From assembly GCA_947449875.1 (NCBI GenBank), contig CANFSY010000010.1:1-41724 (forward strand): a stretch of 41,724 nt of DNA. Direction: 5' to 3'. Position 1 is the stretch's first letter; every line of letters starts with the position of its first letter. Of this stretch, positions 1-41,724 are shown one piece after another. The translations under genes and the position numbers were made by a program. Under the pieces are notes generated by a model that saw only the letters and a list, made by a program, of their open reading frames with translations, did no database searches and was not told the DNA's origin. This DNA is from Paracoccaceae bacterium (GTDB taxonomy: Bacteria > Pseudomonadota > Alphaproteobacteria > Rhodobacterales > Rhodobacteraceae).

Positions 1-71
1 GGATCTTGGACCTGTCGCCCTTTAAGGCCAAAGCCACGCTCCAAGGCGCCTTTGACGAGGCTTTCGCATGA
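1..71 (+). CDS. ccmA: CcmA, haem exporter ATPase (3' end only)
   Basis: Only the last 22 codons are inside the window. They end in TGA at 69-71, and this stop overlaps the ATG of ccmB at 68. The residues read ...LDLSPFKAKATLQGAFDEAF and so on, which suits the extreme C-terminus of CcmA. The assignment rests mainly on position: the next four genes are ccmB, ccmC, ccmD and ccmG in the standard order. CcmA is the cytoplasmic ATPase that, with CcmB, drives release of holo-CcmE during cytochrome c maturation. No ATP-binding motif lies in the visible part. Confidence 0.75.
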   Translation, partial: ILDLSPFKAKATLQGAFDEAFA

Positions 72-724
72 TCGCCCTGTTGCAGCGTGACCTGCGGCTG
101 GCCCTGCGGGCAGGTGGCGGCTTTGGGCTGGGGCTGGCGTTTTTCTTGATGGTGGCGGTGCTGGTGCCACTTGGTGTGGGGCCAGAAGGCGCGCTTTTGT
201 CGCGCATTGCGCCGGGGATTTTATGGGTCGGCGCGCTGTTGGCCTGCCTTTTGTCGCTGGACCGGATGTTTGCACTGGATTTCGAAGATGGTGCGCTGGA
301 TTTGATGGCCGTCTCTCCCCTGCCGCTGGAGGGGGTGGTGGCGATGAAAGCCTTGGCACATTGGCTGGTCACAGGGCTGCCCCTGGTGGTGATCGCGCCG
401 GTGCTGGGAGTGCTGTTAAGCCTGCCGTCGGGGGGCTATGTTTGGCTGCTGGCGTCGTTGATGCTGGGCTCGCCCGCCTTGTCGCTGATCGGGGGGTTCG
501 GGGCCGCTTTGACAGTGGGGTTAAAGCGGGGCGGGCTGATCTTGTCTTTGATCGTGCTGCCCATGTATGTGCCCACGTTGATCTTCGGGGCCGAAGCGGT
601 GCGGCGCGGCGCTGTGGGGGCAGAGGCGATGGTGCCCTTGTTGCTTTTGGCCGCCATCAGCTTAGGGTCGGCGGCGATCTTGCCTTTCGCCGCCGCCGCC
701 GCCTTGCGCGCCAATCTGAAGTGA
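68..724 (+). CDS. ccmB: CcmB, haem exporter permease
   Basis: A 218-residue, strongly hydrophobic protein with about six membrane segments, matching the usual CcmB length of about 220. The N-terminus (MIALLQRDLRLALRAGG) and the central stretch FEDGALDLMAVSPLPLEG resemble CcmB, in which a conserved loop follows the second membrane segment. It is the inner-membrane permease of the CcmAB transporter, which works with CcmC, CcmD and CcmE to deliver haem to periplasmic apocytochromes c. It overlaps the ccmA stop by a few bases, implying translational coupling, and is followed by ccmC after a short gap. Confidence 0.93.
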   Translation: MIALLQRDLRLALRAGGGFGLGLAFFLMVAVLVPLGVGPEGALLSRIAPGILWVGALLACLLSLDRMFALDFEDGALDLMAVSPLPLEGVVAMKALAHWLVTGLPLVVIAPVLGVLLSLPSGGYVWLLASLMLGSPALSLIGGFGAALTVGLKRGGLILSLIVLPMYVPTLIFGAEAVRRGAVGAEAMVPLLLLAAISLGSAAILPFAAAAALRANLK

Positions 725-779
725 CGGTTTGACGCGGTTGTGATTTGTAATGCCAAAGCCCATTGGGCAAGGACGGGAT

Positions 780-1511
780 ATGTCGATCTGGGAATATGCC
801 AACCCGAAAAAGTTCATGCAAACCTCGTCTTGGGCCTTGCCTTGGGTGTCGGGGTTGGCGGTGGTTTTGTTGGCGGTGGGGCTGGTCTGGGGATTTTTCT
901 TCACGCCAGAGGATTATAAGCAAGGCTCGACCGTTAAAATCATCTATCTGCACGTGCCCAGTGCCATGATGGCGGTGTCGGCGTGGTTTATGATGCTCGC
1001 GGGATCGTTGATCTGGCTGATCCGGCGGCACCATGTCAGCGCCTTGGCGGCCAAGGCGGCGGCTCCGGTGGGGTTGACGTTCACGGTGATCGGGTTGGTG
1101 ACGGGGGCGATTTGGGGCCAGCCGATGTGGGGCACGTGGTGGGCGTGGGATCCGCGCTTGACCTCGTTTTTGATCCTTGGGCTGTTCTATCTGGGCTATA
1201 TTGCGCTCTGGGCTGCGGTGGAAGATGCCGACACGGCGGCGGATTTGACATCGGTTTTGTGCATCGTCGGATCGGTCTTTGCGTTCTTGTCGCGCTATGC
1301 GGTGCTGTTTTGGAACCAAGGCCTGCATCAAGGGGCCTCGCTGAGTGTGGATTCCGAACAGCATGTATCCGATATCTATGCCTTTCCGCTGTGGACCTGT
1401 ATCGCGGGATTTGTTGTCTTGTTTGTGACCTTGGTGTTGCTGCGCACGCGAACCGAAATCAGGTCGCGCCGGATCAGGGCTTTGATGGCGCGCGAAAGGG
1501 CAGGGGCATGA
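780..1511 (+). CDS. ccmC: CcmC, haem lyase/haem handling protein
   Basis: CcmC places haem on CcmE at the outer face of the inner membrane. The 243-residue product has about six membrane helices and the tryptophan-rich signature (WGTWWAWDPRLTS, residues 118-130) that binds haem. Candidate axial histidines lie on both sides, in YLHVPSA (His58) and GLHQG (His183). An upstream in-frame ATG at 750 would add ten residues. I prefer 780 because AAGGA at 769-773 is correctly spaced, the N-terminus MSIWEYANPKKFM is typical, and the length fits the family. The last codons overlap ccmD by ATGA at 1508-1511. Confidence 0.95.
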   Translation: MSIWEYANPKKFMQTSSWALPWVSGLAVVLLAVGLVWGFFFTPEDYKQGSTVKIIYLHVPSAMMAVSAWFMMLAGSLIWLIRRHHVSALAAKAAAPVGLTFTVIGLVTGAIWGQPMWGTWWAWDPRLTSFLILGLFYLGYIALWAAVEDADTAADLTSVLCIVGSVFAFLSRYAVLFWNQGLHQGASLSVDSEQHVSDIYAFPLWTCIAGFVVLFVTLVLLRTRTEIRSRRIRALMARERAGA

Positions 1512-1666
1512 TGCCGGATTTGGGGAAATATGCAGGCACGGTGCTGACTGCTTACGGGGCGGCGATTGCGCTGCTGGTGGTTTTGGTCGCCGTGACCCTG
1601 TGGCAGGGCGCCAGAACAAAGCGCCAGCTGGCCGAGATAGAGGGCCGTTTGGCCAAAGGAGACTAA
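1508..1666 (+). CDS. ccmD: CcmD, small haem exporter accessory protein
   Basis: A 52-residue protein with one membrane helix (about residues 9-33) and a charged, helical C-terminal tail (ARTKRQLAEIEGRLAKGD). This is the standard size and shape of CcmD, the small protein that binds CcmC and CcmE and is needed to release holo-CcmE. Its ATG overlaps the ccmC stop in an ATGA, and its TAA at 1664-1666 directly abuts the ccmG ATG. A second ATG directly follows the first, so the start could be one codon later. The position between ccmC and ccmG makes the call secure despite low sequence conservation. Confidence 0.92.
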   Translation: MMPDLGKYAGTVLTAYGAAIALLVVLVAVTLWQGARTKRQLAEIEGRLAKGD

Positions 1667-2194
1667 ATGGCATTTCGTCCGCTGATCCTGCTGCCCTTGG
1701 CGGTTTTTGCGCTGTTTGGCTATCTGGCCTATCAGGGCATGCAAAAGGGCGACCAGCCTTTGCCCTCGATGATGGAGGGGCATGACGCAGCGCCTGTGCG
1801 GGTGACGCCTTTGGGCGAGGCTGCGCCGTTCACTGATGCAGATTTGCGCGCACCGGGCCTGAAGCTGGTGAATTTTTGGGCCAGTTGGTGCGAACCCTGT
1901 CGAGCCGAGCACCCTATGCTAGAGTTGCTGCAAAAAGAAGGCGTTGTGATTTACGGGGTGAATTACAAAGATACGGCCGAAGCCTCTGGCAAGTTTTTGG
2001 CCGAGATGGGCAATCCCTATACCAAGATCGGGGCCGATTCGGGGATGATGGCCTTGGATTGGGGGGTGTACGGTGTGCCGGAAACCTATGTGATCAATGG
2101 GCAGGGCGTGGTGGTTTTGCGCTTGGCGGGGCCGATCACGGCGGGGAATTTGGAAAGCCAATTGCGCCCGGCGATGGTGAAGGCGGCGCAGTAA
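1667..2194 (+). CDS. ccmG: CcmG/DsbE, thiol:disulfide interchange protein
   Basis: A 175-residue thioredoxin-fold protein anchored by an N-terminal membrane helix (residues 5-23) with the soluble domain in the periplasm. The active site reads FWASWCEPCRAEHP, with Cys75 and Cys78 as the redox pair. The cis-proline loop GVPETYVI and the acidic insertion after the active-site helix are as expected for CcmG. It reduces the apocytochrome c CXXCH cysteines before haem attachment. It is the last gene of this ccm block; ccmE, ccmF and ccmH are not in the window. Confidence 0.95.
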   Translation: MAFRPLILLPLAVFALFGYLAYQGMQKGDQPLPSMMEGHDAAPVRVTPLGEAAPFTDADLRAPGLKLVNFWASWCEPCRAEHPMLELLQKEGVVIYGVNYKDTAEASGKFLAEMGNPYTKIGADSGMMALDWGVYGVPETYVINGQGVVVLRLAGPITAGNLESQLRPAMVKAAQ

Positions 2195-2195
2195 C

Positions 2196-2293
2196 GGATT
2201 TTCTGCGAAAATCCTTGGGGACGAATTTTCTGCGAAAATTCATTTAGGGATTTTTCGCAGAAAAATCGTTTCCAGAGTTTTCGCAGAAAACTC
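2196..2293. repeat. Array of four 19-nt hairpins in a convergent gap
   Basis: Four perfect hairpins, each with an 8-bp stem and 3-base loop, occupy 2196-2214, 2223-2241, 2249-2267 and 2275-2293, a period of 26-27 bp. The first two have loop TGC and the last two GCA, so the set is itself arranged as an inverted pair of pairs. All share the core TTTTC-loop-GAAAA. The outer stem bases differ between units but remain paired (GG/CC, GA/TC, GAT/ATC, GAG/CTC). They fill nearly all of the gap between the ends of ccmG and the opposing gene, so a bidirectional terminator or mRNA-end protector is the likeliest role. Confidence 0.85.
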
Positions 2294-2297
2294 GGTC

Positions 2298-2525
2298 TTA
2301 AAAGCGTATGGTGACAGGGGCGGAGTCGCAGATCACCACCAACTGGGTTCCCGCTTCGATCAAATGAAACCCCCGCGCCCGTACGGCACGCTCGAACCGA
2401 TCCAGCCCGATTTCGGTTTCCACCCAAACGCGCGATCGACGCACGACACCGCGTGAAGTCACAGCCTTGGCTGCAAAAATCTGGCCCAGCCAGAAGTCAG
2501 GATTGGTTTGGCGTATCGTATCCAT
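2298..2525 (-). CDS. Conserved-looking hypothetical protein, 75 aa
   Basis: A 75-residue soluble protein reading MDTIRQTNPDFWLGQIFAAK at the start, then a basic stretch (SRGVVRRSRVWVETEIG) and a hydrophobic C-terminus (TQLVVICDSAPVTIRF). I recognise no domain. It follows the pterin-binding methyltransferase gene on the same strand after 35 bases and so may be the last gene of the one-carbon cluster. The putative product has no signal peptide or membrane helix. Composition and codon use match neighbouring chromosomal genes, which supports it being real. Confidence 0.6.
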   Translation of the reverse strand: MDTIRQTNPDFWLGQIFAAKAVTSRGVVRRSRVWVETEIGLDRFERAVRARGFHLIEAGTQLVVICDSAPVTIRF

Positions 2526-2560
2526 GGGGCGGAATTTACCGCCCCATGGTTAAAGATTGG

Positions 2561-3544
2561 TTACTCCGAGCGCGCGCGACGCCCGCCGCGCCGACCAGAA
2601 GTGGCGGCCGATGCCGCGGCCGACGCCTCGGCAAAGGTGGCACCCGCTTCCACGGCTTCCAGCACCTTGGCAAAGCGGATCCATTCGCCGCCGTTGGCAT
2701 CATGGTTCATCAGGAAGTTGGCGGCGCGAATCGCCTCCATCTCGGCCTGACGCACGGGATTCATGATGGCGGAAGTCATACCAGCAGTGATGGCCATCGG
2801 CAGGAAGGCGGCGTTGATGCCGTGGCGCTGCGGCAGGCCGAAGCTGATGTTTGACGCCCCGCATGTGGTGTTCACACCCAATTCCTCGCGCAGGCGGCGC
2901 ACCAGCGCAAACACCTGCTGTCCGGCAGAACCCATCGCCCCCACGGGCATGACCAGCGGGTCGACCACGATATCATGAGCAGGAATGCCAAAGTCTGCAG
3001 CGCGTTGGACGATCTTTTTGGCCACAGCAAAGCGCACGTCAGGGTCTTGCGAAATGCCGGTGTCGTCATTCGAAATGGCCACAACCGGCACGTTGTACTT
3101 TTTGACCAAGGGCAGGATGCGTTCCAGACGCTCTTCCTCACCGGTCACGGAATTGAGCAGCGGGCGACCTTCGCAGGCCAAAAGCCCGGCTTCCAGCGCG
3201 GCGGGCACCGACGAATCGATGCACAGCGGCACATCGACCACGCCTTGGATGATTTCGATCAAAGCCTTCATCAGCGGCGGTTCGGTGAAGTTGTTGTCGG
3301 CATAGCGAGGATCGACGGCCATTTTGTTGGTGAAAACCGCGCCAGAGTTCACATCAAGGATCGTCGCGCCACAGGCGACCTGTTCCAGAGCGTCTTTGAG
3401 AACAGTGTCGAAATTGTCCATCTCCAGCTCGGCGGCCAGTTTCTTGCGGCCGGTGGGGTTGATACGCTCGCCGATCACACAAAAGGGCTCATCAAAGCCG
3501 ATGATCACGGTTTTGGTTTTGGATTCTACAACGGTACGGGTCAT
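2561..3544 (-). CDS. Pterin-binding methyltransferase (DHPS/MetH-type domain)
   Basis: A 327-residue TIM-barrel protein of the pterin-binding family. Visible family motifs are GERINPTGRKKLAAEL, TILDVNSGAVF, PLCIDSSVPAALEAG, NSVTGEEERL and DPLVMPVGA, the layout of the methyltetrahydrofolate-binding domain of MetH and of AcsE-type methyltransferases. It would move the methyl group of methyl-tetrahydrofolate to or from a corrinoid protein. The start at 3544 is chosen because AGGAC precedes it at good spacing; a 21-residue upstream extension is basic and low in complexity. The C-terminus is Ala/Arg-rich (about residues 295-327). The adjacent MetF-like gene fits a split, B12-dependent methionine synthase or a demethylation pathway. 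Homocysteine-binding and corrinoid modules are not in the window. Confidence 0.88.
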   Translation of the reverse strand: MTRTVVESKTKTVIIGFDEPFCVIGERINPTGRKKLAAELEMDNFDTVLKDALEQVACGATILDVNSGAVFTNKMAVDPRYADNNFTEPPLMKALIEIIQGVVDVPLCIDSSVPAALEAGLLACEGRPLLNSVTGEEERLERILPLVKKYNVPVVAISNDDTGISQDPDVRFAVAKKIVQRAADFGIPAHDIVVDPLVMPVGAMGSAGQQVFALVRRLREELGVNTTCGASNISFGLPQRHGINAAFLPMAITAGMTSAIMNPVRQAEMEAIRAANFLMNHDANGGEWIRFAKVLEAVEAGATFAEASAAASAATSGRRGGRRARSE

Positions 3545-3558
3545 GGTCAAACGTCCTT

Positions 3559-4470
3559 TTACGCGGTCACAGGCAGGCCTGCGGCGCCGCCGTTGTCTGT
3601 TACCCATTGGGCATTGGTTTTGATGCCGCCCAAGGGGAAGAAATGCACCTGTTCGATGTTAAAGCCCGGCGTTGCGGCTTTGTGGGTGGCCAGATCGCCC
3701 GCCACTTCGGTGGGTTCGTAGGGCAAAAGCAGTTTGGTGACATCCATCGCGCGCTTTTGCAGCACGCGCAGCGACGGGCCAACCCCGCAGGCGATGGCGA
3801 ATTTGATCAGGGTTTGCAGCTTGGCAGGGCCTGCGATGCCGATGTGGATGGGCATGGAAATGCCGGCCTCAGAAAGCTTGTTCGCCCATGCGATCACAGG
3901 GTCGGCTTCAAAGCAAAACTGGGTGGCGATGGCGAATTTGGCGTCAGAGCGGTTGGCGAAATCTTGCTTCCACGCCAAGGCCTGCATGATGACCGTGTCG
4001 CCGTCTTTGTCGATGTCTTTGTTGCCTTCGGGATGGCCTGCCACGTGCAACCGGTCAAACCCGTCAAACAAGCCGCTTTCCAACAGCTGCATCGACGCAT
4101 GGAAATCGCCGTGCGGCTGGGTCACGCCGCCCGCCAACAGCAGGGCCTGGCGTACGTTCGCCTCGCCCTGATAGCGTGCGATCCAATCGGCCAGCGTCGC
4201 CTTGTCTTTGATGATGCGCGCGGGAAAGTGCGGCATCACGTCAAAGCCCTCGCCCGCGATGCGCTTGGCGGTGGCAACCATGTCTTCGATGGGCGTGCCT
4301 TCGATATGGGCGATGTAGACGCGCGTGCCTTTGGGCAGGATGGCGCGGAAATCTTCGATTTTCTCGGCGGTGCGGGGCATCACCTCGATCGAATAGCCTT
4401 GCAAAAAGGCTTCCAGATCGGCGGAGGATGCCGCAGGGGCCGCATCGCGGCGAAAGTTGAACAGGGCCAT
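3559..4470 (-). CDS. Methylenetetrahydrofolate reductase-like protein
   Basis: A 303-residue protein with the motif order of the MetF TIM barrel: IEVMPRTAEK near residue 28, the cofactor-loop region ALLLAGGVTQPHGDF, LHVAGHPEGNKD, IATQFCFEADPVIAW and PIHIGIAGPAK. MetF reduces 5,10-methylene-THF to 5-methyl-THF using FAD. Several classical MetF motifs are altered, so this is a divergent family member and may have a related flavin or folate role. The start at 4470 has AAAGGA upstream (reading the minus strand). It precedes the methyltransferase gene by 14 bases, suggesting co-transcription and passing of methyl-THF from one enzyme to the next. Confidence 0.82.
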   Translation of the reverse strand: MALFNFRRDAAPAASSADLEAFLQGYSIEVMPRTAEKIEDFRAILPKGTRVYIAHIEGTPIEDMVATAKRIAGEGFDVMPHFPARIIKDKATLADWIARYQGEANVRQALLLAGGVTQPHGDFHASMQLLESGLFDGFDRLHVAGHPEGNKDIDKDGDTVIMQALAWKQDFANRSDAKFAIATQFCFEADPVIAWANKLSEAGISMPIHIGIAGPAKLQTLIKFAIACGVGPSLRVLQKRAMDVTKLLLPYEPTEVAGDLATHKAATPGFNIEQVHFFPLGGIKTNAQWVTDNGGAAGLPVTA

Positions 4471-4486
4471 GATCTTGTCCTTTGCG

Positions 4487-4789
4487 TCAGGCGTTTGCCC
4501 AGCCGTCGGCGGCGATGAGGGATTTAAGGCGTTCGGTGTCATAAGTCGCTTCGATCTGGGCGGCTTGGGCTTGGGCCACCTCCATCTGCTCGCCTTCGAC
4601 CACGAAAGGGTCAGCTTTGCGCCATTCGGCCAAATAGGCATCGGCATCCTTGGCGCCGATTTTCATCGCACAGCGGTCAATGGCTTGTTCAAAGCGTTCG
4701 GTCAGCTTGACCTTGGCGGCGGCGCGGCCCTTGCCGACGATGATCTGGGCGGGAATATCGCGCCAGTAAACGATGATAACGTCGGGCAT
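4487..4789 (-). CDS. Small 'virulence factor' family protein in one-carbon cluster
   Basis: A 100-residue protein beginning MPDVIIVYWRDIPAQIIVGK, with the rest largely helical and acidic. From memory it resembles the small family labelled 'virulence factor' (PF13769) found beside MetF-like and corrinoid methyltransferase genes in Rhodobacterales. The label does not reflect a known function. It is first in the minus-strand cluster, 16 bases before the MetF-like gene, so a role in corrinoid/folate methyl transfer is more likely than virulence. It has no membrane segment or signal peptide. The region upstream (4790-4973) should hold the divergent promoters for this cluster and ppx. Confidence 0.7.
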   Translation of the reverse strand: MPDVIIVYWRDIPAQIIVGKGRAAAKVKLTERFEQAIDRCAMKIGAKDADAYLAEWRKADPFVVEGEQMEVAQAQAAQIEATYDTERLKSLIAADGWANA

Positions 4790-4973
4790 GAGTGTGATTC
4801 CGATCTAAGGGCTGCGACCCCTGTGTAGCGCCAATTTGCGACAGGCGATGCCGGATTTCGACACCGCGCGGCGTGGATGCGACGGGCTTTGCCCCGGCCC
4901 AAGGGCTGATTGCGGGCTTGAGACTGGCAGGCTTCGGGTTTAGGGTAGGGTCAACCAAAGATGGAGGGCGGCG

Positions 4974-6110
4974 ATGGCGCCCCAGCGTCCCCGGGGGGCG
5001 GACGCAAACGAGCTGAAGGTTGACCCTGTGTCGGGGACCCTTTTGCCCGAACAGTCTGCGCCCTTACCGACCGGATCCGGCCAGCTTTATGCTGCGCTGG
5101 ATTTGGGAACAAATTCGTGCCGTATGCTGATTGCCCAACCCAAGGGCAGTCAGTTTTTGGTCGTCGACAGCTTTTCCAAGACCGTGCAACTGGGCGCGGG
5201 GCTGGAAGCCTCGGGCAAATTGTCGCGGGCGTCGATGAACCGTACCGTTCAGGCGTTGCGGATTTGTGAAAAGAAAATTGAAAAGCACGGCGTCACACGG
5301 ATGCGGTTGGTGGCTACCGAAGCGTGCCGGCGTGCCAGCAATTCGAAGGAATTCATCAAACAAGTGCGCCGCGAAACCGGTCTGACGATTGAGATCATCG
5401 GATCAGAGGAAGAGGCACGCTTGGCGGTGATTTCCTGTGCGCCCTTGGTGCGGGCGGCGTCTGAGCAGCTTTTGATTGTCGATATCGGCGGCGGGTCGAC
5501 GGAACTGGTCTGGATCGACCTGTCCAAGGTTGATCCGGCGGATCGGCCCAAGTCGATCATGCGCCTGTCCTCGGGCTTTGATCGGCAGGGTTTGGGCGAT
5601 GCGCGGGTGGTGGATTGGATTTCGGTGCCCTTGGGGGTGGCCACGCTGAAAGACCAGTTTATTGATGTCGAAGACGACTCGGCCCGATTTGCGCTGATGT
5701 CGTGGTTTTTCGAAGAAAGCCTTGCGACCTTTTCACCCGCCACGGTGGCACAACCGCGCAAGGGGTTTCAGATCATCGGCACCTCGGGCACGGTGACGAC
5801 GGTTGCGGCGTCATTTCTGGGCCTTCGGCGCTATGATCGGGCGAAAGTGGATGGCTTGGTGATGTCGTCTGACCAAATCGACCTTGTCATCCGCGAGTAT
5901 CTGGCGCTTGGTCCGGAAGGACGCAGAACTGACCCGCGCATCGGGCGTGACCGGCACACGCTGATCATGTCAGGGGCGGCGATTTTGCAGGCCTTGATGC
6001 GCATTTGGCCGACCGATCAGCTGTCTGTGGCGGATCGCGGGCTGCGCGAGGGGCTTTTATACGCACAAATGACCGCCGATGGCGTGTTGGGAGACGGACC
6101 TTTTGCATGA
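4974..6110 (+). CDS. ppx: Ppx/GppA family phosphatase (exopolyphosphatase)
   Basis: A 378-residue member of the ASKHA (actin-like) phosphatases. The N-terminal phosphate loop is [15 protein letters not shown] (about residues 41-55), a second loop is [14 protein letters not shown] (about 166-179), and [15 protein letters not shown] marks the C-terminal half-domain. The family hydrolyses polyphosphate or guanosine pentaphosphate; the sequence alone does not decide between Ppx and GppA. It lacks the long C-terminal HD-like domain of the E. coli enzymes, as is usual for the short alphaproteobacterial form. About 35 N-terminal residues precede the fold and look disordered, so a later start is possible. 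Its TGA overlaps the rlmE ATG. Confidence 0.88.
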
Positions 6111-6847
6111 CTGAAACGAATGACTCCGGCCGTGGGCGGCGCGATTTGCGGATCAAGGTCAAGACGGCCAAGGGCAGGAAACTGTCCTCGACCCTCTGGC
6201 TGGAACGGCAGTTGAATGACCCTTATGTCACCAAAGCCAAGCGCGAAGGGTATCGCGGGCGGGCGGCCTATAAGATCATGGAGCTGGATGATAAATACGG
6301 CTTCTTAAAACCCGGGGCGCGGGTGGTTGATCTGGGCTGCGCGCCGGGGGGCTGGTGTCAGGTGGCGGTGCCGCGTGTCAATGCCTTGGGCGAAAAGGGC
6401 AATAAGCCCATTGGCACGGTCTTGGGGATTGATCTGCAAGAGATCGAACCGATTGCCGGATGCGAATTGCACCAGCTGGATTTTCTGGCCGACGATGCCG
6501 ACGCGCTGGTGAAAGGCTGGCTTGGGGGCAAGGCCGATGTGGTGATGTCGGATATGGCGGCCTCCGCCTCGGGGCATAAGGGCACGGACCATTTGCGCAT
6601 CATCGCCTTGGTTGAGGCGGCTTTGGCCTTTGCTTTTGATGTGTTGGAAGAAGACGGCACCTTTGTCGCCAAGGTTTTGGCGGGCGGGGCGGAATTGCAG
6701 ATGCAAAACCAGCTCAAAAAGGCCTTTCGCAAAGTGGCCAATGTGAAACCGCCTGCCAGCCGCGCTGATTCGTCGGAAAAGTTTGTCGTGGCCCAAGGGT
6801 TTCGCGGGGTGAAGGCGGCCGATGACGACGATCCGCGCAACTCTTAA
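6107..6847 (+). CDS. rlmE: RlmE/FtsJ, 23S rRNA 2'-O-methyltransferase
   Basis: A 246-residue enzyme that methylates the ribose of U2552 in the 23S rRNA A-loop, in the cytoplasm on the 50S subunit. The SAM site [10 protein letters not shown] is at about residues 74-83. The catalytic tetrad is visible: Lys56 (AAYKIMEL), Asp149 (VVMSDMAAS), Lys189 (FVAKVLAGG) and Glu224 (SSEKFVVA). A basic N-terminal extension of about 35 residues precedes the fold, as in other alphaproteobacterial RlmE. The ATG overlaps the ppx stop (ATGA), so the two are translationally coupled. A strong terminator follows. Confidence 0.95.
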
Positions 6848-6872
6848 CCCGCTTGCCTGATTTGCCAAAAAG

Positions 6873-6900
6873 AAAGGGCACCAAAAGGTGCCCTTTTCTT
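6873..6900. terminator. Bidirectional terminator rlmE / DUF882 gene
   Basis: The stem GGGCACC (6876-6882) and GGTGCCC (6887-6893) closes an AAAA loop. It is flanked by an A-run on the left and TTTTCTTT on the right, so it can work for both converging genes. Confidence 0.9.
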
Positions 6901-6917
6901 TGCAGTGCTATCGCAGA

Positions 6918-7487
6918 TCAGCCCGCCCACGTGCGAACGGGGCCACAGTCCATATGAACGAAGTTGGAGTGGTAATAATGGCCTACGCCACCGGCGGCAC
7001 AAGCCTCGGCCGCTTTTGCCATTTGCTTGACGCTGCGCGATTTCAAGCGAAGGTCAGCCGCCTTTCCTTGGATATGCAAGGAATTGCGCGCAACGCCGTG
7101 CGATTCCGCACGCAACATGGCGTTGGTCTTCGGCGTGCGGTAGCCCGACAGCAACATATAGGGTTCGCTCACATCCAACAAATGGTGCGTCGCGGCGATG
7201 ATATCCATATTGTGCGGATTCATGTCGATGGACGAATCAACCCGAAGGTCGCGCATAAAATGGCTGATTTCTGCAACGACTTCGGGGATATATTCGCCGT
7301 CGACCCAGTAGATCGCATTCACCGTTTCACCCGATCGACCCGAGAACATATGCACCCGCCGCACATCGCCAGCCCCCTTTAACAGGCCGGCCGCTTTTGA
7401 AAATGTGGGGGCCGCAACAACGGTAGCGGCTGCAAAAATCCGCAGCAAACTGCGCCGCGATAGTCCTGCGTTTTCCGTTTGCATCAT
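6918..7487 (-). CDS. DUF882/YcbK-type peptidase (M15-like), Tat-exported
   Basis: A 189-residue exported protein. Residues 9-30 (LSRRSLLRIFAAATVVAAP) form a twin-arginine signal peptide. The mature part has the YcbK/DUF882 motifs: LSGYRTPKTNAML, NSLHIQGKAADLRL (zinc His and Asp) and NFVHMDCGPVRTW (zinc His). Members resemble D-Ala-D-Ala peptidases of family M15 and are thought to act on peptidoglycan. Start 7487 has AGGACG nine bases upstream; the ATG at 7484 is equally possible. It is divergent from the L,D-transpeptidase gene at 7838. In E. coli ycbK is next to ycbB (ldtD), so the pairing with a YcbB-type enzyme appears conserved and points to a shared cell-wall role. Confidence 0.88.
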   Translation of the reverse strand: MMQTENAGLSRRSLLRIFAAATVVAAPTFSKAAGLLKGAGDVRRVHMFSGRSGETVNAIYWVDGEYIPEVVAEISHFMRDLRVDSSIDMNPHNMDIIAATHHLLDVSEPYMLLSGYRTPKTNAMLRAESHGVARNSLHIQGKAADLRLKSRSVKQMAKAAEACAAGGVGHYYHSNFVHMDCGPVRTWAG

Positions 7488-7837
7488 TTGCGTGTTCGTC
7501 CTGTTGTCTTGGTCGTTTTGTCTGGATGACGGCTTGTCGTGGCAACCGTTCGTTTGTCGCTTGGGTTTCATGACACAAGTTTCCAAATGGCCCAACACTC
7601 AATGCAGGTGCCTTCACGGCCAATGGCACCGATCGGCAAGAATTCGCTGAAGTGAGCGGCAAGAACCTGCCGCCTTAGCGCGTTTGGGCCTATGTGGCGT
7701 TTGAGCGACAGGTTGGATATTCTGGAATGCCGGGGCACGGGGTTGGTTTGCAACAGGTGCCAAGTTCCGGTACGTTTCGGAAACTCAAGTAAAAAGCAGG
7801 GCTATGCTGCAAAATTGGGCAGCTTAAAGGATTTTGG
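7488..7837. other. Divergent intergenic region, DUF882 / ldt
   Basis: A 350-base region without a convincing gene. It must hold both divergent promoters, but I see no clear -35/-10 pair. Only a weak inverted repeat (TTCCG...CGGAA, about 7766-7783) stands out. AAAGGA precedes the transpeptidase start. Confidence 0.5.
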
Positions 7838-9430
7838 ATGCAAAGCTATGCCGTGAACCGCCGTGGGGCGCTTGGCTTGATGACCTGTGGCCTTGTTTTG
7901 GGCGCGGGGCTGAGCCCGGCTGGCGCGGCGCTGAATATCTTGACGGGCGTTCACAGCGACAATCCGGTGATCGAAAAGTTCTACCGTGATCGGGGCTATG
8001 CCACGTTGTGGACCGGGCGGGGGGATGGTGGACGCCGCAGGGCTGCCTTGCAAGCCTTTGATACGGCACAAGATCACGGTTTGCCTGTGCCGCGCTACGA
8101 TTCGAAAGCCTTGCGCAAGGCCTTTGGATCGGCCCAGTCAGAAGCGGATCTGGGCCGTTTGGAACTGGCCATGACCAGTGCGGTGTTGGCCTTCGCGCGG
8201 GATCTGTCGTCTGGCGCGTTGGATCCCATCAAGATTGATGACGGAATAAAGCGCAAGATTGTCCGCCCCGATCCTGCAGCGATTCTTGACCAAGCGGCCG
8301 GACCAGACTTTGCGGGCTGGCTCAAGAGCCTTGTTCCGACCCATCCGGCCTATGCCCGCCTGATGGCAGAGAAAATCACGCTTGAAGCGGTGGTATCTGC
8401 GGGCGGCTATGGGCCGACCTTGACCGCCGAAGAGATCAAGCCAGAGGCGACGACGGCCGATATCGTCGCTCTGCGCGACCGTCTGATCGCTTTGGGCTAT
8501 CTTGAGCGTTCCTTTACGAAAACCTTTGACGCCTCGTTGCAAGCGGCGGTCCAGCGGTTTCAAGCGGACCATGGAATCACCCCCGATGGTGTGGTGGGCA
8601 AGGGCACTTTGGCGGCGTTGAATGTCTCGGCCGAAGATCACCTAAAATCGACGATCGTGGCTTTGGAGCGTTTGCGCTGGATGGGCAATGCGGATCTGGG
8701 ATCGCGCCATATTTGGGTCAATCAGCCCGATTTTACCGCCAAAGTGTACGACAGTGGTGACGTCAGCTTTCAATCCCGTGTGGTGATTGGCAAAATTGGC
8801 CATGACACGCAAAGCCCCGAGTTCTCCGACCTGATGGAATTCATGGTGGTCAATCCGACGTGGTCGGTGCCGCGCTCTATTGTCGTGAAAGAATATCTGC
8901 CGCAGTTCCAAAAAGATCCGATGGCGGAATCGCAATTGCAGTTGTTGGACCCCAACGGAAATGTCGTTGATCGCACGAGCGTGAACTTCGCCGCTTTCAC
9001 GCCGGAAACCTTCCCCTATGCCCTGCGCCAACCCCCCGAAGAAGGTAACGCTTTGGGCAAGGTCAAATTCATGTTCCCCAACCCCTACAATATCTATCTG
9101 CACGATACGCCCACGAAATCGCTGTTTGCCAAAGATGTCCGCGCCTTTAGCCATGGGTGCATTCGGGTGGGGTCGCCCTTTGATCTGGCGTATTTCTTGC
9201 TGGCCCGTCAAAGCAACGATCCCAAGGCGCTGTTTGAAAGCTACCTGAACACCGGCGTGGAATCGGTTTTGAATTTGGCGGAACCGGTGCCGGTGCATTT
9301 GGTGTATTTCACCGCTTGGCCGGATGATCAGGGCCGCATGGGCTATCGGCGCGACATTTACGGGCGCGACGGACTGCTTTTGGGCGCGCTGGCCGATGCG
9401 GGCGTGGCGCTTGTGGGCGGTCAAACCTAA
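7838..9430 (+). CDS. YcbB-type L,D-transpeptidase
   Basis: A 530-residue periplasmic enzyme that makes 3-3 meso-DAP cross-links in peptidoglycan and can work with or attach outer-membrane components. The N-terminus (NRRGALGLMTCGLVLGAG, then AGA) is an export signal, possibly Tat. A scaffold region follows, then a peptidoglycan-binding repeat (about 209-262, with RFQADHGITPDGVVGKGT). The catalytic YkuD domain at about 290-470 has His422 (YLHDTP) and the signature FSHGCIRVG with Cys441 as the nucleophile. The long insertion between strands is characteristic of the YcbB (LdtD) class. AAAGGA lies seven bases before the ATG. lpxD follows after 31 bases. Confidence 0.93.
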   Translation: MQSYAVNRRGALGLMTCGLVLGAGLSPAGAALNILTGVHSDNPVIEKFYRDRGYATLWTGRGDGGRRRAALQAFDTAQDHGLPVPRYDSKALRKAFGSAQSEADLGRLELAMTSAVLAFARDLSSGALDPIKIDDGIKRKIVRPDPAAILDQAAGPDFAGWLKSLVPTHPAYARLMAEKITLEAVVSAGGYGPTLTAEEIKPEATTADIVALRDRLIALGYLERSFTKTFDASLQAAVQRFQADHGITPDGVVGKGTLAALNVSAEDHLKSTIVALERLRWMGNADLGSRHIWVNQPDFTAKVYDSGDVSFQSRVVIGKIGHDTQSPEFSDLMEFMVVNPTWSVPRSIVVKEYLPQFQKDPMAESQLQLLDPNGNVVDRTSVNFAAFTPETFPYALRQPPEEGNALGKVKFMFPNPYNIYLHDTPTKSLFAKDVRAFSHGCIRVGSPFDLAYFLLARQSNDPKALFESYLNTGVESVLNLAEPVPVHLVYFTAWPDDQGRMGYRRDIYGRDGLLLGALADAGVALVGGQT

Positions 9431-9461
9431 GCAACCTTGCCCTTTTGGAACGGAGGCCGAT

Positions 9462-10559
9462 TTGGCCCATAGCATTGCCACCATTGCCGCAGCCATCGGG
9501 GCGCCCTTTGAAGGGGCCGGGGATTTGATGGTTGAGGGCGCCGCAGAGCCCGCTTTGGCCTTGGCCACGCAGTTGGCGCTGGCAACGAATCCGAAATATG
9601 CCGCCGGTCTGGCGCAGGGTCAGGCGCGGGCGGCTTTGCTGTGGCCGGGGGCAGATTGGCGCGCTTTGGGATTGCAAGCGGCCATCTTTGCGCCGCGCGG
9701 GCGTTTGGCCATGGCGGGCTTGACGCGCACGCTGGATGCGGGACCTGCGATTGCGCTTGGGCTTCATGCGATGACGGCGGTTGATCCGACAGCTCAGGTG
9801 GGGGCGGGGGCCGCGATTGGGCCGTTTGTCAGCATCGGGGCGGGGGCTGTGATTGGTGCCGGGGCGCGTATTGCGGGCCATGTGGCCATTGGGGCAGGGG
9901 CTGTGATTGGGGATAATGCGCTGATCTTGGAAGGTGTAAAGATCGGCGCGCGGGTGGTGATCGGCGACCGCGTGATCTTGCAACCGGGATGTGTGATCGG
10001 ATCAGACGGCTTTTCCTTTGTGACGCCCGAAGTCTCCGGTGTAGAGGAGATTCGCACAACCCTTGGAATACGCAGCGAAATTCGTCAGCAAGAATGGCAC
10101 CGCATCCATTCCTTGGGTGCGGTGGAATTGGGCGATGATGTCGAGGTGGGGGCGAACACCTGCATCGACCGTGGCACGATCCGGTCCACCCGCATCGGCC
10201 ACCGCACCAAGATCGACAATCTGGCCCATATCGCCCACAACGTCGAGGTGGGCGAAGATTGTTTGATCTGCGGCATGGTCGGGCTGGCGGGATCAGCGCG
10301 CATTGGCAATCGGGTGGTGCTTGCGGGGCAATGTGGGGTCAGTGACAACATCACGGTGGGCGATGATGTGATCGCAGGGGCTGCCACAAAGATTATGACC
10401 AGTGCGCCTGCGGGACGCGTGCTTTTGGGCTATCCGGCGCTGAAAATGGACAAGACCATCGAGCTGCAAAAGGCGCTGCGCCGCCTGCCGCGTCTGTCCC
10501 AACGGGTGGCGGATTTGGAGCAGCGCTTCGGGGCATCCGAACCCGACAGCGGCGCGTAG
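9462..10559 (+). CDS. lpxD: LpxD, UDP-3-O-acylglucosamine N-acyltransferase
   Basis: LpxD adds the N-linked hydroxy-acyl chain in lipid A synthesis. The 365-residue product has an N-terminal uridine-binding domain and a long run of hexapeptide repeats ([LIV]G-x-x-A/G type, about residues 108-345) forming a left-handed beta-helix. The catalytic histidine is His259 in AHIAHNVEVG. The start is a TTG with GGAGG at 9452-9456 five bases upstream; no in-frame ATG is suitably placed, and starting here gives the expected N-terminus (AHSIATIAAAIGA). It follows the L,D-transpeptidase gene on the same strand, linking lipid A and cell-wall functions. Other lpx genes are not in the window. Confidence 0.93.
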   Translation: MAHSIATIAAAIGAPFEGAGDLMVEGAAEPALALATQLALATNPKYAAGLAQGQARAALLWPGADWRALGLQAAIFAPRGRLAMAGLTRTLDAGPAIALGLHAMTAVDPTAQVGAGAAIGPFVSIGAGAVIGAGARIAGHVAIGAGAVIGDNALILEGVKIGARVVIGDRVILQPGCVIGSDGFSFVTPEVSGVEEIRTTLGIRSEIRQQEWHRIHSLGAVELGDDVEVGANTCIDRGTIRSTRIGHRTKIDNLAHIAHNVEVGEDCLICGMVGLAGSARIGNRVVLAGQCGVSDNITVGDDVIAGAATKIMTSAPAGRVLLGYPALKMDKTIELQKALRRLPRLSQRVADLEQRFGASEPDSGA

Positions 10560-10588
10560 CACCGCGCCCAAAACGGGCGCGGTGTTTG
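10560..10588. terminator. Terminator between lpxD and ialB
   Basis: A 10-bp GC-rich stem (CACCGCGCCC at 10560-10569 with GGGCGCGGTG at 10575-10584) has a five-base AAAAC loop and a short T-rich tail. It lies in the gap between two converging genes and probably ends both transcripts. Confidence 0.85.
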
Positions 10589-10596
10589 TCTTTGGA

Positions 10597-11217
10597 TTAC
10601 TTTTTGAGCTTCGCCGCAGCGTCAGCCAGCGCCTTGTGCCCTGCGGTAAAGCCCTTCAGCGCAATCTTGACCACAACTGTTTTATCGGGGGCTGCGGCGG
10701 GAACCATCGTCAAAACAGCCTCGGTGCCCGCTTCCATGGCGCTTACATCCTCGGCGGTGAAGCCCACTTTGGCCACACATCCATTTACGGTGCAGTAGGA
10801 AAACGGATAGACTTTGGGGGTTCCCGCATCGACGCCAATGCGCAGATTGGCGGTCAGCAAGGTTTCCAGCGGGGCCAGAACGCTTGCCCCCATCGCAGCT
10901 TTCGACCCTTCGGGAAGGCTGAAAAAGCTGATCTCGGACACGGGGTTGCCCTTGTCATCTTTCAGCAGTTGATACAGCTGGCACGGATCTGCGCCGTCTT
11001 CTTTCTTCACGCAGCGCTGTTGCCAAGCGTCAAAACTGGCGGCCAGATAGATTTTCCCAATCTCTGCTGTGGCTTGATCGGGCAATCCGTCGGGCACGCC
11101 CATCGCCACGGCGTCGGCCGGGGCGGCGGTTGTTTGCGAGAGTGCAGGCAGAGTTGCGCCCAAGAGCGCTGCGGAAAAGCCAAGTCCCAGAAGGATGCGG
11201 CCGATAGGTAGGGTCAT
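10597..11217 (-). CDS. IalB family exported protein
   Basis: A 206-residue protein with an N-terminal signal peptide (hydrophobic GRILLGLGFSAALLGATL, cleavage near ALSQ). The mature domain has the Invasion-associated-locus-B layout: FDAWQQRCVKKEDGADPCQL, a beta-rich centre, and a second cysteine pair in SYCTVNGCVAKVGF. These four cysteines probably form two disulfides in the periplasm. The family is common in alphaproteobacteria; its name comes from Bartonella, and in free-living species the role is unknown. Start 11217 is chosen because AAGGA is at the right distance and the signal peptide begins there. It stands alone between terminators. Confidence 0.85.
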   Translation of the reverse strand: MTLPIGRILLGLGFSAALLGATLPALSQTTAAPADAVAMGVPDGLPDQATAEIGKIYLAASFDAWQQRCVKKEDGADPCQLYQLLKDDKGNPVSEISFFSLPEGSKAAMGASVLAPLETLLTANLRIGVDAGTPKVYPFSYCTVNGCVAKVGFTAEDVSAMEAGTEAVLTMVPAAAPDKTVVVKIALKGFTAGHKALADAAAKLKK

Positions 11218-11343
11218 GTCAAAGTCCTTGAACGTGCGATGAAAGGTCTCGGCCGTTGCCATAGCATAGCCATTCTTGGTCGTCAGGTCACAATTCGTTG
11301 TGAGTGTTTTTCTTGACCAACTATGATGCTCTGCTGCCAAAAG

Positions 11344-11370
11344 AAAAAGGGCCGACAGGCGACCCTTTTT
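11344..11370 (-). terminator. Hairpin with T-run, probably ending the CNNM transcript
   Basis: AAAAAGGG (11344-11351) pairs with CCCTTTTT (11363-11370), with a further CG/CG pair inside. On the minus strand the tail is TTTTTCTTTT, so it would end transcription from the xerD-CNNM genes, about 190 bases past their last stop. On the plus strand the tail is weaker. Confidence 0.65.
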
Positions 11371-11419
11371 CCATTATTTTTGCTCCCTGTCGGACTGGCC
11401 GACTTATGAGGAGGACGGT

Positions 11420-11578
11420 ATGACTGTTTGGCGTCACGGTCAACACAGATTTGTAACGCGTCATGCCAAATCCGTGTGTTGGGTTTTAGACTTTGATCAT
11501 GCGACCTGCTTGATGGCCAAACTCTTACCGGCGCAGTGTCGGCCCCCAAACGACCGCCTAAAGCTTGCGCACCTTTAA
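11420..11578 (+). CDS. Possible 52-aa small protein with strong ribosome site
   Basis: An open frame of 52 codons starts at ATG 11420 behind AGGAGG at 11409-11414, the best-matching ribosome site in this gap. The product reads MTVWRHGQHRFVTRHAKSVC at the start; it is basic, with four cysteines and five histidines, and has no membrane helix. Its last 21 bases overlap the 3' end of the converging CNNM gene. An imperfect stem (GTCGG...CCGAC, 11389-11403) lies just upstream. I recognise no family. The strong Shine-Dalgarno is the main support; length and composition alone would not justify a gene. Confidence 0.4.
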   Translation: MTVWRHGQHRFVTRHAKSVCWVLDFDHATCLMAKLLPAQCRPPNDRLKLAHL

Positions 11579-12862
11579 CCGTGTCAGGCGGTTTTCGCGC
11601 CGCGTGACGACCTCGAACCGGAAGCCGTGAAAGCTGAAGGCTTGGCCTTGGGCGGGAATCATCTGCGCCTCGTGGATCACAAGGCCTGCGACGGTGTTGG
11701 CCTCGTCATCGGGCAGGGCCCAATCGGTGGCGCGGTTCAAATCGCGGATCGTCATGGCGCCTTCGACCAGATAGCTGCCGTCTTCGGCCCGTTTGAGCGC
11801 GTGAGATTTGTCGACCAGATCGAATTCGTCGGTGATCTCGCCCACGATTTCTTCCAAGATATCTTCCAGCGTGATCAACCCCTGCAAAGTGCCGTATTCA
11901 TCCACGACCAGTGCAAAATGGGTGCGGCGTTTGAGAAACTCGCGCATTTGTTCATCAAGCGTGGTGGTGTCGGGGATGAAATAGGGTTTCATCGCCACTT
12001 TCACCACATCAAGGGCGGCCATGGCTTGGTCGTGGCTTTCGTGGATATGGCCCAACCGTTCCACTTCGCGCAGCAGGTCTTTGGTGTGCACAACACCAAG
12101 GATGTTTTCATCGCTGCCACGGTAAACCGGCAAGCGCGAGTGGGACGAGGCGAGAACAAGGCTAACAATCGCTTCGGGGGCCAGATCGGCGTCGATCATC
12201 TCTGTCTCGCGCCGGTGGCGCATGATTTCATCGACGGTGCGGTCGGCCAGATCGAGCGCGCCCAAAAGGCGGTCGCGGTCTTCTTTTTCCACAGCGCCTT
12301 CGGAATGGCCCAGCGAAATCGCGCCCGCGATTTCTTCGCGCAGCGCCAGAATATGGCGGTTGGGGTCAGCGCGCAGGCCAAAGATGCGCAAGATCAGCCG
12401 CACAAAGGCGCGCACGGTGGTGACGATGGGCGTAAAGAGCAAGATCAGCAGCTTGACCCCCGGCCCGACCAATATAGCCACCGGCACCGGAGAGATGATG
12501 GCGACCGTTTTGGGCAAAACCTCGGCAAAGACCAGCACCAGCACGGTGACCATCACGGTTGCAATCGCAACACCTTTTGATCCGAACAGGTCCGTCAACA
12601 GCGCCGTCGTCAGCGCCGCCGACAGGATATTGGCGATGTTATTGCCCAACAAAAGCGCCCCGATCATCCGCTCGGAATCGTCTGTCACCTCAAGCGCGGC
12701 CTTGGCCCCGCGAGAGCCCTTGTCAGCCTGCGCCTTCAGCATGCCGCGCGACGCCGCCGTCAGTGCCGTTTCTGACCCCGAAAAAAAGGCCGAGATCAGC
12801 AAAAGCGCTGTCACCGCCAAGGCGGTTAGCACAAGCGATGCGTGGGCAATAATCCAATCCAT
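11558..12862 (-). CDS. CNNM/CorC family transporter (DUF21 + CBS + CorC)
   Basis: A 434-residue membrane protein with the standard three-part layout. The N-terminal DUF21 domain (residues 1-160, about four membrane segments) contains FFSGSETALTAAS and LVFAEVLPKT, the signatures of the CNNM family. Two CBS domains (about 200-330) follow, with SHSRLPVYRGSDENILGVVH and FALVVDEYGTLQGLITLEDI. The last 90 residues are the CorC_HlyC transporter-associated domain. Homologues include CorB/CorC/YtfL and proteins once called haemolysin C; current evidence favours magnesium or other divalent-cation export. It starts seven bases after xerD and is probably co-transcribed with it. Confidence 0.92.
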   Translation of the reverse strand: MDWIIAHASLVLTALAVTALLLISAFFSGSETALTAASRGMLKAQADKGSRGAKAALEVTDDSERMIGALLLGNNIANILSAALTTALLTDLFGSKGVAIATVMVTVLVLVFAEVLPKTVAIISPVPVAILVGPGVKLLILLFTPIVTTVRAFVRLILRIFGLRADPNRHILALREEIAGAISLGHSEGAVEKEDRDRLLGALDLADRTVDEIMRHRRETEMIDADLAPEAIVSLVLASSHSRLPVYRGSDENILGVVHTKDLLREVERLGHIHESHDQAMAALDVVKVAMKPYFIPDTTTLDEQMREFLKRRTHFALVVDEYGTLQGLITLEDILEEIVGEITDEFDLVDKSHALKRAEDGSYLVEGAMTIRDLNRATDWALPDDEANTVAGLVIHEAQMIPAQGQAFSFHGFRFEVVTRRENRLTRLKVRKL

Positions 12863-12869
12863 ACTATCC

Positions 12870-13805
12870 TCAGGTCTTTGGGGTTTTGGCCAGTGGGTGG
12901 TGGTTTAGCACCAGATCTTTCAGGTGGTCTTCCAGCACATGGGTGTAAATCTCGGTCGATGATAGGTCAGCATGGCCCAAAAGCGTTTGAATAACCCGCA
13001 AATCTGCCCCGCCTGCCAAAAGATGGGTGGCAAAGGCATGGCGCAGCACATGGGGAGAGACGTGCGCCGGATCAAGCCCCGCTGTCAGGGCCATGGCTTT
13101 GATCAGCCCGAAGAATTGCTGCCGTGTCAAATGGCCTTCGGCCCCGCTGCCCGGGAACAGGTAGCGGTTGGCGGGTTTGCCTGTGGTGCGGGCAAGGTCT
13201 TCGTCGGCATCGCGCAGCCTAAGCCAAGCGGTGATCGCCGCGCGGGCGGGATCAGACAGGGGGGCCATGCGGTCTTTATCGCCCTTGCCCCTGACCAGAA
13301 TCATCCGAGGAGCGCCGCGCACCGACGACAGCGGCAGTGTGACCAGTTCGCTGACCCGCAGGCCCGTGGCGTAGAGCAGTTCCATCAGCAACGCGTTGCG
13401 CTGACGCTCGCGCGCGGTGCGGCCTGTGGCGCTTGCGGCCGACAACAGGCGCAAAACATCGTCTTTGCTCAGGCTTTTGGGCAGGTGCTGGCTGGCGCCG
13501 GGCCCTTTGATCTGCAAGGCCGGATTGTCGCTGCGCCAGCCTTCTTCAAAGGCAAAGCGGTAAAGTTGGCGGATCGACGACAGGCGGCGTGCGCGCGTGC
13601 TTTGCGACAATCCTTCCGCTGCGCAGTGCACAAGGTAGGTTTCCACATCGGCGCGGGTGGCTTGGGCCAGATCGCGCGGGGCGAGAAATTCGGCAAAGGC
13701 CAACAGGTCGCGGCCATAGGCTTCTTGGGTGTTGCGGGCGGCGTTGTGTTCGGCGGCTTGCGCTTGCAAGAAGGTGGAAATCCAGCGTCTGCTGTCGTCT
13801 GACAT
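12870..13805 (-). CDS. xerD: XerD, site-specific tyrosine recombinase
   Basis: XerD acts with XerC at dif to resolve chromosome dimers. The 311-residue protein has an N-terminal SAM-like core-binding domain (1-100) and a C-terminal catalytic domain with the full active site: Arg150 (YATGLRVSEL), Lys174 (RGKGDKDR), His252 and Arg255 (HVLRHAFATHLL), His278 (LLGHADLSS) and Tyr287 (IYTHV). Its length and the HLLAGGADLRVIQTLLGH motif are typical of XerD rather than phage integrases. An in-frame GTG at 13811 would add two residues; neither start has a strong ribosome site. It begins 13 bases after the exported hypothetical gene and precedes the CNNM gene. Confidence 0.92.
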   Translation of the reverse strand: MSDDSRRWISTFLQAQAAEHNAARNTQEAYGRDLLAFAEFLAPRDLAQATRADVETYLVHCAAEGLSQSTRARRLSSIRQLYRFAFEEGWRSDNPALQIKGPGASQHLPKSLSKDDVLRLLSAASATGRTARERQRNALLMELLYATGLRVSELVTLPLSSVRGAPRMILVRGKGDKDRMAPLSDPARAAITAWLRLRDADEDLARTTGKPANRYLFPGSGAEGHLTRQQFFGLIKAMALTAGLDPAHVSPHVLRHAFATHLLAGGADLRVIQTLLGHADLSSTEIYTHVLEDHLKDLVLNHHPLAKTPKT

Positions 13806-13818
13806 CAGCACATGCCCG

Positions 13819-15357
13819 TCACAACCGCCGCTCCAGCAGGATCAACTGCAAGGCGGAGCGGCGGGCCACATCTTCCAGCCCCAGATGGCGCAGGGTCGAC
13901 AGCCCCTCGCTGAGCGCCCGCAGATCGCCCGCCTGCCCTTGGCGCATTTGGATCATGGCGCCCAAAATCGCTTGGCCGATGCGTCCCTGATCAATTTGGC
14001 TTTGCAGATCGGCAGGCACAGTGGGCGCGCTAAAGGCTTGGGCAATCGCCGCATCCTGCGCATCGGGTGCTGCGACCCCTTGCAACACCCCACGCGCAAG
14101 GCCCAAAAGGAAGGCCTGTTGCGGGTCTTGCGGTTCAAATCCCTGCGTCAGGGCTTCGTAATCGGGCGACAGCAGCATGACTTGCAGTGCCAAGGGCTGC
14201 ACATCTGCCGACAAGGCGACATGTGCTAAGGCTTGGGCGTAGAGTGTGGCAAAGGTCACTTCCAACCCCGCCTCTTTCATCTTGGCCCAAGCCTGCGGCA
14301 GGGTGGCGTCAATGGCGGCGTGATCATTTGACGTGATGGCGCTATCAAAGGCTTGAAACGCCGCGACCCGATCCCAAACCCCGCCCGAGGCGGCGGGCTT
14401 TTGTTGGGTATACAGGCCCAACAACAGGTTCGGCGCCACAGATCCCATCCGCGACAACCGCTCGACCGCTTCCAGTTGGGCCTTCCACCCGGCGTTTTCC
14501 GACAGATCGGCATAGGTAAAGGCCACGGGCAGGGCTGTGTCGGGCAAGGGTTCGCCGATCGCCTCATAAATGCGAAACACCAAGGGCGTCACGGGGTTGG
14601 GCATGATGGGGGTGATGCCGGTATCGTCCAGTTCCGGTTCCATAAACCGCGTCAAAAGCGCGCCTTCTTCGGGGCTGACTGTGCCCAAGGCGCGGGCGGT
14701 ATCCAGCGTCAGTTTGGCCGTGTCAAAATCACCCGCGCGCGCCAGACAGAAGATGCGCGTGGGCAGGGCAGGGGCCAGACCGGGGGCGGATTTGAGGGCC
14801 TGACAGGCGCGATCCTCGTCACCGATCAGCAAGGCCACGTCAAAATAGCGCCGGAAAATCTCGGGCGAGCGGGCCGGCCCTGCGGCATCCAACAAAGCGC
14901 GGGTTTGATCCAGCGCGCCCATGGCCAAAAGCTTATCCACCCGCGCTAAAAACAACGACTCGCCCGGGGCAGGGCCCTGTGGCGGGTCAGAAATGGCCAA
15001 AAGCAGGGTCAAAAATTCGGCCTGAAGGGCGGGCAGGTCTTGAGAGGTGACTTGCGCCAGAAGGCTTGCGATCGTGGCCAGATCATCACTGCCCCATAAG
15101 CTGCGCGGCAATCCCGTGACAGCGGGCGGCAGAATGCCCAACTCATCGGCACTGTCCGCTTGCAGCGGCTGAACGGTAACGGTGTTGGTTTGCACGCCCA
15201 TCAGTGTTACCGGCGGTTCAGGCATGGCCGACGTGCCACTGACCAAGGACTGGCTAAGCCAATCAATTGCCGAAAGGGGCTGCTCGGCCCGACTGCCCCC
15301 CCCCACCAGCGCAACGCAAACTGTCACAGTGGCTAAGCTTAGCCGCTTAATCGGCAT
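13819..15357 (-). CDS. Exported hypothetical protein, helical-repeat type, 512 aa
   Basis: A 512-residue protein with an N-terminal signal sequence (KRLSLATVTVCVALVGGG, cleavage near SRAEQ). The mature part is rich in Ala and Leu and almost entirely helical, with repeated units such as FLARVDKLLAMGALDQTRAL and IFCLARAGDFDTAKLTLDTA. These read like degenerate TPR or Sel1-like hairpins. I do not recognise a named family. It is co-directional with xerD (13 bases apart) and overlaps the small membrane gene at 15347, so a three- or four-gene operon is likely. A periplasmic scaffold role would fit the composition but is inference. Confidence 0.75.
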   Translation of the reverse strand: MPIKRLSLATVTVCVALVGGGSRAEQPLSAIDWLSQSLVSGTSAMPEPPVTLMGVQTNTVTVQPLQADSADELGILPPAVTGLPRSLWGSDDLATIASLLAQVTSQDLPALQAEFLTLLLAISDPPQGPAPGESLFLARVDKLLAMGALDQTRALLDAAGPARSPEIFRRYFDVALLIGDEDRACQALKSAPGLAPALPTRIFCLARAGDFDTAKLTLDTARALGTVSPEEGALLTRFMEPELDDTGITPIMPNPVTPLVFRIYEAIGEPLPDTALPVAFTYADLSENAGWKAQLEAVERLSRMGSVAPNLLLGLYTQQKPAASGGVWDRVAAFQAFDSAITSNDHAAIDATLPQAWAKMKEAGLEVTFATLYAQALAHVALSADVQPLALQVMLLSPDYEALTQGFEPQDPQQAFLLGLARGVLQGVAAPDAQDAAIAQAFSAPTVPADLQSQIDQGRIGQAILGAMIQMRQGQAGDLRALSEGLSTLRHLGLEDVARRSALQLILLERRL

Positions 15358-15481
15358 GTAGGGTCACCGAAACGGTCATTTCCCCTGTCTGAGGGGTCAT
15401 ATCCGCCAAATAGGCATAAGCCCCCAAACCCGCCAACCCCAAGATGGCCAAGACCAGCCCTGCCGTGATCACCCGCCCCAT
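15347..15481 (-). CDS. Small membrane protein, 44 aa
   Basis: A 44-residue frame starts at ATG 15481 and ends at TAA 15347. Residues 4-26 (VITAGLVLAILGLAGLGAYA) form one membrane helix, followed by a short polar tail ending in MTVSVTLHAD. The last 11 bases overlap the start of the exported hypothetical gene, so translation of the two is probably coupled. The size, single helix and overlap argue for a real gene. It may anchor or insert with the downstream protein. I recognise no family name. Confidence 0.65.
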   Translation of the reverse strand: MGRVITAGLVLAILGLAGLGAYAYLADMTPQTGEMTVSVTLHAD

Positions 15482-15660
15482 ACCGTTCGTCCCTTATCGC
15501 CCAAAGTCGGTGCGTTGACCCCAGCCTTGCGGCACCGATCCGCCCTTGCGATTATATATGGCATTTGTCGCAACTTCACGCCATTCAGGAGAGGAACGGC
15601 GACCTTTCACTGGCATTACCCTGCCCCAGAGGTCTGCGAAAGAGGGAACGGACCGCGCAG

Positions 15661-16203
15661 ATGCAACGCTTGAAGAAAACCGTGGTGCTGGTGGGCATGA
15701 TGGGGGCGGGCAAGACCGCCGTTGGCACCGCTTTGGCGCGGGATCTGGCCGTGCCCTTTTGTGATTCGGATGACGAGATCGTCCGCGCAGCCCATCGGTC
15801 CATCGCCGAGATTTTCGACCGCGACGGCGAGCCCTTCTTTCGCGCCCGCGAAACCGAGGTCTTGGGCCGCTTGCTGCACGGGGCCCCTTGCGTGTTGTCC
15901 ACCGGTGGCGGGGCGTTCTTGTCGGCCGCGAACCGTGATCTGATCCACGAGGCGGGTGTGTCGGTGTGGCTGCGGGTGGATATTGACCTGCTGTGGCAGC
16001 GCGTGCGGCACAAAACCACACGGCCCTTGCTGCGCACGGCCAATCCGCAAGAAACGCTTAAGTCGCTGTACGCCGCCCGCCTGCCTGCCTATGCCCAAGC
16101 CGATCTGACGGTGGACAGTGCGGCCGACCTGTCTGTCGATGCTATGGCAGCCCGTGTGGCCGCCAGCCTTGCCACCCGCCCTGATGTGATGGAGACGGCC
16201 TAG
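15661..16203 (+). CDS. aroK: Shikimate kinase AroK
   Basis: Shikimate kinase phosphorylates shikimate at the 3-hydroxyl in the chorismate pathway. The 180-residue product has the Walker A loop GMMGAGKTAVG (residues 12-22), the shikimate-binding DSDDEI (35-40), FRARETEVL with the substrate-binding Arg, STGGGAF (the Walker-B-like GGG motif) and RPLL of the lid. Start 15661 gives the usual AroK length; open frame continues upstream, and no good ribosome site marks either choice. It abuts aroB, whose ATG directly follows the TAG at 16201-16203. Pairing of aroK and aroB is common in proteobacteria. Confidence 0.94.
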   Translation: MQRLKKTVVLVGMMGAGKTAVGTALARDLAVPFCDSDDEIVRAAHRSIAEIFDRDGEPFFRARETEVLGRLLHGAPCVLSTGGGAFLSAANRDLIHEAGVSVWLRVDIDLLWQRVRHKTTRPLLRTANPQETLKSLYAARLPAYAQADLTVDSAADLSVDAMAARVAASLATRPDVMETA

Positions 16204-17313
16204 ATGCCCAATATCGTTCCGGTCAACTTAGGGACACGCTCCTATCAGGTGCGCATCGGGCAGGGATTGCTGGCCGATATCAGCGCCCAGATCGGCCCCC
16301 TTCTGCGGCGCAAGCGTGTGGCGATTGTGACCGATGAAAATGTGGCGGCCAAACATTTGCCCGCCGTGCTGCAGGCTTTGGCGGCTGGGGGCATTTCGGC
16401 TTCGGCGCTGACCCTGCCTGCGGGCGAAAGCACCAAGGGTTGGCCAGAATTCAGCCGCACGGTCGAATGGCTCTTGGCCGAAAAGATCGAACGGCGCGAT
16501 ATCGTGATCGCCTTGGGCGGCGGCGTGGTCGGCGATCTGGTGGGCTTTGCCTGTGCGGTGCTGCGGCGCGGGGTGCGCTTTGTGCAGGTGCCAACGACCT
16601 TGCTGGCACAGGTGGATTCGTCGGTTGGCGGCAAGACGGGCATCAATTCGACCCATGGCAAGAACCTGATCGGGGCCTTTCATCAACCCTCTTTGGTGCT
16701 GGCCGATATCGGGGTTCTGAACACCTTACCGCAGCGCGATCTGCTGGCAGGCTACGGCGAGGTGGTGAAATACGGTCTCTTGGGCGATGCGGCGTTTTTT
16801 GACTATCTTGAAGCGCAAGGCCCCGCTTTGGCGCGCTATGACGCGAAGGTGATTTTGAAAGCCGTCACCCGCTCGGTCGAGATGAAGGCCGGCATTGTCG
16901 AGCGCGACGAAACAGAAGAAGGCGAACGCGCGCTTTTGAACCTTGGCCACACCTTCTGCCACGCGCTGGAAAAGGCAACCGGCTACGGCGACCGCCTGCT
17001 GCACGGCGAAGGAGTCGCGATCGGTTGCGCCTTGGCGTTCGAGCTGTCGCAACGCCTTGGCCTATGCGCCCAAGAAGCCCCCAGCCGCGTGCGCGCGCAT
17101 CTTAGGGCGATGGGTTTGAAAACCGACCTGTCCGATATTGGCGGCGATCTGCCGGGGGCAGAGGCGCTTTTGGCCCTGATGGCGCAGGATAAAAAGGTGA
17201 TCGACGGCAAACTGCGCTTCATTCTGGCGCGCGGCATCGGCCAAGCCTTCGTGGCCGAAGATGTGCCACCCGACGCTGTGGTGCGCTTGCTGCAAGACGC
17301 CTTGCCCCGTTAA
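16204..17313 (+). CDS. aroB: 3-dehydroquinate synthase AroB
   Basis: AroB converts DAHP to 3-dehydroquinate, the second step of the shikimate pathway, using NAD and a divalent metal. The 369-residue protein has the NAD-binding GGGVVGDLVGF (about 101-111), the signature VPTTLLAQVDSSVGGKTGIN, and the metal ligands in YGEVVKYGL (Glu), NLGHTFCHALE (His) and LLHGEGVAIG (His). Length is normal. It begins immediately after the aroK stop, so the two form an operon and act in the same pathway, although not at consecutive steps. Confidence 0.96.
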   Translation: MPNIVPVNLGTRSYQVRIGQGLLADISAQIGPLLRRKRVAIVTDENVAAKHLPAVLQALAAGGISASALTLPAGESTKGWPEFSRTVEWLLAEKIERRDIVIALGGGVVGDLVGFACAVLRRGVRFVQVPTTLLAQVDSSVGGKTGINSTHGKNLIGAFHQPSLVLADIGVLNTLPQRDLLAGYGEVVKYGLLGDAAFFDYLEAQGPALARYDAKVILKAVTRSVEMKAGIVERDETEEGERALLNLGHTFCHALEKATGYGDRLLHGEGVAIGCALAFELSQRLGLCAQEAPSRVRAHLRAMGLKTDLSDIGGDLPGAEALLALMAQDKKVIDGKLRFILARGIGQAFVAEDVPPDAVVRLLQDALPR

Positions 17314-17377
17314 AGCTGAAACGCTTGCGCTATGGGCTGACCGGCCTATGCTGCCGCCAAAGCCTTGGGAGGGGATC

Positions 17378-18229
17378 ATGAAGGGTTTCGGCATACATTC
17401 CAGCATCTGGACGATGGATTGGACACCCCAAGCGGCAGAATACGCCGTGGCCGAGGCGGTGCGCCACCGCTTCGATTTCATCGAAATCGCGGTTCTCAAC
17501 CCCAAACGCATCGACGCCCCCCATTCGCGCCGCCTGCTAGAGGGGGCGGGCCTGCACGCCGTAGGCTCTTTGGGCCTGCCCGACGGGTTCTGGTTGTCGC
17601 GCGACACCGACAAAGGGGTAGATTTTTTGAAAGCCGCCCTTGACTGCTGCGCCGCCATGGGCGCGCAGGCGCTGTCGGGCGTGACCTATGGTGGCATCGG
17701 CGAACGCTCCGGCGTGCCCCCCACCGCGCAGGAATTGGACAACGTGGCGCGCGGATTATCACTAGCCGCAAGCTATGCCGCCCAATTGGGCCTGCACTTG
17801 GGGATCGAACCCGTCAACCGTTACGAAAGCCATTTGATCAACACGGGCTGGCAAGGGGTAGCGATGATTGAAAAAGTCGGGGCCGCAAATGTGTTTTTGC
17901 ACCTTGATACCTATCATATGAACATTGAAGAAAAAGGCGCTGGCAACGGAATTATCGCCGCCCGCGAGCATTTGCGCTATATCCACCTGTCAGAAAGCGA
18001 CCGCGGCACACCGGGGGCGGGCACCTGCGATTGGGACGAGATTTTTTCAACGCTTAAAGCCATCGGGTTTAACGGCGGATTGGCGATGGAAAGCTTTATC
18101 AGCATGCCTCCGGAATTGGCTTATGGTTTGGCCGTGTGGCGGCCCGTTGCCGAAAGCCGCGAAGAGGTGATTGGCCAAGGCCTGCCCTTCTTGCGCGGCA
18201 AAGCGCGGCAATATGGGCTGGTTGCGTGA
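17378..18229 (+). CDS. Sugar isomerase/epimerase (D-tagatose 3-epimerase-like)
   Basis: A 283-residue TIM-barrel protein of the xylose-isomerase-like family. The likely metal ligands are Glu144 (LGIEPVNRYES), Asp177 and His180 (HLDTYHMN), His203 (YIHLSESDRG) and Glu238 (AMESF). This layout, especially IEPVNRYE and HLSESDRG, matches ketose 3-epimerases that act on D-psicose/tagatose or L-ribulose; the exact substrate cannot be read from sequence. GGGAGGGG is directly upstream of the ATG at 17378. It follows aroB by 64 bases on the same strand and may be read from that promoter, although the function is unrelated. Confidence 0.85.
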   Translation: MKGFGIHSSIWTMDWTPQAAEYAVAEAVRHRFDFIEIAVLNPKRIDAPHSRRLLEGAGLHAVGSLGLPDGFWLSRDTDKGVDFLKAALDCCAAMGAQALSGVTYGGIGERSGVPPTAQELDNVARGLSLAASYAAQLGLHLGIEPVNRYESHLINTGWQGVAMIEKVGAANVFLHLDTYHMNIEEKGAGNGIIAAREHLRYIHLSESDRGTPGAGTCDWDEIFSTLKAIGFNGGLAMESFISMPPELAYGLAVWRPVAESREEVIGQGLPFLRGKARQYGLVA

Positions 18230-18344
18230 AAGATATAACCTATGATCCACGGTACTTTGGGGAAAGGCGGCATGTCGTGCTATGCATACGACATCGTTTC
18301 ATGTAGGCCTTGCGGCAAAGTTCCCTAAAAGAGAGGCGTAAAGA

Positions 18345-18836
18345 ATGTTGTTACTTACAAGAATTGCCGTTGTCTTCGGTATAATCGGATTGTTTGTCAG
18401 CGGCCTGTTTTGCTATTGGCTTGCGGGTGTTACCCTGTTTGAAGTTTACCATTGGCTTGCACATTACGAAATCACAATCACAATGACGCTGGAAATCATC
18501 AGCGCGATTGATAAACTGTTCTTGGGCACCGGCGTGTTCATTATGGCACTTGGCATTTCCAGTCTCGCGATCCGCCCGATCCCGCTGCCCTCGGCGCTGC
18601 AATTTCATGATTTTCATCATCTGAAATCGTTCTTCAGCAGTTTCCTGATCGTCGTGATGGCGATCATCTTTGTGGAAAATCTGGCGATTATGCCGGATAT
18701 GGTGCATGAGCCTAATTCAAGCGGATCGGAAATCCTGTTTTCAGGGATTGCCTTCCTTTTGGCGACAATTGCTTTGCTTTTGTTTCAAAAAAGCGAGGTG
18801 ATTTTTCCAGCGAAGAGCGAGACCTCGCGTTCATAA
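18345..18836 (+). CDS. UPF0114/YqhA-like membrane protein
   Basis: A 163-residue protein with four membrane helices (about 5-30, 58-78, 95-115 and 129-147). The stretch ISAIDKLFLGTGVFIMALGI followed by FHHLKSFFSSFLIVVMAIIF has the spacing of the YqhA family, where a conserved helix is followed by a short loop with an acidic/His-Leu-Lys motif. The family function is unknown. GAGAGG lies upstream of the ATG. The gene stands alone: a strong terminator follows, and 115 bases separate it from the isomerase gene. Confidence 0.65.
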   Translation: MLLLTRIAVVFGIIGLFVSGLFCYWLAGVTLFEVYHWLAHYEITITMTLEIISAIDKLFLGTGVFIMALGISSLAIRPIPLPSALQFHDFHHLKSFFSSFLIVVMAIIFVENLAIMPDMVHEPNSSGSEILFSGIAFLLATIALLLFQKSEVIFPAKSETSRS

Positions 18837-18871
18837 TGGTTTGAGCAGGTATTCAAATTATGTAACCTAAT

Positions 18872-18911
18872 AGTCGCCCGAAGATGTATATCCTCGGGCG
18901 ACTTTTTATTT
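18872..18911 (+). terminator. Strong intrinsic terminator
   Basis: AGTCGCCCGA (18872-18881) pairs with TCGGGCGACT (18894-18903) and is followed by TTTTATTTT. A short inner GAT/ATC pairing tightens the loop. It ends the YqhA-like gene. Confidence 0.92.
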
Positions 18912-18971
18912 TAAATATTTTATAATTCCAGCAAAAAACCGCTTTGGCGGAGCAGCTTGATTTATAAGTCC

Positions 18972-19436
18972 CTAAAACAACAACTTATACGTATTCCCCA
19001 AAGTATCCGTCACCGTCCCCGTACCACTTTCCGTGCCTGATCCAGTGATAAACCGCCCCTGCACCCGCGTGCCATCTGTGCAGACGGCATAAATCTCGCC
19101 GGAATTGACACCGCCCACATCCGTAACCGATTTGTTCAACTTTCCGCCCGTACTTTGCAGCGTCAGCGACAGGCCGCGTTCTTTTTCGGTCACACGGGGG
19201 GCGACAGAGGTCCATGTGCCGTTGCAGCGGTTCTTTTTGCCCGGGGTGGGCAGAACAAAGCTGATATCGGCCGAGGCTGTGGTTTGGTTGCGCACTTTGA
19301 CGGCGATGATCTCGGCGGGGTGGCTTTCCTTCAGCGGTCCGTCGATTGGATACAGCCGCAGGTTCACAGCCTTGTTGCCGCCGCAGCCGGACAGGGTCGC
19401 AGCCAAACATAGGGCAGTTAAAACGGTGCGCTTCAT
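18972..19436 (-). CDS. Lipoprotein, copy A (left edge of island)
   Basis: A 154-residue lipoprotein. The signal MKRTVLTALCLAATLSGC contains a lipobox (LSGC), so Cys18 would be lipidated. The mature domain is beta-rich with two later cysteines (KNRCNGTW and YAVCTDG) that may pair. I recognise no family. Reading the minus strand, CCAAGGGGC precedes the ATG. A diverged copy is at 28729-29190; the last 100 residues are nearly identical between the two, with most visible DNA differences in third codon positions. This copy sits on the chromosomal side of the partial tRNA-Gln (19510-19527). It is probably the original resident gene, now cut off from the tRNA that used to lie upstream. Confidence 0.8.
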   Translation of the reverse strand: MKRTVLTALCLAATLSGCGGNKAVNLRLYPIDGPLKESHPAEIIAVKVRNQTTASADISFVLPTPGKKNRCNGTWTSVAPRVTEKERGLSLTLQSTGGKLNKSVTDVGGVNSGEIYAVCTDGTRVQGRFITGSGTESGTGTVTDTLGNTYKLLF

Positions 19437-19506
19437 ATGTTTAGCCCCTTGGCTGAAGGCTTGGCCAAAGGCCGCCGCCCCGCGAGTTTCGTATGTCACT
19501 TTAGAT

Positions 19507-19527
19507 AGTTGGCTGGGGCGCTAGGAT
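19507..19527 (-). other. Attachment site with tRNA-Gln 3'-end copy (left)
   Basis: A 21-base segment is identical to 29260-29280. Bases 19510-19527 correspond to the last 18 bases of tRNA-Gln, including CCA and the acceptor and part of the T-arm strand. Similarity stops abruptly at 19528. This is the standard mark of integrase-mediated insertion at a tRNA 3' end. Confidence 0.9.
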
Positions 19528-19578
19528 ACCGTCAAAGAGGAAGAAATGTTTAGGGAAAAAGGGGTTGGTTAGCGAAAG

Positions 19579-19599
19579 TGGGGCAAGGGATGGGGCAGT
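19579..19599 (+). repeat. Candidate integrase arm sites, left
   Basis: TGGGGCA occurs at 19579 and again, as TGGGGCAGT, at 19591, a 12-base period. The same pair, with the same orientation and spacing, occurs at 28702 and 28714 near the other end. The motif is short and also occurs by chance in GC-rich host genes (for example near 29742), so the call rests on the matched pairing. Confidence 0.4.
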
Positions 19600-19695
19600 A
19601 AGCATGAATCTTTCATCAAAATCTTATTGCATCGCTGGGAAAGGGTGCTGATATAGGCTTGTACTGTCCGCCGTACTGATCACCGGAGACTTGGT

Positions 19696-20166
19696 TTGGA
19701 ATCAAATGTTGAACAAAGGGATGAAGAGCACTCGGCGCTTGGGCGGGCACTTGAGAGCATCGATGATGCGGTACCGCTTCGCAAAATTGAGAGGATGATT
19801 GACCAGCTAGAGATATCGGCAGATGCCAAAGCTCTGATTATGGACATCGCATCACTGACCGTTCGGGTGGGTGAGATGATCATAGCGATTGGTAGGAAGG
19901 TGGTCAGCTTTGCACTTGGGCTTATGAAAAAATTTCCTAATACGGCGTTTGGGATCGTGATTGCTGTGATTGTTGGTGCCTTGCTCGGTTCCGCCTTTGG
20001 GGGCATCCCGTTGATTGGAGCTGTGCTGGTTGCAAAGTTGAAGGCAATTCTATTGATCTTCGGTATCGCAAAAGGAGCGCTGACAGATTTGGCCGGCACG
20101 CCGCTTAGAGCAGCGGTAGATGATCTGGTCACAAGGATTGCCCCTGTTGCAAAGGTTGCCCAGTGA
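19696..20166 (+). CDS. Hypothetical two-helix membrane protein, 156 aa
   Basis: A 156-residue protein. The start is a TTG at 19696 with GGAG seven bases upstream (19685-19688). Residues 1-60 are charged and helical; residues 66-130 are hydrophobic and Gly/Ala-rich (VSFALGLMKKFPNTAFGIVI, then ALLGSAFGGIPLIGAVLVAK), giving two or three membrane-active helices. I recognise no family. The stop overlaps the start of the TerB-like gene by one base, so they are coupled and probably act together at the membrane. It is the first gene inside the left edge of the island. A possible promoter (TTGCAT near 19628, GATATA near 19651) lies upstream. Confidence 0.72.
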   Translation: MESNVEQRDEEHSALGRALESIDDAVPLRKIERMIDQLEISADAKALIMDIASLTVRVGEMIIAIGRKVVSFALGLMKKFPNTAFGIVIAVIVGALLGSAFGGIPLIGAVLVAKLKAILLIFGIAKGALTDLAGTPLRAAVDDLVTRIAPVAKVAQ

Positions 20167-21041
20167 TGGTTCTTCGTAGTATTTCACAGCAAGCCGATGC
20201 ATTTGGAGAGGTCCTGCAAGTCATTTACGATCCACTGCGCTTCAAACGTAAACTGGCTATTGGCGAAGATGCATACACGTCAATGAGGGTCGGAAAAACG
20301 CTGGCACAACTTTGGGATGTTGGTGGCGTTGCAGCCACTGGTGGCAGCATTGCAGCTTCTACAACCGTAGCTGGTACATTTTTTGCATCCAGCGGCTGGC
20401 TGGCAACAATCGGGCTTGGCGCCGCGGCTGTTACACCAGTAGGTTGGGTAATCGGCGCTGCGCTCGCCACGGGCGGGGCATATTATGGGGTAACGCGTCT
20501 TTTTAAGTCATACCATGGGTCACGGGTTGATGTGATCCCGAAGTTTATCAATACACCTATTGATCTGCTGGGTACTTCACTGATGGATATGCTTGGGGCT
20601 TTGAGCTTTAAGATAGCTCTGACTGATGGCGAGGTTACCGAGTCTGAACGGGTCGCAATCAAGGATTACTTTATCACTGAGTGGGGGTATGACCCTAACT
20701 ATGCGTCAGTTGCGCTTGGAGTATTGGAAGAGAACGCTGGCCAAGGAACCATAAAGGAAATGACTGCTGCGCTTGGCAGTTTTATTAATGACAATCCTGA
20801 CTGCAACTTCGCGGCCATCAAAGAAGAGCTTATCAGGTTCCTGCGAGAGATTGCTGCAGCAGACGGTGTTTTTGACGAGCGCGAAGAGTTCGCGATTGAA
20901 AAAGTGGATGCCTTGCTGAGAGAGCCGCTGCCCTTGGAATCGACGGTACGTGCTGTCGCTTCTGCTCCAGGAGAATTGGTTGGCCTTGCGGGCAAGATAA
21001 TACGAAGCGTCACGGGTGCGACCGAAAGCAAACAGAATTAA
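20166..21041 (+). CDS. TerB-like protein with membrane hairpin
   Basis: A 291-residue protein. Residues about 50-112 are a Gly/Ala-rich hydrophobic hairpin (TTVAGTFFASSGWLATIGLG, then TPVGWVIGAALATGGAYYG). The rest is a helical domain with two acidic repeats, LTDGEVTESER (about 153-163) and AADGVFDEREE (about 232-242), the pattern of the TerB family, in which such acidic turns bind metal. TerB-like proteins belong to Ter stress systems that have been proposed to act in metal sensing and phage resistance. The ATG at 20166 overlaps the previous stop; a GTG one codon earlier is also possible. The fusion of TerB to a membrane hairpin, coupled to a second membrane protein, suggests a membrane-acting effector or sensor. 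Confidence 0.72.
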   Translation: MVLRSISQQADAFGEVLQVIYDPLRFKRKLAIGEDAYTSMRVGKTLAQLWDVGGVAATGGSIAASTTVAGTFFASSGWLATIGLGAAAVTPVGWVIGAALATGGAYYGVTRLFKSYHGSRVDVIPKFINTPIDLLGTSLMDMLGALSFKIALTDGEVTESERVAIKDYFITEWGYDPNYASVALGVLEENAGQGTIKEMTAALGSFINDNPDCNFAAIKEELIRFLREIAAADGVFDEREEFAIEKVDALLREPLPLESTVRAVASAPGELVGLAGKIIRSVTGATESKQN

Positions 21042-21051
21042 TCGCTTGCCC

Positions 21052-21531
21052 TCATTGATTAAATTCTTGAAACTTTCGTCTATGAACTTTGATAATTTCC
21101 TCTTCAGTCTTTTTGGAGTAAGAACTAAACAAAAAAACTCCGAGGAAGAGACCTCCGAAAGCGATAATTATTCCAGAAACTCCAGAAAAAACAATGCCAA
21201 CTAATATACCAAACAGCGGCCCACATATGATCGATGCCCGAGCAATCCAGGTTAATTTAAAACCTACTGCCGCAGAAATTAAGTTCCTTGCTTCCTCATC
21301 AGTAAGTGCAAAAGATGATTCATGATTTTGAAAATCTGGCTGATTAATGGTATCTAGTGCACAGTTAACAAGAAGATCCTGCTCTTCTTTTGTTGCTTTT
21401 CGGAAGTTCTGTCGAGCTAGTTCTAAGTTGGTAACTTTTTTAACAAATGAGAGTCTTTCTCCCTGATTCGCAACGAGTTTCTCAACAGCGTCAGCAAGTC
21501 CTTTAGCCTCTCGTTCTCTGCGGCGTTGCAC
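21052..21531 (-). CDS. Two-helix membrane protein, paralogue 1 (amber codon near ancestral start)
   Basis: A 159-residue protein from a GTG at 21531. Residues 1-90 are charged and helical; about 95-115 and 118-138 are membrane helices; a basic tail follows. It is a diverged paralogue of the product of 21679-22224: both have a helix with EQD/R-x-L-x-N-x-AL-x-x-INQ-x-DF, then an acidic LT-x-E(D)-A motif, then GP-x-x-G-x-x-x-G-I in the first membrane helix. Upstream codons EKIVQRRRER match EKIDQRRKER of the partner, and a TTG with AGGTG upstream aligns with its ATG, but codon 3 is TAG (21544-21546). The gene is therefore either N-terminally broken or uses the internal GTG, which has no good ribosome site. 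The region is AT-rich. Confidence 0.6.
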   Translation of the reverse strand: MQRRREREAKGLADAVEKLVANQGERLSFVKKVTNLELARQNFRKATKEEQDLLVNCALDTINQPDFQNHESSFALTDEEARNLISAAVGFKLTWIARASIICGPLFGILVGIVFSGVSGIIIAFGGLFLGVFLFSSYSKKTEEEIIKVHRRKFQEFNQ

Positions 21532-21678
21532 AATTTTTTCACTCTAGTCCAAAACATCACCTCTAATTGCCTTACTGTTCCAGCTTTGATCACAGGAAAG
21601 TCCTATAAAATCGATAATCTAAGCCTCTTAGCACTGCAGTAACTTATCTTCTGGAGGCGCATTTCTCTGCTTAGGACA

Positions 21679-22224
21679 TCAAACATCACTCTGCTTTTCA
21701 CTCTTAACAAGCACATCTAAATCGTGAACCTTGGGCGCTAATCTCTCTAATTTATGTTCCTCGATCAACTGTGACTTCTTGAATTTCTCAAGAAAAATGC
21801 CAACCACAGCTGCCAGCATAACGCCACCACTCGCAACTGTAATTCCAAGAGCCCATGATTCCGTGATCCCCAGATACAGTCCTATCGCTGGGCCGAGTAG
21901 CATCAAAATACGACCCCACAAAAGCAATGATTGATGTGCTGCCGCTTCCACTATTGTTTCAGCATCTTCCCTAGTCAGGTTCGATTTGACTGTCGAGGAT
22001 GAAAAATCAATTTGATTGATCACCTCTAATGCTTCATTTTTCAAGCGATCCTGCTCAGTTATTGACAAAGATCCAAAAGCCAATTTCGCTCTAGCCTTTT
22101 CTGTCATCCTTTCGCGTTCAATCTGCCCTTGGGTTTTGGGTTGCTCTGGAGCAACTTTGACTTCCCTCTTCGCATCAACCAGACGTTCCTTGCGACGTTG
22201 ATCAATCTTTTCCTTTAAGTCCAT
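21679..22224 (-). CDS. Two-helix membrane protein, paralogue 2
   Basis: A 181-residue protein. Residues 1-60 are highly charged and probably coiled (KEKIDQRRKERLVDAKREVK); residues 101-121 and 124-145 are membrane helices (ILMLLGPAIGLYLGI and the following segment); the C-terminal 35 residues are charged and cytoplasmic. No named family is evident to me. It shares its whole layout with the product of 21052-21531, and the two lie in tandem on the minus strand, so they arose by duplication. It is the intact member of the pair. AT-rich codon use differs clearly from the chromosomal genes on either side of the island. Confidence 0.7.
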   Translation of the reverse strand: MDLKEKIDQRRKERLVDAKREVKVAPEQPKTQGQIERERMTEKARAKLAFGSLSITEQDRLKNEALEVINQIDFSSSTVKSNLTREDAETIVEAAAHQSLLLWGRILMLLGPAIGLYLGITESWALGITVASGGVMLAAVVGIFLEKFKKSQLIEEHKLERLAPKVHDLDVLVKSEKQSDV

Positions 22225-22247
22225 TCCGCTACCTACTTTGATTGAAT

Positions 22248-22613
22248 TTAATTACCTGTGAGCGATCCCAAAATCGCCGCACCGACGACAGATGCAGCAA
22301 CACCGGCTGCGGCTCTATTGCCCATTTTCCTGGCGCTTTGCTCGGCATCAATCACATCGTCGATTACCCTGGATGCCCTTACGGTGCGTAATTCCTCAGG
22401 TACTCGTCGTTCAAACGTGATCATTAACGTTTCGCGATCACTTATAACAAGATGCCGCTGCAGGACCTTCTCCATGAACACTAAGCGCCAACCCTCCGCT
22501 GCCATGGCATTCAGATAGGCCTCCAGAACGCTCGTTTCGATACGACCCTCTCCTAAGAGGAACGAACTGATTGACCCATCTGCGACGTCTATGACTTTGT
22601 ACTCGAATTCCAT
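22248..22613 (-). CDS. DUF4177-like protein with C-terminal membrane segment
   Basis: A 121-residue protein. The N-terminus, MEFEYKVIDV, followed by EAYLNAMAAEGWRLVFMEK and a closing strand LMITFERRV, matches the pattern of DUF4177, a small alpha/beta fold often seen in phage and stress genes. Residues 98-118 are Gly/Ala-rich and hydrophobic (AAAGVAASVVGAAILGSLTG), a possible membrane tail. The start at 22613 has GAGG just upstream on the minus strand. It is first in a minus-strand run with the two paralogous membrane proteins, divergent from the XRE-type regulator at 23043. Confidence 0.65.
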   Translation of the reverse strand: MEFEYKVIDVADGSISSFLLGEGRIETSVLEAYLNAMAAEGWRLVFMEKVLQRHLVISDRETLMITFERRVPEELRTVRASRVIDDVIDAEQSARKMGNRAAAGVAASVVGAAILGSLTGN

Positions 22614-23042
22614 GCAGCCTCGCACAACGAATTAGGAAAAGGAAGTTTCTCTCGATGGCAAAGACAATCTCATATCTAGCCTTGGGTAGATCGCCTCTCA
22701 ACGCTCCCCCGATAGGCTAGATGCATTGGTGCGATCTCGCAACATGAAAGCGTGAGCTTCTTTTGGGAACTTAAAACATCAAGATACAGAAATTTAGTGT
22801 TAAGGTCGCGTCTGTCCTCCGGCCGTTAGTCGCCTTTCGTATTAATGGGTGTTTGAGTTTTTTGATCGCTATTGAGCTTGGCGAAAGTGTGGGTGCCGGA
22901 ACGGGTCGCCTTGCTCTCGCCTAGTGTTTGAAGTGACGGCGATCAAATGACGTGTGTGCGCATGAAAAAGAAAGACAAAGGCGTTGCATTGATAAGATGT
23001 GGCGCGTAGATGTTTTTGCATAGCCAGTAGAAGGATCGGGTT
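22614..23042. other. Divergent regulatory region in the island
   Basis: A 429-base region with no convincing gene. It separates the minus-strand membrane genes from the XRE-domain gene and is the natural site for divergent promoters and an operator. A 9-base inverted pair, TTTGATCGC (22861-22869) and GCGATCAAA (22939-22947), is the only clear symmetry. AAGGATC precedes the ATG at 23043. Confidence 0.5.
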
Positions 23043-23636
23043 ATGTGGGAATACGAGAACGAAGATCAGAAGCGTGTGATGGAAGAACTGATCACAACAG
23101 CTAACTGTGGGCAAAAGTTGAAGTTGGTGCGTGAAGTGTCGGGCCTTTCTAGGAAGGAACTTGCTGATATATTGGGATGCTCCGAAACAACGGTTTTTCG
23201 GTTGGAAACGGACAAGAGCAAGGCAACCGAGGAGTTCATCTTTCGTCTAAGGGCACTGACGGTCATCGGGTATCACAAGTTCAAATCCTTAACCGATGCA
23301 GAAAAGGGCACTCTTGCCGAGACTTTGGGCGCTGCGGGAGGGGCCGCGACGGGGGTAGCCGGGTCGATTGCTGCAGTGTCGGCTGCGGGGAGTGTGGCGG
23401 GCGTTTCAGCTGCTGGTATCACCTCTGGGCTAGCGGCGATCGGAGGGGGGTCTATGTTAGGAGGAATTGGGATAATTGCCGCACTGCCGTTGGCGGTAGG
23501 TCTTGCGGGTTACGGCTTGGTCAAGGGGATCCAAGCCATTTGCTTCGCCAACGACCTTGATTGCAATGAAGTAGATGGTCGATACGAGATCGTGGCTTCC
23601 CCCCGCAAGCCAGAGGAAGGTGTTGAACATGCTTGA
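23043..23636 (+). CDS. XRE-type HTH protein fused to glycine-rich membrane domain
   Basis: A 197-residue protein in two parts. Residues about 22-80 form an XRE-type helix-turn-helix (KLKLVREVSGLSRKELADIL, then GCSETTVFRLETDKSKA). Residues about 96-170 are almost entirely Gly, Ala, Ser, Val and Ile (AAGGAATGVAGSIAAVSAAG, then LGGIGIIAALPLAVGLAGYG), a glycine-zipper-like membrane hairpin. The C-terminal 30 residues are polar. A DNA-binding domain joined to a membrane domain suggests a membrane-tethered regulator, or an immunity repressor that senses membrane state. The hairpin resembles that of the TerB-like protein in composition and in ending with a Y-G pair. It overlaps the next gene by eight bases. 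Confidence 0.72.
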   Translation: MWEYENEDQKRVMEELITTANCGQKLKLVREVSGLSRKELADILGCSETTVFRLETDKSKATEEFIFRLRALTVIGYHKFKSLTDAEKGTLAETLGAAGGAATGVAGSIAAVSAAGSVAGVSAAGITSGLAAIGGGSMLGGIGIIAALPLAVGLAGYGLVKGIQAICFANDLDCNEVDGRYEIVASPRKPEEGVEHA

Positions 23637-23802
23637 AGCTCTTGCAACTTTTGGCTCGGGCCTATTCTTCACCACATGGTCGAACGTAGCCATAGCGTCC
23701 TTGATTTGGCTGATTTCACAAGCGCACCCTGCGCTATCCGCTGCAGCGATATTGATACTGGTCTTGCTTGCATTGGCCGATGAAGGCATTGCGAAAAGCT
23801 AA
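23629..23802 (+). CDS. Small two-helix membrane protein, 57 aa
   Basis: A 57-residue protein starting at ATG 23629 inside the end of the XRE gene, with AGGAAGG at 23614-23620 eight bases upstream. It is hydrophobic throughout, with two helices (about 12-31 and 35-51), and ends in the polar ADEGIAKS. The eight-base overlap implies translational coupling to the XRE-membrane protein. Small size and two helices would fit a toxin-like or holin-like peptide, or a subunit of a membrane complex with its partner. I recognise no family. Confidence 0.6.
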   Translation: MLEALATFGSGLFFTTWSNVAIASLIWLISQAHPALSAAAILILVLLALADEGIAKS

Positions 23803-23852
23803 TGGCAATAGTTTGAAGGTGGCGCCTCGGTCGCTCAAAAAAACCGAGCAAT

Positions 23853-23886
23853 CTCCTGTATCTAAATAAAGAAGCAGAAACAGGAG
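23853..23886 (+). promoter_or_regulatory. Hairpin that can hide the ribosome site of the next gene
   Basis: CTCCTGT (23853-23859) can pair perfectly with ACAGGAG (23880-23886), which contains the ribosome site AGGAG of the gene at 23893. The 20-base loop is A-rich. Just upstream, CTCGGT/ACCGAG (23826-23831, 23843-23848) forms another stem. Opening and closing of the first stem could control translation. Confidence 0.45.
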
Positions 23887-23892
23887 CTTAAT

Positions 23893-24051
23893 ATGAAACT
23901 AGTGTCCGCCCTCGGCCTTTTGGCCGGGGGTTTTGTTTTGGTGCCTAAGGGTGTCTGGGTGTTCGTGGCGCTTTGGGGTTTGGCGAAGGTGCAGCCCTTG
24001 GCAACCGTGACGCTGCTTGGGGTGTGGCTGCTGGTGGAGCGGTGGCTATGA
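23893..24051 (+). CDS. Small membrane protein, 52 aa
   Basis: A 52-residue protein reading MKLVSALGLLAGGFVLVPKG at the start, with two hydrophobic segments (3-17 and about 21-50). AGGAG is six bases before the ATG. The stop TGA overlaps the ATG of the next gene (ATGA at 24048-24051), so the two are translationally coupled. Composition is rich in Leu, Val, Trp and Gly. No family is recognised. The position, just before the small soluble protein and the integrase, suggests it belongs to the conserved core of the element. Confidence 0.6.
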   Translation: MKLVSALGLLAGGFVLVPKGVWVFVALWGLAKVQPLATVTLLGVWLLVERWL

Positions 24052-24245
24052 AACCGGGGCTCGTTAGACCTGGTGATGTGGTCACGATCAGGGCCTTCGA
24101 CGATGTGCCGGAACATCAGTTCTTGGTGGAAGAGGTGTTCGAAGACTTCGTTACAGGCTTTGCCGTGACAGGCGACTTGGCAGGACAATACGGCGAACCT
24201 GAGCTGGTCATGGTTCTTAGGAATCCCTCTAAGCCAAAGAAGTAA
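24048..24245 (+). CDS. Small soluble hypothetical protein, 65 aa
   Basis: A 65-residue protein beginning MKPGLVRPGDVVTIRAFDDV and ending in the basic tail NPSKPKK. The centre (HQFLVEEVFEDFVTGFAVTG, then PELVMVLRN) is consistent with a small beta-barrel, for example an SH3- or KOW-like fold, but the resemblance is weak. The ATG overlaps the previous stop by ATGA. The integrase starts 55 bases later. It has no signal or membrane helix. The function is unknown. Confidence 0.6.
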   Translation: MKPGLVRPGDVVTIRAFDDVPEHQFLVEEVFEDFVTGFAVTGDLAGQYGEPELVMVLRNPSKPKK

Positions 24246-24273
24246 ATCAGAAAAATGAGAAACAACACAGCAA

Positions 24274-24289
24274 TGGGGCATAGGCCCCA
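24274..24289. promoter_or_regulatory. Inverted repeat before the integrase gene
   Basis: TGGGGC (24274-24279) and GCCCCA (24284-24289) form a 6-bp inverted repeat with a four-base spacer, directly upstream of the AAAGGAGG ribosome site of the integrase. It uses the same TGGGGC core as the repeats near both element ends, so the integrase could bind here and control its own gene. A simple RNA hairpin affecting translation is the alternative. Confidence 0.4.
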
Positions 24290-24300
24290 AAGGAGGACTC

Positions 24301-25518
24301 ATGTCTGTTAGGATACAATATGCCTATCTCAAGCAGCAGACCTGGCTGTATCGGCGCAACTACCCGGTTGAGATGCAAGGAGTGCTAGGGGCTGCGTTGA
24401 AGCAGTCTTTGAAGACGGGTGACGCCAAGGTGGCCAAGGTGAGGGCTGCCGAGGTGAACGCCAAGTATGAAGAGATCGTGGCTAAGGCGCGGGAAGGGGT
24501 GGTGCTGGGTCGGCCAGAACCGATCCGCGTGTCGCCCAAGGTCTTTGCCCCTGTCGTGGTCATAGGGCGGCTGCCTGTGGCTAAGCTGGCAAAGGACTAT
24601 CTGGCAAAGCGGGCGAAAGACCTGCAGCCGGGTGGCTACAAAAGCGTGCGGTTCAGTGTGGGGCTGTTCGCTTCGGCCTTTGGTGACAGGCAGGTGGCGC
24701 AGGTTACCCGTGAAGACGCAGCCAGCTTCGTGCGGCGGTTGGGTGACCTGTCAAAGGATGTCGGCAAGTCTTATCGGGCAAAGGGGCTGGGGCTGGATCA
24801 GCTGGTGAAGATCAGCGCTGGTCAGAAGATCTTGCCACAGACCCAGCGCAGGATCGTCACTCAGGTGGGCCACTTTCTTGACTGGGTGGTTTATCAGGGA
24901 GAGCTTGCGACCAATCCTTTCAGCACAGTGCGGGTTGAAGGCAAGGCCAAGGTGCACAGCTATGTGGCCCCGACACACGAAGAGGTGCGCAGGCTGGTGG
25001 GGTTGGCTGATCCGGTCATTGGCGATGTGCTGAAGGTCTGCTTGCTGTCGGGCATGCGGTCGGGCGAGGCGGTTGGCTTGGTGCGGGAAGATCTGGTCTG
25101 GAAGGGCAACTTGGGCTGGTTTGCTTGGGTTCGCCCTAATGCGGTTCGCAGTTTGAAGACCGATGCAGCCGAACGGTTGGTTCCCTTGCACTCTGCGCTG
25201 ACAGCGGTGCTTGGGCGACGGCCAGAGGGGGAGCGGCTGTTTCCTGAACTGAGTGTGTCTTTGGTCACCAAACGCTTTGCCAAGCTGAAGGGGCTGGTGG
25301 GGGTGGATCGCCCGGGCTTGGTGTTTCACTCGTCTAGAAAGTGGTTTGTGACCGAGTGCGAGCGTGCCGGGGTGCCGGAGCACTGGACCGCTTCAATCGT
25401 TGGCCATCAGTCTGCGAGGTCAGAGAACCGGATGACCTATGGCATCTATTCGGCTGGTATCAGCGATGAACAGAAACGCGAGATCGTGGAAAAGGTGGGC
25501 CTTCCGTGGCACCCCTGA
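24301..25518 (+). CDS. int: Tyrosine recombinase (phage-type integrase)
   Basis: A 405-residue integrase. The N-terminus (YLKQQTWLYRRNYPVEMQGV) is the arm-type DNA-binding part seen in proteobacterial phage integrases. A core-binding domain spans about 92-215, and the catalytic domain has Arg253 (LLSGMRSGEAVGL), Lys286, His343 and Arg346 (FHSSRKWF), His369 (IVGHQ) and a tyrosine in MTYGIYS (Tyr380 or Tyr383). The active site is complete, so it should be able to integrate and excise the element. AAAGGAGG precedes the ATG. Its location about 4.8 kb from the left edge and 3.8 kb from the right is unusual for a tRNA-inserted island. Confidence 0.95.
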   Translation: MSVRIQYAYLKQQTWLYRRNYPVEMQGVLGAALKQSLKTGDAKVAKVRAAEVNAKYEEIVAKAREGVVLGRPEPIRVSPKVFAPVVVIGRLPVAKLAKDYLAKRAKDLQPGGYKSVRFSVGLFASAFGDRQVAQVTREDAASFVRRLGDLSKDVGKSYRAKGLGLDQLVKISAGQKILPQTQRRIVTQVGHFLDWVVYQGELATNPFSTVRVEGKAKVHSYVAPTHEEVRRLVGLADPVIGDVLKVCLLSGMRSGEAVGLVREDLVWKGNLGWFAWVRPNAVRSLKTDAAERLVPLHSALTAVLGRRPEGERLFPELSVSLVTKRFAKLKGLVGVDRPGLVFHSSRKWFVTECERAGVPEHWTASIVGHQSARSENRMTYGIYSAGISDEQKREIVEKVGLPWHP

Positions 25519-25688
25519 CACCCGTTCCAGACATCGACGCGTTCGAGGAGAGGGCCGCAATCATGCAGTATGATGGCGGGTTAACTCGTTCTAGGGCCGA
25601 AGACGAGGCTGCTCAGGCACAGGGCTTCCGGGATGCTGCCCACTATCGGCAGGTGCTGGCAGACTATGTGGTTTCCGGTAAGCTATGA
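25506..25688 (+). CDS. Small hypothetical protein after the integrase, 60 aa
   Basis: A 60-residue frame from GTG 25506, overlapping the integrase stop by 13 bases. The central motif EERAAIMQYDGGLTRSRAED resembles a short conserved segment found in many alphaproteobacterial mobile-element proteins, often as a fragment of larger replication or primase proteins. Because the motif starts before the ATG at 25563, the GTG start is preferred. It may be the remnant of a larger domain, or a small accessory protein coupled to the integrase. No function can be assigned. Confidence 0.6.
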   Translation: MAPLTPVPDIDAFEERAAIMQYDGGLTRSRAEDEAAQAQGFRDAAHYRQVLADYVVSGKL

Positions 25689-25694
25689 TGAAAA

Positions 25695-25723
25695 GACCCT
25701 CGGCGGCTATGGCTGCCGGGGGA
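25695..25723 (+). terminator. GC-rich hairpin, copy 1
   Basis: An approximately 11-bp stem (CCCTCGGCGGC with GCTGCCGGGGG) closes a TATG loop. It lies between the 60-residue gene and the coiled-coil gene. A nearly identical hairpin is at 26583-26611. No T-run follows this copy, so its action as a terminator is uncertain. Confidence 0.6.
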
Positions 25724-25751
25724 CAACAAGTGATTAAGGAAAGGACTAGGG

Positions 25752-26525
25752 ATGGGTCTTCTGGCGAGTATGATCGGTAATGCATGGAGAACCACAAGAA
25801 ATATCCTTCTCGTAATAGGTTTAGCGATATCCTTGGCGGTGAACGTGGCCAGTTTCACAGTTAACGCTGTATCAACCGCAATTTCGACGGTGGTCGAGGG
25901 TGTCACCGGGGTCAAGACTCTGGTTTCATCGGTTTTTCAAAGCGAGGCGGACCTTGCAACGGAACGTCTCTCGGCAAAGAATCTCAAAAAAGAGCTCGCC
26001 GAAACAGTCGCAAAGCTCAAGGCTGAGCGGGTGATAAGAATTGCTGCAGAAGAGGAATTAGGGCGGCTACGAAGGATTGCAGGCAAAAAAAAGGTGATGA
26101 TCGACGGTGCTGAAAAGACTGTCGAGGAAGCGGTGGCTTTAACGACCAGTCGGGTCCGCAATCGAACAGTCAAACTGGCTGCCGCTGACTTAACTGCTAC
26201 AGCTGGGCAGGCGATACCGTGGATCGGGGTTGGCGTGGTGGTTGCGGCGACAGCTTACGATCTCGATATGTCCTGCCAGACCATGAAGGACATGAAGGCG
26301 CTGGAGCAAGCGTCGGATCCGACTGCTGTTGATGATGGCGACGTCAGTCAAGTGTGTGGAATGAAGGTGCCCACCGCGGATGAGGTTTGGGAGGCAGTGA
26401 AGGCTAGTCCTGGGCAGGCTTGGAACGCCGCTGCTTCAGTGCTGAGTGGTTTGCCTAGCGTCATGCCAGACTTGCCCGCTTGGTGGGACTATTTGGTCTC
26501 AATAGATTGGACCCCCTGGAACTAG
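25752..26525 (+). CDS. Membrane-anchored coiled-coil protein, 257 aa
   Basis: A 257-residue protein. Residues 17-40 form a membrane anchor (NILLVIGLAISLAVNVASF); residues about 65-110 are a coiled coil rich in Glu, Lys and Ala; residues 150-170 are a second hydrophobic stretch (GQAIPWIGVGVVVAATAYDL). A distinctive C-terminal region contains LDMSCQTMKDMKALEQASDP and SQVCGMKVPTADEVWEAVKA with two conserved-looking cysteines, and ends in a Trp-rich tail (LPAWWDYLVSIDWTPWN). No named family is recognised. Two nearly identical hairpins bracket the gene, so it may be its own transcription unit or a separately acquired cargo cassette. Confidence 0.7.
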   Translation: MGLLASMIGNAWRTTRNILLVIGLAISLAVNVASFTVNAVSTAISTVVEGVTGVKTLVSSVFQSEADLATERLSAKNLKKELAETVAKLKAERVIRIAAEEELGRLRRIAGKKKVMIDGAEKTVEEAVALTTSRVRNRTVKLAAADLTATAGQAIPWIGVGVVVAATAYDLDMSCQTMKDMKALEQASDPTAVDDGDVSQVCGMKVPTADEVWEAVKASPGQAWNAAASVLSGLPSVMPDLPAWWDYLVSIDWTPWN

Positions 26526-26883
26526 GGGTTCGCTATACTTGATAGGCCAGAGATTGATTGGAAGTTCTAGGATTGATCCTGAGACCCTCGGCGGCTTCGG
26601 CTGCCGGGGGAGCCTGACTTTGCTTTTTTTATCGTTTTCCAAGAGAGCATGGGGGTCAGGGAGAAACCAAAAGCATCGATTTTCCGGTGTGTCAAAGACC
26701 CTTTGCGGGTGATGCGGGATACCGGATTTTGGTGCCGATCTGGACGGTGCAACGAGGGTCGCAAAACCCCCAAATCCACCACAGTGCACTAATAGAGAAC
26801 GAACGCCAAGATACCTGTTTTCTGGGCTTTTCTGGGCGGTCGGCGATCTCTGGCACACAGATCAATTTTGAGGAAAATTTCTT
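26526..26883. other. Intergenic region before the helicase; possible origin
   Basis: A 358-base region without a gene. It contains the second hairpin (26583-26611) and, at 26818-26837, a perfect tandem copy of the 10-base unit TTTTCTGGGC. The stretch 26790-26880 is A/T-rich and directly precedes a replication-type helicase, a common place for an origin. The evidence is positional. GAGG lies before the helicase ATG. Confidence 0.4.
26583..26630 (+). terminator. GC-rich hairpin, copy 2, with TTCG loop
   Basis: The same stem as at 25695-25723, but the loop is TTCG, a very stable tetraloop. It is followed by a T-rich tract ending in seven T's at 26624-26630, though about 13 bases after the stem. 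It should end transcription of the coiled-coil gene. Confidence 0.7.
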
Positions 26884-28278
26884 ATGACAGTTACAAATAT
26901 TAAACCGCATGTGGTGGCGGCGCAGGGCTATGATCCTGAACATCTCACCACCCTCTCACGCGCGATGGCAAGCTGGTTCGTGAAGCTTGATAACAGCTTC
27001 TTTGATGTAGACGACCTCGGTCATAAACGGTCGCGCATCGACATCGAACAGACATCAATCGTCCGGTTCCAGGAGGAGTTTCCGAATATTCCTCTGACCA
27101 ATGTACTGGTCGGCGCGGTGTTCAAACGGACCATCCAAACCCGTCATACAGCCATCGACGAGATTATCCTGCCTTGGAATGGCCGCGTTGTTTGCTTCCC
27201 AGGCGATGCAAGGAAGATCATCGTGCACCGGGGTGTCGCAACGGTGAACGCCTGGAGCGAGCCAGCATATCGACGGCTGGGTGTCGTCAAGGCAGACAGC
27301 GGTGTGGCTGGCGAGTTCTTGGATTGGTTCTTCACGCGAGAAGCAGAACGTGAGATGTTTTTGAACTGGTTGGCGTGGTCGTTGCAGAACGAAGCAGATA
27401 AACCAAACTGGGCACCTTTCTTCTTCTCGACACGCATGGGAACCGGGAAAAGCACTGTGGCCATGTTGCTGGCACGGCTGTTTGGTGAGGCAAACTCCAT
27501 CACGCAGAACAATGTCGATAAGCTGACCGGGCGGTTCAACATGACGTTGCTAAAGAGCAAGTTAGTGATCTGCGAAGAGGTCAATCTTCGGCCCGGTAGC
27601 GGGGATGCCAACACACTTAAGACTTATATCACCGAGCGGATGACAGCGGGCGAAGCAAAGGGTCGAGAAACCGAGCGGGTCGAACAACGGGTCTGCCTAG
27701 TTCTAACCAGCAACCATATGCCGTTCTGGATCGAACCCGAAGATCGGCGCTACTACATCGTTAATGTGGATCATGACGGCTATGCACGTGGTCCTCGGGC
27801 GGCGGACTTCGCGGCTTTGGTGCAGCGGTTGGAGGTTTGGGCCGCTCATGATGGCAATGTCGCGCGATTCTATAATGCTTTGGTCGCACGCGTGCTGCCA
27901 GACGATTTCTCGGCCAAGACTCTCAATGTGGATGTCCACGGCACAGAGATTATGCGGCAGGTGTTTGGAAACGGTCGTGCAACGATCTTAGACCAGCTCG
28001 AAGAACTTCTGACCGGACGTGGGCAACATGCGCTGCCGGAAAGTGAAGTCGTTAAGCTGGTGACGGGCGAGTTGAAGGGAAACATCAACAGCACCAAACA
28101 CCTGATGTCAGATCTAGGTTGGATCAAGCAAGCGGTGAAATGGGGGGCGGTCGATCATAAACGGCAGCTATGGGTTCAACTCGGCTATACTGTCCAGAAC
28201 GGTAAGATCTTCGGGCCGGACGGATTCGAGCAAAACTTGGCTGTCCACATGAAGGAAGATTGGGAAATCATTCGATGA
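26884..28278 (+). CDS. SF3/D5-like replication helicase (DUF5906 type)
   Basis: A 464-residue ATPase of the kind that starts replication in phages, satellites and plasmids. Walker A is FFSTRMGTGKSTVAML (Lys189, Ser190), Walker B is SKLVICEEVN (about 225-234), and the sensor-1 region is VLTSNHMPFW (Asn277) followed by EPEDRRYYIV. This order matches superfamily 3 helicases of the P4/D5 type. The N-terminal 150 residues hold no recognisable primase or zinc-binding motif, so this is a helicase without an attached primase. A winged-helix-like C-terminus (370-464) follows. The HNH gene overlaps its stop by ATGA. Confidence 0.88.
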   Translation: MTVTNIKPHVVAAQGYDPEHLTTLSRAMASWFVKLDNSFFDVDDLGHKRSRIDIEQTSIVRFQEEFPNIPLTNVLVGAVFKRTIQTRHTAIDEIILPWNGRVVCFPGDARKIIVHRGVATVNAWSEPAYRRLGVVKADSGVAGEFLDWFFTREAEREMFLNWLAWSLQNEADKPNWAPFFFSTRMGTGKSTVAMLLARLFGEANSITQNNVDKLTGRFNMTLLKSKLVICEEVNLRPGSGDANTLKTYITERMTAGEAKGRETERVEQRVCLVLTSNHMPFWIEPEDRRYYIVNVDHDGYARGPRAADFAALVQRLEVWAAHDGNVARFYNALVARVLPDDFSAKTLNVDVHGTEIMRQVFGNGRATILDQLEELLTGRGQHALPESEVVKLVTGELKGNINSTKHLMSDLGWIKQAVKWGAVDHKRQLWVQLGYTVQNGKIFGPDGFEQNLAVHMKEDWEIIR

Positions 28279-28643
28279 TTGAATTTGCTTATGCAGACGA
28301 GGGCCAGCAATGGTTTGAAGATGTATTCGCTCACCATCTGGAGGAGGCTCGTTCGCGGGCCTTCGCACTGATCGATGAAGGGGTGGTAGCGGATACAGGT
28401 TGCATAGAGACGCCGACGATCGGGGCGAGAAAGGTCCGGTTCAAGGGCCGCCAGATGCCAGCCTACCGCTTCATCTTCTGCATCCTGAATCAAATGGTGG
28501 CGGGATATGAAGATGTGGTGCGGCATCGTTGTGATAACCGATGTTGTATCAACCCTGACCATCTTGAACTTGGATCCCGTGGCGAGAACCTGCAGGATGA
28601 GCGGGAGTTTGATGCCAACGGGGTCGATTTCACCCTGCTCTAA
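28275..28643 (+). CDS. HNH endonuclease, 122 aa
   Basis: A 122-residue protein. The active-site region is DVVRHRCDNRCCINPDHLEL (about 80-99): His84, a Cys86/Cys90/Cys91 cluster suited to binding zinc, and N-P-D-H ending in His96. This is the phage-type HNH nuclease pattern, seen in homing endonucleases and in packaging-associated nucleases. The N-terminal 75 residues are helical and recall DNA-recognition parts of homing endonucleases (RKVRFKGRQMPAYRFIFCIL). The ATG at 28275 overlaps the helicase stop. It is the last element gene before the duplicated lipoprotein segment and could act in packaging, mobility or interference with competing phages. Confidence 0.85.
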   Translation: MIEFAYADEGQQWFEDVFAHHLEEARSRAFALIDEGVVADTGCIETPTIGARKVRFKGRQMPAYRFIFCILNQMVAGYEDVVRHRCDNRCCINPDHLELGSRGENLQDEREFDANGVDFTLL

Positions 28644-28701
28644 CAGAACGTTCCACTGGCCCCAATCAACGGTGTTTTTCGTAACCCACCGCACCCGCAA
28701 C

Positions 28702-28722
28702 TGGGGCAGTCTTTGGGGCAGT
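28702..28722 (+). repeat. Candidate integrase arm sites, right
   Basis: TGGGGCAGT occurs at 28702-28710 and 28714-28722, a 12-base period matching the pair at 19579/19591. It lies 6 bases from the start of the duplicated lipoprotein segment (28729), i.e. at the edge of the element's own DNA. An inverted GGCCCCA lies at 28668-28674. Confidence 0.4.
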
Positions 28723-28728
28723 TTGCGC

Positions 28729-29190
28729 TTAGAACAGCAGCTTATACGTGTTCCCCAACGTATCCGTCACCGTCCCCGTGCCACTTTCCGTGCCAGATCC
28801 GGTGATAAAATGCCCCTGCACCCGCGCGCCGTCGGTGCATACGGCATAGATCTCGCCTGAATTGACTCCGCCCACATCCGTGACCGATTTGTTCAACTTT
28901 CCGCCCGTACTTTGCAGCGTCAGCGACAGGCCGCGTTCCTTTTCTGTCACGCGGGGGGCGACAGAGGTCCACGTGCCATTGCAGCGGTTCTTTTTGCCTG
29001 CGCCCGGCAGAACAAAGCTGATATCGGCTGAGGCTGTGGTTTGATTGCGTACTTTAACCGCGATGATTTCGGACGGGTTGCTGTTTTTGATCGGCCCGTC
29101 AATCGGATAAAGCCGCAGGTTCACCGAACTGCCACCACATCCCGACAGGGTAGCAACAAGGCACAGGGCCGTCAAAACGTGGCGCATCAT
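28729..29190 (-). CDS. Lipoprotein, copy B (next to intact tRNA-Gln)
   Basis: A 153-residue lipoprotein, the counterpart of the product of 18972-19436. The signal (HVLTALCLVATLSGC) has the same lipobox, then GGSSVNLRLYPIDGP, one residue shorter than copy A. From RNQTTASADISFVLP onward the proteins are nearly identical. Start 29190 (reading AAAGGGG upstream on the minus strand) aligns with the ATG of copy A. The gene lies 72 bases downstream of tRNA-Gln on the same strand and may be read from the tRNA promoter. If recombination was in the tRNA 3' end, this copy arrived with the element. Confidence 0.8.
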   Translation of the reverse strand: MMRHVLTALCLVATLSGCGGSSVNLRLYPIDGPIKNSNPSEIIAVKVRNQTTASADISFVLPGAGKKNRCNGTWTSVAPRVTEKERGLSLTLQSTGGKLNKSVTDVGGVNSGEIYAVCTDGARVQGHFITGSGTESGTGTVTDTLGNTYKLLF

Positions 29191-29262
29191 AGCTTTGGCC
29201 CCTTTGCTGAAGGCTTGGCCCAAGGCCGCCGCCCCGCGAGTTTCGCTGTCTCTTTAAGCAGT

Positions 29263-29337
29263 TGGCTGGGGCGCTAGGATTCGAACCTAGGTATGTCGGT
29301 ACCAAAAACCGATGCCTTACCGCTTGGCGACGCCCCA
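29263..29337 (-). tRNA. tRNA-Gln (anticodon TTG)
   Basis: A complete 75-base tRNA on the minus strand. The acceptor stem is TGGGGCG with CGCCCCA, the discriminator base is G, and CCA is encoded. The anticodon stem TCGGT/ACCGA holds the loop TTTTGGT with TTG at positions 34-36. The T-arm is CTAGG-TTCGAAT-CCTAG. The 3' 18 bases are repeated at 19510-19527, showing it is the insertion site of the island. Confidence 0.96.
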
Positions 29338-29447
29338 ACTGCGGCGGTGTTTAGCGAAGGGTTTGGGGGGCTGCAAGGGGGTTCTCGCGGAATTTGTCAC
29401 AAAGCTTCTGACATTGATTGCGCGGGCTTGGGCGTCTAAGGGGGGGC

Positions 29448-30647
29448 ATGGAACATGTTGATGTTGTGATACTGGGGGCCGGTGCAGCCGGCATGATGGC
29501 CGCGATCGAGGCCGGACGGCGCGGGCGGCGGGTTTTGGTCATAGACCATGCGCGCCAAGCGGGCGAAAAGATCCGGATCTCGGGTGGGGGGCGGTGTAAT
29601 TTCACCAATCTCGGGCTAGGGGTGGATCGGTTCTTGTCGAAAAACCCGCGCTTTGCGCTGTCGGCGCTGAAACGCTTTAGCGCGCTTGATTTTGTGGCGC
29701 GTGTCGATGCGGCGGGGATTGCGTGGCATGAAAAGGCGCTGGGGCAGTTGTTTTGCGACGGGTCGGCCAAAGAGATCGTCGCGATGCTTTTGGCCGATAT
29801 GGGCCGTGCCAAGGTGGCCTTGTGGTTGAACTGCACGCTGGGCGAGGTGCGCCAAGAGGCCAAAGGCTTTGTGGTCGACACCGAGCGCGGTCCGGTGCAG
29901 GCGGCGTCGGTCATTGTGGCGACGGGGGGCAAGTCTATCCCGAAGATGGGAGCGACGGGCTATGGCTATAAGGTTGCCGAATCCTTTGGCCTGCCCTTGG
30001 TGGAAACCCGTCCGGCGCTGGTGCCTTTGACCTTTGCCGAACAAGAACTGGCATGGATGGCGCCTTTGACGGGCGTGTCTTTGGGCGTGCAGGCCCGCGC
30101 CCATGCGGCGGGCAAGCCCGTAGGGCCCGGCTTTGCGGAAGCCGCCTTGTTCACCCATCGGGGCCTGTCGGGGCCTGCGATCTTGCAAGTGTCCAGCTAT
30201 TGGCGCGAGGGGCAGGGGCTGCGGCTGGCGCTGTGCCCTGATCTGGATGTCGCGGCAGCCCTGCGCGCCGCCAAAGCCGCCAATGGCCGCCAAAGCCTGC
30301 GCACAGCCCTTGCTGCCCTTGTGCCAGAGCGTTTGGCACGGGTTCTGGCGGGGCAACTAGGCCATGACGAAAGCCCGATGGCGACCATCTCAGGGGCCGA
30401 GATTGACCGCATCGCCCGCCATCTGCAAGACTGGGCGCTGACGCCTGTAGGCTCAGAAGGCTACCGCACCGCCGAGGTGACTTTGGGCGGTGTTGACACC
30501 GATGCGCTGGATGCCCGCACGATGCAGGCCAAGACGGTGCCGGGCTTGTATTTCGTGGGCGAGGTGGTCGATGTCACCGGCTGGCTTGGGGGCTATAATT
30601 TCCAGTGGGCTTGGGCGTCAGGCTGGGCTGCGGGGCAGGTGGCTTAG
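29448..30647 (+). CDS. HI0933-family flavoprotein (FAD-dependent oxidoreductase)
   Basis: A 399-residue flavoprotein. The FAD-binding Rossmann motif is VVILGAGAAGMMAAIEAGRR (residues 5-24). The family signature GEKIRISGGGRCNFTN follows, and VATGGKSIPKMGATGYGY and GWLGGYNFQWAWASGWAAG are the later FAD contacts. This is the HI0933/YhiN/BaiN group, whose substrates are mostly unknown. GGGGGG precedes the ATG at 29448; an upstream in-frame ATG at 29418 lies in a region without family similarity. The gene starts 110 bases from the tRNA, and its last codons overlap the convergent kdsA by four bases. Confidence 0.9.
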   Translation: MEHVDVVILGAGAAGMMAAIEAGRRGRRVLVIDHARQAGEKIRISGGGRCNFTNLGLGVDRFLSKNPRFALSALKRFSALDFVARVDAAGIAWHEKALGQLFCDGSAKEIVAMLLADMGRAKVALWLNCTLGEVRQEAKGFVVDTERGPVQAASVIVATGGKSIPKMGATGYGYKVAESFGLPLVETRPALVPLTFAEQELAWMAPLTGVSLGVQARAHAAGKPVGPGFAEAALFTHRGLSGPAILQVSSYWREGQGLRLALCPDLDVAAALRAAKAANGRQSLRTALAALVPERLARVLAGQLGHDESPMATISGAEIDRIARHLQDWALTPVGSEGYRTAEVTLGGVDTDALDARTMQAKTVPGLYFVGEVVDVTGWLGGYNFQWAWASGWAAGQVA

Positions 30648-31474
30648 GGGCGCAGCGGATTGGCTTTGGCCAAGCGGTCAAAGTCCATCAGGCTAGACAC
30701 CAGCGCCTGCATGTCTTTCAGCGCGATCATATTGGGCCCATCAGACGGGGAATTGTCGGGGTCTTCATGGGTTTCGATGAAGACACCTGCAATGCCCAAA
30801 GCCACCGCACAGCGCGCCATGACGGGGGCAAACTCGCGCTGCCCGCCCGAGGAATTGCCCTGACCGCCGGGTTGCTGCACCGAATGGGTGGCGTCCATCA
30901 CCACGGGGTAGCCGGTGCGTGCCAGAATCGGCAGGCTGCGCATATCGGCCACCAGCGTGTTGTAGCCAAAGCTGGCGCCGCGTTCGGTGAGCATAATCTT
31001 GTCATTGCCGGTCGAGGCGACCTTGGCCGCCACATTGGCCATATCCCACGGGGCCAAGAACTGCCCCTTCTTGATATTCACCACCGCCCCCGTCTCGCCC
31101 GCTGCCAGCAAAAGATCGGTCTGGCGGCATAAGAACGCGGGGATCTGGATAACATCCACCACGCGGGCCGCTTCCTGGGCTTGGCCAATGTCATGCACAT
31201 CGGTCAGCACGGGAATGCCCATGGCGCGCACGGCGGCCAGCACGTGCAAACCTGCCTCGATCCCCAAGCCGCGCCGCCCGTTCAGGCTGGTGCGGTTGGC
31301 TTTGTCATAGCTGGCCTTAAAGACATATTGCGCTCCCGATGCGGCGCAGACCTCGGCCATATGGCCTGCGATCATTTGCGCATGGGTCAGGCTTTCCAAC
31401 TGGCAGGGGCCTGCGATGACCAGAAGCGGTTTGTCGTTCGAGACGGTCAGCCCGCCAATAGTCACGTCTTTCAT
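30644..31474 (-). CDS. kdsA: KdsA, 3-deoxy-8-phosphooctulonate synthase
   Basis: KdsA condenses arabinose 5-phosphate and PEP to KDO 8-phosphate for LPS. The 276-residue protein has the opening LLVIAGPCQLESLTHAQMIA, the substrate motif FKASYDKANRTS, IPVLTDVHDIGQAQEAA, QIPAFLCRQTDLLLAAG and FGYNTLVADMRSLPIL, all standard for the family. Start 31474 is an ATG with AGGGAC upstream; a GTG one codon earlier is possible. The stop (TAA) and the flavoprotein stop (TAG) interlock at 30644-30647. lpxD at 9462 is the other lipid A/LPS-core gene in the window. Confidence 0.95.
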   Translation of the reverse strand: MKDVTIGGLTVSNDKPLLVIAGPCQLESLTHAQMIAGHMAEVCAASGAQYVFKASYDKANRTSLNGRRGLGIEAGLHVLAAVRAMGIPVLTDVHDIGQAQEAARVVDVIQIPAFLCRQTDLLLAAGETGAVVNIKKGQFLAPWDMANVAAKVASTGNDKIMLTERGASFGYNTLVADMRSLPILARTGYPVVMDATHSVQQPGGQGNSSGGQREFAPVMARCAVALGIAGVFIETHEDPDNSPSDGPNMIALKDMQALVSSLMDFDRLAKANPLRP

Positions 31475-31564
31475 CACTGTGTCCCTTTATCAGCCCGCGC
31501 ATGCGCGACCCCTTTAGCATCAAAGGGCAAGGGCCGCAAAGCGCAAGCCGCGCGGGGCAGGGGC

Positions 31565-32038
31565 TTAAGACGCCACCCGCAAGGCCAAAAGCTGCGCTTC
31601 GCTCACCAGCAATTCATCAACCTGACACACCAGCGCATCGGTGTCCCTGCGCAAGATCGCCACCCTGCGCCCCAGTCGGCAGGGATTGTCTGTGAGCGAT
31701 TGGTACAAGATGCGGTTAGTGGTGCGCACTGTCAGGCCAAAATCGCTCAAAAGCTGCCCAAACAACACATCAGAGTGTTGCAACTGCTCTAAGAACCCGT
31801 CGGGCAAGGCGGGCAACGAGACATTCAGCACGGCATCCAAAATCTTGGCACCCGAGACCGCTTGATGAATAGAAGATCGCCGCCGCAACCGATCCACGCT
31901 GTCGATCACCTGACTTTGGCGCACCGCCAGCGGGCCAAAGGCTGCCTGCAGCACCGGCGTCATAAGGCCGTCATGGTCCAATAGCCTTTGGCTAAAGGGC
32001 CCTGCGCGTTCGATGGCAGGTGGCAGGTTGGCGGTCAT
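31565..32038 (-). CDS. Hypothetical protein, possible chorismate-lyase-like fold
   Basis: A 157-residue soluble protein reading MTANLPPAIERAGPFSQRLL at the start. The layout, an N-terminal helix, paired strands, then PALPDGFLEQLQHSDVLFGQ and LLSDFGLTVRTTNRILYQSL, recalls UbiC/UTRA-like chorismate lyases: a short loop, a helix with I/F-G-x-L-L, and an Arg-rich strand. Key UbiC residues cannot be assigned with confidence, so the call is tentative. It lies 90 bases upstream of kdsA on the same strand. The perfect palindrome CGCGCATGCGCG is in the gap. It has no signal peptide or membrane segment. Confidence 0.6.
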   Translation of the reverse strand: MTANLPPAIERAGPFSQRLLDHDGLMTPVLQAAFGPLAVRQSQVIDSVDRLRRRSSIHQAVSGAKILDAVLNVSLPALPDGFLEQLQHSDVLFGQLLSDFGLTVRTTNRILYQSLTDNPCRLGRRVAILRRDTDALVCQVDELLVSEAQLLALRVAS

Positions 32039-32089
32039 GCGTAAGGTGCTTTTTTCCGGAAGTCACCGCCGATTTGCCCTGTTCGCATC

Positions 32090-32119
32090 GGGTTTGCAAG
32101 ACTTGGGTTTGCAAGACGT
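32090..32119 (+). repeat. Tandem 15-base repeat upstream of peroxidase gene
   Basis: GGGTTTGCAAGACTT (32090-32104) is followed directly by GGGTTTGCAAGACGT (32105-32119), and a weaker third unit begins GGGGTCACAAG. It lies in the 274-base gap between the minus-strand hypothetical gene and the peroxidase operon. The function is unknown. Confidence 0.7.
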
Positions 32120-32200
32120 GGGGTCACAAGCAAGCGCGATCAATCCGGCCAGTGGCGTCTGAGGACAGATCATAAAAGCATTCATTTTCAATCCTCTGCC

Positions 32201-32270
32201 TGCGACACTTTGCGACACACCGCCATGCGATGCAACACGCTCGCCCCAAAATCGCCATTCTGTCGCGACA
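32201..32270 (+). promoter_or_regulatory. Candidate response-regulator sites before the peroxidase operon
   Basis: TGCGACACTT (32201-32210) and TGCGACACAC (32211-32220) form a direct repeat with a 10-base period, the arrangement bound by OmpR/PhoB-family dimers. TGTCGCGACA (32261-32270) is a perfect palindrome made of the same GCGACA half-site. An OmpR-family regulator is encoded in the operon that follows, so autoregulation is plausible. Confidence 0.45.
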
Positions 32271-32312
32271 CGCTGTTTGCACTGTGCCCAAACCAAGCAA
32301 AAGGTTTGATCC

Positions 32313-34040
32313 ATGCAGCGTCGTCACTTTCTAAAATCTCTGGCCAGCCTGCCTGTGGCCTGTGCTTTGACCCATCTGCCGCACGCCGCTGTGGCAAAGG
32401 CCGCGCCGTTTCCCCAAACGGGTGGTTATCGCAGCCTGTTTGCCCATCTGCCCGCTGCACAGTTTGCCGAGGCAGACTTGATCCGTCTGGCCAATGGCAC
32501 AGGCCCCGATCTGCCAGGGATGAGTGCCGCACCCGAGATCTTGAGCGACACGAACGCTGCGCCTTTGCGCAACGCGCAGGGCGAGGTGATCTTGTCGGCC
32601 ACGCCCGAAACCCAACCGGATGACGAAGAAAACTACGGGATTCCGGCGGGTTATACCTATCTTGGCCAATTTGTCGATCACGACATCACCTTTAAGGCAG
32701 ATGATGCCTTTGCCGACAAGGGGCAGGCGGGGGTGAACCACCGCACGTCGCGCTTTGATCTGGACTCGCTTTACGGCGCAGGGCCCGGCTTGCAGCCGTT
32801 TTTGTATGCCGCCGATGGCCGCAGCTTGGCGCGCGGGCGGGCGTTGACCCAAGGGGGGCGGCCCTCGGCCAGTTTTGACCATCCGCGCATTGATGGCGTG
32901 GCGGTCATTGGCGACAAGCGCAACGATGAAAACGTGCTGGTCAGCCAGATGCACGGGGTGTTTGCGGGCTTTCACAACGCCTTAGCCCAAGATCGCCCCA
33001 AGGCCAGCTTTGAAGAGCTGCGCCAGAGGGTGACATGGCATTACCAATGGATGCTTTTGACTGATTTTCTGCCCCGTCTGTGCGGGGATAAGGTGGTGCA
33101 TCGCTTATTGCCCAGCTTGGCCGATGGGCGCGGGCCCCACTGCGCGCGCAGCCATCGCAGCCTGACGGCTGATCTGCGCCCCGGCGAGATGCCGTTAGAG
33201 TTTTCCGATGCCGCTTACCGCTATGGCCATTCCGCCATCCGTTCGGTTTACCGTCTCAATGCGCAGATGCACGGCACGCCTGAAGAGCGGCGCCGCAACC
33301 CTGCTGCGGCTGGTCGCAAGTTCATCTTTGCCGCTGTGGATCAAGCGGGCCTGAACGGCAACCGCGCCTTTCCCGAAGAATGGGCCATCGACTGGAGTTT
33401 GTTCTTCGAAACGCGCCGCGCCATGACGCCAGACCAAATCGCCTTGGGCGCGTTAAAGGTTCAGCCGTCGTACAAAATCGACACAAGCTTGGTAAACCCC
33501 TTGGCTTTTCTGCCCGACTTCTCTCAAACGGGCTCGCCCGCAGCCACCAATGCCGAGGGCTTTGCCAAGCCCAAACCCGGGGCAATTGCCAATCTGGCCC
33601 TGCGCAATCTGATGCGCGGGCAGGCCAGTGGCCTTGCCTCGGGGCAGGATGTGGCGCGCGCGATGGGGATTGACCCCCTCGCGGATGAGGATTTGAGGGT
33701 GGGCAAGGCCACGGTTGACGGGCTGGCCACCAACCGCTCGATTGTCGACTATGGCGACAGCTTCCGTGGCCAAGCGCCGCTGTGGTTTTATGTGCTGGCC
33801 GAAGCGCAGTATACGTGGTGCAGGCGGGCGCGCGCGCACGGCGGCGGTGATCTGGCCAAGAACACCATGCCGGGCCGTCTGGGGCCAGTCGGCGGGCGTC
33901 TGGTGGCCGAGACCTTTGTGGCGCTGATGGAGCTTGACCCCGACAGTGTTTTGCATGCTCCGCGCCGCTGGCAGCCCGACTATGGCCAAGGCCCGCGCTT
34001 TGGCATGGTTGATTTGATCCGCACCGCTGGCCTAGGATAA
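32313..34040 (+). CDS. Exported animal-type haem peroxidase (peroxinectin-like)
   Basis: A 575-residue protein of the peroxidase-cyclooxygenase (An_peroxidase) superfamily. The N-terminus MQRRHFLKSLASLPVACAL is a twin-arginine signal, so the enzyme is exported folded. The distal haem motif is YLGQFVDHDITF (His123), GDKRNDENVLVSQMHGVFAG is the second family motif, and the proximal haem ligand is His306 in YRYGHSAI. Such enzymes use peroxide to oxidise halides or organic substrates; the substrate here is unknown. AAAGG precedes the ATG. It is followed after four bases by a response regulator and then a histidine kinase, implying that enzyme and sensor are produced together. Confidence 0.88.
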   Translation: MQRRHFLKSLASLPVACALTHLPHAAVAKAAPFPQTGGYRSLFAHLPAAQFAEADLIRLANGTGPDLPGMSAAPEILSDTNAAPLRNAQGEVILSATPETQPDDEENYGIPAGYTYLGQFVDHDITFKADDAFADKGQAGVNHRTSRFDLDSLYGAGPGLQPFLYAADGRSLARGRALTQGGRPSASFDHPRIDGVAVIGDKRNDENVLVSQMHGVFAGFHNALAQDRPKASFEELRQRVTWHYQWMLLTDFLPRLCGDKVVHRLLPSLADGRGPHCARSHRSLTADLRPGEMPLEFSDAAYRYGHSAIRSVYRLNAQMHGTPEERRRNPAAAGRKFIFAAVDQAGLNGNRAFPEEWAIDWSLFFETRRAMTPDQIALGALKVQPSYKIDTSLVNPLAFLPDFSQTGSPAATNAEGFAKPKPGAIANLALRNLMRGQASGLASGQDVARAMGIDPLADEDLRVGKATVDGLATNRSIVDYGDSFRGQAPLWFYVLAEAQYTWCRRARAHGGGDLAKNTMPGRLGPVGGRLVAETFVALMELDPDSVLHAPRRWQPDYGQGPRFGMVDLIRTAGLG

Positions 34041-34044
34041 GCGC

Positions 34045-34761
34045 ATGACCCACAAACCCTGCATTCTCATCGTCGATGACGAGGCTTCGATCCGCGAACC
34101 TTTGGTGGAATATCTGGCCCGCAACGAGGTGTTGCCCCTTGTCGCAGCCTCTGCCGAAGAGGCGCGCTTGCAGCTGACGCTGCATCCGGTCGATCTGATC
34201 ATCCTTGATATCATGATGCCGGGGGAAGACGGCCTGTCGCTGTGCCGCGATCTGCGCCGCCAGTCGGACGTGCCCATCATCCTGCTCACCGCGCGCACCG
34301 ATGATATTGACCGCATCATCGGGCTGGAAATGGGGGCCGATGATTACATGGGCAAGCCCTTTGCCCCGCGCGAACTGCTGGCCCGTATCCGCGCCGTGCT
34401 GCGGCGGACCGGGGTGCGCGCGGTGCGCGGGCAGGGGCGGCAGGTTTACGGGTTTGACAAGTGGGTTGTGAACATCGACGAGCGGAGTGTGACGCGGACC
34501 GATGGAGTCACGGTGCCCATGGGGGATGCCGAATTGCGCCTGTTGATCGCTTTTGTGCTGCATCCCCGCCATGTCCTGTCGCGCAATCAATTGCTTGATC
34601 TGGCCGATTCCAAAGAGGCCGATCTGTTTGACCGGAGCATCGACAACCGCGTGCTGCGCCTGCGTCGCAAGATCGAGGATGATCCTGCAGCGCCCGCCTT
34701 TATCAAAACCGTGCGCAGCGGTGGCTATGTTTTCACGGCGGATGTGCGCAAGTTGTCATGA
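34045..34761 (+). CDS. OmpR-family response regulator
   Basis: A 238-residue regulator. The receiver domain (1-120) has the acidic pair at 11-12 (ILIVDDEAS), phospho-acceptor Asp55 (LIILDIMMPG), Thr in ILLTART and Lys in YMGKPF. The winged-helix output domain (about 135-235) has VLSRNQLLDLADSKEADLFD, then SIDNRVLRLRRKIEDDP and KTVRSGGYVF, typical of OmpR/PhoB. It is co-transcribed with the peroxidase gene (four-base gap) and overlaps the kinase gene by ATGA. Direct repeats upstream of the operon are likely binding sites. Confidence 0.95.
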   Translation: MTHKPCILIVDDEASIREPLVEYLARNEVLPLVAASAEEARLQLTLHPVDLIILDIMMPGEDGLSLCRDLRRQSDVPIILLTARTDDIDRIIGLEMGADDYMGKPFAPRELLARIRAVLRRTGVRAVRGQGRQVYGFDKWVVNIDERSVTRTDGVTVPMGDAELRLLIAFVLHPRHVLSRNQLLDLADSKEADLFDRSIDNRVLRLRRKIEDDPAAPAFIKTVRSGGYVFTADVRKLS

Positions 34762-36167
34762 ACACCCCTCGCCCCCCGATTTGGCGCAAGCCCTTTCGCC
34801 CGCGCAGCATGTTCGGGCAAATGGCCATCGCGATCGCCTTGGCCTTGACTGCGGCCCAGGGGATCAATGTGCTGGTCTTGCTGAACGGCGACCAATTAAG
34901 CCAGATTGGTCGGGTGGGCAGTTTGGCAGAAAGCGTGTGCTTTGAGGCCTTGACCGACAGGTTGCGCCAACCCGATCCCGCAACGGGGGGCGCCAAAGAC
35001 GTTCCGCCGTACGATGCGTCGTTAAGCCTTGAAAGCGTGCCTTATGATTTACACAGCCTAAGTGGCTTAACACGCGATGACGCCTTGCAAGAGCGCGCAA
35101 CTTCAGCCCTGCGCGACCACGGTGTATCTGTCTATGCCGTGCAGGCGGGCACGCGCTTTGTGATGCAGCGCGCTGTCCCGCCGCCCTCGCCCCAGGGGCA
35201 AGCCGCCCCGCCCCCGCCCATGACGCCGGTCGAAACATTCATCGCCGTACGAGCTGCGGCACAGGGCGATTGGCTGCGGTGTCGGGTGACAACGTTGATC
35301 GAAGAACGCTCGATCAACGGGCGGGTGATCTTCGGCACCTTGATGCTTTACGCTTTGGTCTTGGGCAGTCTTTTGATCTTCACCCGCTGGCTGGTGATGC
35401 CCCTTTCCCGCCTGTCGCAAGCTGCGACGCGCATGGGGCTTGGCCAAGACGTGTTGCCCGTGCCCGCCTCTGGCCCTGCCGAGATCGGTGCCGTGACGGT
35501 GGCGTTTAACGATATGAACGCCCGCATCACACAAATGTTGCAAGATAAAGACGCCCTGCTGGGGGCCCTTGGCCATGATCTGCGCACGCCCCTGACCGCT
35601 TTGCGCATCAGGGCCGAAAATCTTGACCCCTCCGCCAGCCGCGAACAGATGATCGCGGCGATCAACCATTTGACTCATATCGTGAACGGCATTTTAGACC
35701 TTTCCAAAATCGGGGCCACCAAAGAAGCGGCCGTGCCCACCGATCTGACGGCGCTGATCACCACAATCGTGGAAGAGTTCGAAGATCTTGGCGCTGACGT
35801 GGGTTTGACGGCAGGCCCGCGCATAAATGCCACCCTGCGTCCGCATCTTTTTATGCGCCTGATCCGCAATTTGGTCGAGAATGCGGTGAAATATGGCCGC
35901 TGCGCCCGTATTGGCATCACGCAACAGTCGCAGGGCCTGTGCATCACGATTGACGATCAAGGCCCGGGCATCGCGCCACAGGTGGTTCAACGCCTGCTCA
36001 AACCCTTCGAACGGTTGGACAGTTCGCGCAACAGTGCCAGCGGCGGGGCGGGCTTGGGCCTGTCGATTGCGCAGATGATCGCCCAAGTCCACGCATCAGA
36101 GCTTCGGTTTGAAAACCGCGCAGAGGGTGGGCTGCGGGTCAGTATTGTCTTGCCAAACAGGTCTTAA
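34758..36167 (+). CDS. Sensor histidine kinase
   Basis: A 469-residue membrane kinase. Helix 1 is at about 21-42 and helix 2 at about 190-210, bracketing a periplasmic domain of about 145 residues. That domain has a proline-rich stretch (RAVPPPSPQGQAAPPPPMTP, about 138-157). A HAMP linker follows (about 211-262), then the HisKA motif LGHDLRTPLTAL with phospho-acceptor His273. The ATPase domain has N-box NLVENAVKYG (371-380), DDQGPGIAP and GGAGLGLSIA. It should phosphorylate the preceding regulator. Its periplasmic sensor may respond to oxidants or to products of the exported peroxidase encoded upstream. Confidence 0.93.
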   Translation: MNTPRPPIWRKPFRPRSMFGQMAIAIALALTAAQGINVLVLLNGDQLSQIGRVGSLAESVCFEALTDRLRQPDPATGGAKDVPPYDASLSLESVPYDLHSLSGLTRDDALQERATSALRDHGVSVYAVQAGTRFVMQRAVPPPSPQGQAAPPPPMTPVETFIAVRAAAQGDWLRCRVTTLIEERSINGRVIFGTLMLYALVLGSLLIFTRWLVMPLSRLSQAATRMGLGQDVLPVPASGPAEIGAVTVAFNDMNARITQMLQDKDALLGALGHDLRTPLTALRIRAENLDPSASREQMIAAINHLTHIVNGILDLSKIGATKEAAVPTDLTALITTIVEEFEDLGADVGLTAGPRINATLRPHLFMRLIRNLVENAVKYGRCARIGITQQSQGLCITIDDQGPGIAPQVVQRLLKPFERLDSSRNSASGGAGLGLSIAQMIAQVHASELRFENRAEGGLRVSIVLPNRS

Positions 36168-36277
36168 GCGGCGCGCCGAAGCGGTGTGGAAACGCGCAAG
36201 GTCCTCGCAGGTCGACATGCCCTTTTGCCCGCCCCCATCGCCGCTTCGGATGCGGGCGGGCGCGGTGTTGCGCGCCG

Positions 36278-36709
36278 TCAAACCGCACGGTCGATTCGCG
36301 TGCTGAGATGAATCAGGCTTTCAGACGATTTCACCCCCGTCATCGCGCCGATCTGATCAAGCACATCATCCAGTGCGGCCGTGTTCGGTGCTGCCAGTTG
36401 CAGCAGCAAATCGAACCGGCCAGAGGTGGTAAAGACCCGCTCCACCTCGGCAATGGCCTTCAGGCGTGACAGGATCGCCGCCTGACTGCGCGGTTCGATG
36501 GTCAGCAAGACAGAGGCGCGCAACCGCCCCTGCCGCGCCTCTTCGCCCAGCTTGAGCGTATAGCCTGCGATGATGCCGCCCGTCTCTAACCGCTCTAGCC
36601 GGGCTTGAATGGTGGACCGCGCCACCTTCAAACGGCGGGCCAAAGTCGCCACAGAGATGCGGGCATCCGCACTGAGCAGGCCGATGATATTGCGATCGAG
36701 GTCGTCCAT
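36278..36709 (-). CDS. Lrp/AsnC family transcriptional regulator
   Basis: A 143-residue regulator. An N-terminal helix-turn-helix (LSADARISVATLARRLKVAR, then STIQARLERLETGGIIAGYT) is followed by the RAM ligand-binding domain (about 65-140), with ETGGIIAGYTLKLG at the join. Members bind amino acids and act as dimers or octamers. It is divergent from the ornithine decarboxylase gene, and a 17-base palindrome lies in the shared intergenic region, so control of its own gene and of polyamine synthesis is likely. The ligand is not clear from sequence; ornithine, arginine or lysine would be logical. Confidence 0.92.
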   Translation of the reverse strand: MDDLDRNIIGLLSADARISVATLARRLKVARSTIQARLERLETGGIIAGYTLKLGEEARQGRLRASVLLTIEPRSQAAILSRLKAIAEVERVFTTSGRFDLLLQLAAPNTAALDDVLDQIGAMTGVKSSESLIHLSTRIDRAV

Positions 36710-36726
36710 ACAATATGCCTTCCTTT

Positions 36727-36743
36727 TTCGTCATTATGACGAA
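36727..36743. promoter_or_regulatory. Palindromic operator candidate for the Lrp regulator
   Basis: TTCGTCAT-T-ATGACGAA is a perfect 8-base inverted repeat about one central base, 18 bases before the Lrp start codon and in an AT-rich tract. Both features are typical of Lrp/AsnC sites. Confidence 0.65.
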
Positions 36744-36932
36744 GTAATCAGACAAATATATAGTTTTGTTCGGTGAAGTTGTCACGCATATGCAGCATCC
36801 TACGTTGCAGGAAAAGGGCGGCTCATACGCACCTGGCCTGGTTGGAAAAACCGAGCTTGTGCCGAGCCTGCCTGTCCATTTTTATGGCAACGGGAAGGGA
36901 CAAGCATCTTGTTGGCAGAAAGGAATACGCCG
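36744..36932 (+). ncRNA. Long leader of the ornithine decarboxylase gene (possible speF-type RNA)
   Basis: The 189 bases before the ODC start hold no gene on the plus strand that I can support. Several short self-complementary segments are visible (GCATATGC near 36788-36795; TCCT...AGGA near 36799-36813). Alphaproteobacterial ODC genes are known to carry the conserved speF leader motif. I cannot confirm a match by eye. Confidence 0.25.
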
Positions 36933-38078
36933 ATGGGACTGTCCAAAACGATCTGGACCAATCCGACCGAATACCTGCGCAATCAGCAGCCGGAAAACCC
37001 CGTGCTGTTTTTTGCGCCCCAAACCGTGCAGGCGACCGCGCGTCGGTTTCTGCAAGGATTTCCGGGCCTTGTGACCTATGCGGTCAAGTCCAACCCTTCG
37101 GAAGAAGTGGTTGAAAACCTGATTGCAGCCGGTGTGAAGGGGTTTGACTGCGCCTCGCCGTTTGAGATTGACCTGATCCGCCGCTTGGATCCGGATGCAG
37201 CGATCCATTACCACAACCCCGTGCGCTCGCGCGCCGAGATTGCCTTTGCGGTCGAGCGTAAGGTGATCTCTTGGTCGGTCGACAGCCGCAGCGAATTGGC
37301 CAAGTTGATCGAGATGGTGCCCGCAGAAGGCTGCGAGATTTCCGTGCGCTTCAAGCTGCCGGTGTCGGGCGCTGCCTATAACTTTGGCGCCAAGTTTGGC
37401 GCCACGGCAGAACTGGCGGCAGAGCTGCTGAAGACCGTGGCGGATGCGGGTTTTGTGCCCTCGATCACCTTCCATCCGGGCACGCAGTGCACCGATCCGG
37501 AAGCGTGGGCATCCTATATCCGCGAAGCGGCCGTGATTGCGCGCAACGCGGGCGTGAAGATTGCCCGCCTGAACGTGGGCGGTGGGTTCCCCAACAACCG
37601 TGTCGACGGTGTCAGCGTGGACGTGCAGTCGATCTTTGAAACGATCGACCGCGTGACAGGCGAAAGCTTTGGGGCCAACCGTCCGGCTTTGGTTTGCGAG
37701 CCCGGGCGCGGTCTGTGCGGCGATGCCTTTGCTGTGGCAGCACGGGTCAAATCGGTGCGCGACGATGAGCATGTGTTCATGAACGACGGCATCTATGGGT
37801 CGATGTTCGAATTCAGCCAGATCGGCATCATCAACCGCGTCGAAGTCATTGATCCCAACGGCCACCGCCGCATGGGTGACGTGCAAGGCCGTGTCGTCTT
37901 TGGCCCGACCTGCGATTCGGTTGACCGTTTGCCAGGCGAGGTGCCCTTGGCCTCTGACGTGCAAGAGGGCGATTTTGTCGTCTTCCAAGGCATGGGGGCC
38001 TATTCCACCGTCACCAACAGCCGCTTCAACGGCTTTGGCGAATTGGGTGTGGTCACGGTTCTGTCGCTGAAGCTGTAA
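36933..38078 (+). CDS. Ornithine/lysine decarboxylase, eukaryotic (alanine racemase) fold
   Basis: A 381-residue PLP enzyme of fold type III. Lys52 in TYAVKSNPSEE forms the Schiff base. The glycine loop NVGGGFP (214-220) and CEPGRG (255-260) hold the PLP phosphate. Cys327 in FGPTCDSVD is the residue that completes the active site across the dimer. It decarboxylates ornithine to putrescine, and perhaps lysine to cadaverine. AAGGAA lies nine bases before the ATG at 36933; an in-frame TTG at 36909 is less likely. The next gene encodes N-carbamoylputrescine amidase, consistent with a polyamine locus, and a divergent Lrp regulator precedes it. Confidence 0.93.
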   Translation: MGLSKTIWTNPTEYLRNQQPENPVLFFAPQTVQATARRFLQGFPGLVTYAVKSNPSEEVVENLIAAGVKGFDCASPFEIDLIRRLDPDAAIHYHNPVRSRAEIAFAVERKVISWSVDSRSELAKLIEMVPAEGCEISVRFKLPVSGAAYNFGAKFGATAELAAELLKTVADAGFVPSITFHPGTQCTDPEAWASYIREAAVIARNAGVKIARLNVGGGFPNNRVDGVSVDVQSIFETIDRVTGESFGANRPALVCEPGRGLCGDAFAVAARVKSVRDDEHVFMNDGIYGSMFEFSQIGIINRVEVIDPNGHRRMGDVQGRVVFGPTCDSVDRLPGEVPLASDVQEGDFVVFQGMGAYSTVTNSRFNGFGELGVVTVLSLKL

Positions 38079-38095
38079 TCGTTAAAGCCTAACGC

Positions 38096-38135
38096 AAACC
38101 CCCGTCAGGTGCGATCCTGTCGGGGGTTTTCTTTT
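38096..38135 (+). terminator. Terminator after ornithine decarboxylase
   Basis: AAACCCCCG (38096-38104) pairs with CGGGGGTTT (38121-38129). The inner CAGG/CCTG stem is separated by a T-T mismatch, and TTTTCTTTT follows. Confidence 0.9.
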
Positions 38136-38199
38136 GGCCGCCTTTCCTTTCGCCCATGCCCGCGCCATAACGGCCCAAGCCCGACCGAAAGGATATCCC

Positions 38200-39081
38200 A
38201 TGCACCACCTTACCCTTGCCGCCACTCAATTCGCCTGCACATGGGACTTGCCCGCCAATCTTGATCAGGCCGAGGCTTTGGTGCGCCAAGCCGCCGCCCA
38301 AGGGGCAACCCTGATCCTGATCCAAGAGCTGTTCGCCAGCCCCTATTTCTGCATCGAACAACACCCCAAATACCTGTCCATGGCACAGCCTTTTGCGGGC
38401 AACCCGCTGATCGCCCGCTTTGCCGATCTGGCGCGCGAATTGGGCGTGGTGCTGCCCTGCCCCTATTTCGAAAAGGCGGGGCCTGCCTTTTTCAATTCTT
38501 GCGCCATGATTGATGCCGATGGCCGCATCTTGGGCAACTACCGCAAAAGCCATATCCCGCAAGGTGTTGGCTATGAAGAAAAGTTCTATTTCAGCCCCGG
38601 CGATACTGGCTACCGCGTGTGGGATACGGCCGTGGGCCGCATCGGTTTGGGCATATGCTGGGACCAGTGGTTCCCCGAATGCGCCCGCGCTATGGCGCTG
38701 ATGGGGGCCGAGGTGCTGCTCTATCCCACAGCCATCGGATCAGAACCCCCCGCGCCCGAGTACAACAGCCAACCCCATTGGGAGGCTTGTATGAAAGGCC
38801 ACGCCGCCGCCAATATCCTGCCCGTCATGGCGTCAAACCGCATCGGCCACGAAGTGGCCCCCGGCGGGCGCGATCTGACCTTTTACGGATCAAGCTTTAT
38901 CTGCGACCATGCGGGCCAAATTCTGGCCAAAGCCAGCCGCGAGAGGGCCGAGGTGATCACCGCCCGCGTCGATCTGAACCAAATCGCCGACCTGCGCGCC
39001 TCGTGGGGGATTTTTCGCGATCGGCGGCCCGAAACCTACGGGGTCTTGGCCACGTTGGACGGCGGTTTGCGTCAAGGGTAA
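38200..39081 (+). CDS. aguB: N-carbamoylputrescine amidase
   Basis: A 293-residue nitrilase-superfamily enzyme. The catalytic triad is visible: Glu43 (LIQELFASPYF), Lys116 (YRKSHIPQG) and Cys153 (GICWDQWFPE). The motifs GYEEKFYFSPGD and PTAIGSEP are typical of AguB, which hydrolyses N-carbamoylputrescine to putrescine in the agmatine route. Start 38200 has AAAGGA eight bases upstream. It follows the ODC gene but after a terminator, so it probably has its own promoter. With ODC, the cell would have two routes to putrescine. Its end overlaps the converging sulfotransferase-like gene by ten bases. Confidence 0.93.
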   Translation: MHHLTLAATQFACTWDLPANLDQAEALVRQAAAQGATLILIQELFASPYFCIEQHPKYLSMAQPFAGNPLIARFADLARELGVVLPCPYFEKAGPAFFNSCAMIDADGRILGNYRKSHIPQGVGYEEKFYFSPGDTGYRVWDTAVGRIGLGICWDQWFPECARAMALMGAEVLLYPTAIGSEPPAPEYNSQPHWEACMKGHAAANILPVMASNRIGHEVAPGGRDLTFYGSSFICDHAGQILAKASRERAEVITARVDLNQIADLRASWGIFRDRRPETYGVLATLDGGLRQG

Positions 39082-40232
39082 GGCGGGGCGGTGCCGCGCA
39101 GCCGCGCCTCTAGCTCGGTCTTGATTTTGTAGATCAGCCCACCATTGGGGCGCAATTCCTGCGCAGCGCGGATCAAGCGCAGGGCGGCTTCGGGCTGGGT
39201 TTTTTCCAGCGCCACACTCGCATCGCGCAAATCATCGGCCGTCAAGTCTCCCATCGCGCTGCCCCCCTTTGCCAAGGTGGCAATCACCACGCGCAGGGCA
39301 TTGGCCCAATCGTCTTGCGCCAGCGTTTCGCTGCTTTGAGGGGGGTAATCGGTGAAATCATCGCCAAACAGGTCGGGGTTGGCAGATATCTGCAACCGCG
39401 CGTTCAAGCGGCGGTTGCTTTCGACATAGGGGGCCAGAAACGCCCGCGCGGCGGCTTGGGTCGGCAGCATCTTGGTGGCATGCCACGGAAAGGCCTCTAA
39501 CAGCCGCGCGGTGATGGCGGGTTCGGCCACGGCGTCATTGGCCAGATGCCCGATGACGGCTTGCAAATGGCCCAAGGACAGGTTGCGATCGGCGACCTTG
39601 GTCAATCCGCGATGATCAATGCCGATCAAATTGAGGGCATCTGCCACAATATCGCCGTTCACCAGCAAAGCGCGGTCAAAGATCCGCACACGCAGCGCCT
39701 GTTGGCCAAAGGCGTTTTCCCACAGCCGCAGGCGGGCGTCATAATCTAAATACAACCGCTGCATCGGCGATGGGTCGGGCAGGGCGTTTAACCCATGGCC
39801 CCAAAGCGCGGCTTCTGGCCGCCGATTGGGCTTTGCGCCTTCTTGATGGTGCGACACGGCATGGCGGTCTTGGCGGCGCAGATAGACCAAAATGTCGATC
39901 TGCCCGAAGACGCGGCCAAGGGCCAAGGCCAAATCCGATAGAACCTGTTGGTCAAAGATAAACGAGAAGTTTTCAGAACTGGCGCAGACATGGTCCGTGG
40001 GCTGCTGTGCCAGAAATGCAGCAAAGCCCTCTGGATCGTGCAGGCAAAACCCTTGGGGGAAGATTTGTTCCGGGTTCAGGTAGCCCAGATGCCGGTGCAC
40101 ATGGGGGGCAGAGGCGACAGTGGCGTAACTTAGCCCCCGCGCGCGCAACAGCGCCTCATTTTGCTGCAAGCTGACCTGCAAGCTCGTGGTTCCGGTCTTA
40201 TGCGCGCCAATGTGCAGGCTTAATCGCCGCAT
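39072..40232 (-). CDS. Sulfotransferase-like protein (PAPS-type P-loop)
   Basis: A 386-residue protein. The N-terminus LHIGAHKTGTTSLQVSL is the 5'-phosphosulfate-binding loop of the sulfotransferase superfamily. A later stretch, VYLRRQDRHAVSHHQEGAK, matches the position of the 3'-phosphate-binding motif, where an Arg and a Ser are expected. The acceptor cannot be predicted; capsule, LPS or a glycan are possibilities. The start at 40232 is chosen because AGGGG is four bases upstream; in-frame starts at 40244 and 40259 are also possible. The last 70 residues look like a separate helical region (ADDLRDASVALEKTQPEAAL). It stands alone, facing aguB. Confidence 0.72.
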   Translation of the reverse strand: MRRLSLHIGAHKTGTTSLQVSLQQNEALLRARGLSYATVASAPHVHRHLGYLNPEQIFPQGFCLHDPEGFAAFLAQQPTDHVCASSENFSFIFDQQVLSDLALALGRVFGQIDILVYLRRQDRHAVSHHQEGAKPNRRPEAALWGHGLNALPDPSPMQRLYLDYDARLRLWENAFGQQALRVRIFDRALLVNGDIVADALNLIGIDHRGLTKVADRNLSLGHLQAVIGHLANDAVAEPAITARLLEAFPWHATKMLPTQAAARAFLAPYVESNRRLNARLQISANPDLFGDDFTDYPPQSSETLAQDDWANALRVVIATLAKGGSAMGDLTADDLRDASVALEKTQPEAALRLIRAAQELRPNGGLIYKIKTELEARLRGTAPPYP

Positions 40233-40274
40233 CGCACCCCTCATCTTCAAAAAATTCACTTGGCGTCATGAACG

Positions 40275-40310
40275 CCCAAAAAAGATGCCGGATCCTAGCA
40301 AGGATCCGGC
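40275..40310 (-). terminator. Terminator of gltA
   Basis: GCCGGATCCT (40287-40296) and AGGATCCGGC (40301-40310) form a 10-bp stem with a four-base loop. On the minus strand it is followed by TTTTTT. It ends the gltA transcript and shields the sulfotransferase-like gene. Confidence 0.93.
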
Positions 40311-40344
40311 CTGTTTGACAATGCCAAAGCGGTAAACGACGCCC

Positions 40345-41634
40345 TTAGCGCCCCACGACACCGACATAATCGCGCTTTTGCGGCCCGACATACAGCTGAC
40401 GCGGGCGCCCGATCTTGCCGTTTTCGCCGATCATCTCTTTCCACTGGCTGATCCAGCCCACGGTGCGCGAGATCGCAAAAATCGGTGTGAACATCGAGGT
40501 GGGAAAGCCCATCGCATCCAAAATGATGCCGGAATAGAAGTCGACGTTGGGATAGAGCTTTTTCGAGATGAAGTAATCATCCGACAAGGCGATCCGTTCC
40601 AGCTCTTTGGCGACTTGCAAGGTGGGGTTGTTGTGAATGCCCAGCAGGTCCAGCACTTCGTCGGCGGATTCTTTCATCACCGTCGCGCGGGGGTCAAAGT
40701 TCTTGTAAACGCGGTGGCCAAAGCCCATCAGCCGGAAGCCAGAGGTCTTGTCTTTGGCCTTGGCGATATATTCCGGAATCCGGTCCACCGTGCCAATTTC
40801 GCGCAGCATTTCCAGACAGGCTTGGTTCGCCCCGCCGTGCGCCGGCCCCCACAGGCAAGCGATGCCTGCGGCAATGCAGGCAAACGGATTGGCCCCCGAA
40901 GACCCCGCCAACCGCACGGTCGAGGTCGAGGCGTTTTGCTCGTGATCGGCATGCAGCATCATGATCCGGTCCATGGCTTTTTCCAGCACAGGGTTGACCA
41001 CGTAATCTTCGGTCGGCACCGCAAAGCACATGTGCAAGAAATTGGCCGCATAAGACAGGCTGTTCTTGGGGTAAACAAAGGGCTGGCCGACCGAGTATTT
41101 ATAGGCCATCGCCGCAATCGTCGGCAGCTTGGCGATCATGCGCATGGCCGCCACTTCGCGCTGCCACGGGTCGTTGATATCAAGGCTGTCATGGTAAAAG
41201 GCCGACATGGCCCCCACCACGCCCACCATCGTTGCCATCGGGTGGCTATCCCGGCGAAAGCCGCGGAAGAAGTAGTGCATTTGTTCATGCACCATGGTGT
41301 GGCGCGTGATGCGGGTGGTGAAATCTTCCATCTGCGCTTTGGTCGGCAGATCGCCGTACAGCAGCAGATAGCAAACCTCGAGATGGGTGCTTTCAGCGGC
41401 CAATTGCTCGATCGGATAGCCACGGTACAGCAGTTCGCCCTTGTCGCCGTCGATAAAGGTGATGGCACTTTTGCACGCCGCGGTCGAGGTGAAGCCCGGG
41501 TCATATGTGAACACATCCGCTTCGTCATAAAGCTTGCGAATATCCACCACATCCGGCCCCATAACCGGCGACATCATCGGCAGATCATAGGACTTGCCAT
41601 TCACGTTTAACGTTGCAGTTTTATCAGCCGACAT
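40345..41634 (-). CDS. gltA: Citrate synthase GltA (type II)
   Basis: Citrate synthase joins acetyl-CoA and oxaloacetate in the TCA cycle. The 429-residue protein is the long, Gram-negative hexameric type. The N-terminal beta domain (1-50) is followed by [34 protein letters not shown], the catalytic His region [50 protein letters not shown] and an Asp in [11 protein letters not shown]. Start 41634 follows GAGAG on the minus strand. It begins three bases after the stop of the upstream gene, so the two are co-transcribed, and it ends at a strong terminator. Confidence 0.97.
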
Positions 41635-41637
41635 CTC

Positions 41638-41724
41638 TCAATCCTCAATTCGCGCCTTGCCCCCGTGGCAGCGGGTCAGGGCATTTTCGATATGATCGCA
41701 GGCGCGGGCCAGCGCCTTTTGGCC
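41638..41724 (-). CDS. C-terminal end of an unidentified gene upstream of gltA
   Basis: The last 28 codons of a minus-strand gene are in the window, ending at TGA 41638-41640. They read GQKALARACDHIENALTRCH and then GGKARIED, a charged helical tail. The fragment is too short to identify. It is three bases from the gltA start, so it is the preceding gene of the same operon. Confidence 0.55.
   Translation of the reverse strand, partial: GQKALARACDHIENALTRCHGGKARIED

Follow-up and report, generated by a model that had tools for sequence, protein, structure and literature searches.

An integrase island at tRNA-Gln and the two lipoprotein genes at its edges

The window, by which we mean the whole analysed stretch of 41,724 nucleotides, is contig 10 of a genome assembly of 3.05 Mb in 179 contigs, and contains a 9.75-kb integrase island seated at tRNA-Gln(TTG) (Table 1). 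A tyrosine-recombinase integrase is encoded inside the island and a 21-bp direct repeat comprising the tRNA 3' end lies at both of its edges, as in integrative elements of tRNA genes. In the distal core copy, 18 bp correspond to the tRNA and three bases to the sequence beyond it, while the position of the tRNA-side core is backed by integrase relatives located at tRNA-Gln.

Table 1. Features of the island and its edges (positions in the window)
Feature	Position	Strand	Basis or remark
tRNA-Gln (TTG), integration target	29263..29337	-	ARAGORN
tRNA-side attachment core, 21 bp (18 = tRNA 3' end)	29260..29280	-	sequence
Copy B, lipoprotein gene, tRNA-proximal; inside the element, between core and arm motif	28729..29190	-	
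Doubled arm-type motif, P side (putative function)	28702..28722	-	0 mismatches to ACTGCCCCANNNNCTGCCCCA
HNH endonuclease-like protein	28260..28643	+	Pfam HNH_3
Primase/helicase-like protein (DUF5906, P4-type primase C-terminal)	26884..28278	+	
257-aa protein between integrase and primase	25752..26525	+	without significant family match
Tyrosine integrase (DUF6538 + Phage_integrase)	24301..25518	+	Pfam; relatives
Helix-turn-helix regulator, candidate element repressor	23043..23636	+	
DUF4177 protein, cargo	22248..22625	-	Pfam
TerB-domain protein, cargo	20163..21041	+	Pfam
Doubled arm-type motif, P' side (putative function)	19579..19599	-	1 mismatch; -70/-58 from the distal core
Distal core copy, beside copy A	19507..19527	-	sequence
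Copy A, lipoprotein gene, displaced; host side of the distal core	18972..19436	-	host synteny with G005

The length of 9.75 kb, the integrase, the helix-turn-helix regulator and the P4-type primase would fit a phage satellite (PICI/P4-like). Eight element ORFs besides copy B were scanned against PHROGs, three of which matched families of integration, regulation, primase or unknown function, the integrase among them (phrog_1); three further element ORFs were scanned against Pfam only. The integrase matches two phage records, both of one phage, at 25% identity and has no confirmed relative in viral_contigs. The island is probably a small integrative, satellite-like element, with mobilisation by a helper phage being putative.

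The original prediction that a lipoprotein gene is present in two copies at the island edges, together with a copy of the tRNA 3' end, was confirmed by repeat search, ARAGORN and ORF analysis. Direct repeats at 18973-19527 and 28730-29280 were found mechanically as a piece of 300 nt at 90% identity, one of 116 nt at 83% and shorter ones, all at a spacing of 9753-9757. These are the only two matching places in the whole 3.05-Mb genome when it is searched with positions 18500-20000 of the window. The repeat is bounded by the core on the tRNA side and by exactly the stop codon of copy B on the other, the latter boundary being an observation absent from the original prediction. Both ORFs are intact (154 aa for copy A, 153 aa for copy B) and show, as read by eye, a lipobox-like LSGC.

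From core to stop codon the copies are 85.8% identical at the nucleotide level. Their differences are, as predicted, mostly synonymous (47 synonymous versus 18 nonsynonymous; NG86 dS 0.556, dN 0.055, ratio 0.10), and their amount resembles that between genes of different species of the genus, where the dS of host genes is 0.40–0.96 (two flanking genes in four genomes) as compared to 0.56 between the copies.

On a wider scale the lipoprotein gene is rare: it is found in ten of 394 genus representatives of the family and in nine of 121 relatives. The protein has no Pfam, NCBIfam or PHROG match and no match on plasmids, and three viral_contigs relatives were found at 33–34% identity. Its AlphaFold model (mean pLDDT 76) is mostly beta, and a Foldseek search of the PDB with it returned nothing at E ≤ 0.001.

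Position of the arm-type motifs in integrase relatives and in the window

A search for the integrase in the 394 genus representatives gave 19 matches at 1e-60, own genome included. We examined 20 loci (L033-L036, L157-L172) from 16 of the 18 other genomes (G441 and G295 were left out), some of which are two loci or overlapping stretches of one genome. Cores derived from the tRNA-Gln 3' end were recognisable in seven loci (six genomes) and tRNA-Gln itself in five; pattern search gave no core in the other 13. The lipoprotein gene is absent from all 20 (E 1e-4).

The core-bearing relatives share the short motif TGCCC[CT], often doubled 12 bp apart, which lies at +67 to +81 from the core in six of the seven (missing on the P side in L165) and at about -59 or -71 in five (missing on the P' side in L163 and L166). 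These motifs are presumed to be arm-type integrase sites. In the window, the P' pair is placed at -70/-58 as in the relatives. The P pair, however, immediately follows the stop codon of copy B, at +560/+572 where the relatives have +67 to +81, so that the arrangement of the relatives, with these presumed arm-type motifs on both sides within about 100 bp of the core, is not kept. The extra 492 bp correspond to the spacer and the complete lipoprotein gene, which therefore lies inside attP. This supports the prediction that the element carries its own version of the tRNA-adjacent gene beside its attachment core. A P arm that is 492 bp further out than usual may not function, which counts against this interpretation.

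The equivalent offset is +565 in G006 and, in the independently assembled species G004, +563 (+562 for the second copy). A search of the window for the full double motif returned the two sites mentioned and one match with three mismatches (0.29 expected). As the lone 6-base motif also occurs by chance further out in the relatives, e.g. at +548 in L162 and +601 in L035, the geometric argument rests on the exact doubled motif, the lack of a counterpart near +68 and the association with the stop codon.

Recurrence of the arrangement and ancestry of the copies

The gene-family set comprises 68 loci; the relatives named here are Rhodobacteraceae/Paracoccaceae, many of them metagenome-assembled. A full-length gene preceded by tRNA-Gln at no more than 1.2 kb and in the same orientation was found 17 times (L105, cut by a contig end, is an additional case), so that tRNA-Gln and the lipoprotein gene form an old neighbourhood. 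On the other hand, 46 of the 63 other family loci in the tree have no tRNA-Gln within 1.2 kb upstream (five of the 46 with less upstream DNA), and the gene is thus not generally in need of tRNA-Gln. The original prediction that copy B may depend on the tRNA promoter, with copy A silenced, is putative; scans for promoters and terminators returned nothing above chance level.

G005 offers a clean single-copy locus beside tRNA-Gln, as was predicted for the empty site: one copy of the gene follows the tRNA and is succeeded, about 50 bp further on, by a homolog of the host gene that ends at 18229 of the window. The G005 gene is split between two contigs, which share an identical overlap of 82 bp within it. 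It is this gene order that assigns copy A to the host-side position, with a UPF0114 gene intervening between the copy and that host gene in the window and in G006.

The expectation that the arrangement recurs at tRNA-Gln held as well. G004, whose integrase is 98% identical in protein, shows the same two-copy layout, and displaced remnants are found in several genera. The distal copy of G004 also has the motif behind it, which suggests that two elements are piled up there. In G006, a single copy followed by the motif lies beside the tRNA, with no integrase match at 1e-40. Altogether, TGCCCC occurs within 60 nt of the stop codon, a limit chosen after the offsets had been seen, in eight of the 17 tRNA-Gln-adjacent genes versus none of 47 others (Fisher 5e-6), the background being 3.2% of random 60-nt stretches in the same loci. 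This count excludes two gene fragments that carry the motif (L091, L101) and two loci truncated by contig ends (L105, L106); L040, a G005 contig that begins inside the gene, was counted among the 47.

A displaced second copy (E 1e-4) is present in five of the eight motif-bearing loci (L039, which is G004, L044, L059, L068 and L082), and in six if a weak match of 21 residues in L067 (E 0.0013) is included; such weak matches were sought in 11 chosen genomes. L094 and L054 (G006) have the motif and no displaced copy behind the gene. The nine motif-free tRNA-adjacent loci, in which tRNA-Gln is followed by the gene as in G005, show none, two of them having short downstream DNA (L086, 354 nt; L070, 1661 nt). 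The window and G004 retain an intact displaced copy; L044, L059, L067, L068 and L082 have a 3' fragment, with in-frame stops in L068. Thus, in the seven cases including the window, the tRNA-proximal copy is always intact (7/7) and the displaced one is truncated in five. The fragments start at varying positions, about residue 71 to 120.

In the nucleotide tree, copies A and B are each other's nearest relatives (support 94/95). Copy B is slightly nearer than copy A to the genes of G006 (dS 0.52 versus 0.69) and G005 (0.87 versus 1.09) as well as to the tRNA-proximal copy of G004; relative-rate tests of A versus B with six outgroups were not significant (p 0.08–0.79). The prediction that copy A is the host gene and copy B a foreign one was thus not borne out: the two are closest to each other, and B fits the relatives at least as well. 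The prediction had itself named a copy B closer than A to the host lineage as evidence against it, and the data lean in that direction, by a difference that is not significant in the relative-rate tests. Copies with an arm motif behind them are scattered over the protein tree (67 rows), ten copies requiring eight changes as compared to a mean of 9.5 after shuffling, and at least three of these changes are forced by well-supported branches. The carried gene therefore seems to follow the host lineages, which would fit with several captures from local hosts, with gene conversion between the two copies, or with crossing over within the gene. That copy B moved together with the integrase was considered and is not supported, as the integrase is 94.2% identical in nucleotides between G000 and G004 and gene B only 80.5% identical to the G004-proximal copy; carriage as such would still be compatible with these values, as the stretch from the integrase module to copy B (about 26640-28680) finds no nucleotide counterpart in G004.

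In one lineage an empty-site relative is available. L082 was compared with L105/L106, which are joined by an identical 83-bp overlap. Differences amount to 0/42 in the spacer, 10/240 in the first part of the gene and 21/207 in the rest of it, and in the host DNA to 11/174 upstream of the tRNA and 11.6% downstream. This is suggestive of a mosaic gene in L082; gene conversion or a crossover within the gene would fit as well, the distance of the tRNA-proximal gene from L105/L106 being about that of the host flanks. In addition, the spacer past the tRNA is 85.9% identical between G004 and G006 as compared to 60.0–70.4% in the other pairs listed, and the DNA upstream of the tRNA shows no such excess of similarity, which points to exchange at the tRNA core in that pair.

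Interpretation of the locus

We consider it probable, at about 0.62, that the island is a tRNA-Gln(TTG) integrase element whose attP holds a complete lipoprotein gene, so that insertion regenerates both the tRNA and the gene. What the loci exhibit directly is the layout of the island, an arm-type motif out of its usual place, the repeated occurrence of the arrangement and, in most lineages with a displaced copy, the truncation of that copy. The tyrosine integrase would cross over at the 3' end of tRNA-Gln(TTG), presumably at the core, and in attP the core would be followed by the spacer, the complete gene and, last, the P arms. Integration would regenerate the tRNA 3' end, the intergenic spacer and an intact gene in native order, and would move the resident gene to the opposite edge of the island. 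There it would be redundant and usually lost, as the truncation in five of seven cases suggests. The arrangement may have originated by one illegitimate junction just behind the stop codon, or by a few such events, which would have joined the region behind the gene with the core-to-arm spacer of the element before the element excised normally at the tRNA core. The 550-bp repeats could recombine later on and thereby keep the carried gene close to the version of the local host, and the arrangement may have been kept because the tRNA–gene unit is regenerated. Besides the distance of the P arm, the chance occurrences of the 6-base motif and its lack on one side in three relatives, it counts against this explanation that the arm-bearing copies do not form one clade, that copy B shows no sign of foreignness to the host lineage, and that the L082 gene would also fit gene conversion or an internal crossover.

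A crossover inside the lipoprotein gene or at its 3' end would account for several of these observations at once. Copy B would then mostly be the host's gene and copy A mostly the element's, with repair restricted to the 3' end of the gene. The motif right behind the stop codon, the arm-bearing copies tracking host lineages, the greater closeness of B than A to the genes of relatives, the low early and higher later difference in the L082 gene with none in its 42-nt spacer, and the many displaced copies that are 3' fragments would all agree with it. It is nevertheless unlikely in our view, as the P' motifs keep the family spacing to the tRNA core and not to the gene, relatives of the integrase use tRNA-Gln without such a gene, and the A/B difference in relative rate is not significant. 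Nor is a fixed core visible in the gene, and one was rejected on account of the varying starts of the fragments.

Still less credit is due to the view that the gene is a passive passenger, i.e. that an ancestral attP was extended once by imprecise recombination and has since undergone homologous recombination, gene restoration being without benefit. The mosaic similarity along the gene speaks for it, as do the lack of the gene in most genera and its intact state without a nearby tRNA-Gln in many genomes. Against it speak the ten arm-bearing full-length copies in the tree, which have no internal stop, the truncation of displaced copies in five of seven cases, and the dN/dS of 0.10 between A and B.

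An ordinary local duplication with later insertion of the element between the copies, for which the sister relationship of A and B might speak, is very improbable and was rejected, in agreement with the prediction as far as a recent event is concerned, since the repeat includes the tRNA 3' end and terminates at the att features (the core and the arm motif behind the stop), the layout recurs in G004 with remnants in several genera, and the divergence of A and B equals that between species.

The tRNA-Gln element with a gene-bearing attP, our preferred explanation, has several features in common with known systems. Tyrosine-integrase elements of tRNA genes, including PICI/P4-type satellites, likewise integrate at the tRNA 3' end and supply a new one, and share with it a doubled attP motif, a primase-like replication gene and several cores in tandem. 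In contrast to these, attP here also holds the complete downstream protein gene, placed between the core and the arm motif. One PICI group is reported to have a doubled attP motif (PMC10111431); the same paper gives identity blocks of up to about 250 bp, as compared to a repeat of 550 bp in the present case. Prophages in tRNA-Gln of Rhodobacteraceae are reported (PMC8224337).

Islands in icd, dusA and fis also provide a replacement coding sequence and leave the displaced piece at the other edge (dusA, PMC4482086; icd and fis, PMC10111431). In those, however, the core lies in the gene and one end of it is replaced, whereas the present element has its core in the tRNA and carries the entire gene next to it. 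The attR damage by PICIs (PMC10111431) is similar in that the displaced piece of the target is degraded and excision would leave a defective target. It differs in that tRNA fragments and deletions from a fixed site are concerned there and protein-gene copies truncated at variable points here, which fits plain decay. In the titles and abstract openings of the literature searched, to which older subscription journals mostly did not belong, we found no description of a whole downstream gene carried in attP.

It is known that elements in tRNA genes repair the tRNA. The new point is one of geometry: a complete neighbouring gene inside attP and an arm-type motif that lies some 490 bp away from its usual place. 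If the transcription unit behind the tRNA is also repaired, the cost of insertion would be a wider constraint on the design of attP than has been assumed, and whole host genes could travel, be swapped and be replaced via attachment sites without looking like cargo. In a more far-reaching version, which we regard as rather doubtful, a class of tRNA elements would have taken an entire host gene into the core-to-arm part of attP and would refresh it time and again, by recombination, with the version of the local host; with the displaced host copy decaying, the island would end up holding the sole intact copy on which the host relies, and the neighbouring gene would act as an addiction device that stabilises the island.

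Spacing of the putative arm motif

In the window, in G004 (a species with the same two-copy layout) and in G006 (a relative with a single tRNA-proximal copy), the putative P-side arm motif lies an extra 491–496 bp away from the core, the attachment repeat formed by the tRNA-Gln 3' end. As this extra distance corresponds by hand arithmetic to about 47 helical turns of 10.5 bp, the presumed phasing of the arms may be preserved despite it, although the argument is a weak one because the three copies are related.

Positions of the putative arm motif and of gene fragments joined to it
Feature	Sequence	Position	Strand
P-side arm motif	window	28702-28722	-
Lipoprotein gene 3' fragment fused to arm motif (L025)	G004 contig 36	~7630-7814	
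Lipoprotein gene 3' fragment fused to degenerate arm motif (L026)	G006 contig 3	~7818-7970	

Gene fragments and the DNA beside them

The two fragments in the table are found at loci other than the tRNA-Gln sites of these genomes, neither stretch contains a tRNA, and the one in G004 runs on into what we take, by eye, to be a piece of an IS21-type transposase. They represent either the ends of other elements or relics.

At four further loci (L044, L059, L068 and L082), 2–3 kb with an ORF content that differs in each genome separate the proximal gene from the displaced fragment, and a search of all four for a relative of the window integrase found none. These intervals are probably decayed islands with unrelated cargo.

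The lipoprotein gene and tRNA sites

Distant relatives of the lipoprotein (33–34% identity) are encoded in three viral_contigs records (L122-L124). In L065, tRNA-Gln lies at -494 from an intact lipoprotein gene, and a degenerate second core, separated from the tRNA by ~380 bp, stands immediately 5' of that gene; it is possibly the relic of an insertion that brought no copy of the gene. Two other loci (L066 and L073) carry tRNA-Arg(ccg) rather than tRNA-Gln ~150–200 bp upstream of the lipoprotein gene, on the same strand, possibly reflecting transfer of the gene between tRNA sites. Four loci with relatives of the integrase (L035, L036, L162 and L166) each hold three tRNA-Gln cores, on both strands, within 18–20 kb, suggesting that the stacking of elements at tRNA-Gln may be frequent.
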